Positions 1 to 64,000 of a DNA stretch of 64,000 bases are shown piece after piece. Source of the stretch: Bacteroides sp. (GTDB taxonomy: Bacteria; Bacteroidota; Bacteroidia; Bacteroidales; Marinifilaceae). Both the position numbers and the translations under genes were made by a program. Location of the stretch: contig JAETOX010000002.1 in assembly GCA_021771575.1 (NCBI GenBank), positions 1-64,000 on the forward strand, read 5' to 3'. Numbering within the stretch: the stretch's first letter is position 1; every line of letters starts with the position of its first letter. The notes under the pieces were generated by a model. That model was not told where the DNA came from and ran no database searches. It saw only the letters and a program-made list of their open reading frames with translations.

Positions 1-530
1 TCCGTTCCGAGTTCGATGTTCAACATACTGGTCGAGACGGACATCAGATTACGTGCCAGTACGGATGTATCTAATTCTGCTTTGATCTCCCCCTGCCCTT
101 TGGCTTTGAGAATCATAAATTCCCAACGGGCCAGCCGATTGCGGGACAATTTATCTATCCGGTTCCGGTATTCCGGAAACAAAGAAGCTACTTCGAGTAT
201 CAGTTGAAAAAAAGCCACCTCAATGATGAAAAAATCAAACATCTGCTGCAATAATCCGGCCGTACGTTCCTTCCTGGCTACAATTTCCCCGATATACTCC
301 CTAAGCGACCGAATCTTTAAAAATTCCGCTTCACTCATTTCACTCGCCACTGACAAATATTTCTGAATCCCGGCTTTCAGTATTTCCTCTTTATTTCGAA
401 AATAATAGTAAAAAGCGCCTTTAGTCAAACCGGTAGCCTGCTCTAAATCCTTCAGCGAACAGGCTTTATATCCCTTATTCAAAAACTGGAAAAAAGATTT
501 ATTGACAATATCTTCTCTTAAATCGGGCAT
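1..530 (-). CDS. TetR/AcrR-family transcriptional regulator (C-terminus runs off window)
   Basis: Reverse-strand translation from ATG at 530: MPDLREDIVNKSFFQFLNKGYKACSLKDLEQATGLTKGAFYYYFRNKEEIL..., a typical TetR HTH (TGLTKGAFYYYF). Confidence 0.85.
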   Translation of the reverse strand, partial: MPDLREDIVNKSFFQFLNKGYKACSLKDLEQATGLTKGAFYYYFRNKEEILKAGIQKYLSVASEMSEAEFLKIRSLREYIGEIVARKERTAGLLQQMFDFFIIEVAFFQLILEVASLFPEYRNRIDKLSRNRLARWEFMILKAKGQGEIKAELDTSVLARNLMSVSTSMLNIELGT

Positions 531-582
531 ACTTTTATACTTTTCGGTATGCAAAAGTAAACATATTTTCGGTATAAACCCC

Positions 583-1755
583 TCAGGCGTCGAAAGATTT
601 TTTCTCACTGATGCGGTCGACAATGACTGCTATAGCACCATCCCCTGTCACATTGGTAGCTGTACCGAAACTATCCATGGCAATATAGAGGGCTATCATC
701 AATCCCTGGGCGGTTTCGTCGAACCCAAGCATCGACTGTAAAATACCGAGAGCAGCCATAATAGCACCACCGGGCACTCCGGGAGCCGCCACCATTGCGA
801 TGCCCAGCATCATGATAAACCCGGCAAATTGTCCGAAATGGATCTCCATCCCGGACATCAGCATAATCGCCATGGCACAGGCTGTAATTTTCATCGTACT
901 ACCCGAAAGATGGATCGTAGCACATAGCGGAATGACAAAACCAGCCAACTCCGGACGTACTCCATTTTTAATTGTCTGCTCCAAAGTAACCGGAATTGTG
1001 GCAGCCGAAGATTGGGTTCCCAAAGCTGTCATATAAGCCGGCAACATATTGCGGAACAAATGGAATGGATTTTTCTTTCCGATTGTACCAGCAATAAAAA
1101 ACTGAAGAAATAATAAAATTACCGTCATCACGAAAATAACGACGATAATCTTCAGAAAGACACTCATCACTCCGGCCACCTGTCCCGAATTGGTCATATT
1201 CAGAAAAATGCCGAAGATATACAAAGGAAGTAAAGGGATGATCACTGCTGTAATCACTTTATTAATAATATCTTTAAAATCCTCCATGACTGCTTTCAAC
1301 CGATCGCCATCGATCACCGACATCCCTAACCCTAAAGTAAAAGCCAGAATCAGGGCCGACATAACGCCCATCACAGCTGGCATTTCTACTGTAAAATAAG
1401 GAGTCAAAGCTACCTTATCCTGCACAGCCGAAAGTGAATCCGATTCATTCAACAACCATGGATAAGTCAAATCACAAGAGAAATAAGTGAAGAATCCCGA
1501 AAATAAAGTAAAGCCATAGGCCAGTAAAGCCGTGATCAGCAGCAAGCGACCGGCTCCTTTTCCCAGATCAGCAATACCGGGAGCCACCAACCCCAGAATC
1601 AGTAAAGGAATAATAAAATTAAGGAAATTTCCAAACAAAGAATTGATCGTCAAAAAGATACGCACTAACCAACCAGGAAAAAATAAACCACAAAGAATTC
1701 CCAGAACAATAGCTACAATAATTTTAGGCAATAATCCTAACTTTATTCGTTTCAT
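583..1755 (-). CDS. Dicarboxylate/amino acid:cation symporter (DAACS/SstT-GltP-like)
   Basis: Multi-TM protein with a SSAATIPVT motif and C-terminal TNVTGDGAIAVIVDR typical of Na+/dicarboxylate or serine/threonine symporters; start chosen at MKRIKLGLL. Confidence 0.85.
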   Translation of the reverse strand: MKRIKLGLLPKIIVAIVLGILCGLFFPGWLVRIFLTINSLFGNFLNFIIPLLILGLVAPGIADLGKGAGRLLLITALLAYGFTLFSGFFTYFSCDLTYPWLLNESDSLSAVQDKVALTPYFTVEMPAVMGVMSALILAFTLGLGMSVIDGDRLKAVMEDFKDIINKVITAVIIPLLPLYIFGIFLNMTNSGQVAGVMSVFLKIIVVIFVMTVILLFLQFFIAGTIGKKNPFHLFRNMLPAYMTALGTQSSAATIPVTLEQTIKNGVRPELAGFVIPLCATIHLSGSTMKITACAMAIMLMSGMEIHFGQFAGFIMMLGIAMVAAPGVPGGAIMAALGILQSMLGFDETAQGLMIALYIAMDSFGTATNVTGDGAIAVIVDRISEKKSFDA

Positions 1756-1847
1756 AGATAGATACTGCAATTAGTTTTCAAACGTTTTCGAAAATGCAAT
1801 GTTACAATAAAAATTTATATTTTTACCCATTCAAACGAGATTAAATC

Positions 1848-2759
1848 ATGACAAAAGACAAGTGGCACGGTCATTTCGCCATTATAACGACCAACTTGAT
1901 TTTCGGTTTCAATACTCCGATCGCCAAAACGCTTGTTCCGGAATGGATCAGTCCTTACGCTCTCACGCTGTTGCGCATGGGATTTGCTACTCTTATTTTT
2001 TGGGGTATAGGTTGCTTTGTCCAAAAGGAAAAGATCAGCCCTAAAGATCTGATCATTCTATTTTTCGGAGCTTTATTCGGTTTGGTGGGAGCGCAGCTTT
2101 CATTTGCTCATGCACTTCTTTATACATCGCCTGTAAACATTTCGATTATCGCTGCAATGACACCGGTAGTAGTCATGCTTTTGGCAGCCCTGGTACTGAA
2201 AGAACCAATTACCCTGAAAAAAGCAGGCGGAGTGTTTATCGGAGCTGCAGGAGCGTTATTGATTATTTTTCAATCGGGCAGAGGTAGCACCCAACCGGGC
2301 TCTATGACCGGAAATCTGTTGTGTATCGTAAATGTTATCACTTATGCCATCTATCTGGTGATCATCCGTCCTGTATCCCAGCATTATTCTCCCATCAACC
2401 TAATGAAATGGATGTTCCTGTTTTCGGCCTTGATTTCACTCCCATTGGGTTACCGGGATCTGTTGCATACTCCGGCTTTTGAAGCTACAACCGAACTACA
2501 TGTGTGGTTGCGGATCGCTTATGTCGTCATTATGGCCACCGGGATTGCTTATTTTTTGGTACCTATGGCTCTAAAACGCATACGCCCTACCACAGCCAGC
2601 ATGTATAATAATCTGCAACCGATTATTGCTTCTATGATCGCTATCCTGATCGGACAGGATATTTTTACCTGGGATAAACCGGTGGCCGCCGTGCTGGTCT
2701 TTACCGGGGTGTATCTGGTCACCCAGAGCAAAGCGAAGGAAGAGATCAAAGCCGAATAG
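1848..2759 (+). CDS. EamA/DMT-family transporter
   Basis: About 10 TM segments with two EamA-like repeats (GFNTPIAKTL...; VITYAIYLVIIRPVSQHY...). Confidence 0.85.
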   Translation: MTKDKWHGHFAIITTNLIFGFNTPIAKTLVPEWISPYALTLLRMGFATLIFWGIGCFVQKEKISPKDLIILFFGALFGLVGAQLSFAHALLYTSPVNISIIAAMTPVVVMLLAALVLKEPITLKKAGGVFIGAAGALLIIFQSGRGSTQPGSMTGNLLCIVNVITYAIYLVIIRPVSQHYSPINLMKWMFLFSALISLPLGYRDLLHTPAFEATTELHVWLRIAYVVIMATGIAYFLVPMALKRIRPTTASMYNNLQPIIASMIAILIGQDIFTWDKPVAAVLVFTGVYLVTQSKAKEEIKAE

Positions 2760-2900
2760 ATCAAAGAGGCAAATTCCCACTTCTGTCAAGATAGGGTACA
2801 TTTCACCATAAATCAAATTGACGCCATCCGACACACAACTGACTATAAGTGTTTTATGATTAAGACTGGAGCAAAAATTTGATAAAATAATAAATTAACG

Positions 2901-2908
2901 TACATTTG
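2901..2908 (+). promoter_or_regulatory. Bacteroidetes -7 promoter element (TACATTTG) upstream of the M18 aminopeptidase
   Basis: Match to TAnnTTTG about 40 nt before the start codon. Confidence 0.5.
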
Positions 2909-2947
2909 TTGCAGACGAAGACCATGACAAAAATAAAATAATACATT

Positions 2948-4246
2948 ATGGAAACACAAATCGCAGAAGATCTGCTCCAATTTATCCAGGAAAGTCCAAC
3001 CAACTTTCACGCTATTCTCAGTATCAAACAGCGCTTGCAGGCAAACGGTTTTAAACAGCTCTTCTCAGGAGAAGCATGGCATATCGAGCATGGCGGCAAA
3101 TATTTCGTGACCAAAAATCACTCTTCGTTATATGCCTTTATTCCGGGAAACGGAAATCTGGCAGAAGAAGGTTTCAAACTCATTTGTGCCCACAGTGATT
3201 CCCCGACCTTCCGGATCAAACCTCATGCAGAAATGCTGGTAGAAGGGAAATACCTGAAATTGAACACCGAAGTTTACGGTGGCCCTATTATGTACACTTG
3301 GTTCGATCGTCCTTTATCTTTGGCCGGCAGAGTGATGGTGAAAAGTGACAAACCTTTGAAACCGGCAACCCAATTCATTAATTTCAATCGCCCTCTGCTG
3401 GAAATACCTCATATAGCAATCCATTTCAACCGGGCAGTCAACGATCAGGGCAATCCGCTCAGTAAACAAAGAGATATGCTTCCGGTAATCGCCATGGTCA
3501 ACGAGACTTTTGAAAAGAACAATTTCCTTTTAAAACTGATCGCAGAAGAAATGAATATCCCGGAAGAGGATATCCTGGATTTCGATCTCACGCTTTACGA
3601 ATATACAAAGGGAACTTTATTCGGTCTCCACAACGAATTTATTTCTTCGGGCCGCTTAGACGACCTGGCTATGGTACATGCTGGTATGACCGCTCTGCTG
3701 GATTCGAAACCCTGTAACAAAACAAAGGTATTGGCAATCTTCGACAATGAGGAAGTGGGTAGCGGAACCAAACAGGGAGCAGCTTCCCCGATCTTACGGA
3801 CTATCCTGGAAAGGATCGCTTTCACTCAAGGGTACAAAACCGAAGATCTCTACCGGGCAATTCATAATTCTTTCATGATTTCTGCTGACATGGCCCATGC
3901 TTTACATCCTAATTATCCGGAAAAACATGACCCTACTAACCATCCGATCATGAATCAGGGGCCTGTAATTAAGATCAATGCCAATCAAAAATACATCACT
4001 GATAGCGATTCGGCAGCCGTATTCGCCACCATTTGTAAAATGGCGGAAGTACCCTACCAGACATTCGTAAACCACTCGGATATGGCTGGTGGTTCTACAC
4101 TAGGAAATATCCTGCTCACTCAAATGGAAATGCGGGGTGTAGATATCGGCAATCCAATGTGGGCGATGCATTCGGTCCGGGAAACAGCCGGTGTGCTCGA
4201 TCAAGCTTATGTGATCAAAGCTTTTACGACATTTTATAATATTTAA
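2948..4246 (+). CDS. M18 family aminopeptidase
   Basis: Motifs CAHSDSPTFRIKP, DNEEVGSG, HALHPNY and NHSDMAGGSTLGNI characteristic of M18 aspartyl aminopeptidases. Confidence 0.92.
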   Translation: METQIAEDLLQFIQESPTNFHAILSIKQRLQANGFKQLFSGEAWHIEHGGKYFVTKNHSSLYAFIPGNGNLAEEGFKLICAHSDSPTFRIKPHAEMLVEGKYLKLNTEVYGGPIMYTWFDRPLSLAGRVMVKSDKPLKPATQFINFNRPLLEIPHIAIHFNRAVNDQGNPLSKQRDMLPVIAMVNETFEKNNFLLKLIAEEMNIPEEDILDFDLTLYEYTKGTLFGLHNEFISSGRLDDLAMVHAGMTALLDSKPCNKTKVLAIFDNEEVGSGTKQGAASPILRTILERIAFTQGYKTEDLYRAIHNSFMISADMAHALHPNYPEKHDPTNHPIMNQGPVIKINANQKYITDSDSAAVFATICKMAEVPYQTFVNHSDMAGGSTLGNILLTQMEMRGVDIGNPMWAMHSVRETAGVLDQAYVIKAFTTFYNI

Positions 4247-4328
4247 AACCGGAACGACTTTTCAAACCGGAATTTATTCCTGATTGGCGGAGTTTATAAG
4301 GACCCGCCAATCTGCTTTTCTCAAAAAC

Positions 4329-5093
4329 ATGAAAATCATCACTTACAATGTCAACGGCCTTCGTAGTGCCTTATCGAAAGGTTTTACCGACTGGCTGGCA
4401 ACGGAACAACCAGACGTGGTATGTTTACAAGAAACCAAAGCTCAACCGGAACAAATTCCGACCTTAGAATTCGAAGCTTTAGGTTATCGGTCATTCTTTT
4501 TTTCAGCCCGTAAAAAAGGATATAGCGGAGTAGGAATCCTGACCCGGCTGGTTCCCGACCAAGTAGTCTATGGCATGGGAATTCCCGAATACGATAACGA
4601 AGGACGTTTCATACGAGCCGATTACGGCGATCTCTCCATCGTCAGCGTCTACCATCCTTCCGGTACAACCGGAGATGAACGTCAGGCCTTTAAAATGAAG
4701 TGGCTGGAGGATTTCCGGCATTATGTGACGGAATTAAGCAAAACCCGGCCGAAGCTGATCCTATGCGGAGATTATAATATCTGTCATCGTCCTATCGATA
4801 TTCACGACCCCATACGTAATGCTAACAGTAGCGGTTTTCTACCCGAAGAAAGAGAATGGATGAGCCTGTTTCTGGAATCCGGATTTACCGATACTTTCCG
4901 GCATTTTCATCCCGAAGAACCGCATCATTATACCTGGTGGAGCTTTCGAGCCAATGCCCGGAATAACAACAAAGGCTGGCGAATCGATTATTGTATGGCC
5001 ACCCCGGCAGTAGTACCTCTTTTAAAAGATGCCCGAATTCTTCCAAATGTAAAGCATTCAGATCATTGTCCGGCTGTCGTAGAAATCGTTTAA
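4329..5093 (+). CDS. xth: Exodeoxyribonuclease III
   Basis: MKIITYNVNGLRSALSKGF...CLQETKAQPEQ...GDYNICHRPIDIHDP...WRIDYCMATP...KHSDHCPAVVEI; EEP/ExoIII family. Start moved to the MKIITYNVNG methionine. Confidence 0.92.
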   Translation: MKIITYNVNGLRSALSKGFTDWLATEQPDVVCLQETKAQPEQIPTLEFEALGYRSFFFSARKKGYSGVGILTRLVPDQVVYGMGIPEYDNEGRFIRADYGDLSIVSVYHPSGTTGDERQAFKMKWLEDFRHYVTELSKTRPKLILCGDYNICHRPIDIHDPIRNANSSGFLPEEREWMSLFLESGFTDTFRHFHPEEPHHYTWWSFRANARNNNKGWRIDYCMATPAVVPLLKDARILPNVKHSDHCPAVVEIV

Positions 5094-5108
5094 CGCCATC
5101 CCACCGTG

Positions 5109-5201
5109 ATGAATAAACTTCATTTCGGAATCATAGGCACCCATTTTATCACCGACAAGGTATTTATTTCGTTTCATAGCACTAGTCATTTGTACACGTA
5201 G
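5109..5201 (+). pseudogene. Possible remnant of a Gfo/Idh/MocA-family oxidoreductase N-terminus
   Basis: MNKLHFGIIGTHFITDKVF... resembles the Rossmann start of Gfo/Idh/MocA proteins but stops after 30 codons; no continuation in the ORF track. Confidence 0.4.
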
Positions 5202-5324
5202 CCGGGAAATAAAATGGATGCCTCGGGAAGATTGTTGTTATTACTTTTGATTTGAATTCCGTAATGCAAAAGGATGCGGAAAATGTTATGAAACGATTTC
5301 TGTATGATGAAGGAATCGTAAAAT

Positions 5325-6518
5325 TTACCGAATCCCCAATTTCTTGGCGATCGTCGAAGGCAAAGCTTTTTTGTTCACCAGGATAGCCACTGTTTTCATC
5401 CGGACAAACGGCTCCGACATATAGAGATACCCCTCGAGCGGATTTCGGGAAGTACCCCAGGAATTTTTAGTCTTATAGTAAAGTGTACCGTATTGATCTT
5501 CCACTAAACCAGTCAGGTGCATCAAATGATCGTCCGTCGACTGCCGATCGTCGAAAGTAGCCTGGCGAAGGCTATCGCAGACCTGTACTTCGGGCACTGG
5601 AGCAACGAAAGAATAGAGATTCATCTTTTCCGTCTCGGGCAATTGCTCGAACCTGGCCCGGTCACTACTGCTCATCTCTTTAGGCTCAGCAGTCGGCAGG
5701 ATCGCCAATCCGTTATAATGACTGAATCCATTTTCACTGACATCTCCGTCCCAAACAACCGTATACCCATTTTTCAGCGAATGGTTGATAATGGCCATCA
5801 AATCTTCCAACGGAACATTGTAATAACGGGCATGCATCCAATTGTCCGGAATTTCCAATTCTACTTGTTGATAGAAAGGATATGCCTGATAAGAAGTTAT
5901 TTCCACATAATCGTCCGGATTGATTCCCAATTCCCGGGCAAAAGTCTGTGGAGTATATTCTTTCCCTTCGTATATAAACTTTTCCGGGGCTTCACCGAAA
6001 TAGGTCTCGATGATAGACATCATGGCTTTCGGCCACACCGTCGTCGGCAATTTTATCTGATTGATCGCATCGATAAATCCTTTTACGGCGGGAAGCAGTT
6101 CACTATGATCATGGAAATTTTTTCCGTATTGTAACCCGGTATAAGCTTGTTCGGGCATCATTCCATATTTGGCGATCAAGCTGATCACATCATGTGCCTG
6201 CCCTCCCTCACTAAAGTTAGTCTTTCCCTGGAAGCGAAAATAACGCATTCCTTTTTCATAGTAAGCATTACGCACCGCATACATTTCCGAGAGATCATAT
6301 TCGGTTTTCCCCTGCCGCAACAATTCAGCCTCCAGAAAAGAAAGGGTGGCAAAGCACCAGCAGGTTCCGGAATTGGCCTGATTTTTTACTGATGTCACCG
6401 GTATATCCGAGACCTCTTTAAACTGATATCCCGACCGTGCAGCCTGTCGCTGTGCCGAGAGAGGCATGCAGGATAAAAGCACAAACGCTCCTACCAGACA
6501 AATAAATGATTTACTCAT
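5325..6518 (-). CDS. Secreted C1-family cysteine peptidase (aminopeptidase C/bleomycin hydrolase-like)
   Basis: Signal peptide, then VKNQANSGTCWCFATLSFLEAELLR (Cys active site), HLMHLTGLVEDQYGTLYYKTKNSWGTS (His/Asn active site). Confidence 0.88.
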   Translation of the reverse strand: MSKSFICLVGAFVLLSCMPLSAQRQAARSGYQFKEVSDIPVTSVKNQANSGTCWCFATLSFLEAELLRQGKTEYDLSEMYAVRNAYYEKGMRYFRFQGKTNFSEGGQAHDVISLIAKYGMMPEQAYTGLQYGKNFHDHSELLPAVKGFIDAINQIKLPTTVWPKAMMSIIETYFGEAPEKFIYEGKEYTPQTFARELGINPDDYVEITSYQAYPFYQQVELEIPDNWMHARYYNVPLEDLMAIINHSLKNGYTVVWDGDVSENGFSHYNGLAILPTAEPKEMSSSDRARFEQLPETEKMNLYSFVAPVPEVQVCDSLRQATFDDRQSTDDHLMHLTGLVEDQYGTLYYKTKNSWGTSRNPLEGYLYMSEPFVRMKTVAILVNKKALPSTIAKKLGIR

Positions 6519-6973
6519 AACTTTTGGGTTTAGATTTAATGTTAGCAAATATATGAAATTGAAATTCATTTATAAGCCCTTTTCCCAAAATTATCTCTCC
6601 GCATTATATACTACTAAATAATCAAAATTTGTTTCCATTTCCCTAAATTCATCTATAAAACATTTCAGCGAAAAAAAGGAATGACACCAAAAAACATTAA
6701 AAAGTAGGAAAAATAAATTCTTACACCAATCAACGTAAATTAGATCATTATGAATTTTTACGATATTAATAGATTACGATGACAGAATTCATTCAGGCAA
6801 CTGTTTCGAATGGTCTTGTATAAAAAAGCTTTTTCTGATAATTCATCGATGAAATTATCCTGTTGCTGCCCAAAGGTAATGAAAGCTTTCTGAATCATAG
6901 CATAAAAGTAGAAATTAAAACGAAAATATTATCTATATCTTTTTCCAGAGGTAATACAGGGGCATACACAAGA

Positions 6974-7109
6974 GTTGGGCTGGGGATTCGCTACTTTCGC
7001 GCTGTACCAGAAGCGTTGTAAAAGCGTTGTAACCGTATCCCTGACCGCTTTTGAACTGCTTCGGCATTGCTACTGGTACGGCGCAGAGGTAGCGAATCCC
7101 CAGCCCAAC
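6974..7109. repeat. Long inverted repeat with perfect 21-bp arms (palindromic intergenic element)
   Basis: GTTGGGCTGGGGATTCGCTAC (6974-6994) is the exact reverse complement of 7089-7109; the inner parts also pair imperfectly (CGC.GTACCAG/CTGGTAC.GCG, AAAAGCG/CGCTTTT). Confidence 0.85.
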
Positions 7110-7201
7110 CCCAGCGAAACCCCTAAAAAAGTATCTTACACGGAATCCTTTTGAATTGATCCCCGATCTCTAGCCCGAGCACCAAGGAAAGAAAGGAAAA
7201 T

Positions 7202-7228
7202 AAAAAAGAGTCTCTATGAGACTCTTTA
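7202..7228 (-). terminator. Intrinsic terminator downstream of tRNA-Val
   Basis: Minus strand AAGAGTCTC-ATA-GAGACTCTT followed by a T-run. Confidence 0.8.
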
Positions 7229-7234
7229 TATGTG

Positions 7235-7309
7235 TGGGCGCTGAGGGATTCGAACCCCCGACCCTCTGGGTGTAAACCAGATGCTCTGAACCAACTGAGC
7301 TAAGCGCCC
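7235..7309 (-). tRNA. tRNA-Val (anticodon TAC)
   Basis: GGGCGCTTAGCTCAGTTGGTTCAGAGCATCTGGTTTACACCCAGAGGGTCGGGGGTTCGAATCCCTCAGCGCCCA folds as a cloverleaf; anticodon loop TTTACAC. Confidence 0.93.
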
Positions 7310-7399
7310 GAGCGATCTTGTTCGATTGCGGGTACAAAAGTAGAGCTTTTTTTGATAATACCAAAATTTTGAAAGTTTTTTTTCAACTTTATTCAGAAA

Positions 7400-7816
7400 T
7401 TATTTTTCAGCAATATTCAATTGCTTTGCAAATATCTTGTCGAACAGTTCACCGCGGGTAAGACGTCCATTCTCCACACAAATAGACTCAACCCGACCGC
7501 AAGCACAAAGTTTGTTGTCTCCAAGCCGGTAGATATCTTCAAAGAAGACCAGCTTAGCTCCTTCCCGAGCAATATTCAGGCGGACAGCAAAACGATCCCC
7601 ACTAGTCAAGGAAACTTTATAATCGATTTCTACATGAGCCACCATGGCATCGATTCCCTGTTGATGAAGCTCTCCGAAGTTCACTCCGGCACTTTCCAAA
7701 AATTCATGCCGGGCATGTTCCAGATAATGCTGATAATTAGCATTATTCACAACACATTGCAGGTCACATTCATAATCCCGCACTTTCATTTCAATTTCAA
7801 AAATATACTCTTTCAT
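7400..7816 (-). CDS. Acyl-CoA thioesterase (4HBT/YbgC-like hotdog fold)
   Basis: VRDYECDLQCVVNNANYQHYLEHARHEFLE... hotdog thioesterase signature. Confidence 0.85.
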   Translation of the reverse strand: MKEYIFEIEMKVRDYECDLQCVVNNANYQHYLEHARHEFLESAGVNFGELHQQGIDAMVAHVEIDYKVSLTSGDRFAVRLNIAREGAKLVFFEDIYRLGDNKLCACGRVESICVENGRLTRGELFDKIFAKQLNIAEK

Positions 7817-7891
7817 GGCTTCATTTTATTCAAGACAAAGATACAAGTTCTTAAACATGTTCAAGTAAATCGATGACATCATAAAATCTTT

Positions 7892-7935
7892 CGATATAAT
7901 TTATTCTTTATATCGGAAAAATTGATATATTTTTG
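7892..7935 (+). promoter_or_regulatory. ahpC promoter region: dyad CGATATAA-N8-TTATATCG followed by -7 element TATTTTTG
   Basis: Perfect 8-bp dyad (7892-7899/7908-7915) and a TAnnTTTG match at 7928-7935, upstream of ahpC. Confidence 0.5.
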
Positions 7936-7974
7936 TATCGAAAGAAAAAACAATAACAATTGAAAATAAGAATT

Positions 7975-8541
7975 ATGCAAACAATGATCAACTCTCAAAT
8001 TCCTGAATTCAGTGTTCAAGCTTTTAAAGACGGTAAATTCATCACAGTAACAGACAAAGACGTAAAAGGCAAATGGGGGATTTTCTTTTTCTATCCTGCT
8101 GACTTTACATTCGTATGTCCGACAGAATTAGTGGACATGGCAGAAAAATACGAGCAATTCCAAGCCATGGGAGTAGAAATTTATTCGGTAAGCACCGATT
8201 CTCACTTCGTGCACAAAGCCTGGCATGATGCCTCAGAAAGCATCCGCAAGATCAAATATCCAATGTTAGCCGACCCGACAGGAGCTTTAAGCCGGGCATT
8301 CGGAGTCATGATTGAAGCAGCAGGGATGGCTTACCGGGGAACTTTCGTTGTCAATCCGGAAGGACAAATCAAAGTAGTAGAAATTCATGATAACAATATT
8401 GGACGGGATGCAAACGAATTGCTTCGTAAAGTAGAAGCAGCTCAATTTGTAGCGACCCATGAAGGTGAAGTTTGTCCAGCCAAATGGAAGAAAGGACAAG
8501 CCACCTTAAAACCGAGCATCGATTTAGTTGGAAAAATTTAA
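7975..8541 (+). CDS. ahpC: Alkyl hydroperoxide reductase subunit C (peroxiredoxin)
   Basis: FFFYPADFTFVCPTELVDMAEKYEQFQ...GEVCPAKW: 2-Cys peroxiredoxin signatures. Confidence 0.96.
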   Translation: MQTMINSQIPEFSVQAFKDGKFITVTDKDVKGKWGIFFFYPADFTFVCPTELVDMAEKYEQFQAMGVEIYSVSTDSHFVHKAWHDASESIRKIKYPMLADPTGALSRAFGVMIEAAGMAYRGTFVVNPEGQIKVVEIHDNNIGRDANELLRKVEAAQFVATHEGEVCPAKWKKGQATLKPSIDLVGKI

Positions 8542-8546
8542 TTCTG

Positions 8547-8574
8547 AAAGCCGGCTTTTTAACCGGCTTTTTTT
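8547..8574 (+). terminator. Hairpin + T-run between ahpC and ahpF (partial terminator)
   Basis: AAAGCCGG-CTTTTTAA-CCGGCTTT followed by TTTT. Confidence 0.75.
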
Positions 8575-8589
8575 AATCTTAAAAAGTTT

Positions 8590-10143
8590 ATGTTAGACCA
8601 TACATTAAAAGATCAATTACGAGATATATTCGCAGCATTAGAATCCCAATATACCTTGGATATTACGGTATGGAAGGAACAGGAAAGCCGTACCGAACTA
8701 CTGGAATTACTACAAGATGTGGCCAGTTGTTCGGATAGCATATCCTGTCGGGTAAAGGAAGGCAATTCCCTTGAATTCGGTTTACTGAAAAATGGACAAC
8801 CTACAGGAATTCATTTCCGCGGCATACCCAATGGCCACGAATTTACGTCGCTTTTGATGGCGATCCTGAATAGTGACGGCAAGGGTAAAAATCTCCCAGA
8901 CGATAATCTGCGCCAGCGAATAGTCCGTTTGCAAGGACCGCTGAAAGTAAGTACTTATGTTTCATTGACCTGCACCAATTGTCCCGACGTTGTACAGGCT
9001 CTCAACTTATTGGCGATTTTCCATCCGGAAATCGAACATGAAATGGTCGACGGCGCACTCTATGAGGAAGAAGTAAATGCGTTGAAAATTCAAGGTGTGC
9101 CTTCCGTTTTTGCCAATGGTCGGTTGGTTCATGTCGGACGCAGTGATTTGGGAGAATTACTGGAAAAATTGGAACAACAATTCGGGCAATCTTCCTTTTC
9201 CTCAACCACCGAGGAGAAACATTATGATGTAGTGGTTATAGGAGGAGGACCGGCGGGCGTGTCCGCAGCAATTTATTCCGCCCGGAAAGGGCTGAAAGTG
9301 GCTCTCTTGGCCGAACGGATCGGAGGCCAGGTAAAAGAAACAGTAGGCATTGAAAATCTTATTTCTGTACCTATAACTACCGGAAGCCAATTAGCCGACA
9401 ATCTACGCTCACACCTTCAACAGTATGCAATCGATCTCTACGAACACCGAAAAGTAGAAAAATTGGAAATAGCCCAATCGGAAAAAATAATTTTCACCCC
9501 GGGAGGAGAGAAATTTGTCGCCCCCGCCGTTATTATTGCCACCGGGGCAAGCTGGCGCCGGCTGAATGTACCGGGCGAAACCGAATATATCGGCAAAGGA
9601 GTGGCCTTTTGTCCCCATTGCGACGGTCCCTTCTATAAAGATAAGCATGTAGCCGTCGTAGGCGGAGGTAATTCCGGTATCGAAGCAGCCATCGACCTGG
9701 CCGGAATATGTGCTAAAGTCACTGTATTCGAATTTTTAGATTCTCTGAAAGCCGATGAAGTACTCCGGCAAAAAGCGGCTAGTCTGCCTAACATAGAAAT
9801 TTTCATCAGTTCACAAACGACCGAAGTGATCGGGAACGGCGAAAAAGTAACAGGTATTCGTGTAAAAGACCGCAATACTGAAAAAGAAAAAGTAGTCGCG
9901 CTAGATGGCATTTTTGTACAAATCGGACTCGCTGCCAATAGCCATGTATTCCAGGAAATCGTAGAAACAAACCATGCCGGAGAAATTATCACGGACGAAT
10001 ATTGTCGCACCGGAGTACCAGGGATTTATGCAGCCGGAGACGTTTCCACCGTACCCTACAAACAAATCATCATCTCCATGGGAGAAGGAGCAAAAGCAGC
10101 ACTTTCCGCTTTTGACGACCGCATCCGGGGAAAATTATCCTGA
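8590..10143 (+). CDS. ahpF: Alkyl hydroperoxide reductase subunit F
   Basis: N-terminal thioredoxin-like domain, VVIGGGPAGVSAAIYSARKGL FAD motif, CPHCDGPF redox motif. Confidence 0.95.
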   Translation: MLDHTLKDQLRDIFAALESQYTLDITVWKEQESRTELLELLQDVASCSDSISCRVKEGNSLEFGLLKNGQPTGIHFRGIPNGHEFTSLLMAILNSDGKGKNLPDDNLRQRIVRLQGPLKVSTYVSLTCTNCPDVVQALNLLAIFHPEIEHEMVDGALYEEEVNALKIQGVPSVFANGRLVHVGRSDLGELLEKLEQQFGQSSFSSTTEEKHYDVVVIGGGPAGVSAAIYSARKGLKVALLAERIGGQVKETVGIENLISVPITTGSQLADNLRSHLQQYAIDLYEHRKVEKLEIAQSEKIIFTPGGEKFVAPAVIIATGASWRRLNVPGETEYIGKGVAFCPHCDGPFYKDKHVAVVGGGNSGIEAAIDLAGICAKVTVFEFLDSLKADEVLRQKAASLPNIEIFISSQTTEVIGNGEKVTGIRVKDRNTEKEKVVALDGIFVQIGLAANSHVFQEIVETNHAGEIITDEYCRTGVPGIYAAGDVSTVPYKQIIISMGEGAKAALSAFDDRIRGKLS

Positions 10144-10199
10144 AACCGGAAATGATCAATTGTAGACGATCTCCACATCTTCCGGAGGTATGTCTACAA

Positions 10200-10541
10200 T
10201 TATTTTCGAATTATCATAGCTAAACCGATATTAAAAACCAACCCTTGTAATAATTTACTATAAGCAGTCGTATCACTGGCAGCCTTAGTGCGAAAATCTG
10301 TCAGGATATGAACACTTTCCTCTTCGCAAAGAGGTGGAACAGCAGTAACGACCGGTAAACTATAATCATAGTCCTGAGACCGGACCGTAATATGTGCCCA
10401 AGGCTCTAATTTTTTCTTGCCAACCTTGATTCCTGAAGGCCAGAAAATCTTTTTTATCTGTGCAGGAGAAAGAAAATAACGTTTCAAATCCAAATGGCAC
10501 CTATCCTGTAAAAAAATAAAGCGGTCCACACCCCAATTCAT
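10200..10541 (-). CDS. Hypothetical protein, co-directional with LacI-type regulator
   Basis: 113-aa ORF 4 nt downstream of the LacI-family gene; no recognised domain. Confidence 0.5.
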   Translation of the reverse strand: MNWGVDRFIFLQDRCHLDLKRYFLSPAQIKKIFWPSGIKVGKKKLEPWAHITVRSQDYDYSLPVVTAVPPLCEEESVHILTDFRTKAASDTTAYSKLLQGLVFNIGLAMIIRK

Positions 10542-10545
10542 CCTC

Positions 10546-11556
10546 TCATTTTACAAGTAAAGCAGATTCCCTGAGAACCAACTTATTTTTTATCAAACAG
10601 GTTTCGAAAGTTGTTTGTCTTTTCTTTTCTATTCGTTTTAATAATAACTCCATAGCTGCTTCTCCAACCTGTTTCTCTTGCCGGTCAACCGAAGCCAAAG
10701 CCGGACAACCGAATACCCCCGCCGGAATGTTACCATAACCACATACAGCAATCTCCTCCGGAACACGAAAACCTGCCTGCCGGAGTATTTTCAGAATTTC
10801 CAGTCCTATTTCGTCATTCAATGCAAAGATTCCATCGACATGTCGGGCACGTATCATGGGAAGTACTTCATTAGATAAATTCTCTAAAGAACGAAAAGGA
10901 AGGATCAGAGCATTGTCCACCGGAATAAGCCAATCGGTCAAAGCTTGTATATATCCCATCTGCCTTTTCTGAGCCCACAATAAATGCAATGACCCGGCAA
11001 TGTGCATAATATGTCGGCATCCCTGTCCAATCAAATGATTTACCGCCAGACATGCACTCTCAAAATTGTTTTCTACTACCCGGTCACTCTCGAAATCTCC
11101 GATGATATGATCAAAAACCACCAATGGTATTCCCCCTGTTTTCAATTCTTCCAAATGAGAAAATGTGTTGTTTTCAACAGGAGCAATAATCACTCCCTCT
11201 ACACCGGACTTTTGCAAAGAAAGGCAAATCCCGGTTTCCTTTTCGGAGAACCCTTTACTTTCAAATACCAACGTTCGATACCCCCGATCGGAAGCATAAC
11301 CGATGATCCCGCTTACCACCCGGGCATAATATACATCGGTCAAATGAGGAACCACAACAGCAATCAGATAAGAGCGTCTGTCCCTCAAACTTCGTGCTAC
11401 AGCATTGGGATGATAATGATACCGAAGCGCATATTCCCTCACTCGTTTTCGGGTCTCTTCGCTGATATCCGGATGTCCTTTCAAAGCTCTCGAAACAGTA
11501 GAAGGAGCCAGATTCAGGATTTGAGCCAGTTGTTTTAGGGTTAGGGAGGAAGGCAT
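10546..11556 (-). CDS. LacI-family transcriptional regulator
   Basis: LTLKQLAQILNLAPSTVSRALKGHPDISEETRKRVREYA HTH plus periplasmic-binding-like domain. Confidence 0.93.
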   Translation of the reverse strand: MPSSLTLKQLAQILNLAPSTVSRALKGHPDISEETRKRVREYALRYHYHPNAVARSLRDRRSYLIAVVVPHLTDVYYARVVSGIIGYASDRGYRTLVFESKGFSEKETGICLSLQKSGVEGVIIAPVENNTFSHLEELKTGGIPLVVFDHIIGDFESDRVVENNFESACLAVNHLIGQGCRHIMHIAGSLHLLWAQKRQMGYIQALTDWLIPVDNALILPFRSLENLSNEVLPMIRARHVDGIFALNDEIGLEILKILRQAGFRVPEEIAVCGYGNIPAGVFGCPALASVDRQEKQVGEAAMELLLKRIEKKRQTTFETCLIKNKLVLRESALLVK

Positions 11557-12006
11557 ACTATCTTTTTTTGATTTTTAACGGATCCTCACGTTATTAAGTT
11601 ACAGAAATCGTTAGTGAAACCGATTTCTGAATTTTTTATACTTAAAATCCATAAAATCAATACAACATTCAAATCTTTCTCCTAGTTTTGAATCAGTATT
11701 TGCGTCGAATTATATACCAACAGTCCACTTGCTGATGTAGAAAATAGTTACAGACGGTTAGAAAATTCTGATTTTTTAGTAAGTTTGTCTGTCTCCTATT
11801 TTTAGAAGAGACAACTTATTATTTAGAAGTTAATCGTTATTTATTCTTGTCAGAGAAACCGCCAATCTTCGTACAAAAGCAGGAATAAACAGTGACTTTC
11901 ATGCATAAGCGTGGACTGTTGTGTTTTTGCTTTTGGGTGCTTGGCGGTACCTTCTGATGAGAACACTTCGGTACACGCTTTTGTTATTGAACTAAACGAC
12001 AAAATT

Positions 12007-12684
12007 ATGCACAAAGAGGAAGAAGAAATCCAAATCCGCTTTATCAGTTATGCCCATATTCCTTTTAAAGCAGAAATAGAAGCCGAAAACTTACAGATTG
12101 ATTGGGGAGACGGCCAATACTCACAGTATAGAGGAAAGCATTTTCACCCTTCTCATACTTATGCCCACGAAGGCACATTTCTGATCCGAATGACAGGTAA
12201 AAAAATTACTTATGCTCATTTTGCACGTTTAAGCTTGTCCGAAATCCAGTTTCGTTACTGTAACACTCTGGAATATCTCGATTGTTCGATCAACGAATTA
12301 AAAGAACTGGACTTATCCCAATGCCCTTGTCTCGAAGAATTATACTGTAACTCCAATAACCTGGAAGAACTGCATTTTAGCCAGCATTCCCACCTTTCTA
12401 TTTTGAATGTTTCGTATAATATTCTTAAAAGTATAGATCTTTCGGGCTGTTGCAGTTTACAAACGCTGTATTGCTCCAATAACCACCTTAGTCATTTGGA
12501 ATTGAAAACATGTACGTCTATCCATCACCTCGACGTTTCTCATAATTTATTCGGAAAAAATGATTTAGATAGGTTATTCCTACAATTACCCGAAAGAAAT
12601 ATAAATGCTAGCCTTTGTTATACTGAAAATCCAGGAACAGGCTTCGAGAATCCCTCTCTATTTAAAGTAAAAAAATGGAGTTGA
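12007..12684 (+). CDS. Leucine-rich-repeat protein with PKD-like N-terminus and no evident signal peptide
   Basis: IDWGDGQYSQYRG...SHTYAHEGTF followed by LRRs (LEYLDCSINELKELDLSQCPCLEELYCNSNNLEELHF...). Confidence 0.7.
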   Translation: MHKEEEEIQIRFISYAHIPFKAEIEAENLQIDWGDGQYSQYRGKHFHPSHTYAHEGTFLIRMTGKKITYAHFARLSLSEIQFRYCNTLEYLDCSINELKELDLSQCPCLEELYCNSNNLEELHFSQHSHLSILNVSYNILKSIDLSGCCSLQTLYCSNNHLSHLELKTCTSIHHLDVSHNLFGKNDLDRLFLQLPERNINASLCYTENPGTGFENPSLFKVKKWS

Positions 12685-12712
12685 TCTTTTTTCCTTTTTA
12701 CCTGAAAAAATG

Positions 12713-12720
12713 TAACTTTG
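12713..12720 (+). promoter_or_regulatory. Bacteroidetes -7 element (TAACTTTG) upstream of the YebC-family gene
   Basis: TAnnTTTG match about 50 nt upstream of the start. Confidence 0.5.
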
Positions 12721-12765
12721 CGCCTTGCAAACAACATCAACATAAGAAATTAAATATCATATATT

Positions 12766-13485
12766 ATGGGAAGAGCGTTTGAATATCGTAAAGCACGCAA
12801 ATTGAAAAGGTGGGGTAATATGGCCCGTACATTTACCAGAATCGGAAAAGAAATCGATATCGCCGTAAAAGCCGGTGGCCCGGACCCAGCAAACAATACC
12901 CGTTTGCGTATCCTGATACAAAATGCGAAAGCCGAAAATATGCCGAAGGAAAATGTGGAACGTGCAATCAAACGTGCTATTTCAAAAGATACTTCGGATT
13001 ACAAAGAAGTTATTTACGAAGGTTATGCCCCGTATGGCATTGCTATTGTGGTAGAAGCAGCTACGGATAATAACACCCGTACCGTCGCCAACGTACGTCA
13101 TGCCTTTACTAAATTCGGCGGTTCATTGGGAACAACCGGTTCTCTGGATTTTATGTTCGACCGGAAATGCGTTTTCAAGATTAACAAACCTGAAAATTTC
13201 GAACCCGAAGAATTCGAACTGGAAATGATCGACTATGGAATAGACGAGATTTTTGAGGATGAGGATGGGGTCATTAATTTATACGGCTCTTTCGAAGCGT
13301 ATGGTAATGTTCAGAAATACCTGGAGGAACACCAATACGATATTGTCAGCGGAGAATTTACCCGGATCCCGACCGATACAAAAGAACTGACTCCGGAACA
13401 ACGAGCCGAGGTGGATAAAATTCTGGATAAACTGGACGAAGACGATGATGTAACTAACGTATACCACAACATCAAAGAAGATTAA
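12766..13485 (+). CDS. YebC/PmpR-family DNA-binding regulatory protein
   Basis: MGRAFEYRKARKLKRWGNMARTFTRIGKEIDIAVKAGGPDPANNTRLR... is highly characteristic of YebC. Confidence 0.95.
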   Translation: MGRAFEYRKARKLKRWGNMARTFTRIGKEIDIAVKAGGPDPANNTRLRILIQNAKAENMPKENVERAIKRAISKDTSDYKEVIYEGYAPYGIAIVVEAATDNNTRTVANVRHAFTKFGGSLGTTGSLDFMFDRKCVFKINKPENFEPEEFELEMIDYGIDEIFEDEDGVINLYGSFEAYGNVQKYLEEHQYDIVSGEFTRIPTDTKELTPEQRAEVDKILDKLDEDDDVTNVYHNIKED

Positions 13486-13566
13486 TCCGGAATATTTTGC
13501 AGAATTAAAAATATTGTTGCATATTTGCACCCGCAAAACGGAATTTTTCCGATATGCCGCAAAGAT

Positions 13567-13639
13567 GACTTCGTAGCTCAGCTGGTAGAGCAATTGACTC
13601 TTAATCAATGGGCCGAGGGTTCGAGCCCCTCCGAGGTCA
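13567..13639 (+). tRNA. tRNA-Lys (anticodon CTT)
   Basis: GACTTCGTAGCTCAGCTGGTAGAGCAATTGACTCTTAATCAATGGGCCGAGGGTTCGAGCCCCTCCGAGGTCA; anticodon loop CTCTTAA. Confidence 0.93.
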
Positions 13640-13649
13640 CAGAGGATAA

Positions 13650-13679
13650 GCCACTTACGAAAGTAGGTGGTTTTTTTTT
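13650..13679 (+). terminator. Intrinsic terminator after tRNA-Lys
   Basis: CCACTTAC-GAAA-GTAGGTGG followed by a long T-run. Confidence 0.8.
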
Positions 13680-13911
13680 TGTTGATTTTTCTACTGTTTG
13701 AACCAGTTGTTGGATCAAAAACCATACGCAAAGAATACAAACACTATTGGATCAATTGATTTCAAAAAAATATGGGGAGCGCAGAGGGAAGGATGGAAGT
13801 TGGAGGGAATTCACAATCTCTCCGGGGGGCACTCAATGAAAACCAAGAGGTTATGAACCAAATATATGTATAAGAAAACACAAGCAAACAAGCTCCCCCC
13901 CAAAAAGCAAA

Positions 13912-15273
13912 TCATCCAAAAAGTACCCGACAGATATCAGCAATTTTAGAAGCGAAGTGAATTTCTATATGAGCATTTTTTTTGGTCAGTCCTTTCTTGT
14001 TTCCCAAGGGAACAAAAATCCGTCTAAATCCTAATTTTTCTGCTTCCGAAATCCGTTGGTCGATGCGGCTGACCGCCCGGATTTCACCCGATAGTCCGAC
14101 TTCACCGGCAAAAACTGTATCTCCCGGCAAAGCAACATCGATGTTAGAGGAAAGCACAGCCATCACTACAGCCAGATCCAAGGCTGGGTCACTCACCCGA
14201 ATGCCTCCGGCAATATTCAGAAATACATCTTTCGAAGCCAGGCGAAAACCGACCCTCTTTTCCAATACGGCCAACAGCATATTCAATCGCCGGGAATCAA
14301 AACCGGTAGCCGACCGTTGGGGCACCCCGTATGCAGCAGTCGACACTAACGACTGCACTTCCAATAAAATTGGTCGTACGCCTTCTACGGTAGCCGAAAC
14401 TGCTATACCACTCAGTTCCTGATCATGATTAGAAAGTAGTAATTCCGACGGATTGGTGACCTGCCGCAAACCGCTCTCCAACATTTCGTAAATACCAATT
14501 TCGGACGTAGACCCAAAACGGTTTTTCATCGACCGTAAAATCCGGTACATATATTGCTGGTCACCCTCAAATTGCAAGACGGTGTCCACCATGTGCTCCA
14601 ATATTTTAGGTCCTGCCAACTGACCGTCTTTGGTAATATGGCCGATCAAGATTGTGGAAATGGTGTTTTCTTTACTGAAACGCAGCAAGGCATTGGTGCA
14701 TTCCCGGATCTGCGACAAACTTCCCGGAATGGAATCAACCGTCTCTGTCGCCAAAGTCTGAATGGAATCGATGATCAACAAATCAGGCTGGATCGTACGG
14801 GCATGTTCCAGGACCATTTCCAAAGAATTTCCGGAAAGAAATAAACAATCGTCGTTATTGGAACCTAGCCGCTGAGCCCGCATTTTTATCTGGGAAATAC
14901 TCTCTTCCCCCGAAACATACAGTACTTTGCCGCACCGGTTGTGAAGAGCAAACTGAAGAACCAAAGTCGACTTTCCGATCCCCGGTTCTCCTCCCAACAA
15001 AATCATCGATCCGGGCACCATACCCCCTCCCAGGACACGATTGAGTTCTCCGTCACCGGTATCCAACCGTTCGTCGGCATTTATTTTGATTTCTGACAAA
15101 CGCAAAGCTTTCGAAGTAGGCGAAGAGATGATCGAATTACCACGGCCCTTCATGGGCATTTCCACTTCTTCTACAAAACTATTCCATTCCCCGCAGACAT
15201 TGCACCGCCCTGTCCACTTTGCCTCTTTTGCCCCACAATTCTGGCAGATAAAAACTGTCTTGGATTTTGCCAT
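13912..15273 (-). CDS. radA: DNA repair protein RadA
   Basis: CQNCGAKEAKWTGRCNVCGEWNSF zinc finger, GGEPGIGKSTLVLQ Walker A, Lon-like C-terminus. Confidence 0.96.
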   Translation of the reverse strand: MAKSKTVFICQNCGAKEAKWTGRCNVCGEWNSFVEEVEMPMKGRGNSIISSPTSKALRLSEIKINADERLDTGDGELNRVLGGGMVPGSMILLGGEPGIGKSTLVLQFALHNRCGKVLYVSGEESISQIKMRAQRLGSNNDDCLFLSGNSLEMVLEHARTIQPDLLIIDSIQTLATETVDSIPGSLSQIRECTNALLRFSKENTISTILIGHITKDGQLAGPKILEHMVDTVLQFEGDQQYMYRILRSMKNRFGSTSEIGIYEMLESGLRQVTNPSELLLSNHDQELSGIAVSATVEGVRPILLEVQSLVSTAAYGVPQRSATGFDSRRLNMLLAVLEKRVGFRLASKDVFLNIAGGIRVSDPALDLAVVMAVLSSNIDVALPGDTVFAGEVGLSGEIRAVSRIDQRISEAEKLGFRRIFVPLGNKKGLTKKNAHIEIHFASKIADICRVLFG

Positions 15274-15285
15274 AGTTATGTCGTT

Positions 15286-17625
15286 TTAATAAAAATCTTC
15301 GTCTTCCTCGATCAGAATATCGTTTATTTCTTTTGCTTCTTTTTCAGATAAAGTTTCTTCACAATCCAGCCGTTTGTCAACCCCGTCAGGTTGCTCGAAA
15401 GGCCGGCTATTCATTTTCAAAGTCGGGTCGGCGTATGCTTTTTGCAAAAATTTAGCCCATATCGGCAGGGCCATACTCGCTCCCTGACCATTTGCAAGGT
15501 TCTGGAAATGAATGGAACGATCCTCGGCACCAACCCATACTCCACCGACCAAATCCGGGGTTACTCCCATAAACCATCCATCGGAATGACTTTGCGTTGT
15601 TCCGGTTTTTCCTCCCATCGGATTCATCAGCTTATATTTATAGCGTAAACGAACGCCTGTACCTTCGGTTACCACTCCTTCCAACAAATTACACATCAGA
15701 TAAGCCGTATTTTCGGTGATGACCTCCCGTGAGTCCGAACGAAATTCCTGTAACACATTTCCGTATTTATCTTCGATCCGATAGACCGGCAGAGGGACAT
15801 GATATACCCCCTTGTTTGCATAAATAGCGTAAGCAGCTACCATTTCCTTGACAGAAATTTCTGCTGTCCCCAAAAATATAGAGGGCACCGGATCGATAAA
15901 ACTATGAATGCCCATTTTATGAGCCATCTGTGCCACCGCCTGGGGAGTGAACTGTTTCAACACCCAACCGGAAATATTATTCTCCGAGTTCGCTAACCCC
16001 CACCGCAGAGTCACCATTTCTCCTTTTCTCTTTGTACCACCACGAGGAGTCCAGAGCGAACCGTCAGGCAATACGAAAGTCTGAGGAATATTCGGCACTT
16101 TATCGCAAGGACCCAATCCTTCCTGCATAGCCAATGTATATAAAATAGGTTTGATCGTAGAACCGACCTGCCGCCTTCCTACACTGACCATATCGTACAT
16201 GAAATAGCGGTAATCCGGTCCTCCGACATAAGCTTTGATATGACCGGTCTGTGGATGCATCACCATAAATCCGGCCCGAAAAAAAGCTTTATAATGCTTG
16301 ATCGAATCCAAAGGAGTCATTAACGTATCACGAATTCCCCTCCAGGTGAATACCTGCATTTCAACTGGTGTGTCGAAAGTTTTCCGGATCTGGGTATGAC
16401 TCATTCCGGCCTTTTTCAGTTGGCGATAACGCTCGGATTGCTGTATCGAACGGTTTAGGGTACTCTCAATTTCTTCGGGTGTCAAATCGTTGGAAAAAGG
16501 CGAATTGACTTTATGCACTTTTTCTTTATCAAACAGAGGCTGCAAATCCTGGGATAAATGTTCCCGTACAGCGTCTTCGGCATATTTTTGCATGCGTGAA
16601 TCCAAAGTTGTATAAATTTTCAACCCATCTTCGTACAAATCATAATGGGTACCGTCCACTTTGAGATTTTTCTTACACCAGCCATACAGGGGATTATTTT
16701 CCCAAGCCAGTGAATCCAAAGTATATTGTTCTTTATTCCATTTGTAATTCTTCTTTTCCGGCTTACCGGCAGTCATAAATAAACGAAGATATTCCCGGAA
16801 GTAGGTGGCTAATCCTTCTTTATGATCGATCCGTTTGAAATTCAATCCCAAAGGCAACATTTTCAAAGAATCGAATTGCTCCCGGGTGATCTTATCGTAT
16901 TTATACATTTGCGAAAGTACGACATTCCGACGATTCAATGTCAGTTCCGGGCGACGGACCGGATTATAATAAGAAGAATTCTTAGCCATCCCTACCAACA
17001 TAGCTGCCTGCTCTGTTTTCAGCGAATCCAGGGGTACCTGAAAGTAAATATCTGCAGCCGAGCTGATCCCCACCGCCAGATTCAGAAAATCGTATTTATT
17101 CAGGTACATGGTCAGAATCTCCTCTTTGGTATAGCTTTTTTCCAAACGTACAGCGATCACCCATTCCCTGAATTTCCGGATAGCCAGCTCAAAAACATTC
17201 AAATCTGATTCCCGGGGAAAAAGCATTTTCGCCAATTGCTGACTGATGGTACTTCCTCCTCCAGCCGACGTATTGGCCGTCAGTAAACCTTTGGCCACCC
17301 GGAATAATCCCCGCACATCAACTCCGCTATGCTCATAGAACCGTACATCTTCGGTAGCGATCAAAGCATCGATCACCGTCTGCGGAATTTCCCGGTACTC
17401 CGTATATTTCCGGTTTTCTTTTTCAAAATACCGGTTCATAATAGGACCATCTGCAAAATAAACTTCCGAAGCAAACCGATTATTGGGATTCTCCAGTTCC
17501 TCAAAAGTGGGCATAAAACCCAATTTACCGGCAGAAATCAGCCAAAAGAAAATAACCACACTCAAAATTCCAGCTAGCACAACCGACCAGAATATCACTA
17601 AGAATTTCCAATATTTTCTAAACAT
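15286..17625 (-). CDS. Penicillin-binding protein 1A-like transglycosylase/transpeptidase
   Basis: GT51 motif EDVRFYEHSGVDVRGLFR...GGGSTISQQLAK; transpeptidase motifs STIKP, SENN, KTGTT. Confidence 0.93.
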   Translation of the reverse strand: MFRKYWKFLVIFWSVVLAGILSVVIFFWLISAGKLGFMPTFEELENPNNRFASEVYFADGPIMNRYFEKENRKYTEYREIPQTVIDALIATEDVRFYEHSGVDVRGLFRVAKGLLTANTSAGGGSTISQQLAKMLFPRESDLNVFELAIRKFREWVIAVRLEKSYTKEEILTMYLNKYDFLNLAVGISSAADIYFQVPLDSLKTEQAAMLVGMAKNSSYYNPVRRPELTLNRRNVVLSQMYKYDKITREQFDSLKMLPLGLNFKRIDHKEGLATYFREYLRLFMTAGKPEKKNYKWNKEQYTLDSLAWENNPLYGWCKKNLKVDGTHYDLYEDGLKIYTTLDSRMQKYAEDAVREHLSQDLQPLFDKEKVHKVNSPFSNDLTPEEIESTLNRSIQQSERYRQLKKAGMSHTQIRKTFDTPVEMQVFTWRGIRDTLMTPLDSIKHYKAFFRAGFMVMHPQTGHIKAYVGGPDYRYFMYDMVSVGRRQVGSTIKPILYTLAMQEGLGPCDKVPNIPQTFVLPDGSLWTPRGGTKRKGEMVTLRWGLANSENNISGWVLKQFTPQAVAQMAHKMGIHSFIDPVPSIFLGTAEISVKEMVAAYAIYANKGVYHVPLPVYRIEDKYGNVLQEFRSDSREVITENTAYLMCNLLEGVVTEGTGVRLRYKYKLMNPMGGKTGTTQSHSDGWFMGVTPDLVGGVWVGAEDRSIHFQNLANGQGASMALPIWAKFLQKAYADPTLKMNSRPFEQPDGVDKRLDCEETLSEKEAKEINDILIEEDEDFY

Positions 17626-17653
17626 TTTACGTAATGATTCAAACCAATCTATA

Positions 17654-18121
17654 TTATAATAACGCTTTTATACGCCCCACCATACGGCACAGGCTTTCTG
17701 AATCTTTCATAGCCAATTCAATATTCCAACACTCATCGATAAAGGGCAGGATCGCCGTATTATACTCCGGTCCTTTACTTGCTTTCCCTTCAGCCATCAA
17801 CTGTTTTTTCAACGTCCGATCCGAACTTTCCCGAATCAGGATATGGGTCAGAAAGTAAAAGGACTTACAACTAAACTGCATCTCCATGCAGGCTTTCGAT
17901 CCTCCTTGTTTCTGCAATCCGGCAGAAGGTAACCGACCGACATCGACAGAGATATATTTTGCAAATCCTTCCCGGTCGGCCATTAACCAGGCTTCTGCCT
18001 CATCTACAGCCACGTTGAACACAAAATTCTCCTCCGGTTGCAACTCTCCGAGTAATTTTCTCTTCAATTCAGGAGCGCAGCTATGCGCATCCAAATCCGG
18101 CAAAATCAGCCCGGACGACAA
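17654..18121 (-). pseudogene. DUF4276-like protein, probably N-terminally truncated
   Basis: LPDLDAHSCAPELKRKLLG...VAVDEAEAWLMADREGFAKYI... resembles the mid/C-terminal part of DUF4276; only a TTG start, and the upstream frame runs into a terminator hairpin. Confidence 0.5.
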
Positions 18122-18151
18122 ATATAGGATAATCTGCGTTTCGACACAATT

Positions 18152-18203
18152 AAAAAAGAATGATTTTCTCTAAAAACATCATTTTCAGAGAAAACCATTC
18201 TTT
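18152..18203 (-). terminator. Terminator at the 3' end of the minus-strand tubulin-like operon
   Basis: 16-bp stem (18157-18172/18188-18203, one G-U) followed on the minus strand by TTTTTT. Confidence 0.8.
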
Positions 18204-18233
18204 CTTATCAAATTGAATCAAAAGCTTTTCCGG

Positions 18234-19223
18234 TCAGCATTCGAAGTCGGAAAGCGAGAATACCTTGTCCTCGGGTACTTCCGATCCGTCATCGTATTTA
18301 TCAGGTTGCCAGGTGCGCACATGGATCATAGGATGGGCATCATCTTTGAAGTCCATGAGCAGGAAGACGTATCCGACATCGCTGTAGCTATCCGAGCGCC
18401 ATCCTTGTTTGAGGGTCACACCGTAATAATAGTCCTTGACGGGATGTTTCACCACTTTGATGTCATCGAAGATCACGCGGATAGTCTTGTTGCGGGTGAA
18501 AACCCCTTTCAGCGCCGCGATATATTCGGCTTTGGTCTGGCGTTTGTATTCGAAACTCTTGTCGAGGGTAATGCCTCCGTCATTTTTCACCGGTTTGAGC
18601 TGTTTGCCGGTGATGATGAGCGCATCGTCGCTGAACACCTGCGACAGGAATGGCAGGTCCTTCCGGTTGTAGGCGGTACGGAAATTCTCCACGAAATCGA
18701 GGATGATTTGCCGCCTCCTCAGGTCGGTCACCGAAATATTGCTGCGGATCACTTTGCTATAGAGATGCAGGCCTATCGAGAAATAAAATTCCGAAATCCG
18801 CCCCGAGGCATCGAAATTGACGACAGCTTCCTGATAAAGATCGTCGAGATAAGCAGAGCGGTCGTGGGGCACCATGATCAGCGGAATGTTCCGCACCTGA
18901 AAACCGGCAGGTGTTTTCAGGCATTTCTCGATGACTTCGGTTTCCGTGCAACGAAAAGGGCAGGTTTCCCACAAAGCCATCAACGAAGTAATTGCCTCAG
19001 GGAGGATGCGTCCCTCGAAAGGTCCCATATTCACACTACGTTTTTCGTGCTGGGCCAACGAAAATTCGGTCAGCAAATCGCTCATCGTCTTTTCGGACCG
19101 TTCCTTGAACGTGCTTTTTTCTATTCCTGTGAGGATAAAATCCGTACGATACTGAGCCCGAACGGTACTCGGGCATATATATGCCGCCAGTATTACTCCC
19201 AATACAATGATATATTTTTTCAT
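18234..19223 (-). CDS. Secreted protein with NTF2/SnoaL-like domain
   Basis: Signal peptide MKKYIIVLGVILAAYICPSTVRAQ; FVENFRTAYNRKDLPFLSQVFSDDALIITG resembles the NTF2-like fold. Confidence 0.7.
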   Translation of the reverse strand: MKKYIIVLGVILAAYICPSTVRAQYRTDFILTGIEKSTFKERSEKTMSDLLTEFSLAQHEKRSVNMGPFEGRILPEAITSLMALWETCPFRCTETEVIEKCLKTPAGFQVRNIPLIMVPHDRSAYLDDLYQEAVVNFDASGRISEFYFSIGLHLYSKVIRSNISVTDLRRRQIILDFVENFRTAYNRKDLPFLSQVFSDDALIITGKQLKPVKNDGGITLDKSFEYKRQTKAEYIAALKGVFTRNKTIRVIFDDIKVVKHPVKDYYYGVTLKQGWRSDSYSDVGYVFLLMDFKDDAHPMIHVRTWQPDKYDDGSEVPEDKVFSLSDFEC

Positions 19224-19245
19224 AATTATCCGTTTTTTTAATCGA

Positions 19246-20250
19246 TCATTCATACAACAAAAACCAGATCGCACCGTTCCCTTCGCGGTAGCGGTCGGCC
19301 GAATCGGCCTTTCCCGTCAACAGATTGAGTCTCGTGCGGGTCCCTTTGCCCAGCACGGCCACGATATTTCCTTCACGATCGAAAAACAGCAGGTAGCATT
19401 CCTCGGGCCGGGAGGCGGAAGCCATCTTCCCGAACATCATCCGTCCGGCTTTCTTTTCGGCGATAAAAAAAGGCTGCACTTCGGCTATCGTTTTCATGCG
19501 CAGGATCCGATCGAGCCGGTCGTTGCCCGTGGTGCGCAATTCCAGGCGGGTCCTTACGGTATCGGTGACGGTCATAGAAACAGTATCGCGGATTACGACT
19601 CTCAGGGTGTCGGCGACAATAGTCGTCACGGTATCTTTTATCGTTACGACCGAGGTATCCGCAACCACGACGGGTTTCACCTCCGTTTTTACGACAGTGG
19701 TATCTTTTCCGGTAGCCAAGGAGTCTGCAACCAGCCGTATCGCCGTAGTATCCGCCTGCAAAGGGACATCCGGCGTATCGGTGCGGGCAACCGGCCCCAG
19801 GCTATCCGTTGCGGCGGAAGTATCCCCGGGCGGATCAATTTCCGCAGGCCGTACTTCCCCCGTCTGTACTTGCACAGGCTGCGCGCTTCCGCCATCCAGC
19901 CACACCGCCACCGTCTCTTTGGCAATGTAGGCGAACACCCTCGGTCGGTCTATTCGTTTCAAGCGTACGTAGCGGCAGGAATCCTGCAACAACCCGGCAA
20001 TCTGTTCACAGCCCGTTTCCTGCGCCTGAATTTCCAGAGCCAGCAGTTTCAAGGCCATGGCGGAGGCATCGTCTGCATCTCCCGAAGCCACATCCGAATA
20101 GTAATAATCGCCGCTGAGTTTGATTTCGCGAATCCGGGCTTTCTCAGCCGCAAAAGGGTCCTCTTCCTGGGCCATAGTGTCCCAGGGCAACAACAGCCCC
20201 AGACAGAGCCACAAAAATCCGGCCACTGCCCGTTTATTTCCGGTAATCAT
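19246..20250 (-). CDS. Secreted hypothetical protein with DTV-rich low-complexity linker
   Basis: Signal peptide (MITGNKRAVAGFLWLCLGLLLPWDTMAQ); EIKLSGDYYYSDVASGDADDASAMALKLLALEIQ; linker VTIKDTVTTIVADTLRVVIRDTVSMTVTDTVRT. Confidence 0.7.
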   Translation of the reverse strand: MITGNKRAVAGFLWLCLGLLLPWDTMAQEEDPFAAEKARIREIKLSGDYYYSDVASGDADDASAMALKLLALEIQAQETGCEQIAGLLQDSCRYVRLKRIDRPRVFAYIAKETVAVWLDGGSAQPVQVQTGEVRPAEIDPPGDTSAATDSLGPVARTDTPDVPLQADTTAIRLVADSLATGKDTTVVKTEVKPVVVADTSVVTIKDTVTTIVADTLRVVIRDTVSMTVTDTVRTRLELRTTGNDRLDRILRMKTIAEVQPFFIAEKKAGRMMFGKMASASRPEECYLLFFDREGNIVAVLGKGTRTRLNLLTGKADSADRYREGNGAIWFLLYE

Positions 20251-21379
20251 AAAACAAATCTTTAATATTATGGGTAGGAACATAGGTGTACAGGTCAACA
20301 TCCATCGAGGGCCGTTTACGGTCGAAGATATCGGTAGCACACCGGAAATAAAGGATATGGTTGTATCCCAGATCGGGATTGACCACTACGACTGTCCCGC
20401 TGATTTCCGTATCGTTCAGTGTCTCGGGTCCGAAATAGATGTAGCATTTCTGTTTCCGGCAATATTCCACCCAGTTTTGTACGTCCACTTCAAATTCCGT
20501 TATCTGGTTACCATAGCAGCGGTGTTTTATTTTCATCGCCACACGGCGGTCGCCGTAAAATCCTTCCTGAAAAAGATTGGCCAGCGACTCTCCGGGCAAT
20601 CCCTTCTCGAAGATCAGCACACAACGCTCCGCATCGAGTTGTTTATAATAGGTGTCGGTCTGCAATTCCGGAATCAGGTAAGAAGTACCCCGGCGGACAT
20701 AATAGCCTTTACGGGCCGTAGGCAGCAAATCTTTAACCGGTAGCGTATCCCACAGGGTACGTTTCGCCTCCACCCGGGCCAATTCTTCCATCAGCCCTTT
20801 CTCCATTTCGACTTTATCGCTGCCGAAAATCAGTTCATACTGTTTGGGAAACACCAGTGCCACCGTCCCGACGGACACCTGCCATCCGGCTTTGTATCCC
20901 GCCGAATCCGACTGTATGGAAAAAGGCGATTCACCACCCACAAAGAGCACGAAATCAGTCAGCCGCCGCATCCCCTTTTCATAGGCCATACCGTCAAGCA
21001 GCACTTCCACTTTGTCTTCATGCAGTTTCACTCGCCGGTCTTCCTCGCTGAGCAACAACAGTTCCAGCAGATAGCGTTCCATAAAATCGTATACGGGCGA
21101 AGCATAGCCTTTCCTGGTTTCTTCGTCGAACAGATGCAACCCGATAAAGCCTACGCGGCCGAAGATATCCTTTTTCATCTCCACCCGTTTGCCTGGACAC
21201 AGGACGGAAGCGTCGTACAGGCCTTCTTCTGTGAGGCGGATGCCCCGGTCGGCCAGTCGGCCGGCAATCTCTTCCAGTTTCAGTGTGCGGTAAGTCAGCG
21301 GTTGCTGTGCCATGGTCCGGCCTACCGGCAACCACAGCAACAGGCAACATACGTATTTCAACATTTTGTTTTTCATCAT
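20234..21379 (-). CDS. Secreted hypothetical protein
   Basis: Signal peptide MMKNKMLKYVCCLLLWLPVGRTMAQ; overlaps the flanking genes by a few nt, consistent with an operon. Confidence 0.7.
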   Translation of the reverse strand: MMKNKMLKYVCCLLLWLPVGRTMAQQPLTYRTLKLEEIAGRLADRGIRLTEEGLYDASVLCPGKRVEMKKDIFGRVGFIGLHLFDEETRKGYASPVYDFMERYLLELLLLSEEDRRVKLHEDKVEVLLDGMAYEKGMRRLTDFVLFVGGESPFSIQSDSAGYKAGWQVSVGTVALVFPKQYELIFGSDKVEMEKGLMEELARVEAKRTLWDTLPVKDLLPTARKGYYVRRGTSYLIPELQTDTYYKQLDAERCVLIFEKGLPGESLANLFQEGFYGDRRVAMKIKHRCYGNQITEFEVDVQNWVEYCRKQKCYIYFGPETLNDTEISGTVVVVNPDLGYNHILYFRCATDIFDRKRPSMDVDLYTYVPTHNIKDLFYDYRK

Positions 21380-21996
21380 TTCGCCCTCCCGATCATAACA
21401 ACACCTTTCTGTTTTTTCTCCGCATCGAACCATTTTCCCTGTACCAGTTCGCCTTTACTGAATTCGCCAACGATGTAATCGCCGGGTTCGGCCCGGCGTT
21501 CATGTTCGTCATATTTACTGATCAGGTGGGCATCGCGGTAGTAGAGGGTCCCGATTCCATGTGGAAGGCCCTCACGAATTTCGCCTTTATACACGCCGTA
21601 GGACAAGGCCACCGAGCCCACACCATTGAGCGTCTTTATATCTGCCGAATCAAGGGCTACGGCGGCCACGCCCGACTCTTCAGTATATGCCTCCTTCCCA
21701 GCCGGCGGCGTATTGTCCGCGGCAACAGTTTCCGGCTCCCGGACCTCTTCTTCGGAAGCATTGCTCGTATTCAGCCAATAAATCAGTCCTATACCCAGCA
21801 ACAACAAGACGACTACAGCAACCACGACTTTCACTCTCCCCGGACAAGCCTTTTGTCCGCCGGTTTCCACCTTTTGTAGTTCCGAACCGCACTCGGCACA
21901 AACGAAATCCGCTTCATCATCGGCGATTACCTGTTGCCGCTGACTGTTGGCCATGCCGCAGGGACCCAAATTCATACATTTACCAATACGTTCCAT
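21376..21996 (-). CDS. Single-pass membrane protein: N-terminal Cys4 zinc-ribbon-like domain, TM helix, C-terminal MORN-like repeats
   Basis: CMNLGPC...FVCAECGSEL; VKVVVAVVVLLLLGIGLIYWL TM; YKGEIREGLPHGIGTLYYRDA...GDYIVGEFSKGELVQGKW MORN-like. Confidence 0.7.
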   Translation of the reverse strand: MERIGKCMNLGPCGMANSQRQQVIADDEADFVCAECGSELQKVETGGQKACPGRVKVVVAVVVLLLLGIGLIYWLNTSNASEEEVREPETVAADNTPPAGKEAYTEESGVAAVALDSADIKTLNGVGSVALSYGVYKGEIREGLPHGIGTLYYRDAHLISKYDEHERRAEPGDYIVGEFSKGELVQGKWFDAEKKQKGVVMIGRAK

Positions 21997-22024
21997 TGTG
22001 TTTTCTGTTTATATTTTCTCACAT

Positions 22025-25000
22025 CTATTCATTGTCGTTCATCTGCCGAAAACGGGCCACTACGTTTTTCGCAGCCTGATTGAAGGCGAGGAAAACGGGA
22101 TCGGAGAGGCTACCGGCATGAGCGACTTTCACGGTGTTGACGGCATCGACCACCCGGGCGATGACCTCTTTCTGCCGGTCGATGTGGCGAAAAGCGGCAA
22201 GCTTTTTTTCCACATTGGCCCGGAGCGCCACCATAGCGGCCTCATCGAGTGTGGCTGCACTGTTTTCAAGATCCTTGCCGAGGAGGACAGGATCGGCAGC
22301 AAGTCCGTACTCGTCCTCCACCACCAATGCCAGCCGACACCGCCCCGTTTCGGGTTCTTCGTAAGGCTGCAAGAGTTCCATTCCCCAGGCCATCAACAGG
22401 TAGGGCAGGGCTTCGGCCCGTTTGCGGGCGAGCAGCTCGGTTTTCTCCTCCACCGTAAGCTTATAGAGCGAAGGCAGTTCTCCGTGGTTTTCGAGATGGG
22501 TCTCGAAACGGGCCACTTCGCCCGACGACGAGGTCATCAGCGCATCGTAAGCGCGACGCAATGTGCCCACCGATTGCAGGTAGCGCGGCGTGATATTCGA
22601 CTCGATATTTATAATCACGATTTCGTTGGAGTTACCGCCTTCGACGAGCTGGAAATTCTCATTGTTGGAAATTCCGGTGAACGTTTCGCGTACATGTTTA
22701 TAAAACCTTTCGTCGTCTTTGTATTCGGGCAAAACCACCAGAAGCCCTTCACGCACCCCCGGTCCGTCATTGCGTTGCGTCTCGTCGTATTTCACGAGTA
22801 CGGAGGCATGACGCACCAGCTCTTCGAGCTTGTCTTTGAGTCCCACGGGATTGCCGCTGTACTGCTCGCGGAGTTTCGCGAGAATATTCTCGCCGATGAG
22901 CCTTTCGTAACCAACAATACTACGTTCGTTCTCGGGATTGCGGAAAAAGAGTTCGGTCAGTTGCAGACACTCCTGCTGGCAGGCGGAAATCACTCCTTCA
23001 AGCCCCACATCCTGCAACAAGCGGGCAAACGAATGCTCGCCTTCGCCGAGGCGGGCGACGATGGCTTCGCGAACGGAACGCACCTTGCCGGAGGCAAAGT
23101 CTTTTTGCCGGATTGATTCGAGGGCCATATGGCGCACTTTGTGCGGATCGTAGTATTTGATGATGATATTCTGGCGATCGGCATCATCGAGGAGATCGTC
23201 GTTGCAATGGGAACGGACCTCGTTGTCGAAAAGTTCGAACGCCTTGACGAGCATGGCGGCATCGGCCTCAAGCACGGAACGCAGTTTCTGCAATCCCCCG
23301 ATCACTTCGAGCAACAACTCTTTACCGAATCCGTAGGCTTCGCACCAGGTCATCAGGGCATATTTCATTTTGACAGCTTCGGTGAAATCCGACAGGATGG
23401 TGTCTTTTTTCGAGGTAAATACCTTTTTGCCCAGCAATCCCACTTTGGGCCATTCGCGGGCGAGGGTATCCATTTCCGTCGATTTGGCGGCTATGGCAGC
23501 ACGGGCATCAGCAATCATCTTATCGAATCGTGCTGCCTGTTCGTCGAGATGGTCGAGCAGGCAGGCCAGCATACCCGCCAACTGCCACACCGATTTTTCG
23601 CCCCTTTCCCAACGGGCGAAAAAGTCGGCCCCAATCTCACTGATAATTTTACGGGCAATCTCCGACATTCCCACTTTACGCTTGATGCGGAAGAATTCGT
23701 CCACTCCTCCGGCTTGTCCCACAGAACGGAATTTCCGTTCGTAGAAATCCTTGACACAATTGGTGATGGCTACGAGCTTGGCTTCGTAGGGGATCACATT
23801 GTTGCCCATGACGTCGACGCGGAAGGTGTCGGCTACTTTATACTCATCGTTGATCGTACGCCAGCCTTCGGCCTTGTGGTTATCGAGCACGGCCCGCGAC
23901 AGACAGAGGTGGTCGGTGGTGAGGTTCCAGCGGTCGAGATTCTCTCGGCGCGTCACCTCCGAATAGTCGTCGTTGGGGAGGGGTTCGTCCTGGAATCCCA
24001 CTTCGTTGGAGGGATTGTTGTACAGGGCCTGCAACACCGTCTGCCGGGCATACGAATAAGCGAAATATTCGCGGATTTCCTGTTCGGGAATAGCCAGGCG
24101 CTTGATGCCGAAGGTCATGAATTTGAAACTATGGTGATAGCCATACAGGTTGTAGTCGGGATTCTCGCCCGTCTCGGCGCGTTGCAGCATCGACTCCTTA
24201 CCGGAATTGTCGGCGGCACCGACAGTAACCGTTTTCTGGAAAAGGAACTCGGCCATCGTAGCCGGCAGGACGGTGCCTACGTCGAAACGCACGTTGCTGC
24301 GGTTTTGCTCGGTCACGAGATAAGCCGAATAGAAAGGCGCCACACTGTCCAGGCGTTTGACGCCGAACTTGCGTTCGCCCACATCCCAGGGTTTGAACAA
24401 ACCGTAATCCAGTGCGTTCAGCTCCAGCAGGGCGGCATAACCGTTGGGCTGGTAGTTGGACGTGGTGGCCCAGCTTTTGTTGGGAATCTCCTCGGGGAGG
24501 AGCAAATAGAGCATAATGCGGTAGATCGTATGGTCGGGATAGTGCCGGCGAATCTGCGAAATCACATCTATGACGCTACCGCTCCCCGTACCTCCGGCCA
24601 GTCCGCAACACACGTGGAAAGTGATGCTTTGTCCGCGGGGATTGGTCTGCAGGCGGCGTACCCGGGCGTCGAGGGCTGCGGCGAAATCGCCGGCCCGGTT
24701 GGCAAACAGAAAGCGGCCGAGCCGGCGTTTCTGCCCGGCGGCCCCATCCTGCACTTTGGGGTCGTTGACGATGGTGCGCCAATCGTCGGCCATACCGATC
24801 CAGGGTTTCAGATAAGGGTAATTATCGATATTGTCGATATAGCTCTTGAGGTTGCCGGCCTTGATGCTCACCAGCGCTCCCTTGTCGAGCGCTACGCTGC
24901 TGCCCATAACGTTCCAGATGCCGCCCCGTTCATAAAGATCCTTTTCGCTCGAATCGAGGTAGAGATAATCCACCCACAAGCCTTCGGGACGAAGGTCGCC

Positions 25001-25087
25001 CCGGTATTTTTCAAAAATCAGGCGGCGATAGGCGGCCACCACTTTGCCGCCCGTACCGCCCAGTCCGATGATCAGATGGTTGTCCAT
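22025..25087 (-). CDS. Tubulin/FtsZ-like GTPase (tubulin-like domain, PF13809-type)
   Basis: N-terminal LIIGLGGTGGKVV and tubulin signature-like CCGLAGGTGSGSVIDVISQIRR; long C-terminal helical extension; 1020 aa. Confidence 0.8.
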   Translation of the reverse strand: MDNHLIIGLGGTGGKVVAAYRRLIFEKYRGDLRPEGLWVDYLYLDSSEKDLYERGGIWNVMGSSVALDKGALVSIKAGNLKSYIDNIDNYPYLKPWIGMADDWRTIVNDPKVQDGAAGQKRRLGRFLFANRAGDFAAALDARVRRLQTNPRGQSITFHVCCGLAGGTGSGSVIDVISQIRRHYPDHTIYRIMLYLLLPEEIPNKSWATTSNYQPNGYAALLELNALDYGLFKPWDVGERKFGVKRLDSVAPFYSAYLVTEQNRSNVRFDVGTVLPATMAEFLFQKTVTVGAADNSGKESMLQRAETGENPDYNLYGYHHSFKFMTFGIKRLAIPEQEIREYFAYSYARQTVLQALYNNPSNEVGFQDEPLPNDDYSEVTRRENLDRWNLTTDHLCLSRAVLDNHKAEGWRTINDEYKVADTFRVDVMGNNVIPYEAKLVAITNCVKDFYERKFRSVGQAGGVDEFFRIKRKVGMSEIARKIISEIGADFFARWERGEKSVWQLAGMLACLLDHLDEQAARFDKMIADARAAIAAKSTEMDTLAREWPKVGLLGKKVFTSKKDTILSDFTEAVKMKYALMTWCEAYGFGKELLLEVIGGLQKLRSVLEADAAMLVKAFELFDNEVRSHCNDDLLDDADRQNIIIKYYDPHKVRHMALESIRQKDFASGKVRSVREAIVARLGEGEHSFARLLQDVGLEGVISACQQECLQLTELFFRNPENERSIVGYERLIGENILAKLREQYSGNPVGLKDKLEELVRHASVLVKYDETQRNDGPGVREGLLVVLPEYKDDERFYKHVRETFTGISNNENFQLVEGGNSNEIVIINIESNITPRYLQSVGTLRRAYDALMTSSSGEVARFETHLENHGELPSLYKLTVEEKTELLARKRAEALPYLLMAWGMELLQPYEEPETGRCRLALVVEDEYGLAADPVLLGKDLENSAATLDEAAMVALRANVEKKLAAFRHIDRQKEVIARVVDAVNTVKVAHAGSLSDPVFLAFNQAAKNVVARFRQMNDNE

Positions 25088-25119
25088 TTATACTTTGTTT
25101 TGATGTAAACACAATCAGG

Positions 25120-25866
25120 TTATTCCTGGCCGGTCTGTTCTTTCTCTCCGCGTTTTTTAGCGTTGAGATTGGCCCGGTTGAGTTTCACGGTGCGCTGATA
25201 GTCGATCTGCCGGTTTACTTCACCAACGAACAGGCCGATGCCGTCGCCTTCACCGTCGACGGAGACCGTCACGTTGACCATCTGCCAGAGGTTGCGCCAG
25301 GCCGTATCAAGCACCCTGCGGGCTTCCTTTACGCGACTGGCTCCGAGGGCCGCCTGTTCGGCATTACGGTTGGTGAAAACAGTCATAAAGGCTTCGCATT
25401 TTTCTTTCATCGTCCGGACGTGAATGTCGGCAGCCATGGCCTTGATATCCGCACTGTAGGCTTCGGAAGCGAGGTCCTGCAACAGGTTTTTATACACTCC
25501 GTTGGCCTGTGTATAGGGGAGATCGCGGGGATCACCGTAGCGGTCGAACAATCCCATCACGCGGTCGGCCGAAGCAGCCACTGCCGCATCGACAGAGAGC
25601 GAAGCCGACATCGACAGCAATTGAAGGGCCCGCCAGGCCCGGTCGCGTTCAACATCGAGCTGCACCACCGAGGCCGTCAGTTCGCTCTTGCGCTGTTGTT
25701 CCAACGAGAGGTCCTCCTCCTGCAAGGCGGCCCGGAAAGCTGCCAGGACTTTGGCCATTGCTTCGCCCGTCAGTTTGTCTGCTACGCCCGATACAAAAGT
25801 CATAAAACCGAAATGCTCTTCATTACGCATCCATTGTGCACCGAATTTTTTTAATAATGTTGCCAT
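25120..25866 (-). CDS. DUF6261-like helical protein
   Basis: MRNEEHFGFMTFVSGVADKL...ERDRAWRALQLL pattern as I recall for DUF6261; predominantly helical composition. Confidence 0.5.
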   Translation of the reverse strand: MATLLKKFGAQWMRNEEHFGFMTFVSGVADKLTGEAMAKVLAAFRAALQEEDLSLEQQRKSELTASVVQLDVERDRAWRALQLLSMSASLSVDAAVAASADRVMGLFDRYGDPRDLPYTQANGVYKNLLQDLASEAYSADIKAMAADIHVRTMKEKCEAFMTVFTNRNAEQAALGASRVKEARRVLDTAWRNLWQMVNVTVSVDGEGDGIGLFVGEVNRQIDYQRTVKLNRANLNAKKRGEKEQTGQE

Positions 25867-25893
25867 AACCGTAAAATTTTAAGTTGTTAATAA

Positions 25894-26179
25894 AAAAGTA
25901 CCGTCCTGCAGCCTTGCCGTTTCCATCCCGGGGGGGAAAACTCCGTTACGGCTAACGGACGGTTGTTTTTCCTTTCGGAAAGTATCACCCTGCGGACAGG
26001 CCGACGCTTCCGGAGTGTGGAAAATCACTCGGCGTCTGCGGGCCGGTGTTTTTCGGGGCCGGAAAACGGCGTCACACAGACGGACTGCCATTTTCGGAAA
26101 CCGGAGAGCTTCGGCATGTAGCCGGGACGGAGCTTCCTACAGCCTGGAGGAAACATCGTACGCTCAAGACGTCGTTTTC
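25894..26179. repeat. Degenerate 42-nt-period tandem repeat
   Basis: In the minus frame, Phe codons fall exactly every 14 codons (aa 10, 24, 38, 52, 66 of ORF 25879-26091); the plus frame of ORF 26015-26401 has Phe at aa 13, 27 and 55. Confidence 0.65.
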
Positions 26180-26220
26180 CGAACCCGGACAGCTCCGTCA
26201 CGGCCGCCCGACACCGGGCG

Positions 26221-27255
26221 TCAGCTGCCGGGGGTGATTTCCGTTTCGTGGCCTCCGCTAATGGTTCCCTCGATCTCTTGCACCGTTCCGTCGGTCAACG
26301 TGGCCTCCTCCATCGAAAATCCCACATCTCCCTTAGTAACAACGCCTTCTTTCAGAGTGATCTTAAAGATCGTGCGTTTCAAACGCGTAACAGTGACATA
26401 ACCGGAGTATATCTTGATGGTTCGGCTACCGTCGGCATTAGTCCACTCGACATCTACACCTACAAGTTCCGTTTGCTCGCTTTCCTGAGCGACAAAATCT
26501 ACGACATCCGATAAATTAGACAACTGATAAATATTATCCGGCACATACAACGAATCGGCATGAATGGCAATAGTAGGAGCATTAGTCATTTGAAATGTCA
26601 AGGAACCTTCCGTCAGCCCGGCTACTTCGACGCGAGCTCCGAAAACCACCCGGTAAAGGTCGATTGCGATCTTTCCGTTTTCTACAGGCACATAATCGGA
26701 CAGCAATCCGTAATAGCGATCGAGGATAGGGTGAGAGTAGCTAGCATAGGAATTTCCTTCAGGCTGATACAAGTAGTAGACCCCTGCATAATAATAATCA
26801 TGAGTCCATGAGCCCATATTTATTTTATTATCTATTTTAGAAAAAGAATAACTAGACCAATAAGTCGTCGAATCCGTAGCCATAGCAAGCACCTCCCTAT
26901 AGTTTTTCACCAACGTCACCTTAAATTGATACAAATTCCCTTCCAGCAGATTGACAGTCATTCCTTCCTTTTTATTAAACATTCCGTAAGCATAGTCGGT
27001 ATAATTTCCTCCCGACGCCGGTTTGGAATAAACGTTAATGACATACAAATCTTCGGTGCCGGCTTCGGCTTTGGTGATGGGTTCGTCGGTCACTTCGATA
27101 TCGGCCAGTTCTTTCACAAAATCGAGCGACACGGTGTGGTATGTCTCTTCGGTTTGGGGAGCGTCCGGAACCTGCGGTTCCACGGTTTGCGGTTCGTCGT
27201 TGCTGCTACATGCCAAAAAAGCGACAGCGAACAAGAGATAAAATAGATGTTTCAT
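26221..27255 (-). CDS. Predicted lipoprotein sharing a C-terminal module with the adjacent BACON-LRR protein
   Basis: Lipobox AFLAC|SSNDE; C-terminal RVVFGARVEVAGLTEGSL...TLTDGTVQEIEGTI parallels the C-terminus of 27286-30729. Confidence 0.75.
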   Translation of the reverse strand: MKHLFYLLFAVAFLACSSNDEPQTVEPQVPDAPQTEETYHTVSLDFVKELADIEVTDEPITKAEAGTEDLYVINVYSKPASGGNYTDYAYGMFNKKEGMTVNLLEGNLYQFKVTLVKNYREVLAMATDSTTYWSSYSFSKIDNKINMGSWTHDYYYAGVYYLYQPEGNSYASYSHPILDRYYGLLSDYVPVENGKIAIDLYRVVFGARVEVAGLTEGSLTFQMTNAPTIAIHADSLYVPDNIYQLSNLSDVVDFVAQESEQTELVGVDVEWTNADGSRTIKIYSGYVTVTRLKRTIFKITLKEGVVTKGDVGFSMEEATLTDGTVQEIEGTISGGHETEITPGS

Positions 27256-27285
27256 ATCCTTTGAAATTTTTAATTTATATTCGGT

Positions 27286-30200
27286 TTACCAGATAATGCC
27301 CTCGATGTGTATGATTTCGCCATCGGTGAGGGGTTTGTTTTCCACGTCCATATTCATGCCGTCGTCTTTGAAGATGGTGTGGAGACGGGTGGCGGTGTTG
27401 TGTTTAAAGGTGACCCTTTCGGAGGACAGTTCGCGCTCAAGCCCATTGGTTTTTTCCCAAACGAATTTCACCTCAAGGGTTTCTTCGTAACTCACGTCGG
27501 TCCACCTGCCGTTGGTATTGGCAAAAGTAATAGCCGCATTCACCTTGTGTTCCGCAGCAGCCGCATCTATGTAAAGATAAGGCGCCCCCTCGATTTCGAT
27601 ACGTATACGTCCTTCGCGCAGGGAATCGACCTCACAGGTAACGACGAACGACACGCGGGTCATTACAATCTCCAGTTCCTCATCGGCCGTCGGAGTGTAG
27701 CCCAGACGTTCGCCGGCATAGCGGGCAAGGTGGGGCCGATCGTAGGTGGCTCCGTCGGAAGCGAGGGTAGTGGCTCCGCGATCGATGTGACCAAGCCAGC
27801 GGAGGCTGTCGCGCACAAAGGCGTCGGAGCCGCCCGAGGGCAGGGAGGGATCGTAATCGGGCAGGGGAGTGACGCCCCGGCCGGTCGGCTGCCAATCGAC
27901 AAGGTCTAGGGGCTGGGCCCAGCCGTTGCCGTCGGCCTGCACAGCCGTGCGGCCTTCGCCAATGAGGGTGGTGAGGATGTTATACTCACGGTCGCTGCTC
28001 AGGGTGAGCGTCAGGCGGGTACTATCGTCGTAGATACCATGGCCGTAGGGGGTAAATATGTCCGTGGTTCCCCGTGGCCTCGCCATCACCTGCACCCCGT
28101 AGAGATGCGTCCCCGCTTTCGACTGGTCCACCTCGGCAGCATCGCCGCCCAGACGCAAGGTCACGGTATATTCGCCCGCAACTTCGGGCTCCAGGGACAG
28201 GTTGCCACCGTCCTGTTGCGGCAGGATATTCACATCAGGATTGAAACGATCCCAATTAGGCAAGGCCTGTACTTCGGGCGGCACACTACCTGTAAACTGA
28301 TTGCCAGAGAGGTGCAAACCATATCCCCAATTACTAACATCCAGATTGACCAGTTTACCCAGCTCTACAGGAATCTCACCCGTGAGATTGTTGTTCTGTA
28401 ACCCCAACGTTATGAGATTCGTCAGATTGCCCAATTCAGGAGGTATACTCCCACTCAACTGATTTCCATCCAAATGCAAATATTTTAACTGAGTCATATT
28501 TCCCAGTTCGGCAGGAATCGGACCACTAAGTTGGTTATCACTCAAAACCAACCATTCCAAGTTTGTCAAATCACCCAATTCTTTGGGTATAGAACCGGTG
28601 AATTGATTATTATTCAAAAATAATTCTTTCAAGTTCACCAGTTTTCCCAGTTCGGCAGGAATAGAACCGGTAAACTGATTATCCCTTAAATCTAAACATA
28701 CCAATGTGGTGAGATTGCCCAAGCCAGCCGGTAACGAACCATTGAAAGCGTTCCCAGACAAATTCAAATTATGCAAATTCCGGCAATTCATAATCCACTC
28801 CGGGAAAGCACCATCCAACCCACACATCTGAACACAAAACGTATGCAGACCAGTCAGATTGCTGTAACTGTCGGGGATACCACCTTCCAATCGGGCATGG
28901 CTCACGCGGAAAAACGTCAACTTAGTCAGGTTCCCGATTTCCAGTGGCAACGTCCCCGTAAAAGGATTGCCATATAATTCCAAATAAGTCAGTTTCGTCA
29001 GATTGCCCAAGGTTGCCGGAATAACACCACTCAATTGGTTAAACCCCAACGACAAAAGTTTCAGTTCGCTCAGTTGACCAATCACATCAGGAATCGTTCC
29101 TGTCAGATTATTGCCCACACCATAACTTTCTCCCAAATGTAATTCGGTCACCCGCTCCACGGCCTCTCCGGCCTTGGTTCCCGGGGCAATCATTGCCGTG
29201 GTGACGCCGTACCATTCAGAGAGCGGCCGATCGGAGCACCAGTTGTCGTTACGCGTCCAGTTGTCGCCACCCGTAGCTTTGTAGAAAGCGATAAGAACAT
29301 CCCGGTCGGAAGCGATGCCTTCCTGACGCACCAGAAGCAGAGCGGATTTCCGGGCCTCTTCGGGGCCTGCCGTCACAGTAAGTATCGTTTCGCGCGGAGC
29401 ACTTCCGTTGTCGCCAACCGTTATCATCAATTGATTGCCTTCGGCTACGGCGCTACACCAATCCACCGTATCGGGCACAGCTACATCCCAGGCCGTTTGG
29501 TTGGTCATCACCGTTACGGCAAGCGTCCCGCCGACTGTCTCCATTGCCAAGGTATCGACCGCCAACGCCAGCGTAACATCCGGCTGCTGCACAATCTCCA
29601 GGGTTTGCGACAAATTGCCCGCCCGGATATTCACTGTTCCGCGGCGTACTTCCGTTGTACTCGGGTTTTTCGCAGCATACATCGTCAGGGTCTGATCGCC
29701 GGGCAAAAGCGTACACCACCCGGCTTCGGTCTCGGCCGTCCACGTTCCTTCTGTAAATACGGCGATACTTTGGATGGATTCGCCGCTACCAAACGTCACC
29801 GACCCGGTCGAAAGGATCAATTCGGGCGTACGACCCAATTGTACCACCGGAATATTCTTTTTGAGCATACCGTCACCGCTACCCGCCGTGAGCAACAGTT
29901 CGCAACGCCGACCCGTCAGGCCCTCGTTGGCATCCACCTGCACCATAAGGCTTGTGCCGCTTTTATCCGCCCGACACCACGGGGAGGTACTGGGTACGGT
30001 TACTTCCCAATTTGCGAGGTTGGTCATCACCACCAGGGTCTGACGTCCCCCTTCGGCAGCGAAAGCTCCGGGGTCGGAAATGTTGAGCACCGGATCGCTA
30101 CCCAATTGGATCACCTTGACGGTGGTCACCGCCGTTGAGCCCGATTCGCCTTCGCCACGTACCGTAATCAGTGCTTCGCGCTGTTGTTTGCCGCTGTAGC

Positions 30201-30729
30201 TGCCAGCCGCCACCGTCAAGCAGTCGCCTTCGCGTAGGGCGTTACACCAATCGGCCCCTACAGCCACTGTCGCTGTCCACGCTTCCAGGTTGGTGGTGAT
30301 CTTCACCGAAGCATCGCCGCCTTCGAGCGGAAGTCCCACGGCCGGCGGATCGGCCACTATACGCGGTTCCGAGCCTAACTGGGTGACTGCTATTTCTTTG
30401 ATTTCCTTTTTGCTTTTGCCTACCTCGACGGAAATCACGGCGGTCCGCTCCTTTTCGCCGGTATTGGCCAGGGCGGTCACCGTCAGCGTGGTACCCGCCT
30501 GCTGCACGCTACACCACACACTACCCGCTTCGTCCACCGTCGCCGTCCATTCTTCGTAATTTGTGGTGACGGTCACCGACTCACTGCCTCCTGCAGGTTG
30601 CAATGTCACCCCCGGAGCGGAGAGCGTCAGCTCGGGCTCAGGGCCCCACGATGCCTTGTCGAAATCGTCGGGATAACAACCCGCCATCGTGATCGAAAAG
30701 GCCAATAGTAACAGATATAATCGTCTCAT
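27286..30729 (-). CDS. Predicted surface lipoprotein with about five BACON domains and plant-type LRRs
   Basis: Lipobox ITMAGC|YPDDFD; five repeats ending in V.QLG/QQ with W.A.V....WC; LRRs L..N.LSG.IP.ELGNLT.L. Confidence 0.88.
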   Translation of the reverse strand: MRRLYLLLLAFSITMAGCYPDDFDKASWGPEPELTLSAPGVTLQPAGGSESVTVTTNYEEWTATVDEAGSVWCSVQQAGTTLTVTALANTGEKERTAVISVEVGKSKKEIKEIAVTQLGSEPRIVADPPAVGLPLEGGDASVKITTNLEAWTATVAVGADWCNALREGDCLTVAAGSYSGKQQREALITVRGEGESGSTAVTTVKVIQLGSDPVLNISDPGAFAAEGGRQTLVVMTNLANWEVTVPSTSPWCRADKSGTSLMVQVDANEGLTGRRCELLLTAGSGDGMLKKNIPVVQLGRTPELILSTGSVTFGSGESIQSIAVFTEGTWTAETEAGWCTLLPGDQTLTMYAAKNPSTTEVRRGTVNIRAGNLSQTLEIVQQPDVTLALAVDTLAMETVGGTLAVTVMTNQTAWDVAVPDTVDWCSAVAEGNQLMITVGDNGSAPRETILTVTAGPEEARKSALLLVRQEGIASDRDVLIAFYKATGGDNWTRNDNWCSDRPLSEWYGVTTAMIAPGTKAGEAVERVTELHLGESYGVGNNLTGTIPDVIGQLSELKLLSLGFNQLSGVIPATLGNLTKLTYLELYGNPFTGTLPLEIGNLTKLTFFRVSHARLEGGIPDSYSNLTGLHTFCVQMCGLDGAFPEWIMNCRNLHNLNLSGNAFNGSLPAGLGNLTTLVCLDLRDNQFTGSIPAELGKLVNLKELFLNNNQFTGSIPKELGDLTNLEWLVLSDNQLSGPIPAELGNMTQLKYLHLDGNQLSGSIPPELGNLTNLITLGLQNNNLTGEIPVELGKLVNLDVSNWGYGLHLSGNQFTGSVPPEVQALPNWDRFNPDVNILPQQDGGNLSLEPEVAGEYTVTLRLGGDAAEVDQSKAGTHLYGVQVMARPRGTTDIFTPYGHGIYDDSTRLTLTLSSDREYNILTTLIGEGRTAVQADGNGWAQPLDLVDWQPTGRGVTPLPDYDPSLPSGGSDAFVRDSLRWLGHIDRGATTLASDGATYDRPHLARYAGERLGYTPTADEELEIVMTRVSFVVTCEVDSLREGRIRIEIEGAPYLYIDAAAAEHKVNAAITFANTNGRWTDVSYEETLEVKFVWEKTNGLERELSSERVTFKHNTATRLHTIFKDDGMNMDVENKPLTDGEIIHIEGIIW

Positions 30730-30731
30730 CC

Positions 30732-31574
30732 TTACCTCCGCTTTTTAAAGTTGATATAATAGCCCAAGCCAAACTGCCAGTCGCACATGAACTTGTCGCC
30801 GATCAGGGCATTCGTACCGCCGGAGAGGGCGAAATTGCCCAGCCGGAAACTCAGTCCCAGCTCGGCTTCGGGTCCTTTCTGGCTGTCGCTCATGAATTTC
30901 GGGGCACCCTCCACCGGAACGGGATTTTCCCACAGCCGGGCGTATTTGCCGTAACCGCCACCCAGGTACATATAGAACCATTTGAGGATACCGATGCGTA
31001 CACCGGCCGTATAGCTCTCACGCACATACCCTTTATCGGCGGCCCCGCTCACATCGTAAAAAGCAGTGACATCCTCGATCGCCACGCCTTCTTCGCTCTT
31101 CATGGAGGTCTTGTAGCCTACATATACCCCAAACCGCTTGCCGAAAGCCAGGCGTGCCCCCACGGGAGCCGTGCCCGAATACAGGTATTCGATCAGCAAG
31201 CCCGGCTCAAACTTGAATTTGTCCTCGGGTGGAAATACCGTAAAGAACAGTTTCTGTTTACTACTCAACGACAATTTCAACTCCTCACGCACAAAACCCG
31301 GAGCCGAAATATAAAGTGTCCGCTTGGCCTCGTCCGTCAGGTCGAATACAAAACGATACACCCACATCTTGTCGACATTCTGTTCGCAAGTACATGCTTC
31401 CCCGAACGTCGACTTCACATTCAGATCCTGCAACGGAGAAATCAGCTCTACACACGCCTTACCCGTCTCGGGATAAAACGCCGTAGGCTGTTCCTGCTGC
31501 CGGATCACCAGCTTTTTCTGCGCTTCCGCCTGCACCATCCACAGGCAACAAAGCATACATAATAACCATTTACT
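30732..31574 (-). CDS. Secreted protein, candidate outer-membrane beta-barrel
   Basis: Signal peptide (MSKWLLCMLCCLWMVQAEA); alternating hydrophobic/aromatic strands in the C-terminal half ending FGLGYYINFKKRR. Confidence 0.7.
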   Translation of the reverse strand, partial: SKWLLCMLCCLWMVQAEAQKKLVIRQQEQPTAFYPETGKACVELISPLQDLNVKSTFGEACTCEQNVDKMWVYRFVFDLTDEAKRTLYISAPGFVREELKLSLSSKQKLFFTVFPPEDKFKFEPGLLIEYLYSGTAPVGARLAFGKRFGVYVGYKTSMKSEEGVAIEDVTAFYDVSGAADKGYVRESYTAGVRIGILKWFYMYLGGGYGKYARLWENPVPVEGAPKFMSDSQKGPEAELGLSFRLGNFALSGGTNALIGDKFMCDWQFGLGYYINFKKRR

Positions 31575-31619
31575 CATTTCATATATCACAATTCATGTTT
31601 TATTTATCCATACCCCCCT

Positions 31620-31754
31620 TTACTGCGCCTCCTCCGATAAAGACAGGCCGTACCCCTCCTGTTTGGGAGTTACCATCAGCTTTTTTTGAGCCTCTGCATA
31701 CTGTAAGACCATACAAGATAAAATACAAATCAGAAGTTTAATTATCATTTTCAT
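31620..31754 (-). CDS. Small secreted peptide or truncated paralog of the following gene
   Basis: ATG-initiated MKMIIKLLICILSCMVLQYAEAQKKLMVTPKQEGYGLSLSEEAQ*; AEAQKKL.V matches the N-terminus of 30732-31574. Confidence 0.5.
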   Translation of the reverse strand: MKMIIKLLICILSCMVLQYAEAQKKLMVTPKQEGYGLSLSEEAQ

Positions 31755-31879
31755 ATTCCGGTTATTTTGCGATTTCGACAAACAATGATCTTACCCTGCG
31801 GATAGGCAATAAGAGGTTTCCAGAGGAAAACATTTCTCTGGAAAAAATTGTAAAATAAAGAATAAGAATTAATTAAAAG

Positions 31880-31899
31880 GTGTGTGTGTGTGTGTGTGT
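31880..31899. repeat. (GT)10 dinucleotide microsatellite
   Basis: gtgtgtgtgtgtgtgtgtgt directly visible, 126 bp upstream of the first ORF of the minus-strand operon. Confidence 0.95.
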
Positions 31900-32069
31900 T
31901 AACAAATTATTTCGATCTGCCAAATTTTTCAGAAAAAAAAATGATAGATTTAATGTTAAATTCGCTATTTTATTCAGCACCAACATACAAAAAATAATCT
32001 TAATACATATCGAAACACGCAACAAAGATATGTTTTTTAATTAAAAAACATAAAAAACATTTATCTTTT

Positions 32070-33626
32070 TTACTGTTTCAATATTTTGATGTTACTGTCG
32101 ATTACCCATCGACCCGTACGTGCAGGACCTATATAATTCAAAATTTGCGCTTTTTTCAAATAGCGAATTTCCCTCTCGACAGTGGGTTTGGAAATATTCA
32201 AGTGTGATGCCATTGCTGCCCTCGTCACCCGACCATTATCGGCTATCAATTGCAACAATGCGTATTGCCGTGCGGTAACTTCCACTACATTTTGGGCATC
32301 ATTTTGGGCATCATTTTGGGCATCATTTTGGGCATCATTTTGGGCATCATTTTGAATAAATGTCGGATGGACCGGAAAAATAACCATAAAATAAGTTCTG
32401 GTTTCATCACTTTCAAAAAAAGCTGCCGGAGAACCATTCATGCGCATTTCTTTAAGCATCGTTGGAATACCTGTCGCTTTTCCTTCCGTTAAACCCAATT
32501 CTTTCAAAAAATCCCCCAATTTACGATTACGGTAACGACGGGCCTGAACCATTCCTTTGCTTAATTCATCCAACCGAATGGACCGGTCTAAACCGCCATA
32601 ACTAATGATACGAATACAATGGGGCTCGATTGTAATTTCCACCGGTTCCCGCATCTGATAATCTCTATGATATAAGGCATTCACCACAGCTTCTTCCAAG
32701 GCTTGATAAGGATAATTAAAAAATCGTCTGGATTCGGCCTGATCAGAAAGTTTAATAACCCGTTCTTTGATCACATTTGTTTTCAAATAGCTCATCACCC
32801 CATTAATCATACTATCGATAGGTCCTTTTATGGAAGGAATTTCGACAAAATTTGACGGATCTTGCAATTTTCCCTTTGGATAAATGACAATATCGACCTG
32901 CGTATAAGGAAAATATTTCGCCGGATTGTCGGAAAACATCATTAATGCAATATTCTTAGGTACCAATGTTTCCCGGGGACCTGCCACTACATCCATTTGC
33001 CGCAAGGTATCGGAAAATTTTGTCTCTTCCATTTGTTCCACAAGCCGGCTTCCGGTCCTCATCAAAAAATCGCGTACCAATGTTTGGGAAATATCTTTCA
33101 ACGAAGCCTGCACATTCGCCCGGTCATCGAACGGAATTTGATTCGTCAATTCGATCAATTCCCGTTCGAATTCTCCTTTGGCAATAATCGACGAAGAATT
33201 ATAGCGAATATAATAATTATAACGTTTCTGCTTTACTGTTATTTCATCCGGAACCTTATAAGGACGGGACATTCCTCCAGGAACCCAAATAACTAAAATT
33301 TTTTTACCATCGATGTCCTCGATACTGGTATGAGGATAATAGGTAGGTTGTATCAAATTATTAAAACCGATCATCGCCCGCCCGATAGGCTCTATTTCAT
33401 CAATACGAAGTCCTTTGACAGGCCTTAGAGCACATCCATTTCGCTCCTCTACCCCAACTAAAATATATCCGCCACCTGTATTATCGAAATCATTGGCAAA
33501 TGCGCAAATAGTGCGATATATCGCATCAGGATTCCACCCTTCTTTATATTCGATGCGCGAACTTTCGATAGTCGTTGCGTCCAATAATTGTCCAATGTTA
33601 ACAGGTAATGCCATATTTTTTTTCAT
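32070..33626 (-). CDS. AlbA_2/Schlafen-like ATP-binding, RecG-related putative transcriptional regulator
   Basis: SSRIEYKEGWNPDAIYRTICAFANDFDNTGGGYILVGVEE (AlbA_2); C-terminal HTH; linker (NDAQ)n. Confidence 0.85.
   Translation of the reverse strand: MKKNMALPVNIGQLLDATTIESSRIEYKEGWNPDAIYRTICAFANDFDNTGGGYILVGVEERNGCALRPVKGLRIDEIEPIGRAMIGFNNLIQPTYYPHTSIEDIDGKKILVIWVPGGMSRPYKVPDEITVKQKRYNYYIRYNSSSIIAKGEFERELIELTNQIPFDDRANVQASLKDISQTLVRDFLMRTGSRLVEQMEETKFSDTLRQMDVVAGPRETLVPKNIALMMFSDNPAKYFPYTQVDIVIYPKGKLQDPSNFVEIPSIKGPIDSMINGVMSYLKTNVIKERVIKLSDQAESRRFFNYPYQALEEAVVNALYHRDYQMREPVEITIEPHCIRIISYGGLDRSIRLDELSKGMVQARRYRNRKLGDFLKELGLTEGKATGIPTMLKEMRMNGSPAAFFESDETRTYFMVIFPVHPTFIQNDAQNDAQNDAQNDAQNDAQNVVEVTARQYALLQLIADNGRVTRAAMASHLNISKPTVEREIRYLKKAQILNYIGPARTGRWVIDSNIKILKQ
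32290..32352. repeat. 12-bp tandem repeat (about 5 copies of TTTTGGGCATCA) encoding NDAQ
   Basis: Direct reading of the tandem tttgggcatcat units; in frame within the AlbA_2 gene. Confidence 0.95.
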
Positions 33627-33659
33627 TTATATTGCAAATATAACATTAACCTGTAGAGT

Positions 33660-36600
33660 TCATTTATATTCGTCCCAGCTTTTTATCGCGATATCTTCTT
33701 TATTTACTTTACAGATAGCGTAAATGAAAGCACTGGCCAAACGGGCATTCGTGATCAACGGAATATTATAATCAACTGCCGCCCGCCGGATTTTATATCC
33801 GTTATCCAGTTCCCGGATGGTATGGTTTTTGGGAATATTGATCACCAGATCGATCTTTTTATTGCGCAGGTAATCCATGATATTCGGTTCTTTCGCTTCG
33901 TCCGGCCAATGAAGTATCGTTACCTGAATGCCGTTTTCTTCGAAAAACTTAGCGGTACCGGCAGTCGCAAAGATAGTGTAACCTTTATTGATCAACATTC
34001 TGGTAGCATTCAGTAATTCTACTTTTGAACGACTCGGACCGGAAGAAATAAGAATATTTTTTTCCGGAATGCAATGACCCACAGAAATCATACTTTTTAA
34101 GATAGCCTCGTAATAAGTTTCCCCGATACATCCCACCTCTCCGGTCGATGACATATCTACCCCTAAGACAGGATCGGCTTTCAATAAACGGGCAAATGAA
34201 AACTGAGAAGCTTTCACCCCGACATAGTCCAAATCGAATACCGATTTATTCAGTTCCTCTACATGCTCACCCAACATAATACGGGTAGCCATTTCAATAA
34301 AATTATACTTCAATACTTTAGAGACAAAAGGAAAACTCCGGGAAGCCCGCAGATTGCATTCGATAACTTTAATATCGTTATCTTTCGCCAAAAACTGCAT
34401 ATTGAAAGGTCCGGAGATATTCAGTTCCTTAGCAATCGCCCGGGCTATTTTCTTAATGCGTCGCATGGTTTCGACATAAAGTTTCTGCGCAGGGAAGACT
34501 ATTGTAGCATCGCCGGAATGTACTCCGGCAAACTCGACATGCTCGCTGATTGCGTAGGCCTTGATTTCTCCATTTTGAGCAACGGCATCAATTTCCACTT
34601 CTTTCGCTTGCTCGATAAATTCGGTGACCACCACCGGATGGTCTTTAGATACTTCGACTGCCAATTCCAAAAAACGAACCAGCTCTTCTTTATTAGAAAC
34701 TACGTTCATTGCTGCTCCGGAAAGCACATACGAAGGACGGATCAATAACGGAAAACCCACTTCGTCTGCAAACCGGTAAATGTCCTCGAGGCTTACCAAT
34801 TCTTTCCAGCGGGGCTGATCGATTCTTAGCCGGTCACACATCGTCGAAAATTTCTGACGATCTTCAGCCCGATCTATCGAATCGGCCGAAGTTCCTAAAA
34901 TAGTCACATGCTGTTCCTTTAAACGCATGGCCAGATTATTAGGAATTTGTCCGCCGGTAGAAACAATCACCCCTTTGGGTTGTTCTAACTCCACGATATC
35001 CATAACCCGTTCGAAAGTCAATTCATCGAAATACAAACGATCACAAGTATCGTAATCGGTACTCACTGTTTCTGGATTATAATTGATCATCACCGAACGG
35101 TAGCCGGCTTTTTTAATCGTATTCAAGGCACTTACACCACACCAGTCGAATTCTACACTACTTCCGATCCGGTAAGCTCCGGAGCCCAATACAATGACCG
35201 AACGTCCATCCCGTTCATAATTCACATCGTTTTCCGTTCCGTTGTAAGTGATATACAAATAATTTGTTTGGGCCGGATATTCTCCTGCCAGGGTATCGAT
35301 TTGTTTTACACAAGGTAAAATGCCCAGGCCTTTCCGATATTCCCTTACTTGCAGCATCTTTTGGTGTGCAGTCGAATTTTCATCCTGAATGGCAAAACGA
35401 GCGATTTGAAAATCGGAAAAACCCATTTGTTTAGCTTTACGCAAAAGTACCGGACTGACTCCGGTAATCATCGTATATTTTTCCAGCTCGTTTTTCAAAC
35501 AATAGATATTCTGCAATCTCTCCAAAAACCAACGGTCGATGTGAGTCATAGCGTGTACTTTTTCGACAGAATAACCTATATCGAAAGCTTCGGCGATAGC
35601 AAAAATACGTTTATCGGTAGGATTCACCAATTCTTCGTCTATATCGGGAATAATAACCTTATTACCTACAAAACCGTGCATACCCTGGCCTACCATCCGG
35701 AGTCCCTTTTGGATAGCCTCTTCAAAAGTACGACCAATAGCCATGATTTCGCCTACACTTTTCATCGAAGAACCGATCAATTTCGATACACCCTCGAATT
35801 TATTCAAGTCCCAACGGGGTATTTTACAAACCACATAATCCAAGGCCGGTTCGAAACAAGCAGTAGTGATTTTGGTTACCGAATTTTTAATTTCGTGCAA
35901 TCCATACCCCAATCCTAATTTGGCAGCCACAAAGGCCAGGGGATAACCCGTGGCTTTAGATGCCAGGGCACTGGAACGGGATAAACGGGCGTTGACTTCG
36001 ATCACCCGATAATCCTCGGAAGCAGGATCCAAAGCATATTGTACATTACATTCCCCTACAATTCCGATATGACGGATGATTTTAATCGCAATTGCCCGCA
36101 ATTTATGATATTCACTATTACTTAAAGTCTGAGAAGGAGCTACGACAATACTTTCACCGGTATGAATACCCAATGGATCGAAATTCTCCATATTACATAC
36201 TGTGATACAATTATCATACCGGTCGCGCACCACTTCATATTCTACTTCTTTCCATCCTTTCAGAGATTCCTCAACCAGAATCTGAGGAGAATAAGAAAAA
36301 GCACTGGCAGCCAGTTTCCGCAATTCCTCTTCATCGGAACAAAAACCAGATCCCAGTCCTCCCAAAGTATAAGCCGCCCGGACGATGATCGGAAATCCTA
36401 GTTCCTTCGAAGCTTCCATTGCTTCTTCCATTGTATTTGCAGCGATACTCCTCGGTGTTTTTACTTCGATCTCTTTTAATTTACGAGCAAATATCTTCCG
36501 GTCCTCCGTATCAATAATCGCCTGTACCGGGGTTCCCAATACCTGTACATCGTATTTTTCAAGGATTCCTTTCTGGTAAAGTTCTACCCCACAATTTAAA

Positions 36601-36875
36601 GCCGTTTGTCCACCAAAAGAGAGCAAAATGCCATCCGGCCGCTCTTTTTTAATCACTTCTTCTACATATTCGGGAGTTACCGGCAAATAATAAATTTTAT
36701 CGGCTACCCCTTCGGAAGTTTGTACTGTAGCAATGTTCGGATTAATCAATACACTGTATTTTCCTTCTTCCCGTATCGCTTTCAATGCCTGTGATCCGGA
36801 ATAATCGAATTCCCCGGCTTGTCCGATTTTTAATGCTCCCGATCCCAGTAATAATATTTTGTTTATTTCTTTCAT
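33660..36875 (-). CDS. carB: Carbamoyl-phosphate synthase large subunit
   Basis: MKEINKILLLGSGALKIGQAGEFDYSGSQALKAI...; full-length 1071 aa with two ATP-grasp halves and an MGS-like C-terminus. Confidence 0.96.
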   Translation of the reverse strand: MKEINKILLLGSGALKIGQAGEFDYSGSQALKAIREEGKYSVLINPNIATVQTSEGVADKIYYLPVTPEYVEEVIKKERPDGILLSFGGQTALNCGVELYQKGILEKYDVQVLGTPVQAIIDTEDRKIFARKLKEIEVKTPRSIAANTMEEAMEASKELGFPIIVRAAYTLGGLGSGFCSDEEELRKLAASAFSYSPQILVEESLKGWKEVEYEVVRDRYDNCITVCNMENFDPLGIHTGESIVVAPSQTLSNSEYHKLRAIAIKIIRHIGIVGECNVQYALDPASEDYRVIEVNARLSRSSALASKATGYPLAFVAAKLGLGYGLHEIKNSVTKITTACFEPALDYVVCKIPRWDLNKFEGVSKLIGSSMKSVGEIMAIGRTFEEAIQKGLRMVGQGMHGFVGNKVIIPDIDEELVNPTDKRIFAIAEAFDIGYSVEKVHAMTHIDRWFLERLQNIYCLKNELEKYTMITGVSPVLLRKAKQMGFSDFQIARFAIQDENSTAHQKMLQVREYRKGLGILPCVKQIDTLAGEYPAQTNYLYITYNGTENDVNYERDGRSVIVLGSGAYRIGSSVEFDWCGVSALNTIKKAGYRSVMINYNPETVSTDYDTCDRLYFDELTFERVMDIVELEQPKGVIVSTGGQIPNNLAMRLKEQHVTILGTSADSIDRAEDRQKFSTMCDRLRIDQPRWKELVSLEDIYRFADEVGFPLLIRPSYVLSGAAMNVVSNKEELVRFLELAVEVSKDHPVVVTEFIEQAKEVEIDAVAQNGEIKAYAISEHVEFAGVHSGDATIVFPAQKLYVETMRRIKKIARAIAKELNISGPFNMQFLAKDNDIKVIECNLRASRSFPFVSKVLKYNFIEMATRIMLGEHVEELNKSVFDLDYVGVKASQFSFARLLKADPVLGVDMSSTGEVGCIGETYYEAILKSMISVGHCIPEKNILISSGPSRSKVELLNATRMLINKGYTIFATAGTAKFFEENGIQVTILHWPDEAKEPNIMDYLRNKKIDLVINIPKNHTIRELDNGYKIRRAAVDYNIPLITNARLASAFIYAICKVNKEDIAIKSWDEYK

Positions 36876-36918
36876 GACTTGATTTTGCTTACTTTCTGTT
36901 CTGATGAAATCGTCGATT

Positions 36919-38001
36919 TCAACTTTTTGCTTTTTTCATATTCTCAATAAATAAATCGAATAAATATTCAGTATCTACCGGACCGCTGGATGCTTCGGGA
37001 TGAAACTGAGCAGAAAAAAATGGTTTTGTTTTATGCCGTATACCTTCATTGGTACCATCGTTTACATTAACAAAAAGCGGTTCCCATTCAGAAGGCAAAG
37101 TCCGATCATCGATGGCGAAACCATGATTCTGTGAAGTAATATAACAACGGTTGCCACCTGGTTGCATCACCGGCTGATTGTGGCTTCGATGACCGTACTT
37201 CAATTTAAAAGTCTGTGCTCCTGCAGCCCTGGCCATCAATTGATTTCCCAAACAAATGCCCATAATCGGTTTATCACCGGCTAAAATGGTACGGATATTT
37301 TCGATGGTTATCCCACATTTAGCAGGATCGCCCGGACCGTTCGAAAGAAAAAATCCATCACAATCTTCCCGGGTAAAATCGTAATTCCAGGGAACCCGCT
37401 CAATGGTCACATCCCGTTTCAATAAACATCGGATGATATTGTACTTCACTCCACAATCTACTAAAACTACCTTATATTTTCCGTGTCCATATCGAATCAC
37501 TTCAGGAGTAGATACTTCTGCTACAATATTATCTTCATTCGGATCATAAAAAGGGATAGCAATGTGATCAAATTCAATTCTTCCCAACATAGCCCCATGT
37601 TCCCTTAATTTTTTTGTTAAAGCCCGTGTATCTATACCGAAAAGTCCCGGAACCTGTTGTTCTTTCAACCATTGTCCGAGACTTTTTTGAGAATTCCAAT
37701 GACTGTATGCAAAAGAATAATCTGAAATAATCAAGGCTGTACAATGAATTTTGTCCGACTCGAAAAATTTCGAAACACCGTTTTCCTCCACATCGAACGG
37801 TACACCATAATTTCCAATCATCGGATAAGTGGGTACCAGAATTTGTCCCTTATAAGATGGGTCGGTCAGACTTTCAGGATAACCTGTCATAGCTGTATAA
37901 AATACAACTTCTCCGGAAACCGATTTTTCATACCCGAAAGAAGTACCTTCATAAACTGTTCCATCTTGCAGAACCAAACGAGCTTTTTTCAAATTTTGCA
38001 T
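36919..38001 (-). CDS. carA: Carbamoyl-phosphate synthase small subunit
   Basis: LVLQDGTVYEGTSFGYEKSVSGEVVFYTAMTGYPESLTDPSY; GICLGNQLMARAAG glutaminase motif. Confidence 0.96.
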   Translation of the reverse strand: MQNLKKARLVLQDGTVYEGTSFGYEKSVSGEVVFYTAMTGYPESLTDPSYKGQILVPTYPMIGNYGVPFDVEENGVSKFFESDKIHCTALIISDYSFAYSHWNSQKSLGQWLKEQQVPGLFGIDTRALTKKLREHGAMLGRIEFDHIAIPFYDPNEDNIVAEVSTPEVIRYGHGKYKVVLVDCGVKYNIIRCLLKRDVTIERVPWNYDFTREDCDGFFLSNGPGDPAKCGITIENIRTILAGDKPIMGICLGNQLMARAAGAQTFKLKYGHRSHNQPVMQPGGNRCYITSQNHGFAIDDRTLPSEWEPLFVNVNDGTNEGIRHKTKPFFSAQFHPEASSGPVDTEYLFDLFIENMKKAKS

Positions 38002-38043
38002 ATCTATTTTTATGAACTAATTTACCAAACGCCCAAATTGGCG

Positions 38044-38051
38044 CAAAGATA
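38044..38051 (-). promoter_or_regulatory. carAB -7 promoter element (TATCTTTG on minus strand)
   Basis: CAAAGATA on the plus strand; TAnnTTTG match 43 nt upstream of the carA start. Confidence 0.6.
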
Positions 38052-38071
38052 AAAAACTTAGAGTACAGAAA

Positions 38072-38106
38072 AGAATATTTATTCATTTATTTTGAATTTA
38101 TATTCA
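38072..38106 (-). promoter_or_regulatory. Two tandem ARG boxes upstream of carAB
   Basis: AGAATATTTATTCA (38072-38085) and TGAATTTATATTCA (38093-38106), centres exactly 21 bp apart; the second matches TGAATWWWWATTCA perfectly. Confidence 0.7.
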
Positions 38107-38398
38107 AATACAGACTTATAAAGTTGTTTTAAAAAGAGCGATCCTGTCATGATAGATATAGGACAGAAATTCACCGAATTCTACTTTCCGATGATCCGGA
38201 CAGCAATCGAAGAATAGCCCTGACTGGCAAATGCAGCGGATGATGGAGTGTACAGCCGGATGAAAGAAAATCATGACCGTACGATCCGCATCATACCCGA
38301 AATGATCTATCAGACTCAGGAATATACGAAAGATGGATGATTCTTGTTTGGGGAATGTAATTGATCTATCCGGTTTTTATTAATCAATTAAAATACAT

Positions 38399-38406
38399 TA
38401 TCTTTG
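38399..38406 (+). promoter_or_regulatory. argR -7 promoter element (TATCTTTG)
   Basis: TAnnTTTG match 30 nt before the argR start. Confidence 0.5.
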
Positions 38407-38436
38407 CATAAGCTAATCATCTGAAAAAATTATTTT

Positions 38437-38916
38437 ATGCGGAATAAAACCAAAAGACTTTTAACTATCCGAAAGTTAATCGAATCCGAATTGATCTCTT
38501 CTCAGGAAGAATTGCTCTTCCGTTTAAAAGAGATGAATGTAGAAGCTACACAAAGCACATTATCCCGAGATCTGAAATTCATGAAAGTAGCTAAAATTCC
38601 CCATAAAGAAAAAGGCTACATTTACGTTATTCCGGAAAGTATTCAAAATGAACAACGTGAAGAAAAAGTTTCAGCCATTATCACTGATACCATTCTGAGT
38701 ATAGATTTTTCCGGTAATATGGCTGTCATTAAGACTTTACCCGGTTATGCCAATGCTGTTACTGTCTTGATAGATAGCGAAAACTATTTTGAAATTTTAG
38801 GGACGATTGCAGGAGACGATACTATTTTTATTGTGATGCGGGAAGGAGTAAGCCGAAGTGAATTAGTCGAAGCATTGACCTCGGTACATCCGGCTATTCA
38901 CACTTTATATAAATAG
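38437..38916 (+). CDS. argR: Arginine repressor
   Basis: ISSQEELLFRLKEMNVEATQSTLSRDLKFMKVAKIP winged HTH; C-terminal GTIAGDDTIFIVMR. Confidence 0.93.
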   Translation: MRNKTKRLLTIRKLIESELISSQEELLFRLKEMNVEATQSTLSRDLKFMKVAKIPHKEKGYIYVIPESIQNEQREEKVSAIITDTILSIDFSGNMAVIKTLPGYANAVTVLIDSENYFEILGTIAGDDTIFIVMREGVSRSELVEALTSVHPAIHTLYK

Positions 38917-39007
38917 ATAAAGTTTAAATAATACTTTTTCTACATTCAATCTTCCATTATATCAAAAATAGTTTGTAAACTTGCACCCCAGATTTTATTA
39001 GAGTATC

Positions 39008-39847
39008 ATGCAAGTTTTAAATACTAAAAATGAATTGATTAACCTTCTTGGACAATACCGGAAAGAGGGTAAGAAAATCGGATTTGTGCCTACTATGGGC
39101 GCTTTACACAGCGGACATTTGTCCCTGGTTAAAGAAAGTAAAAAAAATAGCGATCTCACTGTAGTCAGTATATTTGTCAATCCAACGCAATTCAACGATC
39201 CGGAAGATCTGAAAAGATATCCACGTACTCTGGAAAAAGATGTCGAACTACTGAAAACAGTAGACTGTGATCTGGTATTCGCTCCTTCAGTTGAAGAAAT
39301 CTATCCGGAACCCGATACCCGCAAATTTGATTTCGGTTATCTGGAAACGGTGATGGAAGGTGCTAAAAGACCAGGACATTTCAATGGGGTAGGCCAGGTA
39401 GTAAGCCGTTTATTTGATATCGTAAAACCGGACAAAGCTTTTTTCGGAATGAAAGATTTTCAACAAGTAGCCATCATTAAAAATATGGTTAAGCAATTGA
39501 ATTTTCCTATCGAAATCATTCCTTGCCCTATTATCCGTGAAGAAAGTGGGCTGGCATTAAGCTCCCGCAATACTTTATTGGATGAAGAACATAAAAAAAA
39601 TGCTCCTCACATTTATGCTACTTTAAAAAAAGCTCGTAACTTAGCTTCACAAATGAATGTAGCAGAATTAAAAAAGTGGATAACAGAAGAAATCAACCGT
39701 AATCTTTACCTGGAAACTGAATATGTAGAAATCGTAGACGATACTACGTTGAATATTGTGCAAAGCTGGGAAGAAAAAGGAACTAAAGTAGCGTGTGTTG
39801 CTGTGTATGCTGGTAAAATCCGGTTAATTGATAATATCGTATTTTAG
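39008..39847 (+). CDS. panC: Pantothenate synthetase
   Basis: [38 protein letters not shown]. Confidence 0.96.
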
Positions 39848-39867
39848 AAATTAAAATCACTACCACC

Positions 39868-40218
39868 ATGTTTATAGAAGTAGTTAAATCTAAAATCCAT
39901 AAAGTAACGGTTACCGAAGCTAATCTTCAATATGTAGGAAGTATTACAATCGATGTCGCTTTAATGGAAGCTGCTAATATAATCGAAAATGAAAAGGTCC
40001 AAATTGTTAATGTCAATAACGGCGAACGGTTGGAAACCTATGTAATCAAAGGTAAAAGAGGATCGGGAGTAGTATGCTTGAATGGACCTGCAGCCCGTAA
40101 ATGTGCAGTAGGAGATGTCGTAATCATTATTTCTTATGCTTCTATGGATTTCGAAGAAGCTAAACAACATACTCCTACTCTTGTATTTCCCGACACCATG
40201 AGTAACCAGATTATTTAG
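39868..40218 (+). CDS. panD: Aspartate 1-decarboxylase
   Basis: [23 protein letters not shown]...VLNGPAARK-type sequence; Gly-Ser processing site YVGSI. Confidence 0.95.
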
Positions 40219-40220
40219 AG

Positions 40221-40709
40221 ATGGATTATTTCAATTTCATCCAAAAAAAGATAGTCTATCGGAAAGAAGATCTTTTCACTACGCTGAATCAGTGGCGTTT
40301 TAAGGAAGAAAAAATTGTTTTTACCAATGGATGTTTCGATATCCTGCATCGTGGACATACCGATTACCTGGCAAAAGCCGCTTCGCTGGGAAGTAAATTT
40401 ATTATCGGACTCAATACGGATGCTTCCGTGAAAAGATTAAAAGGAAAAAATCGTCCTGTTAATCCTGAATATGCCCGTGCTTTTGTATTAGCGTCTCTTA
40501 TCTATACTGACAAAATTATTCTTTTTGAAGAAGATACTCCATTAGAATTAATTCGCTATATACAACCCGATATCCTGGTAAAAGGAAGTGATTACTCTCC
40601 GGAAAATATCATAGGTTACGACATTGTCAAAGCTAAAGGAGGAAAAATAATGACGATCGACTTAACCGAAGGATATTCTACGACTTCTATTCTCGATAAA
40701 ATAGTGTAG
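40221..40709 (+). CDS. rfaE2: D-glycero-beta-D-manno-heptose 1-phosphate adenylyltransferase
   Basis: VFTNGCFDILHRGHTDYLAKAASLGSKFIIGLNTDASVKRLKG nucleotidyltransferase. Confidence 0.9.
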   Translation: MDYFNFIQKKIVYRKEDLFTTLNQWRFKEEKIVFTNGCFDILHRGHTDYLAKAASLGSKFIIGLNTDASVKRLKGKNRPVNPEYARAFVLASLIYTDKIILFEEDTPLELIRYIQPDILVKGSDYSPENIIGYDIVKAKGGKIMTIDLTEGYSTTSILDKIV

Positions 40710-41390
40710 TCTAAACTAATCCATATACCGATGCAAGAGCGATTTACATCGGTATATCATTTACTTACTAAAGAATTAAAACAAAATTCGATAGTAAAAA
40801 TGGTCAAAAATGCCAAAAAAGTTCTGACATTTTTGACTTTTTGATTATTTAGTCTACAAAAAGAACAGTTGAAAACCTGTATAAGAGCTGTTGAAAACTT
40901 ACGAAAGAAACTAATAACTTTATTTGGAAAATTAGTTTTGGTTTTCTATTCTCCTTTTTCTTCAATATTCAAAGAAAAGAAACTAATTTTATTCGGAATT
41001 ATTTTTACAAGTTACTAACCGTTTTACACCAGTATCCTATTCTTTTTTTACTAAAACAAAAAGAAACTGACACTTGTTAATAAGTACAATAATCTTCTTA
41101 TAATCAAATCTTTTTTTAATAAATATCTGTTAGTAATTTGTCGTTCATTCAAAAGAATGACAAAAGCAAACAATCTTTCTAACATTTACAAAGAGTACTA
41201 ACAACCTATTATCATCATCATTTATCTTTATAAAAAAATAAAAATATAATAATGAATATATGATTGTGAAAAACAGGCTTTATATAACTTTGCAGACACT
41301 TTATGAAATTTTTATAGGGAGTGATTTTCTTAGCAAGATAAAAAATAGTAAGTTTGAAGATTGTATTGAGACAGAATAAATATAGAGCAA
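40710..41390. other. AT-rich intergenic region, candidate replication origin
   Basis: About 680 bp without ORFs, repeated TGTTARTA(A/C) 9-mers and GTTGAAAAC repeats, near an apparent compositional switch. Confidence 0.4.
41285..41292 (+). promoter_or_regulatory. dut -7 promoter element (TAACTTTG)
   Basis: TAnnTTTG match upstream of dut. Confidence 0.5.
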
Positions 41391-41825
41391 ATGAAAGTCA
41401 AGATTGTCAACCATTCTAAGCATCCTCTTCCGGAGTATAAAACCAAAGCATCGGCAGGTATGGATATCCGGGCTAATTTAGATGAAACCGTTATTCTTTG
41501 TCCTTTGGAAAGAAAATTGATACCTACAGGTCTGTATATAGAATTGCCTGAAGGGTATGAAGCGCAAATTCGTCCACGGAGTGGTTTGGCTTTAAACGAG
41601 GGGTTAGGGATATTAAATAGCCCTGGCACTATAGATGCCGATTACCGAGGTGAAATAGGGATCATTGTCGTTAATCTTTCAAATACCGTTATTTCTATAG
41701 AAGATGGGGAAAGAATTTGCCAGATGGTAATCAATAAAGTTGAACAGGCTGAATGGGTGAAAGTAGAGGAATTGACAGATTCGGCAAGGGGAGAAGGAGG
41801 TTTCGGACATACGGGAAAAAATTAA
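41391..41825 (+). CDS. dut: dUTP diphosphatase
   Basis: [43 protein letters not shown] dUTPase motifs. Confidence 0.96.
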
Positions 41826-41841
41826 TGAATAGCAGGAGAAT

Positions 41842-43566
41842 ATGAAGAAATGGATTGCTTTGGTATGTATATTTCTTTTTATGACAGAAGCATTCGCTGA
41901 TAAAAAAAAGAAAACAGAAAATATCCAGGAGTTAGACGAGAAAAACAAAATGGAATTTGACTTTTCTTTTATGGAAGGAGTCAGAAGTAAAATTATAGGA
42001 GATTATCAGTCAGCTATCGGTTGGTTTGATAATTGTTTGAAAATATTACCTTATAGTCCTGTTGTAAAATATGAAATAGCCAGTTTGTTAATGGCAAATC
42101 AAGATTTTAACGGAGCTTTGCAATTAGCAAGAGAAGCTGTGACAGGTAATCCGGAAAATATGTGGTATAAAATATTATTGGCCAATATTTTTCAGAAGAA
42201 GGCTATGATCGAAGAAGCTTGCCAAGTATATGCAGAGATTATTGCTAAGTATCCCAATAAAGAAGAATTTTATGTTATTGAAGCAGGGTTGTATACTTCT
42301 ATCGAAAAATGGCAAAAAGCAATTGAAGTGTATGACCGGTATGAAGCTCAATATGGCATAACTGAACCAGTTTCTATAGAAAAAATCAAACTTTATACTA
42401 AATTAGACGATGTTAAAAAAGCATCGAGTGAATTGTTGAAACTGATTCGTAAATTTCCGGATAGAAGTGAATATTTAAGTCTATTGGCAGAATTATATTT
42501 TAATTACGATCAGGATAAGAAGGGGTTACAAATTTTAGACCGTTTACTGAAAGCAGATCCCGGAAACGGTTTTGTTCATTTTTATCTGGCAGATTATTAT
42601 CGGGATAAAAAGCAAGAAAAAGAAGCAGATAAACATACGAAGAGTGCTCTACTGAGTGATAAAATAGATAATGGTTATAAAATTCAATACATTCTGAAAC
42701 TTATCCTGAACCCGGATACTACTCTGGTATCCGAAGCTACCTTGGATGAATATATGGATCTGTTAATGCAAAAATACAGTGATGATCTAGCTATACGGGC
42801 TTTACATTCTGATTTTTTGAAGAAGGACCATAAATTAGCTGAAGCAAAGAAGGAATTGGAATATATTCTGGAGAGAGATCAAAATAACTATTTGATTTGG
42901 GAAGAGCTGTTACTATTATGCAATGAGATGGGTGATACTGCTTGTCTGTATAATCGGAGTATAGAGGCTATGAAATATTTTCCGGATCAGCCTTTACCAT
43001 ATGCTTTGGCTGGTATTTCTTTGATGATGCAAAAAGATTTTCATGCTGCACTTCCTTATTTTGAAAAAGGAGTTACGCTAACCGATGAAAAAGTGGCTTT
43101 GAAAGCTCAATTTTATTCTTATTTGGGAGATTGTTATTATAATCTGGACAGTGTTTCGAAAGCTTTCAATATGTTTGATCAAGTGTTAAAAATCAATCCG
43201 AATGATATTTTAGTATTGAATAACTATGCTTATTATCTTTCCTTAAAAGGGGAGAGATTGGATAAAGCTGAAAATATGAGTTCCAAAGCAGTATCTCTGG
43301 AACCCGACAATGCTACTTATTTAGATACCTATGCTTGGGTTTTGTATAAAAGAAAGGATTATTCACAAGCCCGTTACTATATGAAATTGGCAATAGAGAA
43401 AACAGAAGATCCTTCAGGAGTGTTATATGAACATTACGGTGATATTCTTTTTCATCATGGTGACCATGAGGAAGCACTGAAAATGTGGAAAAAGGCACTG
43501 GAATTAGGTGGAGAGATTTCTGATGAATTGAAAGAAAAAGTTGAAACAGGAGTAATGCCGGAATAA
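41842..43566 (+). CDS. Secreted tetratricopeptide-repeat protein
   Basis: Signal peptide and many TPR units (NNYAYYLSLKGERLDKAENMSSKAVSLEPDNATYLDTYAWVLYKRKDYSQA). Confidence 0.88.
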   Translation: MKKWIALVCIFLFMTEAFADKKKKTENIQELDEKNKMEFDFSFMEGVRSKIIGDYQSAIGWFDNCLKILPYSPVVKYEIASLLMANQDFNGALQLAREAVTGNPENMWYKILLANIFQKKAMIEEACQVYAEIIAKYPNKEEFYVIEAGLYTSIEKWQKAIEVYDRYEAQYGITEPVSIEKIKLYTKLDDVKKASSELLKLIRKFPDRSEYLSLLAELYFNYDQDKKGLQILDRLLKADPGNGFVHFYLADYYRDKKQEKEADKHTKSALLSDKIDNGYKIQYILKLILNPDTTLVSEATLDEYMDLLMQKYSDDLAIRALHSDFLKKDHKLAEAKKELEYILERDQNNYLIWEELLLLCNEMGDTACLYNRSIEAMKYFPDQPLPYALAGISLMMQKDFHAALPYFEKGVTLTDEKVALKAQFYSYLGDCYYNLDSVSKAFNMFDQVLKINPNDILVLNNYAYYLSLKGERLDKAENMSSKAVSLEPDNATYLDTYAWVLYKRKDYSQARYYMKLAIEKTEDPSGVLYEHYGDILFHHGDHEEALKMWKKALELGGEISDELKEKVETGVMPE

Positions 43567-43569
43567 TTG

Positions 43570-44433
43570 ATGGGTAGGATGAGCAGAAATTATATATTAT
43601 ATTGGATCTTTGCTGTTTGTTTATTTGCTTCTTGCCGTAGTGTAAAACCGGTAGTTGTAAAGAAAGATATTCCTTCTATTGCTGAAAACAAATTATTGAA
43701 AAATATTAAAAGTAATGAATTGGAATATGAAACACTGTTTGCAAAAAAAATAGAAGTTTCTTTGACTCAAAAAAAGAGATCCGATAATTTTAAAGCCTCC
43801 TTGAAGATAAAAAGGGATAGTTTTATCCAAATATCCTTGACTGCTCCATTGGGCATAGAGGTGGCTCGGGTATTATTAACCAGAGATAGTATAAAATTTG
43901 TAGATACTTATCATAAAAAGTATTTTTTAGCTGATTATCAGTATTTTGCAGATAGATATGATAGTTATTTAAGTTTTGATTGTATCCAGAAAATCTTAAC
44001 GAATACTTTTTTTAATTTTGTAGATTGCAGTGGGATAGGGAAGAGTCGTAAATACAAATTGGATAAAACCAATCAAGGATATGAGCTTTCTACTGTGGAA
44101 GAGAAGGCTCTGAGCAGAAAAATAAAGAAATTTTATAAGAAAAAACGGAAAAATAAAGATTTTATTTTGATTTTGCAGAAGATTCTGATTGATCCTCAAT
44201 TGTTCAGGCCTTTGGTCATTTCAGTAGAGGACGTAGACGAAGAAACAAGTATTGCTGTGAATTATAAAAATTTAAAAAGTTTTTCAGGGAAAAAATTTCC
44301 AGAAGAGATTATTTTTGAACTGTCAGATGGTAAAGATAAAATAACGTTGGAATTGAAGTTTTTGAAATTAGAATTCGATGTAGCTGTGGAACCCAATTTT
44401 AGAATTTCGTCTAAATATAAAAAAATAGATTAG
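43570..44433 (+). CDS. DUF4292-like lipoprotein
   Basis: Lipobox CLFAS|CRS; beta-rich protein between TPR and M23 genes, as commonly seen for DUF4292. Confidence 0.7.
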   Translation: MGRMSRNYILYWIFAVCLFASCRSVKPVVVKKDIPSIAENKLLKNIKSNELEYETLFAKKIEVSLTQKKRSDNFKASLKIKRDSFIQISLTAPLGIEVARVLLTRDSIKFVDTYHKKYFLADYQYFADRYDSYLSFDCIQKILTNTFFNFVDCSGIGKSRKYKLDKTNQGYELSTVEEKALSRKIKKFYKKKRKNKDFILILQKILIDPQLFRPLVISVEDVDEETSIAVNYKNLKSFSGKKFPEEIIFELSDGKDKITLELKFLKLEFDVAVEPNFRISSKYKKID

Positions 44434-44436
44434 TAT

Positions 44437-45627
44437 ATGATATTTAAGATATTAAGTATATTAATATTTGTTTTTCTGTGTTTTCAGACGGAAGGGTTTA
44501 CTCAATCTATCAATAGTATAAAAAAAGAAAAAGAAAAGAGTGAAAAACAAATTTCTTATTTGAATAAGTTGCTGAACGAAGCAATGAAGAATAAATCGGC
44601 TTCTACCGAAAAGGTAAATATTCTTCAGCAAAAAGTTCTTCAGAGTAAAAAACTACTTTCTTCTTTAAACGAAGAGGTGAAATATATTCAGCATCATATC
44701 TCGATTAATGAGTCCCGGATTGAGGAACTTCAGAAAAATAAGCATTCTATGTTGGATTTGTATGCTAAATTAGTTTATGGTAATTGGAAAAAACGGAATA
44801 AAGCTGATAAGTTGATGTTTATTTTTTCTTCTGCTGATTTCAATCAAGCTTATAATCGATATAAGTATTTTCAACAAATACAGGATTATTCTCAGCGTCA
44901 ATTGGAGTTGATTCATCAGGTAAATGATTCCTTGAATCAAAAAAATCAGGATTTGAAAAGACTGGTTTCTCAGAAAGATAGTACGTTGAGAGAAATCGGT
45001 GAACGGAATAAAGAACTGGAACAGGAGCAAAGAAATGAGAGCCGGTATATATCTGAATTGCAAAAAAAAGAAAAAGAAATCCGGAAAAAACTGCAGCTAG
45101 AAATGCAGAATCGGCAAAAACTTTCTAAAGAATTGAATAGATTGATTACCAAACAGATAAAAGCTTCTGGAAGTTCTTCATCTACTTATAAACTGACTCC
45201 TGAAGAAAAGCTGGTTTCTGATGATTTTTCTAAAAACAGAGGTCGTTTACCTTGGCCTGTTGCAGAGGGTTTTGTTTCAGAAAAGTTTGGAGTACATGCA
45301 CATCCTATTCATAAAAGAGTGGAAGTAGTAAATGATGGGATTAATATTACGACTTCCCGTAATGCTGATGTCCGTTCAGTATTTAAGGGAGTAATATCTG
45401 AAGTTTGGTATCAGAAAGAATTGAATTACGTGATTATTATTCGTCATGGAAATTACCTTACTGCCTATTCTAATTTGGTGGATGTGGTAGTACAAAAAGG
45501 CCAGAAAGTGAATACAAAAGATAAATTGGGCAAAGTGGCTTATGATCCGGATAAAGGAAGTGTGTTAAACTTTCAGGTTAGAAAAGATATTGAAATATTA
45601 AATCCTGAGCTTTGGTTAGCTAAATAG
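44437..45627 (+). CDS. Murein hydrolase activator EnvC-like (M23 peptidase) protein
   Basis: Signal peptide, coiled coil, C-terminal degenerate M23/LytM domain (HPIHKRVEVVNDGINITTSRNADVRSVFKGVISEV). Confidence 0.88.
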   Translation: MIFKILSILIFVFLCFQTEGFTQSINSIKKEKEKSEKQISYLNKLLNEAMKNKSASTEKVNILQQKVLQSKKLLSSLNEEVKYIQHHISINESRIEELQKNKHSMLDLYAKLVYGNWKKRNKADKLMFIFSSADFNQAYNRYKYFQQIQDYSQRQLELIHQVNDSLNQKNQDLKRLVSQKDSTLREIGERNKELEQEQRNESRYISELQKKEKEIRKKLQLEMQNRQKLSKELNRLITKQIKASGSSSSTYKLTPEEKLVSDDFSKNRGRLPWPVAEGFVSEKFGVHAHPIHKRVEVVNDGINITTSRNADVRSVFKGVISEVWYQKELNYVIIIRHGNYLTAYSNLVDVVVQKGQKVNTKDKLGKVAYDPDKGSVLNFQVRKDIEILNPELWLAK

Positions 45628-45636
45628 CGATGGTGT

Positions 45637-46038
45637 GTGAACATTGATTCTCTGATATTTAAAAGTGAAAGTATTCGAAAGAATCTTGAAAAATTGAAAT
45701 TCAGTTATGCCAGTACATTGAAAAATAATCAGGAATTGGTTGATCCTTATGATTTAACAATGCATTTCTGGGTTTTTACTAGTATTTTTAAGATTTCGAT
45801 TTACAGAAACAAAAATTTTCAGAGATTGATCGGTGAATTCAAGGAACAACAGTGTCGGAATTTTGTTAATAAATCATTGCCTCAAAAAGATATTGAATTG
45901 ATAATTCAAAATATTTTAATAATTTCGCTATCACAGGAAGACTTAATCGATCGTTTTCGAAGTGTAGAGACACATAGTCTGATTTATAGTAATTTAGCTT
46001 GTTTACAGGAATTGAAACGTCAAGAATATAAATTATAA
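45637..46038 (+). CDS. Hypothetical protein (GTG start)
   Basis: 133-aa ORF co-directional with neighbours; no recognised domain. Confidence 0.45.
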   Translation: MNIDSLIFKSESIRKNLEKLKFSYASTLKNNQELVDPYDLTMHFWVFTSIFKISIYRNKNFQRLIGEFKEQQCRNFVNKSLPQKDIELIIQNILIISLSQEDLIDRFRSVETHSLIYSNLACLQELKRQEYKL

Positions 46039-46046
46039 AAGATAGT

Positions 46047-46274
46047 TTGTCTATTCTGGCAAAGTCAAATTTAATGTTGGCGTCTTTATTGACTGATAAA
46101 CTTTATGCTATCGAAGTAAAATTGGGACTATTACTTGACTATATACAGAATAATAAGCGGAGTGAATGGTGTCGTGAACAACAGTATATTGTCAATTATC
46201 TGAATGATATAGTTTTGGTGTTAACTGAAGCTTTGTATAAGGGAAAGCGTAATTTAGAGGATTCGATGGGATAG
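46047..46274 (+). CDS. Hypothetical small protein (TTG start)
   Basis: 75-aa ORF; no recognised domain. Confidence 0.35.
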   Translation: MSILAKSNLMLASLLTDKLYAIEVKLGLLLDYIQNNKRSEWCREQQYIVNYLNDIVLVLTEALYKGKRNLEDSMG

Positions 46275-46566
46275 GAATAACAATAGGGTGTGGATAAGGA
46301 AAAAATAAGGGAAAATAAAGAATTTTCGGTATAGTTTGAAGTAACAACTGGAAGATTTAGTCGATGTAATGAAAAAAGGCGGAAAAGGTAAACCTTTACA
46401 ATAAAGAATCAGTAATATGATCAGAGAGAATGAATTGTTTAATCAGACTTTCAATGATTATATTTCTGAAACCGGTTCAATGAAAGTTGCTTGCCGGGGA
46501 AGTCAGATTTAAAACTAAATCATTATTTTGAAACTATGTATAACAATTATTATATTAAGCTTGGGA

Positions 46567-46968
46567 ATGAAGAAATTGGAGATTGAAGTCTCTTCTGAGA
46601 TCAGTAATATTATAAAAGTTGAGAATTTTATAGAGGCTTTTACGAGCCATTTTAATCTGGATTCTGATTTATATGGAAAAATCAGTTTGTCGGTTATAGA
46701 AGCTGTAAATAATGCTATATTGTCGGGAAATAAACGACAACCGGATAAATATGTAAAATTAGTTGCCTGGAAACAGGACAATCGGTTTATGGTGACTGTG
46801 AGCGACGAAGGTGAGGGATTTGATTATACGAATATTCCTGATCCTACTTTGCCCGACAATATCAATAAAGTAACTGGAAGAGGATTGTTTTTGATGAAAA
46901 CGCTTTCTGACGATCTTATTTTTGAAAATAACGGTGCTACAGTAACATTGGTTTTTAATTTGAATTGA
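46567..46968 (+). CDS. ATP-binding protein, RsbW-like anti-sigma/HATPase
   Basis: SVIEAVNNAILSGNK, VSDEGEGFDYTNIPDP, GRGLFLMKTLSD N/G-box motifs. Confidence 0.88.
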   Translation: MKKLEIEVSSEISNIIKVENFIEAFTSHFNLDSDLYGKISLSVIEAVNNAILSGNKRQPDKYVKLVAWKQDNRFMVTVSDEGEGFDYTNIPDPTLPDNINKVTGRGLFLMKTLSDDLIFENNGATVTLVFNLN

Positions 46969-46997
46969 CCCTTTGGTGTATATTATTAGTTTTTCAG

Positions 46998-47438
46998 ATG
47001 AATGAAATTTTATTTTTTAAAGAAGGAAAAGTGGAATATCCTTCTTTTTTTTCTGATTTGAAAGTGTGTCGCTGGATTGCTGTGATAGGTGAACGTTATG
47101 CTAGATCTATAGGAGCGATTAATTTTATTTTCTGTGATGATGATTACATACTCGCTATAAATCGTCAATATCTGAAGCATGACTATTATACTGATGTGAT
47201 TACTTTCGATTATTGTAAAAATAAAGTACTTTCCGGTGATGTTTTTATTAGTCTGGATACGGTGAGATCCAATGCTGAAAAATTTTCTGTTAGTTTTGAA
47301 AATGAATTTCATCGGGTAATTTGTCATGCTGTACTCCATTTAATCGGTTATAAGGACAAAACAGATGTAGATAGTATGGAAATGCGGAAAAACGAAAATA
47401 AGTGCTTAGAACTTCTTAAAATGCTTTTAGATGGATAA
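46998..47438 (+). CDS. ybeY: rRNA maturation RNase YbeY
   Basis: YYTDVITFDY...GDVFISLDTV...FHRVICHAVLHLIGYKD (HxxxHxxGYxD-type). Confidence 0.93.
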   Translation: MNEILFFKEGKVEYPSFFSDLKVCRWIAVIGERYARSIGAINFIFCDDDYILAINRQYLKHDYYTDVITFDYCKNKVLSGDVFISLDTVRSNAEKFSVSFENEFHRVICHAVLHLIGYKDKTDVDSMEMRKNENKCLELLKMLLDG

Positions 47439-49314
47439 GCTTTTAACAGATTACGATGTGATTGTAGTGGGTGCTGGTCACGCCGGTTGTGAAGCGGCTT
47501 GTACTGCTGCTCATTTGGGAGCTCATACTCTTTTGATTACTCTGGACATGAATAAAATCGCACAAATGTCTTGTAATCCTGCAGTAGGAGGAATAGCTAA
47601 AGGACAAATAGTGCGCGAAATAGATGCTTTGGGAGGAATGATGGGGATTGTTACTGATCGGAGTTCCATTCAATTTCGTATGCTTAATCGTTCGAAAGGT
47701 CCTGCTATGTGGAGTCCTCGTTCGCAATGTGATAGGATGAAATTTTCTGCTAATTGGCGTCAAATATTGGAAGAGACCATTCTTTTAGACATGTGGCAGG
47801 ATGAAGTAACCGAATTGTTATTGGAAAATGACAGTGTATGTGGAGTAAAGACTTCTTTAGGGGTTTCTTTTTTAGCGAAACGGGTAATTTTAACTAGCGG
47901 TACATTTTTGAATGGATTGATGCATGTTGGACGGGTAAGTTTCGCAGGAGGGCGAATAGCTGAGCCGGCTTCTTATGGTATTTCCACTCAATTGAAAGCC
48001 CGGGGTTTTGAAATTGGAAGAATGAAAACCGGTACTCCCGTGCGGATTGATGGTAAAAGTGTCGATTTCAATAAATTGGCTCCCCAGGCTGGCGAAGATG
48101 ATTTTCATTGTTTTTCTTTCGTGCATTATGATTATAAAAATCAACTTCTTCAGCGACCTTGTTATATGGCTTATACCAATGAAAAAGTCCATACTATTTT
48201 GAGAGAAGGATTTGCCGACAGTCCGCTATTTAATGGTACTATTCAGAGTATAGGACCTCGTTATTGTCCCAGTATAGAAACAAAATTGGATACTTTTGCG
48301 GATAAAACCAGTCATCATTTATTTTTGGAGCCTGAAGGAGAAACTACAACCGAATTTTATCTCAACGGTTTTTCTTCATCTTTACCTTGGGATATACAAT
48401 GGCGCGCATTGAGATCTATCGAAGGATTCGAACAGGTTCGTATTTTTCGGCCGGGATATGCGATTGAATACGATTATTTTCCTCCTACTCAGCTTTACCA
48501 TACTTTGGAAACTAAATTGATTCGGGGGCTTTATTTTGCAGGACAGATTAATGGTACCACCGGTTATGAAGAGGCTGCTGCTCAAGGATTAATGGCAGGA
48601 ATTAATGCTTGTTTGTCTCTAAGTTCTAATCAGGATTTTATATTGAGAAGGGATGAAGCTTATATTGGTGTATTAATTGATGATTTGGTGACCAAAGGGG
48701 TAGATGAGCCTTATCGCATGTTTACTTCCCGGGCAGAATATAGAATTTTATTGCGTCAGGATGATGCGGATGTTCGTTTGACGCCTAAAGGATATGATTT
48801 GGGTTTAGTTAATAAACAAAGACATAATATTTATTTAGATAAAATGCAAAAGCGAGATGCTTTGATTGATTTTATCCAGCAATGTAGTGTAAAGCCTGAC
48901 CAAATTAATGCTCTTTTGGAATCTGTTCAATCTGCTCCTTTGAAACAAGGAGTAAAATTAATAGATATAGTGACACGGCCTCAAATCAATTTAAATTTTC
49001 TGGCCGAACATCTTTTTGTGTTGAAGGAATTTATTGCCTGTTATCAGATTCGAGATGAAATAGTTGAAGCTGCAGAGATCTCCATTAAATATTCGGGTTA
49101 TATTGAAAGAGAAAGAATGTTGGCTGATAAACTTTCTCGTTTGGAAAATTTAGTGATAGCCGGGAAATTCAATTATGAAGAATTGACTAATTTATCTATT
49201 GAGGCCCGGCAAAAACTTTCAAAAATTCAGCCGAGAACTATCGGACAAGCTTCTCGTATAAGTGGTGTATCTCCAGCTGATATAAATGTTCTACTGATTT
49301 TGTTGGGGCGTTGA
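47431..49314 (+). CDS. mnmG: tRNA uridine-5-carboxymethylaminomethyl modification enzyme MnmG
   Basis: DVIVVGAGHAGCEAACTAAHLGAHTLLITLDMNKIAQMSCNPAVGGIAKGQIVREIDALGG. Confidence 0.97.
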   Translation: MDKLLTDYDVIVVGAGHAGCEAACTAAHLGAHTLLITLDMNKIAQMSCNPAVGGIAKGQIVREIDALGGMMGIVTDRSSIQFRMLNRSKGPAMWSPRSQCDRMKFSANWRQILEETILLDMWQDEVTELLLENDSVCGVKTSLGVSFLAKRVILTSGTFLNGLMHVGRVSFAGGRIAEPASYGISTQLKARGFEIGRMKTGTPVRIDGKSVDFNKLAPQAGEDDFHCFSFVHYDYKNQLLQRPCYMAYTNEKVHTILREGFADSPLFNGTIQSIGPRYCPSIETKLDTFADKTSHHLFLEPEGETTTEFYLNGFSSSLPWDIQWRALRSIEGFEQVRIFRPGYAIEYDYFPPTQLYHTLETKLIRGLYFAGQINGTTGYEEAAAQGLMAGINACLSLSSNQDFILRRDEAYIGVLIDDLVTKGVDEPYRMFTSRAEYRILLRQDDADVRLTPKGYDLGLVNKQRHNIYLDKMQKRDALIDFIQQCSVKPDQINALLESVQSAPLKQGVKLIDIVTRPQINLNFLAEHLFVLKEFIACYQIRDEIVEAAEISIKYSGYIERERMLADKLSRLENLVIAGKFNYEELTNLSIEARQKLSKIQPRTIGQASRISGVSPADINVLLILLGR

Positions 49315-49335
49315 TATCGTTTCTAGAAAAGGAAT

Positions 49336-49351
49336 GTTTCACGTGGAACAT
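49336..49351. promoter_or_regulatory. parS-like ParB-binding palindrome
   Basis: TGTTTCACGTGGAACA matches TGTTNCACGTGNAACA. Confidence 0.8.
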
Positions 49352-49402
49352 ATAAAAAGGTGCGAAGGGAGGGTTGGAAGAGAAGAGTAAAAAAAGAGGA
49401 AT

Positions 49403-51037
49403 ATGAAAATTGAAGGGAATATTATCGACATTCATCAACGTAGAATATATGGGGGAGAAATCACTGTAGAAAATGAAGTGATAAAAAATATAGTTGAAAA
49501 TAAGAAGACATATAAAACTTATATATCTCCCGGTTTTATAGATGCTCATGTGCATATAGAGAGTTCGATGCTTAAACCTGAACAATTTTCTCAATTAGTT
49601 ATTCAAAAAGGTACTGTAGCAATTATTAACGATCCTCATGAAATTGCAAATGTTTTGGGGATCGAAGGAATTCGATATATGTTGCAACATGCTGAAAAAT
49701 CATTGATAAAAATGTTTTTTACGATTCCTTCTTGTGTTCCCTCTACTTCTTTTGATTATTCAGGAGGTCATATTAGAGTAGCCGAAGTAGAAGATTTGGC
49801 TCGTTCAGGAAAGTTTATAGCTTTATCCGAAGTAATGGATGTTCCTGGAGTTTTGGGTCGGGATCCCGAACTTTCAGAAAAGTTGGATATTGCTAAACGC
49901 TATCATTTGAAAATAGATGGGCATGCGCCCGGTTTATCAGGAGAGGGGTTGATTTTTTATATCGATAAAGGTATTTCTACAGACCATGAATGTACCCACA
50001 TAGAAGAGGCTAGGGAAAAAATTCATCATGGAATGAAGATCTTGATTCGAGAAGGAAGTGCTGCCAAAAATTATGAGGCTTTAAGTGATTTAATATCTGA
50101 ATTTCCGGATCAAGTAATGTTTTGTACAGACGATTCACATCCAGGAGAATTATTTCAGGAGGGACATATCGATAAGATTGTTCGAAGAGCTATAGCAGAA
50201 GGATATGATTTTTTTGATGTTTTGAAAATAGCTTGTTTAAATCCGATTTTCCATTATGGTTTACAGATTGGTACATTACAAATTGGCGATCAAGCGGATT
50301 TTGTCGTATTTGAAGATATAAATAGCTTTCAAGTAAAAGAAGTCTATATAGGAGGGAAAAAGAAATGGGAAAATCAAATGGAATGGATAGGCAAAACAAA
50401 TATTATGAACGAACCGAAAGAAAAAGTGTATTTGAATCGTTTCGAATGTCTTCCAATTGTCCCGGAGGATTTAGTGAAGAAGGTGAAAGAAAAAATCGTT
50501 TGCATTGGAGTGATAAATGGAGAAATTATTACAAGAAAAATAGTTTTTGAATTTTCTGATACTTTGGATAATCTGGAATCCGATCGGGAAAGAGATATAT
50601 TGAAACTAGTTTATATGAATCGCTATACCCGTAGTTTACCTCAAATTGCCTTTATACATGGAGTAGGATTGAAAAAAGGAGCATTTGCCACCAGTATTTC
50701 GCACGATTCTCATAATATTATAGCAGTAGGCTGTAATGATGAAGATTTATCTAAAGCTATCAATCGGGTAATAGAAGAAAAAGGAGGATTGGTGATGATT
50801 GATGGAAAAGAAGAAATAATTTTGCCGCTACCCATTGCTGGCATTATGACAGATAGAAAGACGGAAGAAGTGATCGAAAAATGGGAAGATTTGATTGAAA
50901 AATTGAAAATGCGAGGTTGTAGTCTCGATTCGCCTTTTATGACACTTTCTTTTATGTCATTGCTAGTGATTCCCGAATTGAAAATAGGAGAGAAAGGATT
51001 ATTTGAATTTGCTAAATTTGCTTTTTTAGAATATTGA
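49403..51037 (+). CDS. ade: Adenine deaminase
   Basis: SPGFIDAHVHIESSML, NDPHEIANVLG, DGHAPGLSGEGL, FCTDDSHP amidohydrolase motifs. Confidence 0.93.
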   Translation: MKIEGNIIDIHQRRIYGGEITVENEVIKNIVENKKTYKTYISPGFIDAHVHIESSMLKPEQFSQLVIQKGTVAIINDPHEIANVLGIEGIRYMLQHAEKSLIKMFFTIPSCVPSTSFDYSGGHIRVAEVEDLARSGKFIALSEVMDVPGVLGRDPELSEKLDIAKRYHLKIDGHAPGLSGEGLIFYIDKGISTDHECTHIEEAREKIHHGMKILIREGSAAKNYEALSDLISEFPDQVMFCTDDSHPGELFQEGHIDKIVRRAIAEGYDFFDVLKIACLNPIFHYGLQIGTLQIGDQADFVVFEDINSFQVKEVYIGGKKKWENQMEWIGKTNIMNEPKEKVYLNRFECLPIVPEDLVKKVKEKIVCIGVINGEIITRKIVFEFSDTLDNLESDRERDILKLVYMNRYTRSLPQIAFIHGVGLKKGAFATSISHDSHNIIAVGCNDEDLSKAINRVIEEKGGLVMIDGKEEIILPLPIAGIMTDRKTEEVIEKWEDLIEKLKMRGCSLDSPFMTLSFMSLLVIPELKIGEKGLFEFAKFAFLEY

Positions 51038-51039
51038 TT

Positions 51040-52857
51040 ATGGCTTTAACCGATGCATATTTAAGGGAGAAGATTAGTAAATTACCTACTAATCCTGGAG
51101 TGTATCAATATTTCGATGCTTCTGGAACGATTATTTATATAGGTAAAGCTAAAAATCTGAAAAATAGGGTTATGTCTTATTTGAATGTAAGTAATCAATC
51201 AAACAAGACAAGGGCTTTGGTGCAAAGGATAGTAGATTTACGTTATATTGTGGTAAATAGTGAACAAGATGCTTTACTATTGGAGAATAATCTGATTAAG
51301 AAATATAAACCTAAGTATAATATTCTTTTGAAAGATGATAAAAGTTATCCTTGGATTTGTATCAAAAAAGAGCCTTTTCCGCGAGTTTTTTTAACCAGAA
51401 AATATGTACAGGATGGTTCGGAGTATTTCGGTCCGTATACTTCGGGAAAATTTGCGCATGTTTTAATTTCTTTGATTAAATCTCTTTTTAAATTGCGTAC
51501 CTGTAATTTACCTTTAAATATTAAATCGATCAACAATCATAAATTTAAGGTATGTCTGGAATATCATATTAAAAATTGTAAAGCTCCTTGTGTAGGCTAT
51601 ATCCAGGAAGCGGAGTATAATGAATATATTGATCAGATCCGGAATATTTTAAAAGGAAATCTTAATTCAGTCATAGAAGTTATGACAAAAAAAATGAGGC
51701 TCTATGCAGAGTCTTTGCAATTCGAAGAAGCGAATTTGATGAAAGAAGCGCTTCAGGCTGTAAAAAATTACCAGGCTAAATCTACTATTGTCCGTCCTTC
51801 TTTGAACGATATTGACGTATTTTCCTATCTGCAAGGAGAAAAATATGCTTATATCAACTTTTTAAAGATTGTGCATGGAGCTGTTACACAGGTGCATACT
51901 ATTGAATTGGAAAAGAAAATCGAAGAAGATAACACGGCTTTGCTATCGTTTGCTATCTGTGAGATCAGACAATTGGTCAATAGTGATTCCAAAGAAATCA
52001 TTGTCCCTTTCCTTCCTGATATCCGGCTGGAAGGTGTGCAATATTCCATTCCTCAAAAGGGAGATAAAAAACAATTATTAGAATTATCTGAAAGAAATGC
52101 TTCCTATTTTCGTTTGGATCAGGAAAGACAAAGAAACTCCAAAAAAGAAGATTCTAAATTTAACTTATTGAAAACTATTAAGTTAGAATTAAAATTACCT
52201 ACTTTACCTCATCGCATAGAATGTTTTGATAACTCCAATATACAAGGTACTAACCCTGTTGCTTCATGTGTCGTTTTTTTAGATGGTAAACCGGCAAAAC
52301 GGGAATATCGAAAGTTCCACGTGAAAACTGTAGTGGGAGCGGATGACTTTGCATCTATGGAAGAAATTGTATATCGTCGTTATCGTCGGGTTTTGGACGA
52401 AGGAAAAGAACTTCCGGATTTGATTGTCATTGATGGGGGAAAAGGACAATTGCATTCGGCGGTCAATAGCCTTCAAAAGTTGGGATTGTACGGAAAAGTA
52501 CCTATTTTAGGGTTAGCCAAACAAATGGAGGAAATTTATTTCCCTGAAGATAAAGATCCTTACTTATTGGCTAAGAATTCTGTTGCTTTAAAAACATTGA
52601 TGCATATCCGGGATGAAGCTCACCGTTTCGGAATTACATTTCACCGCCGTTTGAGAGAAAAAGCACAGATTAATAGTGTTCTACATGAAATAAAAGGAAT
52701 AGGTAAATCAAGTGAAATATCTCTTTTACAAGAATTTAAGTCTATAAATAATATAAAAAATAAATCTTTAGAAGAATTAATGCGGGTAATCGGAAGTAAG
52801 CGAGCTAATATAGTGTATCGGTATTTTCATGAAGATGAAGTAAATCAGGAATCATAG
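51040..52857 (+). CDS. uvrC: Excinuclease ABC subunit C
   Basis: LPTNPGVYQYFDASGTIIYIGKAKNLKNRVMSYL; ECFDNSNIQGTNPVASCVVF; IDGGKGQL. Confidence 0.96.
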   Translation: MALTDAYLREKISKLPTNPGVYQYFDASGTIIYIGKAKNLKNRVMSYLNVSNQSNKTRALVQRIVDLRYIVVNSEQDALLLENNLIKKYKPKYNILLKDDKSYPWICIKKEPFPRVFLTRKYVQDGSEYFGPYTSGKFAHVLISLIKSLFKLRTCNLPLNIKSINNHKFKVCLEYHIKNCKAPCVGYIQEAEYNEYIDQIRNILKGNLNSVIEVMTKKMRLYAESLQFEEANLMKEALQAVKNYQAKSTIVRPSLNDIDVFSYLQGEKYAYINFLKIVHGAVTQVHTIELEKKIEEDNTALLSFAICEIRQLVNSDSKEIIVPFLPDIRLEGVQYSIPQKGDKKQLLELSERNASYFRLDQERQRNSKKEDSKFNLLKTIKLELKLPTLPHRIECFDNSNIQGTNPVASCVVFLDGKPAKREYRKFHVKTVVGADDFASMEEIVYRRYRRVLDEGKELPDLIVIDGGKGQLHSAVNSLQKLGLYGKVPILGLAKQMEEIYFPEDKDPYLLAKNSVALKTLMHIRDEAHRFGITFHRRLREKAQINSVLHEIKGIGKSSEISLLQEFKSINNIKNKSLEELMRVIGSKRANIVYRYFHEDEVNQES

Positions 52858-52861
52858 CTTA

Positions 52862-52909
52862 GATGGGCGAAGTAAAAATATCAATATAATAATCTTTACT
52901 CCGCCCATC
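52862..52909. terminator. Candidate bidirectional hairpin between convergent uvrC and ctp genes
   Basis: GATGGGCG...AGTAAA / TTTACT..CGCCCATC imperfect stem; no strong T-run. Confidence 0.5.
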
Positions 52910-52931
52910 AACAGAAAGATAGGGGCTGAAA

Positions 52932-54578
52932 TTAGTTCAATATATCAGTATAGGCTTTTTTATCACCCAAGATTTCCGTAGCTTTCGCTATCTCTTTATC
53001 ATGTTTCACCCGATATTCGATCACTCCTTCCAAATAATAATAACGTTGTATAAATTGTTCGGTTAGGAAAGTAATGATTTCATCTTTAAAAAGATCCATA
53101 TCCCGGTTGATGGAATGAGCGAAATCTTGCTGTAGTTTTTCAATTTCTTTTTTTGATCCATCATAATATTTTTCATCTTTTGCTGCTTTAATTAGTTGAT
53201 TCAGAATAATTTGAGATTCTGTTTCATAACTAAATCCTTTTTTGTTCAAATAGGCTTTGAATTCGTTATATAATTCATCCGAGACTTTAAAATCCTGAAG
53301 AGGAACAATATGAGGATGCTGCAAAGCATATGTATTTACAAAATCAAATGTAAGATCTTGAAATACAAGTTCTTGCGTTATTCTTGCAAATTCTTCTGCC
53401 GGAATCTTGATATCGGGGGTGATTCCTCCTCCGTCATATACTTTTCTTCCGGCCTGTGTTTTATATTCACTGATTAGAGAATCAGGAACTTTTCCGACAC
53501 TTCCGTCAGGATTCCGGTGTGAATAGTCCAAAGCCTGAATACACCTTCCGCTGGGAATATAATATTTAGCTGTAGTTACTTTTAATTTGGTGTTGTAGGC
53601 TAGATCACGTACAGTTTGTACCAATCCTTTACCGAAAGACCGTTCGCCTATTAAAACCGCTCTATCTAAATCTTGGAGTGCTCCAGATACAATTTCAGCA
53701 GCTGAAGCCGAAGCGCGGTCGATCAAAACAGCTAAAGGCATATCAGGGACAATAGGGTTATTGTTGGCTTTGTATTCTTTATCCCATTGTTTTACTTTTC
53801 CTTTAGTACTGACTACCATAGAATTGCGAGGAACAAAAAAATTCACTATTTCCACAGCCTGATCCAAAAGTCCTCCAGAATTTCCTCTTAAATCCAGAAT
53901 CAGAGAAGAAGCTCCTTTATTTTTTAGAGCGATAATAGCTGCTCTTACGTCAGCGGCCGACTTATCGGTAAAACTGGTAAGATATATATAACCGATAGAA
54001 TCATTCACCATTCCATAATAGGGTACACTGGGAAGCTGTATTTTTTCTCTGATAGCTTTTTTTTCCAACGGTTTAGGTTCGAATTCCCGTTGTACTTTTA
54101 TGGTAATTTCTTTTCCAGGTTGTCCTTTGAGTAAGGCACTGACCTCTTCCGTATTTTTTCCTTTTACCGAAGTTCCGTCAATGGCTACTATGACATCCCC
54201 GGGTAAAAGTCCCGCTTTATCAGCGGGAGAATTTTTATAAGGTTCCCGGATAATGACATGATCTCCTTTCTTACTGATGACCGATCCAATGCCGGCATAT
54301 TCTCCTGTAGTCATTAATTTCACTTCCTCCATTTCGGATTCCGGATAATAGAGCGTATAAGGATCCAGCGATTTCAACATCGATTTGATACTGGTAGTGA
54401 CCAAATCGCCAGGATTCACTTCATCTACATAAAACATATTTATGTCGCGGAAAAGAGTGGCATAAATATTTAATTGCTTACTGATTTCAAAACTCTTATC
54501 ATCGTTTCTTAAAGCAGTTAACCCGCAAGTGATAGCAATAAATGCGATAGTAATAAATAAGATTCTCTTTGATTTCAT
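52932..54578 (-). CDS. S41 family carboxyl-terminal processing peptidase
   Basis: PDZ domain; SLILDLRGNSGGLLDQAVEI; DRASASAAEIVSGALQDLDRAVLIGERSFGKGLVQ catalytic Ser/Lys. Confidence 0.94.
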   Translation of the reverse strand: MKSKRILFITIAFIAITCGLTALRNDDKSFEISKQLNIYATLFRDINMFYVDEVNPGDLVTTSIKSMLKSLDPYTLYYPESEMEEVKLMTTGEYAGIGSVISKKGDHVIIREPYKNSPADKAGLLPGDVIVAIDGTSVKGKNTEEVSALLKGQPGKEITIKVQREFEPKPLEKKAIREKIQLPSVPYYGMVNDSIGYIYLTSFTDKSAADVRAAIIALKNKGASSLILDLRGNSGGLLDQAVEIVNFFVPRNSMVVSTKGKVKQWDKEYKANNNPIVPDMPLAVLIDRASASAAEIVSGALQDLDRAVLIGERSFGKGLVQTVRDLAYNTKLKVTTAKYYIPSGRCIQALDYSHRNPDGSVGKVPDSLISEYKTQAGRKVYDGGGITPDIKIPAEEFARITQELVFQDLTFDFVNTYALQHPHIVPLQDFKVSDELYNEFKAYLNKKGFSYETESQIILNQLIKAAKDEKYYDGSKKEIEKLQQDFAHSINRDMDLFKDEIITFLTEQFIQRYYYLEGVIEYRVKHDKEIAKATEILGDKKAYTDILN

Positions 54579-54698
54579 CGATATTTTGAATTTGAATTAC
54601 AATACAATTTTAGATTTTTGATTAACGAAAATACGATATATAATTGAAAATAGAAAGAGTCGGTTTGAAATTTAGTAAATTGTTAAAGGATTTTCGGA

Positions 54699-54929
54699 TT
54701 AAGGCACAGGATCATATCCACTGCCCCCCCAAGGATGACAACGAAGTAATCTTTTCATAGCTAGGATCAACCCTTTTAAAGGACCGTGTTTCCGGATGGC
54801 TTCTACTGCATATTGTGAACAAGTGGGAGTAAAACGGCAGGTAGGAGGTTTTAAAGGAGAAATGCAATGTTGGTAAAATCGGATCGGAAGGAGTAGAAAC
54901 CATGTAAATATATATTTTAGAAATTTCAT
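54699..54929 (-). CDS. yidD: Membrane protein insertion efficiency factor YidD
   Basis: [64 protein letters not shown]. Confidence 0.95.
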
Positions 54930-54953
54930 TATATAACTTTGATATTATTTAAG

Positions 54954-55328
54954 TTATGATAATAAAGCCGAGATTTTTACTAAAGCCTGTTTCATTGCTT
55001 TTTCTACTTTCGAAGAAGTAGGTAAATCCTGATCTAAATAAATAAATAAAATATCGATTGTATTTTCAGGAGTTAAATTCCCATAAAATTCTGGTTTGTT
55101 CAACCGATAAGCTTCTCGCGTAAGACGTTTGATTCGGTTTCTTTTTACAGCGCGTTTAAATTTCTTTTTACTGACACTGATACCTATACGGGCAGGATAT
55201 TCACCCTTACAAAAGGATTTTTTAAAGACAATTCGGAAAGGATATTTAACAAAGCTTGTGCCGGAAGCAAATAAATCTTCAAAAAGGTTTTTGCTGACCA
55301 AACGTTCTGCTTTGCATAATGAATACAT
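54954..55328 (-). CDS. rnpA: Ribonuclease P protein component
   Basis: IGISVSKKKFKRAVKRNRIKRLTREAYRLNK. Confidence 0.94.
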   Translation of the reverse strand: MYSLCKAERLVSKNLFEDLFASGTSFVKYPFRIVFKKSFCKGEYPARIGISVSKKKFKRAVKRNRIKRLTREAYRLNKPEFYGNLTPENTIDILFIYLDQDLPTSSKVEKAMKQALVKISALLS

Positions 55329-55401
55329 ACATGGTAAAGGTAATAGAACGGAAAAAGTCGGAAGAAAAATATCTTTTCTCTCACGACTTTTCCATATCTT
55401 G

Positions 55402-56163
55402 TTATTTTATTTTATTTTCTTTATTATAGCGCTTGATGAATTCTTCTATAGCCATAGTCATAGAAGGGCATTGAGGAGTAGGAGCCTTGATATCCAATCT
55501 CAGCCCGGCTTCTTCCACAGCTAAAGCAGTTGCAGGTCCGAATGCGGCGATGACAGTGGTATCCTGTACGAAATTAGGAAAATTCTGAAACAAAGACCGA
55601 ATACCTGAAGGTGTATAAAAAGCGATAATATCGTATTCTTTCAAATCTTTGATGTCGCTCAGATCACTGGCTACGGTTTTATAAAGAATAGCTTTAGTAT
55701 ATTTCAGATTCAACTGATCCAATAATCCAGGGATATTTTCTTTGTGAATATCAGACAGAGGTACCAGAAAATTTTCGGTTTTATGTTTGAGGAGGATTTT
55801 AGTCATATCGTCGACTTTTTTGTCCCCATAGAAAATCTTCCTTTTCCGGTATACGATGTATTTCTGTAAATAAAAAGCAGTAGCTTCGGAAATACAGAAA
55901 TATTTCATAGTATCGGGTACAGTTATCCTTAATTCTCCACAGATTCTGAAAAAATGATCAATAGCGGTACGGCTGGTGAAAATAATAGCTGTATGATCCA
56001 GAATATTGATACGTTCTTGCCTGAATTCTTTGGCTGTTACCCCTTCGACCTTAATAAAAGGACGGAATTCAAGTTTCAAACCGTATTTTTCTGCCAATTC
56101 AGAATAGGGAGATTTTTCTGTTGCCGGTTGTGGTTGCGATACGAGTATCTTTTTTATCTTCAA
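55402..56163 (-). CDS. hemD: Uroporphyrinogen-III synthase
   Basis: AIIFTSRTAIDHFFR; YDIIAFYTPSGIRSLFQNFP; FGPATALAVEEAGL. Confidence 0.88.
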   Translation of the reverse strand: MKIKKILVSQPQPATEKSPYSELAEKYGLKLEFRPFIKVEGVTAKEFRQERINILDHTAIIFTSRTAIDHFFRICGELRITVPDTMKYFCISEATAFYLQKYIVYRKRKIFYGDKKVDDMTKILLKHKTENFLVPLSDIHKENIPGLLDQLNLKYTKAILYKTVASDLSDIKDLKEYDIIAFYTPSGIRSLFQNFPNFVQDTTVIAAFGPATALAVEEAGLRLDIKAPTPQCPSMTMAIEEFIKRYNKENKIK

Positions 56164-56197
56164 AGCAGTAAAGTTTTAAATTAATACCCTTTTATAA

Positions 56198-56992
56198 TTA
56201 AACCACTAGTTTGTATAAAACAAGAAGTGGTATGAATTCGAGGGCACAAAGGTACAAAATCATATACAAAATTGAAACCCTATACGTGAATAATATTTGA
56301 ATCCAACGGGTTATTTTAACAATCGTAAAGAGTATCAAGCTAAATATAACTATCTTAAGTATAGGAAGTACGGCAAAAGACTTCACGAAAAACAGAGCGA
56401 TAACGAAAGGAGAAACCAAAAGTCCGATTAAAATATGATATGTCCATATATTGGCTATGATTTCATTAGCGATAACTTTGGCATTGAAAATCCATCCTAT
56501 TAGCTGAACTAACAAAAGAAGAATAAAATGATAGGCGAAAATTCCTGCGAAAAGATATAAGCTGAATAAAGGAACGAATGTTTGCGATAAAAAAATAGAG
56601 ATACCTGCCGACAGAATAGCAAAAGAGAGACACACAGATAGGAGATAACAAATCAGATTCGAAGAAATGCCTTCGTTCAGAAGTATTTCGGCTTTTTTCC
56701 GTTTGATAAAAGTGAATATAAGATTCGAAAGTAAATCTTTTCCACGAAGACGGACAAAAGCAAAAACACTGAGAAAGATAATGGTGAATATAAGATTTTG
56801 GGTTAAATGTTCGTTCTTTTCCAGGGGCGTATAAGGAAAAGAGGGAGCATTTACCGCAAGGATTTCGAAAGTATCCGTGGATAATTGATGAAGAGGACAC
56901 AAACTATCTTCTTTTTCAGAAAGAAAATATGTTGTATTTATATTTGGCATTTGTAGATGTGTTTTATCAGTGCGCTTCATACCAGTTTTCAC
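56198..56992 (-). CDS. DUF4271-like multi-TM membrane protein
   Basis: Several TM helices, adjacent to hemD as commonly seen for DUF4271 in Bacteroidetes; start uncertain (overlaps polA end). Confidence 0.7.
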   Translation of the reverse strand: MKTGMKRTDKTHLQMPNINTTYFLSEKEDSLCPLHQLSTDTFEILAVNAPSFPYTPLEKNEHLTQNLIFTIIFLSVFAFVRLRGKDLLSNLIFTFIKRKKAEILLNEGISSNLICYLLSVCLSFAILSAGISIFLSQTFVPLFSLYLFAGIFAYHFILLLLVQLIGWIFNAKVIANEIIANIWTYHILIGLLVSPFVIALFFVKSFAVLPILKIVIFSLILFTIVKITRWIQILFTYRVSILYMILYLCALEFIPLLVLYKLVV

Positions 56993-59654
56993 CGAAGCCG
57001 GTACTCACAGTTAAAGGAACCGAAAGTTTGACAATATGCTCCATGCATTGGGTGACCAGACTTTTCAGTAAATATTGTTCGGACTTATGACATTTGAAGT
57101 TTAATTCGTCATGAACCTGAATAATCATCCGTGACAGGAGTCCTTCTTCTTTAATTCGTTTTTGAATACATATCATCGCCATTTTGATGATATCGGCAGC
57201 TGATCCTTGTATGGGGGCATTGATGGCATTTCGTTCAGCCATTCCGCGCACGACTGCATTGCGGGAGTTGATATCCCGAAGGTAACGCCGACGCCCCATA
57301 ATGGTTTCGACATATTGTTTTTTCCGCGCTTTTTCAACGGCTTCTTCCATGTACTTCTTAACTCCCGGGTAGAGCTGAAAATAACCTTCTATCAGTTCTT
57401 TCCCTTCTTTGCGGCTGATATGGAGTCTTTCGGCCAATCCCCAGGCAGAAATACCGTAAATAATACCGAAATTAGCTGTTTTTGCCCGACGGCGCATTTC
57501 AGGGGTCACTTCTTCCAAAGGTACATGATAAATTTTTGAGGCAGTAGCTGTATGTACATCGATGTCGTGATTGAAAGCATTGATCAATTCTTTGTCCTGG
57601 CTTAAATGAGCCATCAGACGAAGTTCTACTTGCGAATAATCGGCAGAGAAGAAAAGATAATCTTTATCGCCAGTGACAAATGCCTTTCTGATTTTTCGTC
57701 CTTCTTCGGTACGGATAGGAATATTCTGGAGATTTGGATTTAAACTACTGAGACGACCAGTAGCTGCTTCGGCTTGATTGAAACGGGTATGAATTTTTCC
57801 GGTTTCCGGATCGATAAAGGTCGGTAACGCTTCGGCATAGGTGGTCAGTAATTTTTTTAGTCCCCGATAGTCCAGTATCTTACTGATAATGGGATGTTCG
57901 TCTTCAAGCTTGACCAACACCTGCTCTGAAGTGCTGTACTGACCGGATTTTGTTTTTTTGTGATTACTGTCGATCTTTAGCTTATCGAAAAGAATTTCAC
58001 CTAATTGTTTTGGTGAACTGATATTGAATTCCTGCCCTGCCGATTCGAAAATTTCTTTTTCGATGATACAGATCCGTTCTTTCAATTCGCTGGAGATAGC
58101 CTTCAGTTCGTCGCAATCGATACTGACCCCTTCGTATTCCATGTCTGCCAAAACAAATACCAGCGGCATTTCGATGTTTTGATATAGAGTCATCAAACCG
58201 GTTTGTTCCAGATCGGCACAGAGTTTCTCTCGCAATTGAAAAATAATATCGGTTTTCTCGGCAAAATCCTGATCGACAGAAATCTCTTCTTCAAACTGCA
58301 AAGTAAGCTGCTGTTCTTCTTTTTTGTCCCCGGCTAACTGATAATTCAGATATTCTAGGGCAACCCGATTCAAATCGTGAGACATATCAGGATGAAGAAC
58401 ATAGTGAGCGATTTTTATATCGAAAATGTCATTTTTCAATTCGATACCTGCTCTTTTCAGCCAGATAATATCGTTCTTTACATCTGCTGAAATCAGGACT
58501 TTATTTTCATTTTCAAAGAGGGGTTTGAATTGAAGGATGATTTCCAGGGCTTGTTGGGGAGAGGCCGGGAGGTTGAGGTAATTGACTTCATGTTTTTGGG
58601 TACAGAAACAAAGCTGGGAAGGCCAGCAAGTATAGAGACTTCCGGATTTGTATACGACATAAAGGGCATACAAATCGGCCTCTCCCAGTTGGGTAATCAA
58701 TTCGATTACTTGTTGGCTCTGATCCTTATAACTGACTTGAATATCGGCTAATTTGGCAGAAGCCTTTTCTTCTACATCGGTGTTCAGTACTCGCCGGGTC
58801 AACGAAAATAGCTCCAGTTCTTTAAAGATAGGTTCCAGCATATTTACATCGATGTGTTTTTTCACGAGATCATCGGAGGTAATATCGGTAGGAACTTCTG
58901 TACAAATTGTGACCAATGTACGGGAGAGATGAACGGTAGGCTGGCATTCTAGCAAGTTTTGGCGCTGCTTGCCTTTCAGTTCATCGATATGGGCGTAAAT
59001 TCCATCGATATCTCCATATTTATAGACAAGAGAAGCTGCACTTTTTGGGCCGATACCGGAGCAACCGGGTACATTATCCGCTGCGTCGCCCATTAAGCCC
59101 AATATATCGATTACTTGGTCCACGCGTTCAATACCGAAATGGTCTAATACTTCCGGAATACCCCAGACTTCCGATTTATTGCCAGAACGTCCTGGTTTAT
59201 ACATAAATACCTTTTCACTGACCAATTGTGCATAGTCTTTATCAGGAGTAATCATATAGACTGTATAACCTTCTTTTTCGGCTTTCTTGGCGAGTGTTCC
59301 GATAAAATCGTCGGCTTCATAGCCGGGAGCGTCGATGCAAGGAATACCCAGTCCGACAATAATTTTTTTGATATAGGGTACGGATTTCCGTAAATCTTCA
59401 GGCATAGGAGGCCGCTGAGCTTTGTAGGGCTCGTACATTTCGTGGCGGAAAGTCGGACCTTCCGGGTCGAAGACCACAGCTATGTGGGTGGGCTTTTCCA
59501 GTTCCAACAGTTCGATCAGGAAATTGCAAAAACCAAAAGTGGCCGATGTATTGATGCCTGTAGTGGTAATCCGCGGATTATTAATAAAAGCATAATACGA
59601 ACGATATATCAAAGCGTAAGCATCTAGCAGAAATAATGTTTTAGGATCGGACAT
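56967..59654 (-). CDS. polA: DNA polymerase I
   Basis: N-terminal 5'-3' exonuclease (DAYALIYRSYYAF), polymerase motifs DYSQVELRLMAHLS, RRRAKTANFGIIYG, IQVHDEL. Confidence 0.97.
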   Translation of the reverse strand: MSDPKTLFLLDAYALIYRSYYAFINNPRITTTGINTSATFGFCNFLIELLELEKPTHIAVVFDPEGPTFRHEMYEPYKAQRPPMPEDLRKSVPYIKKIIVGLGIPCIDAPGYEADDFIGTLAKKAEKEGYTVYMITPDKDYAQLVSEKVFMYKPGRSGNKSEVWGIPEVLDHFGIERVDQVIDILGLMGDAADNVPGCSGIGPKSAASLVYKYGDIDGIYAHIDELKGKQRQNLLECQPTVHLSRTLVTICTEVPTDITSDDLVKKHIDVNMLEPIFKELELFSLTRRVLNTDVEEKASAKLADIQVSYKDQSQQVIELITQLGEADLYALYVVYKSGSLYTCWPSQLCFCTQKHEVNYLNLPASPQQALEIILQFKPLFENENKVLISADVKNDIIWLKRAGIELKNDIFDIKIAHYVLHPDMSHDLNRVALEYLNYQLAGDKKEEQQLTLQFEEEISVDQDFAEKTDIIFQLREKLCADLEQTGLMTLYQNIEMPLVFVLADMEYEGVSIDCDELKAISSELKERICIIEKEIFESAGQEFNISSPKQLGEILFDKLKIDSNHKKTKSGQYSTSEQVLVKLEDEHPIISKILDYRGLKKLLTTYAEALPTFIDPETGKIHTRFNQAEAATGRLSSLNPNLQNIPIRTEEGRKIRKAFVTGDKDYLFFSADYSQVELRLMAHLSQDKELINAFNHDIDVHTATASKIYHVPLEEVTPEMRRRAKTANFGIIYGISAWGLAERLHISRKEGKELIEGYFQLYPGVKKYMEEAVEKARKKQYVETIMGRRRYLRDINSRNAVVRGMAERNAINAPIQGSAADIIKMAMICIQKRIKEEGLLSRMIIQVHDELNFKCHKSEQYLLKSLVTQCMEHIVKLSVPLTVSTGFGENWYEAH

Positions 59655-59805
59655 GATTCAAATTTAAAAGGTTTGTCACCGACAAAGGTAGAAAAATAAG
59701 AATAAAGGTAAAAGGAAAGTGGGCAAGGATCATGGAGTTATATTTTGTATAAATGGCTGGTAAAATGTAGAATAATTTTTTTTTTCGTAAAAAATGGGGG
59801 ATAGA

Positions 59806-59836
59806 TTTGGTAAATATCGATTTGTTTGTATATTTG
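59806..59836 (+). promoter_or_regulatory. Bacteroidetes-type promoter of the aromatic operon (TTTG -19 nt- TATATTTG)
   Basis: TTTG at 59806-59809 and TATATTTG at 59829-59836, matching TTTG/TAnnTTTG spacing. Confidence 0.7.
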
Positions 59837-59847
59837 CCTGAACAAAG

Positions 59848-59913
59848 ATGAGAAAGATGAAGTCATTTGAGAAAGCATACTATTTCTATTTTTACTTTTT
59901 CGACAAAAAGTAA
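59848..59913 (+). CDS. Leader peptide 1, Phe/Tyr-rich: MRKMKSFEKAYYFYFYFFDKK
   Basis: ATG to TAA read directly; 9 of 21 residues are F or Y; 12 nt downstream of the -7 element and followed by a terminator. Confidence 0.8.
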   Translation: MRKMKSFEKAYYFYFYFFDKK

Positions 59914-59955
59914 AGGGCTTTCCGTATGACGATAATAAAAATGAATGATATCGAT

Positions 59956-59983
59956 AAGCCCTGAAGTAATTCAGGGCTTTTTT
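59956..59983 (+). terminator. Attenuator terminator 1
   Basis: AAGCCCTGAA-GTAA-TTCAGGGCTT + TTTT; perfect 10-bp stem. Confidence 0.88.
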
Positions 59984-59995
59984 AATGGCAAACAG

Positions 59996-60088
59996 ATGAC
60001 AGTATATTTTCGATTTAGCAACTGGTTTTACTTTTACTTCTACTTTTATTATACCAAAAGTAGCCGGAAGCTCTGTATATTGTTCTGA
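59996..60088 (+). CDS. Leader peptide 2, Phe/Tyr-rich: MTVYFRFSNWFYFYFYFYYTKSSRKLCILF
   Basis: ATG to TGA read directly; WFYFYFYFYY run; followed by a second terminator. Confidence 0.8.
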   Translation: MTVYFRFSNWFYFYFYFYYTKSSRKLCILF

Positions 60089-60114
60089 GATGTAAACAAT
60101 AGAATGAATGAAAG

Positions 60115-60143
60115 AAACCCCGGCTAGCACGCCGGGGTTTTTT
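60115..60143 (+). terminator. Attenuator terminator 2
   Basis: AAACCCCGGC-TAGCAC-GCCGGGGTTT + TTT; perfect 10-bp stem. Confidence 0.88.
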
Positions 60144-60171
60144 GTTTTGAACGGCAGATAAAAAGAAAGAA

Positions 60172-60987
60172 ATGACAAAGATTGCAATTCAAGGAGTACA
60201 AGGGTGTTTTCATGAACAGGCTGCTCGGTTGTATTATGGGACACATATAGAAGTCTACGAGTGTCTGAGTTTTGAAGCATTATTTTCTGCTTTAGAAAGC
60301 GGAAAGGCGAGCGGAGCGGTCATGGCCATTGAAAATACAGTAGCAGGAGGATTATTGCCGAATTATGCTTTATTACAGAGATACGACAAAAAAATCAAAG
60401 GTGAGGTTTTTCTAAGAATTCAGCAGAACCTCATGGCATTACCGGGACAACGGATAGAGGACTTGACCGAAGTACATTCCCATTACATGGCCATTGCTCA
60501 GACCCGGGAATTTTTTAGACAATATCCCCATATTCGTTTGGTAGAGGCGGAAGATACGGCCCAAAGTGCTGCGGAAATCGCCCATAAAAAGGAAAAGCAT
60601 GTTGGGGCTATTGCTTCAGAACTGGCCGCAGAGCTGTTCGGATTGCAAATTTTACACGAAAGCATAGAAACACATAAACAAAATTTTACCCGCTTTCTGA
60701 TTATAGACGATCATATCCAGATTCCGGAACAAACTATCGATAAAACATCAATCTGTTTTACGCTTCCTCATAAAATCGGGCGTTTATCACAGGTGCTTTC
60801 GATCTTTGCTTTCTATGAATTGAATCTGACTAAAATCCAGTCTTTACCGATACCGGGGCGGGAATGGCAATACTTCTTTTATGTAGACCTGAAATTCAGA
60901 GATTATGGGCGGTATCGGGAGGCGATGAATGCCGTTATGCCTCTTTTAGAAGATATAACGGTCATGGGAGAATATAAAAGTTTTTAG
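60172..60987 (+). CDS. pheA: Prephenate dehydratase
   Basis: IAIQGVQGCFHEQAA...AIENTVAGGLLPNYALL...; C-terminal ACT domain ...LTKIQSLPIPGREWQYFFYVD. Confidence 0.93.
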   Translation: MTKIAIQGVQGCFHEQAARLYYGTHIEVYECLSFEALFSALESGKASGAVMAIENTVAGGLLPNYALLQRYDKKIKGEVFLRIQQNLMALPGQRIEDLTEVHSHYMAIAQTREFFRQYPHIRLVEAEDTAQSAAEIAHKKEKHVGAIASELAAELFGLQILHESIETHKQNFTRFLIIDDHIQIPEQTIDKTSICFTLPHKIGRLSQVLSIFAFYELNLTKIQSLPIPGREWQYFFYVDLKFRDYGRYREAMNAVMPLLEDITVMGEYKSF

Positions 60988-61031
60988 AAGAATAACTGAG
61001 ATTAAAATATGAACTTTAAAATACGAGCGTT

Positions 61032-62225
61032 ATGATTATTCAACCGGCTAACAGAATAAGGAGTGTCAGAGAATATTACTTTTCGAAAAAATTACGTGAG
61101 ATCGAAAAAATGAACCATCAGGGGGTACAAGTAATTAATTTGGGTATCGGTTCTCCGGATAGGATGCCCCCTCAGGAAGCCGTTTTGGCATTGATGAGGG
61201 GAGCTCAGGATCCTGAGGGGCATGCTTACCAAAATTATAAAGGTCTTCGGGAAATAAGGCAGGCCTTTGCCCGTTGGTATAAAAAATATTATGGCGTCAA
61301 GCTTGATCCGGAAACTGAAATTCAGCCTTTGGCAGGTTCTAAGGAAGGTATCTTGCTGTTGTCTATGGCTTTTCTCGACCGGGGAGATAAAGTGCTGGTA
61401 CCGGATCCGGGGTATCCTGCTTACACATCGGCTTCTCGTTTGGCTGAGGCAGAAGTCATCACGTATGATTTAAAAGAAGAAAACGGATGGTGGCCTGATT
61501 TCGGGCAATTGGAACAAATGGATTTGACTGGAGTGAAAATGATGTGGGTCAATTATCCGAATATGCCTACCGGAGCTCAGGCTACCAGAGAATTGTACGA
61601 GCAATTAGTAGCGTTTGGGTTACGGCATAAAATATTGATTTGCAATGATAATCCTTATAGTTTTATTTTGAATCACGAGCGGTTGAGTATATTGAGCATC
61701 ACCGGGGCGAACGCCTGTTGTGTCGAATTGAATTCCTTGAGTAAAGCGCATAATATGTCGGGCTGGCGCATCGGTATGATAGCCGGAGAAGCCGATGTGA
61801 TCGCCCAGGTTTTGAAGGTAAAAAGTAATATGGATTCGGGTATGTTCAAACCCTTGCAATTAGCTGCCATAGAAGCATTGGCACAAGATGATGGCTGGTA
61901 TGAGCAGCTCGATGAAGAATATCGGAAAAGACGAAAACTGGCAGGGGCAATTTTTGATTTGTTGGATGTGAAATACGATGCCTGTTGCGGGGGAATGTTT
62001 TTATGGGGAAAAATCGGAGAGGAAGAAGAGAGCGGAGAAAAGTTATCCGATCGGATACTGCAACGAGCCCGGGTATTCATTACTCCCGGATTTATTTTCG
62101 GGAAAAACGGAAACCGTTACATCCGGATTTCGTTGTGTTCAAAACAGGAAGTGTTGAAAGAGGCTGCTGAACGGATTCGAAAATCTCTGCTGACCGATTC
62201 TTTTGAACACGGATCATGGTGTTAA
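61032..62225 (+). CDS. PLP-dependent class I/II aminotransferase (aromatic operon)
   Basis: NLGIGSPDRMPP, LNSLSKAHNMSGWRIGMIAG (PLP lysine). Confidence 0.92.
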   Translation: MIIQPANRIRSVREYYFSKKLREIEKMNHQGVQVINLGIGSPDRMPPQEAVLALMRGAQDPEGHAYQNYKGLREIRQAFARWYKKYYGVKLDPETEIQPLAGSKEGILLLSMAFLDRGDKVLVPDPGYPAYTSASRLAEAEVITYDLKEENGWWPDFGQLEQMDLTGVKMMWVNYPNMPTGAQATRELYEQLVAFGLRHKILICNDNPYSFILNHERLSILSITGANACCVELNSLSKAHNMSGWRIGMIAGEADVIAQVLKVKSNMDSGMFKPLQLAAIEALAQDDGWYEQLDEEYRKRRKLAGAIFDLLDVKYDACCGGMFLWGKIGEEEESGEKLSDRILQRARVFITPGFIFGKNGNRYIRISLCSKQEVLKEAAERIRKSLLTDSFEHGSWC

Positions 62226-62242
62226 TAAAAAAATAACAGAAT

Positions 62243-63082
62243 ATGCAAGTTGGAATAGTAGGAGTAGGATTGATCGGAGGCTCGATGGCCGTAGATCTGA
62301 AAAGACGTGGGTTTGCCGATCAGGTGGTTGGAGTGGAAAATGATGCTCTTCACGCCGTGGCGGCCCGCGATCTGGGATTGGTGGATGAGATAGTGAGTTA
62401 CGAAGAATGTATAGCTACGAGCGATATTATTGTGGTAGCCGTCCCGGTGAGCGTAGCGATCCGTATGATTCCGGACATGCTGGACCGGGTAGACCGTCAA
62501 ATTGTGACTGATGTATGCTCTACGAAAGAAAAGATCAACGAGGTAGTTCGTTATCACCCCCATCGTAAAAATTTTGTTGCGGCTCATCCCATGGCAGGTA
62601 CGGAATATTCAGGTCCTTGGGCTGCCTTGCCGGGATTATTTGATGGCAAAGCTGGGATCATTTGCAATCCCGAAGATTCCGACCTACAGGCTGTGGAATT
62701 AATCAGACAGATGTATGATTGTTTGAATATGAGAGTTATCTTTATGCGCGCGGCGCATCATGATGTGCATACCGCTTATGTCTCTCATATTTCTCATATT
62801 ACCTCATTTGCTTTGGCTTTGACGGTATTGGAAAAAGAAAAAAATGAGAAGAATATTTTTGATTTGGCTTCCGGAGGTTTTTCTTCGACAGTTCGTCTGG
62901 CGAAAAGCAATCCCGATATGTGGGCACCGATATTTTCTCAGAACAGAGAAAATATTCTGACCGTATTGGAGACTTACATTGAAAAATTGCACGAATTCAG
63001 ACAACAAATAGCTCAATACGATGAGGATGGATTGAAACAACTGATTTACAAAGCAAATAAGATAAAACGAATCATTCGATAA
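62243..63082 (+). CDS. tyrA: Prephenate dehydrogenase
   Basis: VGIVGVGLIGGSMAVDLKRRGFADQVVGVE; HPMAGTEYSGPWAALPGLFDG. Confidence 0.93.
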   Translation: MQVGIVGVGLIGGSMAVDLKRRGFADQVVGVENDALHAVAARDLGLVDEIVSYEECIATSDIIVVAVPVSVAIRMIPDMLDRVDRQIVTDVCSTKEKINEVVRYHPHRKNFVAAHPMAGTEYSGPWAALPGLFDGKAGIICNPEDSDLQAVELIRQMYDCLNMRVIFMRAAHHDVHTAYVSHISHITSFALALTVLEKEKNEKNIFDLASGGFSSTVRLAKSNPDMWAPIFSQNRENILTVLETYIEKLHEFRQQIAQYDEDGLKQLIYKANKIKRIIR

Positions 63083-63099
63083 TAGTAAAAACATACGAT

Positions 63100-64000
63100 A
63101 TGACAGCAACAAAATTAGATTTGATTCCGGCAGAGAAATGGGGACTTTTTCCTGACATGACAAAGCCTGTTGTCATTGCCGGGCCTTGTAGTGCAGAAAG
63201 CGAGCAGCAAATTTTCGAAACGGCCAGAGGTTTGAAGGCTGTAGGAATAGGAATCTTACGGGCAGGGATCTGGAAACCGCGCACCCGGCCTAATTGTTTT
63301 GAAGGGGTAGGAGCGGAAGGGTTGATCTGGATGAAACGGGTACAGCGGGAACTGGGGATGAAAATTTCAACGGAGGTAGCGAATGTCAAACATGTATACG
63401 AAGCTTTGAAAGCAGGCATGGATATGTTGTGGGTTGGTGCCCGTACCTCTGCTAATCCCTTTGCTATGCAGGAGATTGCCGATGCACTGAAAGGTACCGA
63501 TATTCCGGTTTTGGTCAAGAATCCTGTCAATCCGGATGTGGAATTATGGATCGGGGCATTGGAGCGTTTGAATATGGCCGGTTTGAAAAAGATTGGTGTT
63601 ATTCACCGGGGTTTTTCTGCCTATAGCAAATCCCGTTACCGGAATGTGCCCCAATGGCAACTGCCGATAGAGATTAAACGCCGTTTTCCCGGAATGTTGA
63701 TGATCTGTGATCCCAGTCACATTTCAGGAAAGCGGGAATATCTATACGAAATTTCTCAACAAGCGATGGATTTGGGTTTTGATGGCTTGATCGTTGAATC
63801 CCATATTTGTCCTGAAATTGCCTTGAGCGATGCTGCGCAACAACTTACACCCGTTGCTTTAGAAGAATTATTAAAGAAACTAGTCATTCGGAAGGTAGAT
63901 TCCGAAAATCTCCGATATAAGGAAAATATAGATGAATTACGTGCCCGGATCGATATGATAGACAATGAATTGTTAGAACTTTTGGCTAATCGAATGAAAA
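63100..64000 (+). CDS. Bifunctional DAHP synthase/chorismate mutase (runs off window)
   Basis: PVVIAGPCSAESEQQIFETARGLKAVGIGILRAGIWKPRTRPNCFEGVG...; C-terminal ENIDELRARIDMIDNELLELLANRMK = AroQ chorismate mutase start. Confidence 0.93.
   Translation, partial: MTATKLDLIPAEKWGLFPDMTKPVVIAGPCSAESEQQIFETARGLKAVGIGILRAGIWKPRTRPNCFEGVGAEGLIWMKRVQRELGMKISTEVANVKHVYEALKAGMDMLWVGARTSANPFAMQEIADALKGTDIPVLVKNPVNPDVELWIGALERLNMAGLKKIGVIHRGFSAYSKSRYRNVPQWQLPIEIKRRFPGMLMICDPSHISGKREYLYEISQQAMDLGFDGLIVESHICPEIALSDAAQQLTPVALEELLKKLVIRKVDSENLRYKENIDELRARIDMIDNELLELLANRMK

Follow-up and report, generated by a model that had tools for sequence, protein, structure and literature searches.

A tubulin-like FtsZl1 gene and its conserved envelope-protein neighbors in a Bacteroides sp. 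genome: a possible modular trans-envelope signal relay

The window, i.e., the whole stretch of DNA analyzed here, comprises positions 1 to 64,000 of the forward strand of contig JAETOX010000002.1, from a draft assembly of 383 contigs of a gut-type Bacteroides sp. (GCA_021771575.1). Positions 18234-31754 hold a tightly packed gene array that lies entirely on the minus strand and ends at a terminator-like hairpin (Table 1). The first-pass annotation had described a co-directional, packed array with a strong terminator, and its coordinates hold. The products are predicted, based on signal peptides and hydrophobic helices, to be distributed over the cytosol, inner membrane, periplasm, and outer membrane or cell surface, in agreement with that earlier description. 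A GC-rich gap of 354 nt (25867-26220) between D and E separates the lipoprotein genes from the DUF6261-FtsZl1 genes. A −7-like TAnnTTTG motif occurs upstream of A, at 32030, and none was found within the 354-nt gap.

Table 1. Features of the array, in window coordinates. The upper coordinates of H, I, J, and B are likely start positions (revised).
Feature	Coordinates	Strand	Description
Terminator-like hairpin	18156..18202	-	Intrinsic type; 20 pairs followed by a T-run; ends the array
J	18234..19223	-	Signal-peptide protein; NTF2-like domain C-terminal
I	19246..20250	-	Signal-peptide protein; syntenic family, N- and C-terminal parts conserved, linker variable
H	20234..21379	-	Signal-peptide protein of a new family; kept downstream of G; no Pfam match
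G	21376..21996	-	Zn-ribbon (predicted cytosolic), single TM, MORN linker (predicted periplasmic)
FtsZl1	22025..25087	-	FtsZl1/Tubulin_2 tubulin-fold protein, 1020 aa; PF13809 E 1.7e-54
E	25120..25866	-	DUF6261 helical protein; PF19775 E 9e-26
D	26221..27255	-	Accessory lipoprotein; homologous to C-terminal 150 aa of C (blastp E 1.9e-8)
C	27286..30729	-	Accessory BACON-LRR lipoprotein; Pfam BACON x5 (2.3e-35), LRR (1.7e-33)
B	30732..31577	-	K-like; PEGA-type N-terminal region and candidate beta-barrel
A	31620..31754	-	44 aa; truncated copy of the beginning of B

The open reading frame at 22025-25087 had been called a tubulin/FtsZ-like GTPase of the PF13809 type, and both the profile match and the structural model indicate that its product is a true tubulin-fold member of the FtsZl1/Tubulin_2 family. 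The match to PF13809 (185.8 bits, above the curated cut-off of 27) covers the entire tubulin domain, which is N-terminal, carries a GGTGSG loop, and is followed by a long helical middle region and a mixed C-terminal part. The loop occupies residues 165-170, and G165, G168, S169, and G170 are invariant in an alignment of 44 sequences. An AlphaFold model computed with 44 homologues as input (pLDDT 87.6, pTM 0.75) matches CetZ best among PDB structures in Foldseek (E 3.7e-6), followed by tubulins, over ∼350 residues; helices at 434-626 of the model correspond to the coiled-coil/helical region after the tubulin domain. At the sequence level, a search of PDB with the FtsZl1 profile returned just a weak tubulin match (E 0.022), and the score against canonical PF00091 is 16.9 bits, below the cut-off of 33. 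The authors who described the FtsZl1 family and its membrane-associated, vWA-linked operons could not find the T6-H7 elements (Makarova and Koonin 2010; PMC2875224). We consider the protein a candidate GTPase that may hydrolyze GTP and polymerize. Because the genome encodes two further PF00091 proteins (their genes are mutually adjacent, on another contig), this is not its sole tubulin-superfamily gene, and it is probably not the division FtsZ. The closest relatives are proteins of Bacteroidaceae and Prevotellaceae (41-48% identity).

FtsZl1 neighborhoods were compared in a sample of the order plus 80 named loci, and synteny was counted over 89 loci. The genes that recur together across Bacteroidia are, in order, (small TM protein)-FtsZl1-G-H-I-J, and a PEGA-type gene, K, often follows J. 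H lies no more than five genes downstream of FtsZl1 in 41 of the 89 loci, and the exact string FtsZl1-G-H-I-J is present in 24, with median gaps of −11 to +20 nt. G lies immediately downstream of FtsZl1 in 63/89 loci, Pseudomonadota and Verrucomicrobiota among them. The FtsZl1 tree, from which L024 and L025 were omitted because their FtsZl1 matches are odd and fall mainly in the helical region, has long branches; loci labeled as having H-I-J do not form one clade, which forces at least two changes. vWA genes were found next to other Bacteroidales FtsZl1 genes, and the FtsZl1 proteins of this vWA type form a clade of their own (100/100) that excludes the window protein.

The Zn-ribbon/TM/MORN character assigned earlier to G is borne out by Pfam, although in the window protein the MORN and Zn-ribbon matches are weak; there is one hydrophobic helix (TM at 57-75). 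A CxxC near the N terminus is shared by 72 of 76 family members. The tail is variable: MORN in Bacteroidales and, in two distant members among those scanned (one verrucomicrobial, one from Chlorobiaceae), PBP-like and OmpA domains after the same Zn-ribbon-TM, tails that would fit a role as a cell-wall tether.

Downstream of G, the three genes H, I, and J encode signal peptides, as read from the sequence; K proteins have them as well. The model of H (pLDDT 90.5) resembles nothing in a fold search beyond a weak NTF2-like similarity (best E 0.015). Pfam searches with 28 H and 22 I proteins gave no consistent family (the window I, like H, is without a match), and profiles of H, I, and J found no convincing match among PDB sequences. 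One relative of I that is fused to J has a weak LPP20 match (E 0.003). J is the most conserved accessory gene (33%-49% identical to its relatives), and 8-9 of 23 members have NTF2-like matches (Cds6_C/DUF4440). Some of these three families may be among the unnamed families B1-B9 of the 2010 study (PMC2875224).

The PEGA domain is carried by K-type proteins in some loci, and B is K-like: a profile made from 25 post-J proteins, B excluded, recovers it at E 8.5e-8 among the 57 open reading frames of the window, whereas a reversed-sequence control gave nothing, and the usual place of B relatives in other loci is after J. The outer-membrane barrel proposed for B is plausible only, its OMP_b-brl match (E 0.026) being below the cut-off. 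A, which had been read as a small secreted peptide, really duplicates the beginning of B in truncated form (alignment score 68, matched by 0 of 2000 shuffles) and is probably a remnant.

Pfam likewise supports the BACON-LRR and DUF6261-like assignments made earlier for C and E. However, neighborhood conservation, which the first-pass annotation had named as a check, extends to FtsZl1-G-H-I-J and not to the BACON-LRR gene, the second lipoprotein gene, or the DUF6261 gene: C, D, and E adjoin no other FtsZl1 gene among the loci examined, and E, found in the window locus only, occupies the slot normally taken by the small TM protein. They are thus accessory or chance neighbors of the core. This bears on the original proposal that a cytoskeletal GTPase is coupled to a BACON-LRR surface adhesin. 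The single strand, short gaps, and high GC common to 18-32 kb speak for such a coupling, but given the absence of C, D, and E elsewhere and the 354-nt gap from D to E we consider it very improbable, and the LRR adhesin was rejected as the business end of the system.

The array sits in a hot spot between carB and a PBP gene, and three sibling species have no insert there: the two genes are 66-170 bp apart in G105 and G207 and directly adjoin in G396, and a further sibling, G397, has an unrelated insert at this site. GC content is 51%-56% over 18-32 kb, against 39%-47% on either side (14-18 and 32-38 kb). The flanking genes match those of the siblings at 86%-93%, which argues against a binning error. 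FtsZl1 was found in one of eight species of the genus and in three of 60 in the family (the two others are of the vWA type), and PF13809 at E ≤ 0.001 in 21 of 394 in the order. The patchy distribution, empty sibling hot spot, and GC island together indicate that the cassette is an accessory, horizontally transferred device.

H and J also occur apart from FtsZl1, in genomes in which no such gene was observed next to them, and three such Bacteroidales loci are instructive. In L169, H-J-K comes after a gene whose product joins a TIR head (TIR_2 E 3.5e-14) to a TM-MORN tail like that of G; L167 encodes a Pkinase (E 4.7e-28) with a G-type tail, then H-I-J; and L178 a TIR protein (TIR_2 E 4.6e-6) with a G-type tail, then J. 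No tubulin gene is present in the stretches of these loci that were read. The tails of the TIR and kinase proteins are homologous to that of G (3e-18, 1e-17, and 3e-8, compared with 4e-4 for a reversed-sequence control). The window has the corresponding order, with H and J after a TM-MORN protein, and differs from these loci in the cytosolic head, which in them is TIR or kinase. In five further H loci, a TPR/Sel1-type secreted protein precedes H, with no recognized head. Homologous TM-MORN tails under TIR or kinase heads ahead of H/J suggest that a periplasmic module is common to these loci and the cytosolic head exchanged, and such versions point to signaling or response rather than adhesion.

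They also weigh on the idea that the locus is a membrane-remodeling machine, in which FtsZl1 filaments anchored by G would deform the inner membrane or drive vesicle formation, with H-K as periplasmic and outer-membrane partners. The tubulin fold, membrane anchor G, and envelope proteins are all compatible with this, and remodeling was proposed in 2010 (PMC2875224). A purely mechanical role, however, leaves unexplained why, where there is no tubulin, the same linker tail and HIJ genes should be combined with a TIR or kinase head, and we regard it as unlikely.

Our preferred reading, to which we assign a probability of slightly less than one half, is that the locus is a modular trans-envelope signal relay, in which FtsZl1 stands in place of TIR or kinase output domains. 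H/I/J/K, attached to peptidoglycan or the outer membrane, would sense an envelope event, and the MORN-TM protein G would pass the signal across the inner membrane. The cytosolic Zn-ribbon of G would bind FtsZl1 and control whether it assembles, in a GTP-dependent way, at the inner membrane; where the sister versions have a TIR or kinase domain, that domain would be switched instead. FtsZl1 would then be an output stage, not a division or cargo-moving cytoskeleton, and the surface lipoproteins encoded upstream, C and D, would be optional add-ons. We infer the direction of signaling solely from the nature of the TIR and kinase domains. MORN domains are promiscuous, which counts against a relay, as do the five H loci without a recognized head and the T6-H7 elements that the 2010 authors could not find.

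A narrower possibility is an anti-phage or anti-competitor conflict system, in which an envelope attack would elicit a cytosolic FtsZl1, TIR, or kinase response and stop growth. It falls within the relay reading as a special case, so the confidence attached to the one overlaps with that attached to the other. Partners in the wider family include TIR, kinase, and caspase (the last at one FtsZl1 locus in Cytophagia, E 1.2e-33), a remnant of the defense candidate HEC-01B lies in the same carB/PBP hot spot, and the effectors of known conflict systems include tubulins (PMC7159879). Yet PADLOC found no convincing match for the core genes, and FtsZl1 relatives turned up on just four plasmids and not on any phage (J on no plasmid), so that we think this specialization somewhat unlikely.

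Among known systems, FtsZ has the membrane anchors ZipA, FtsA, and SepF. The present locus is similar in that a partner presumably keeps a tubulin-fold protein at the inner membrane, but this is not the division FtsZ, G is unrelated to those anchors, and the distribution is accessory. With the vWA-linked FtsZl1 operons, as described in the 2010 paper (PMC2875224), it shares a tubulin domain with a helical C-terminal region, membrane-associated neighbors and, in some relatives, OmpA-type proteins. The window differs from them in its fixed partners G-H-I-J and in lacking vWA (no match in the operon products scanned with Pfam, consistent with the first-pass annotation) and a P-loop GTPase (none in the operon by Pfam scan, and no OmpA-type protein either). 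Because the window protein falls outside the vWA clade, we do not claim membership in those operons. Kaur et al. (2020; PMC7159879) described GAP1-N2 GTPase-centric conflict systems with tubulins, the tubulin theme being found in Firmicutes and Actinobacteria; their components include a DO-type GTPase, GAP1, and FNIII. The resemblance lies in coiled-coil tubulins whose operons also encode Zn-ribbons, TM proteins, PEGA/NTF2 domains, and protein kinases; in contrast, our operon has no Pfam match to a GTPase, FNIII (fn3), or vWA. Without a GTPase or FNIII match, we do not claim membership here either, although the working principles may be alike.

The earlier label "undescribed" was therefore too strong, given the FtsZl1 operons of 2010 (PMC2875224) and the tubulin conflict operons of 2020 (PMC7159879). 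The FtsZl1 family and tubulin conflict operons were already known, and what is new is the occurrence of H-(I)-J behind TIR- or kinase-TM-MORN genes without a tubulin. Our literature searches found no paper on the FtsZl1-G-H-I-J operon type. The link between cytosol and envelope has a concrete candidate in the conserved Zn-ribbon-TM-MORN protein G, and the TIR and kinase versions give a testable prediction, namely that FtsZl1 responds to an envelope signal. More tentatively, the locus may represent a family of trans-envelope receptors of Bacteroidota whose cytosolic heads are swappable; a tubulin-family GTPase would then serve, in the place of a TIR or kinase domain, as an envelope-stress or immune effector.

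Proteins with the domain of J, a signal-peptide protein of the array, were found in 54 of the 394 Bacteroidales genomes sampled, often where FtsZl1 (Tubulin_2, PF13809) is absent. At two loci, I and J are fused into a single protein of ~600 aa (table below). In a Janthinobacterium FtsZl1 locus, a MORN_2-repeat protein is encoded as a separate gene after G, the Zn-ribbon/TM/MORN protein. A record labeled "archaeon isolate Horse_feces2" (L096) shares an identical FtsZl1 region with a Bacteroidales bacterium (L091) and is probably mislabeled or a mixed bin. The window's own genome (G000) also carries two adjacent, co-directional canonical Tubulin/FtsZ-family genes, possibly a tandem FtsZ duplication.

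The carB/PBP interval that holds the array contains other genes as well. One is a truncated remnant of HEC-01B type (a defence candidate), whose 209-aa relative in the sibling genome G397 adjoins an ATPase-like gene. Another, resembling Schlafen AlbA_2/HATPase regulators, includes a DAQN repeat run and is lower in GC than the array. Upstream of ORF A, the truncated duplicate of the start of B, the leader carries an (AC)10 dinucleotide repeat that sits between a TATCTTTG motif and the array and could vary in length.

Coordinates of the features described
Feature	Location	Positions	Detail
Tubulin/FtsZ-family pair	G000, C75	11375-13163	same strand; frames of 433 and 381 aa
MORN_2-repeat gene	L080	13889-15019	
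I-J fusion	L171	8887-10662	
I-J fusion	L172	8614-10449	
HEC-01B-type remnant	window	17654-18121	
(AC)10 repeat	window	31880-31900	
TATCTTTG motif	window	32030	
Schlafen AlbA_2/HATPase regulator-like gene	window	32070-33626
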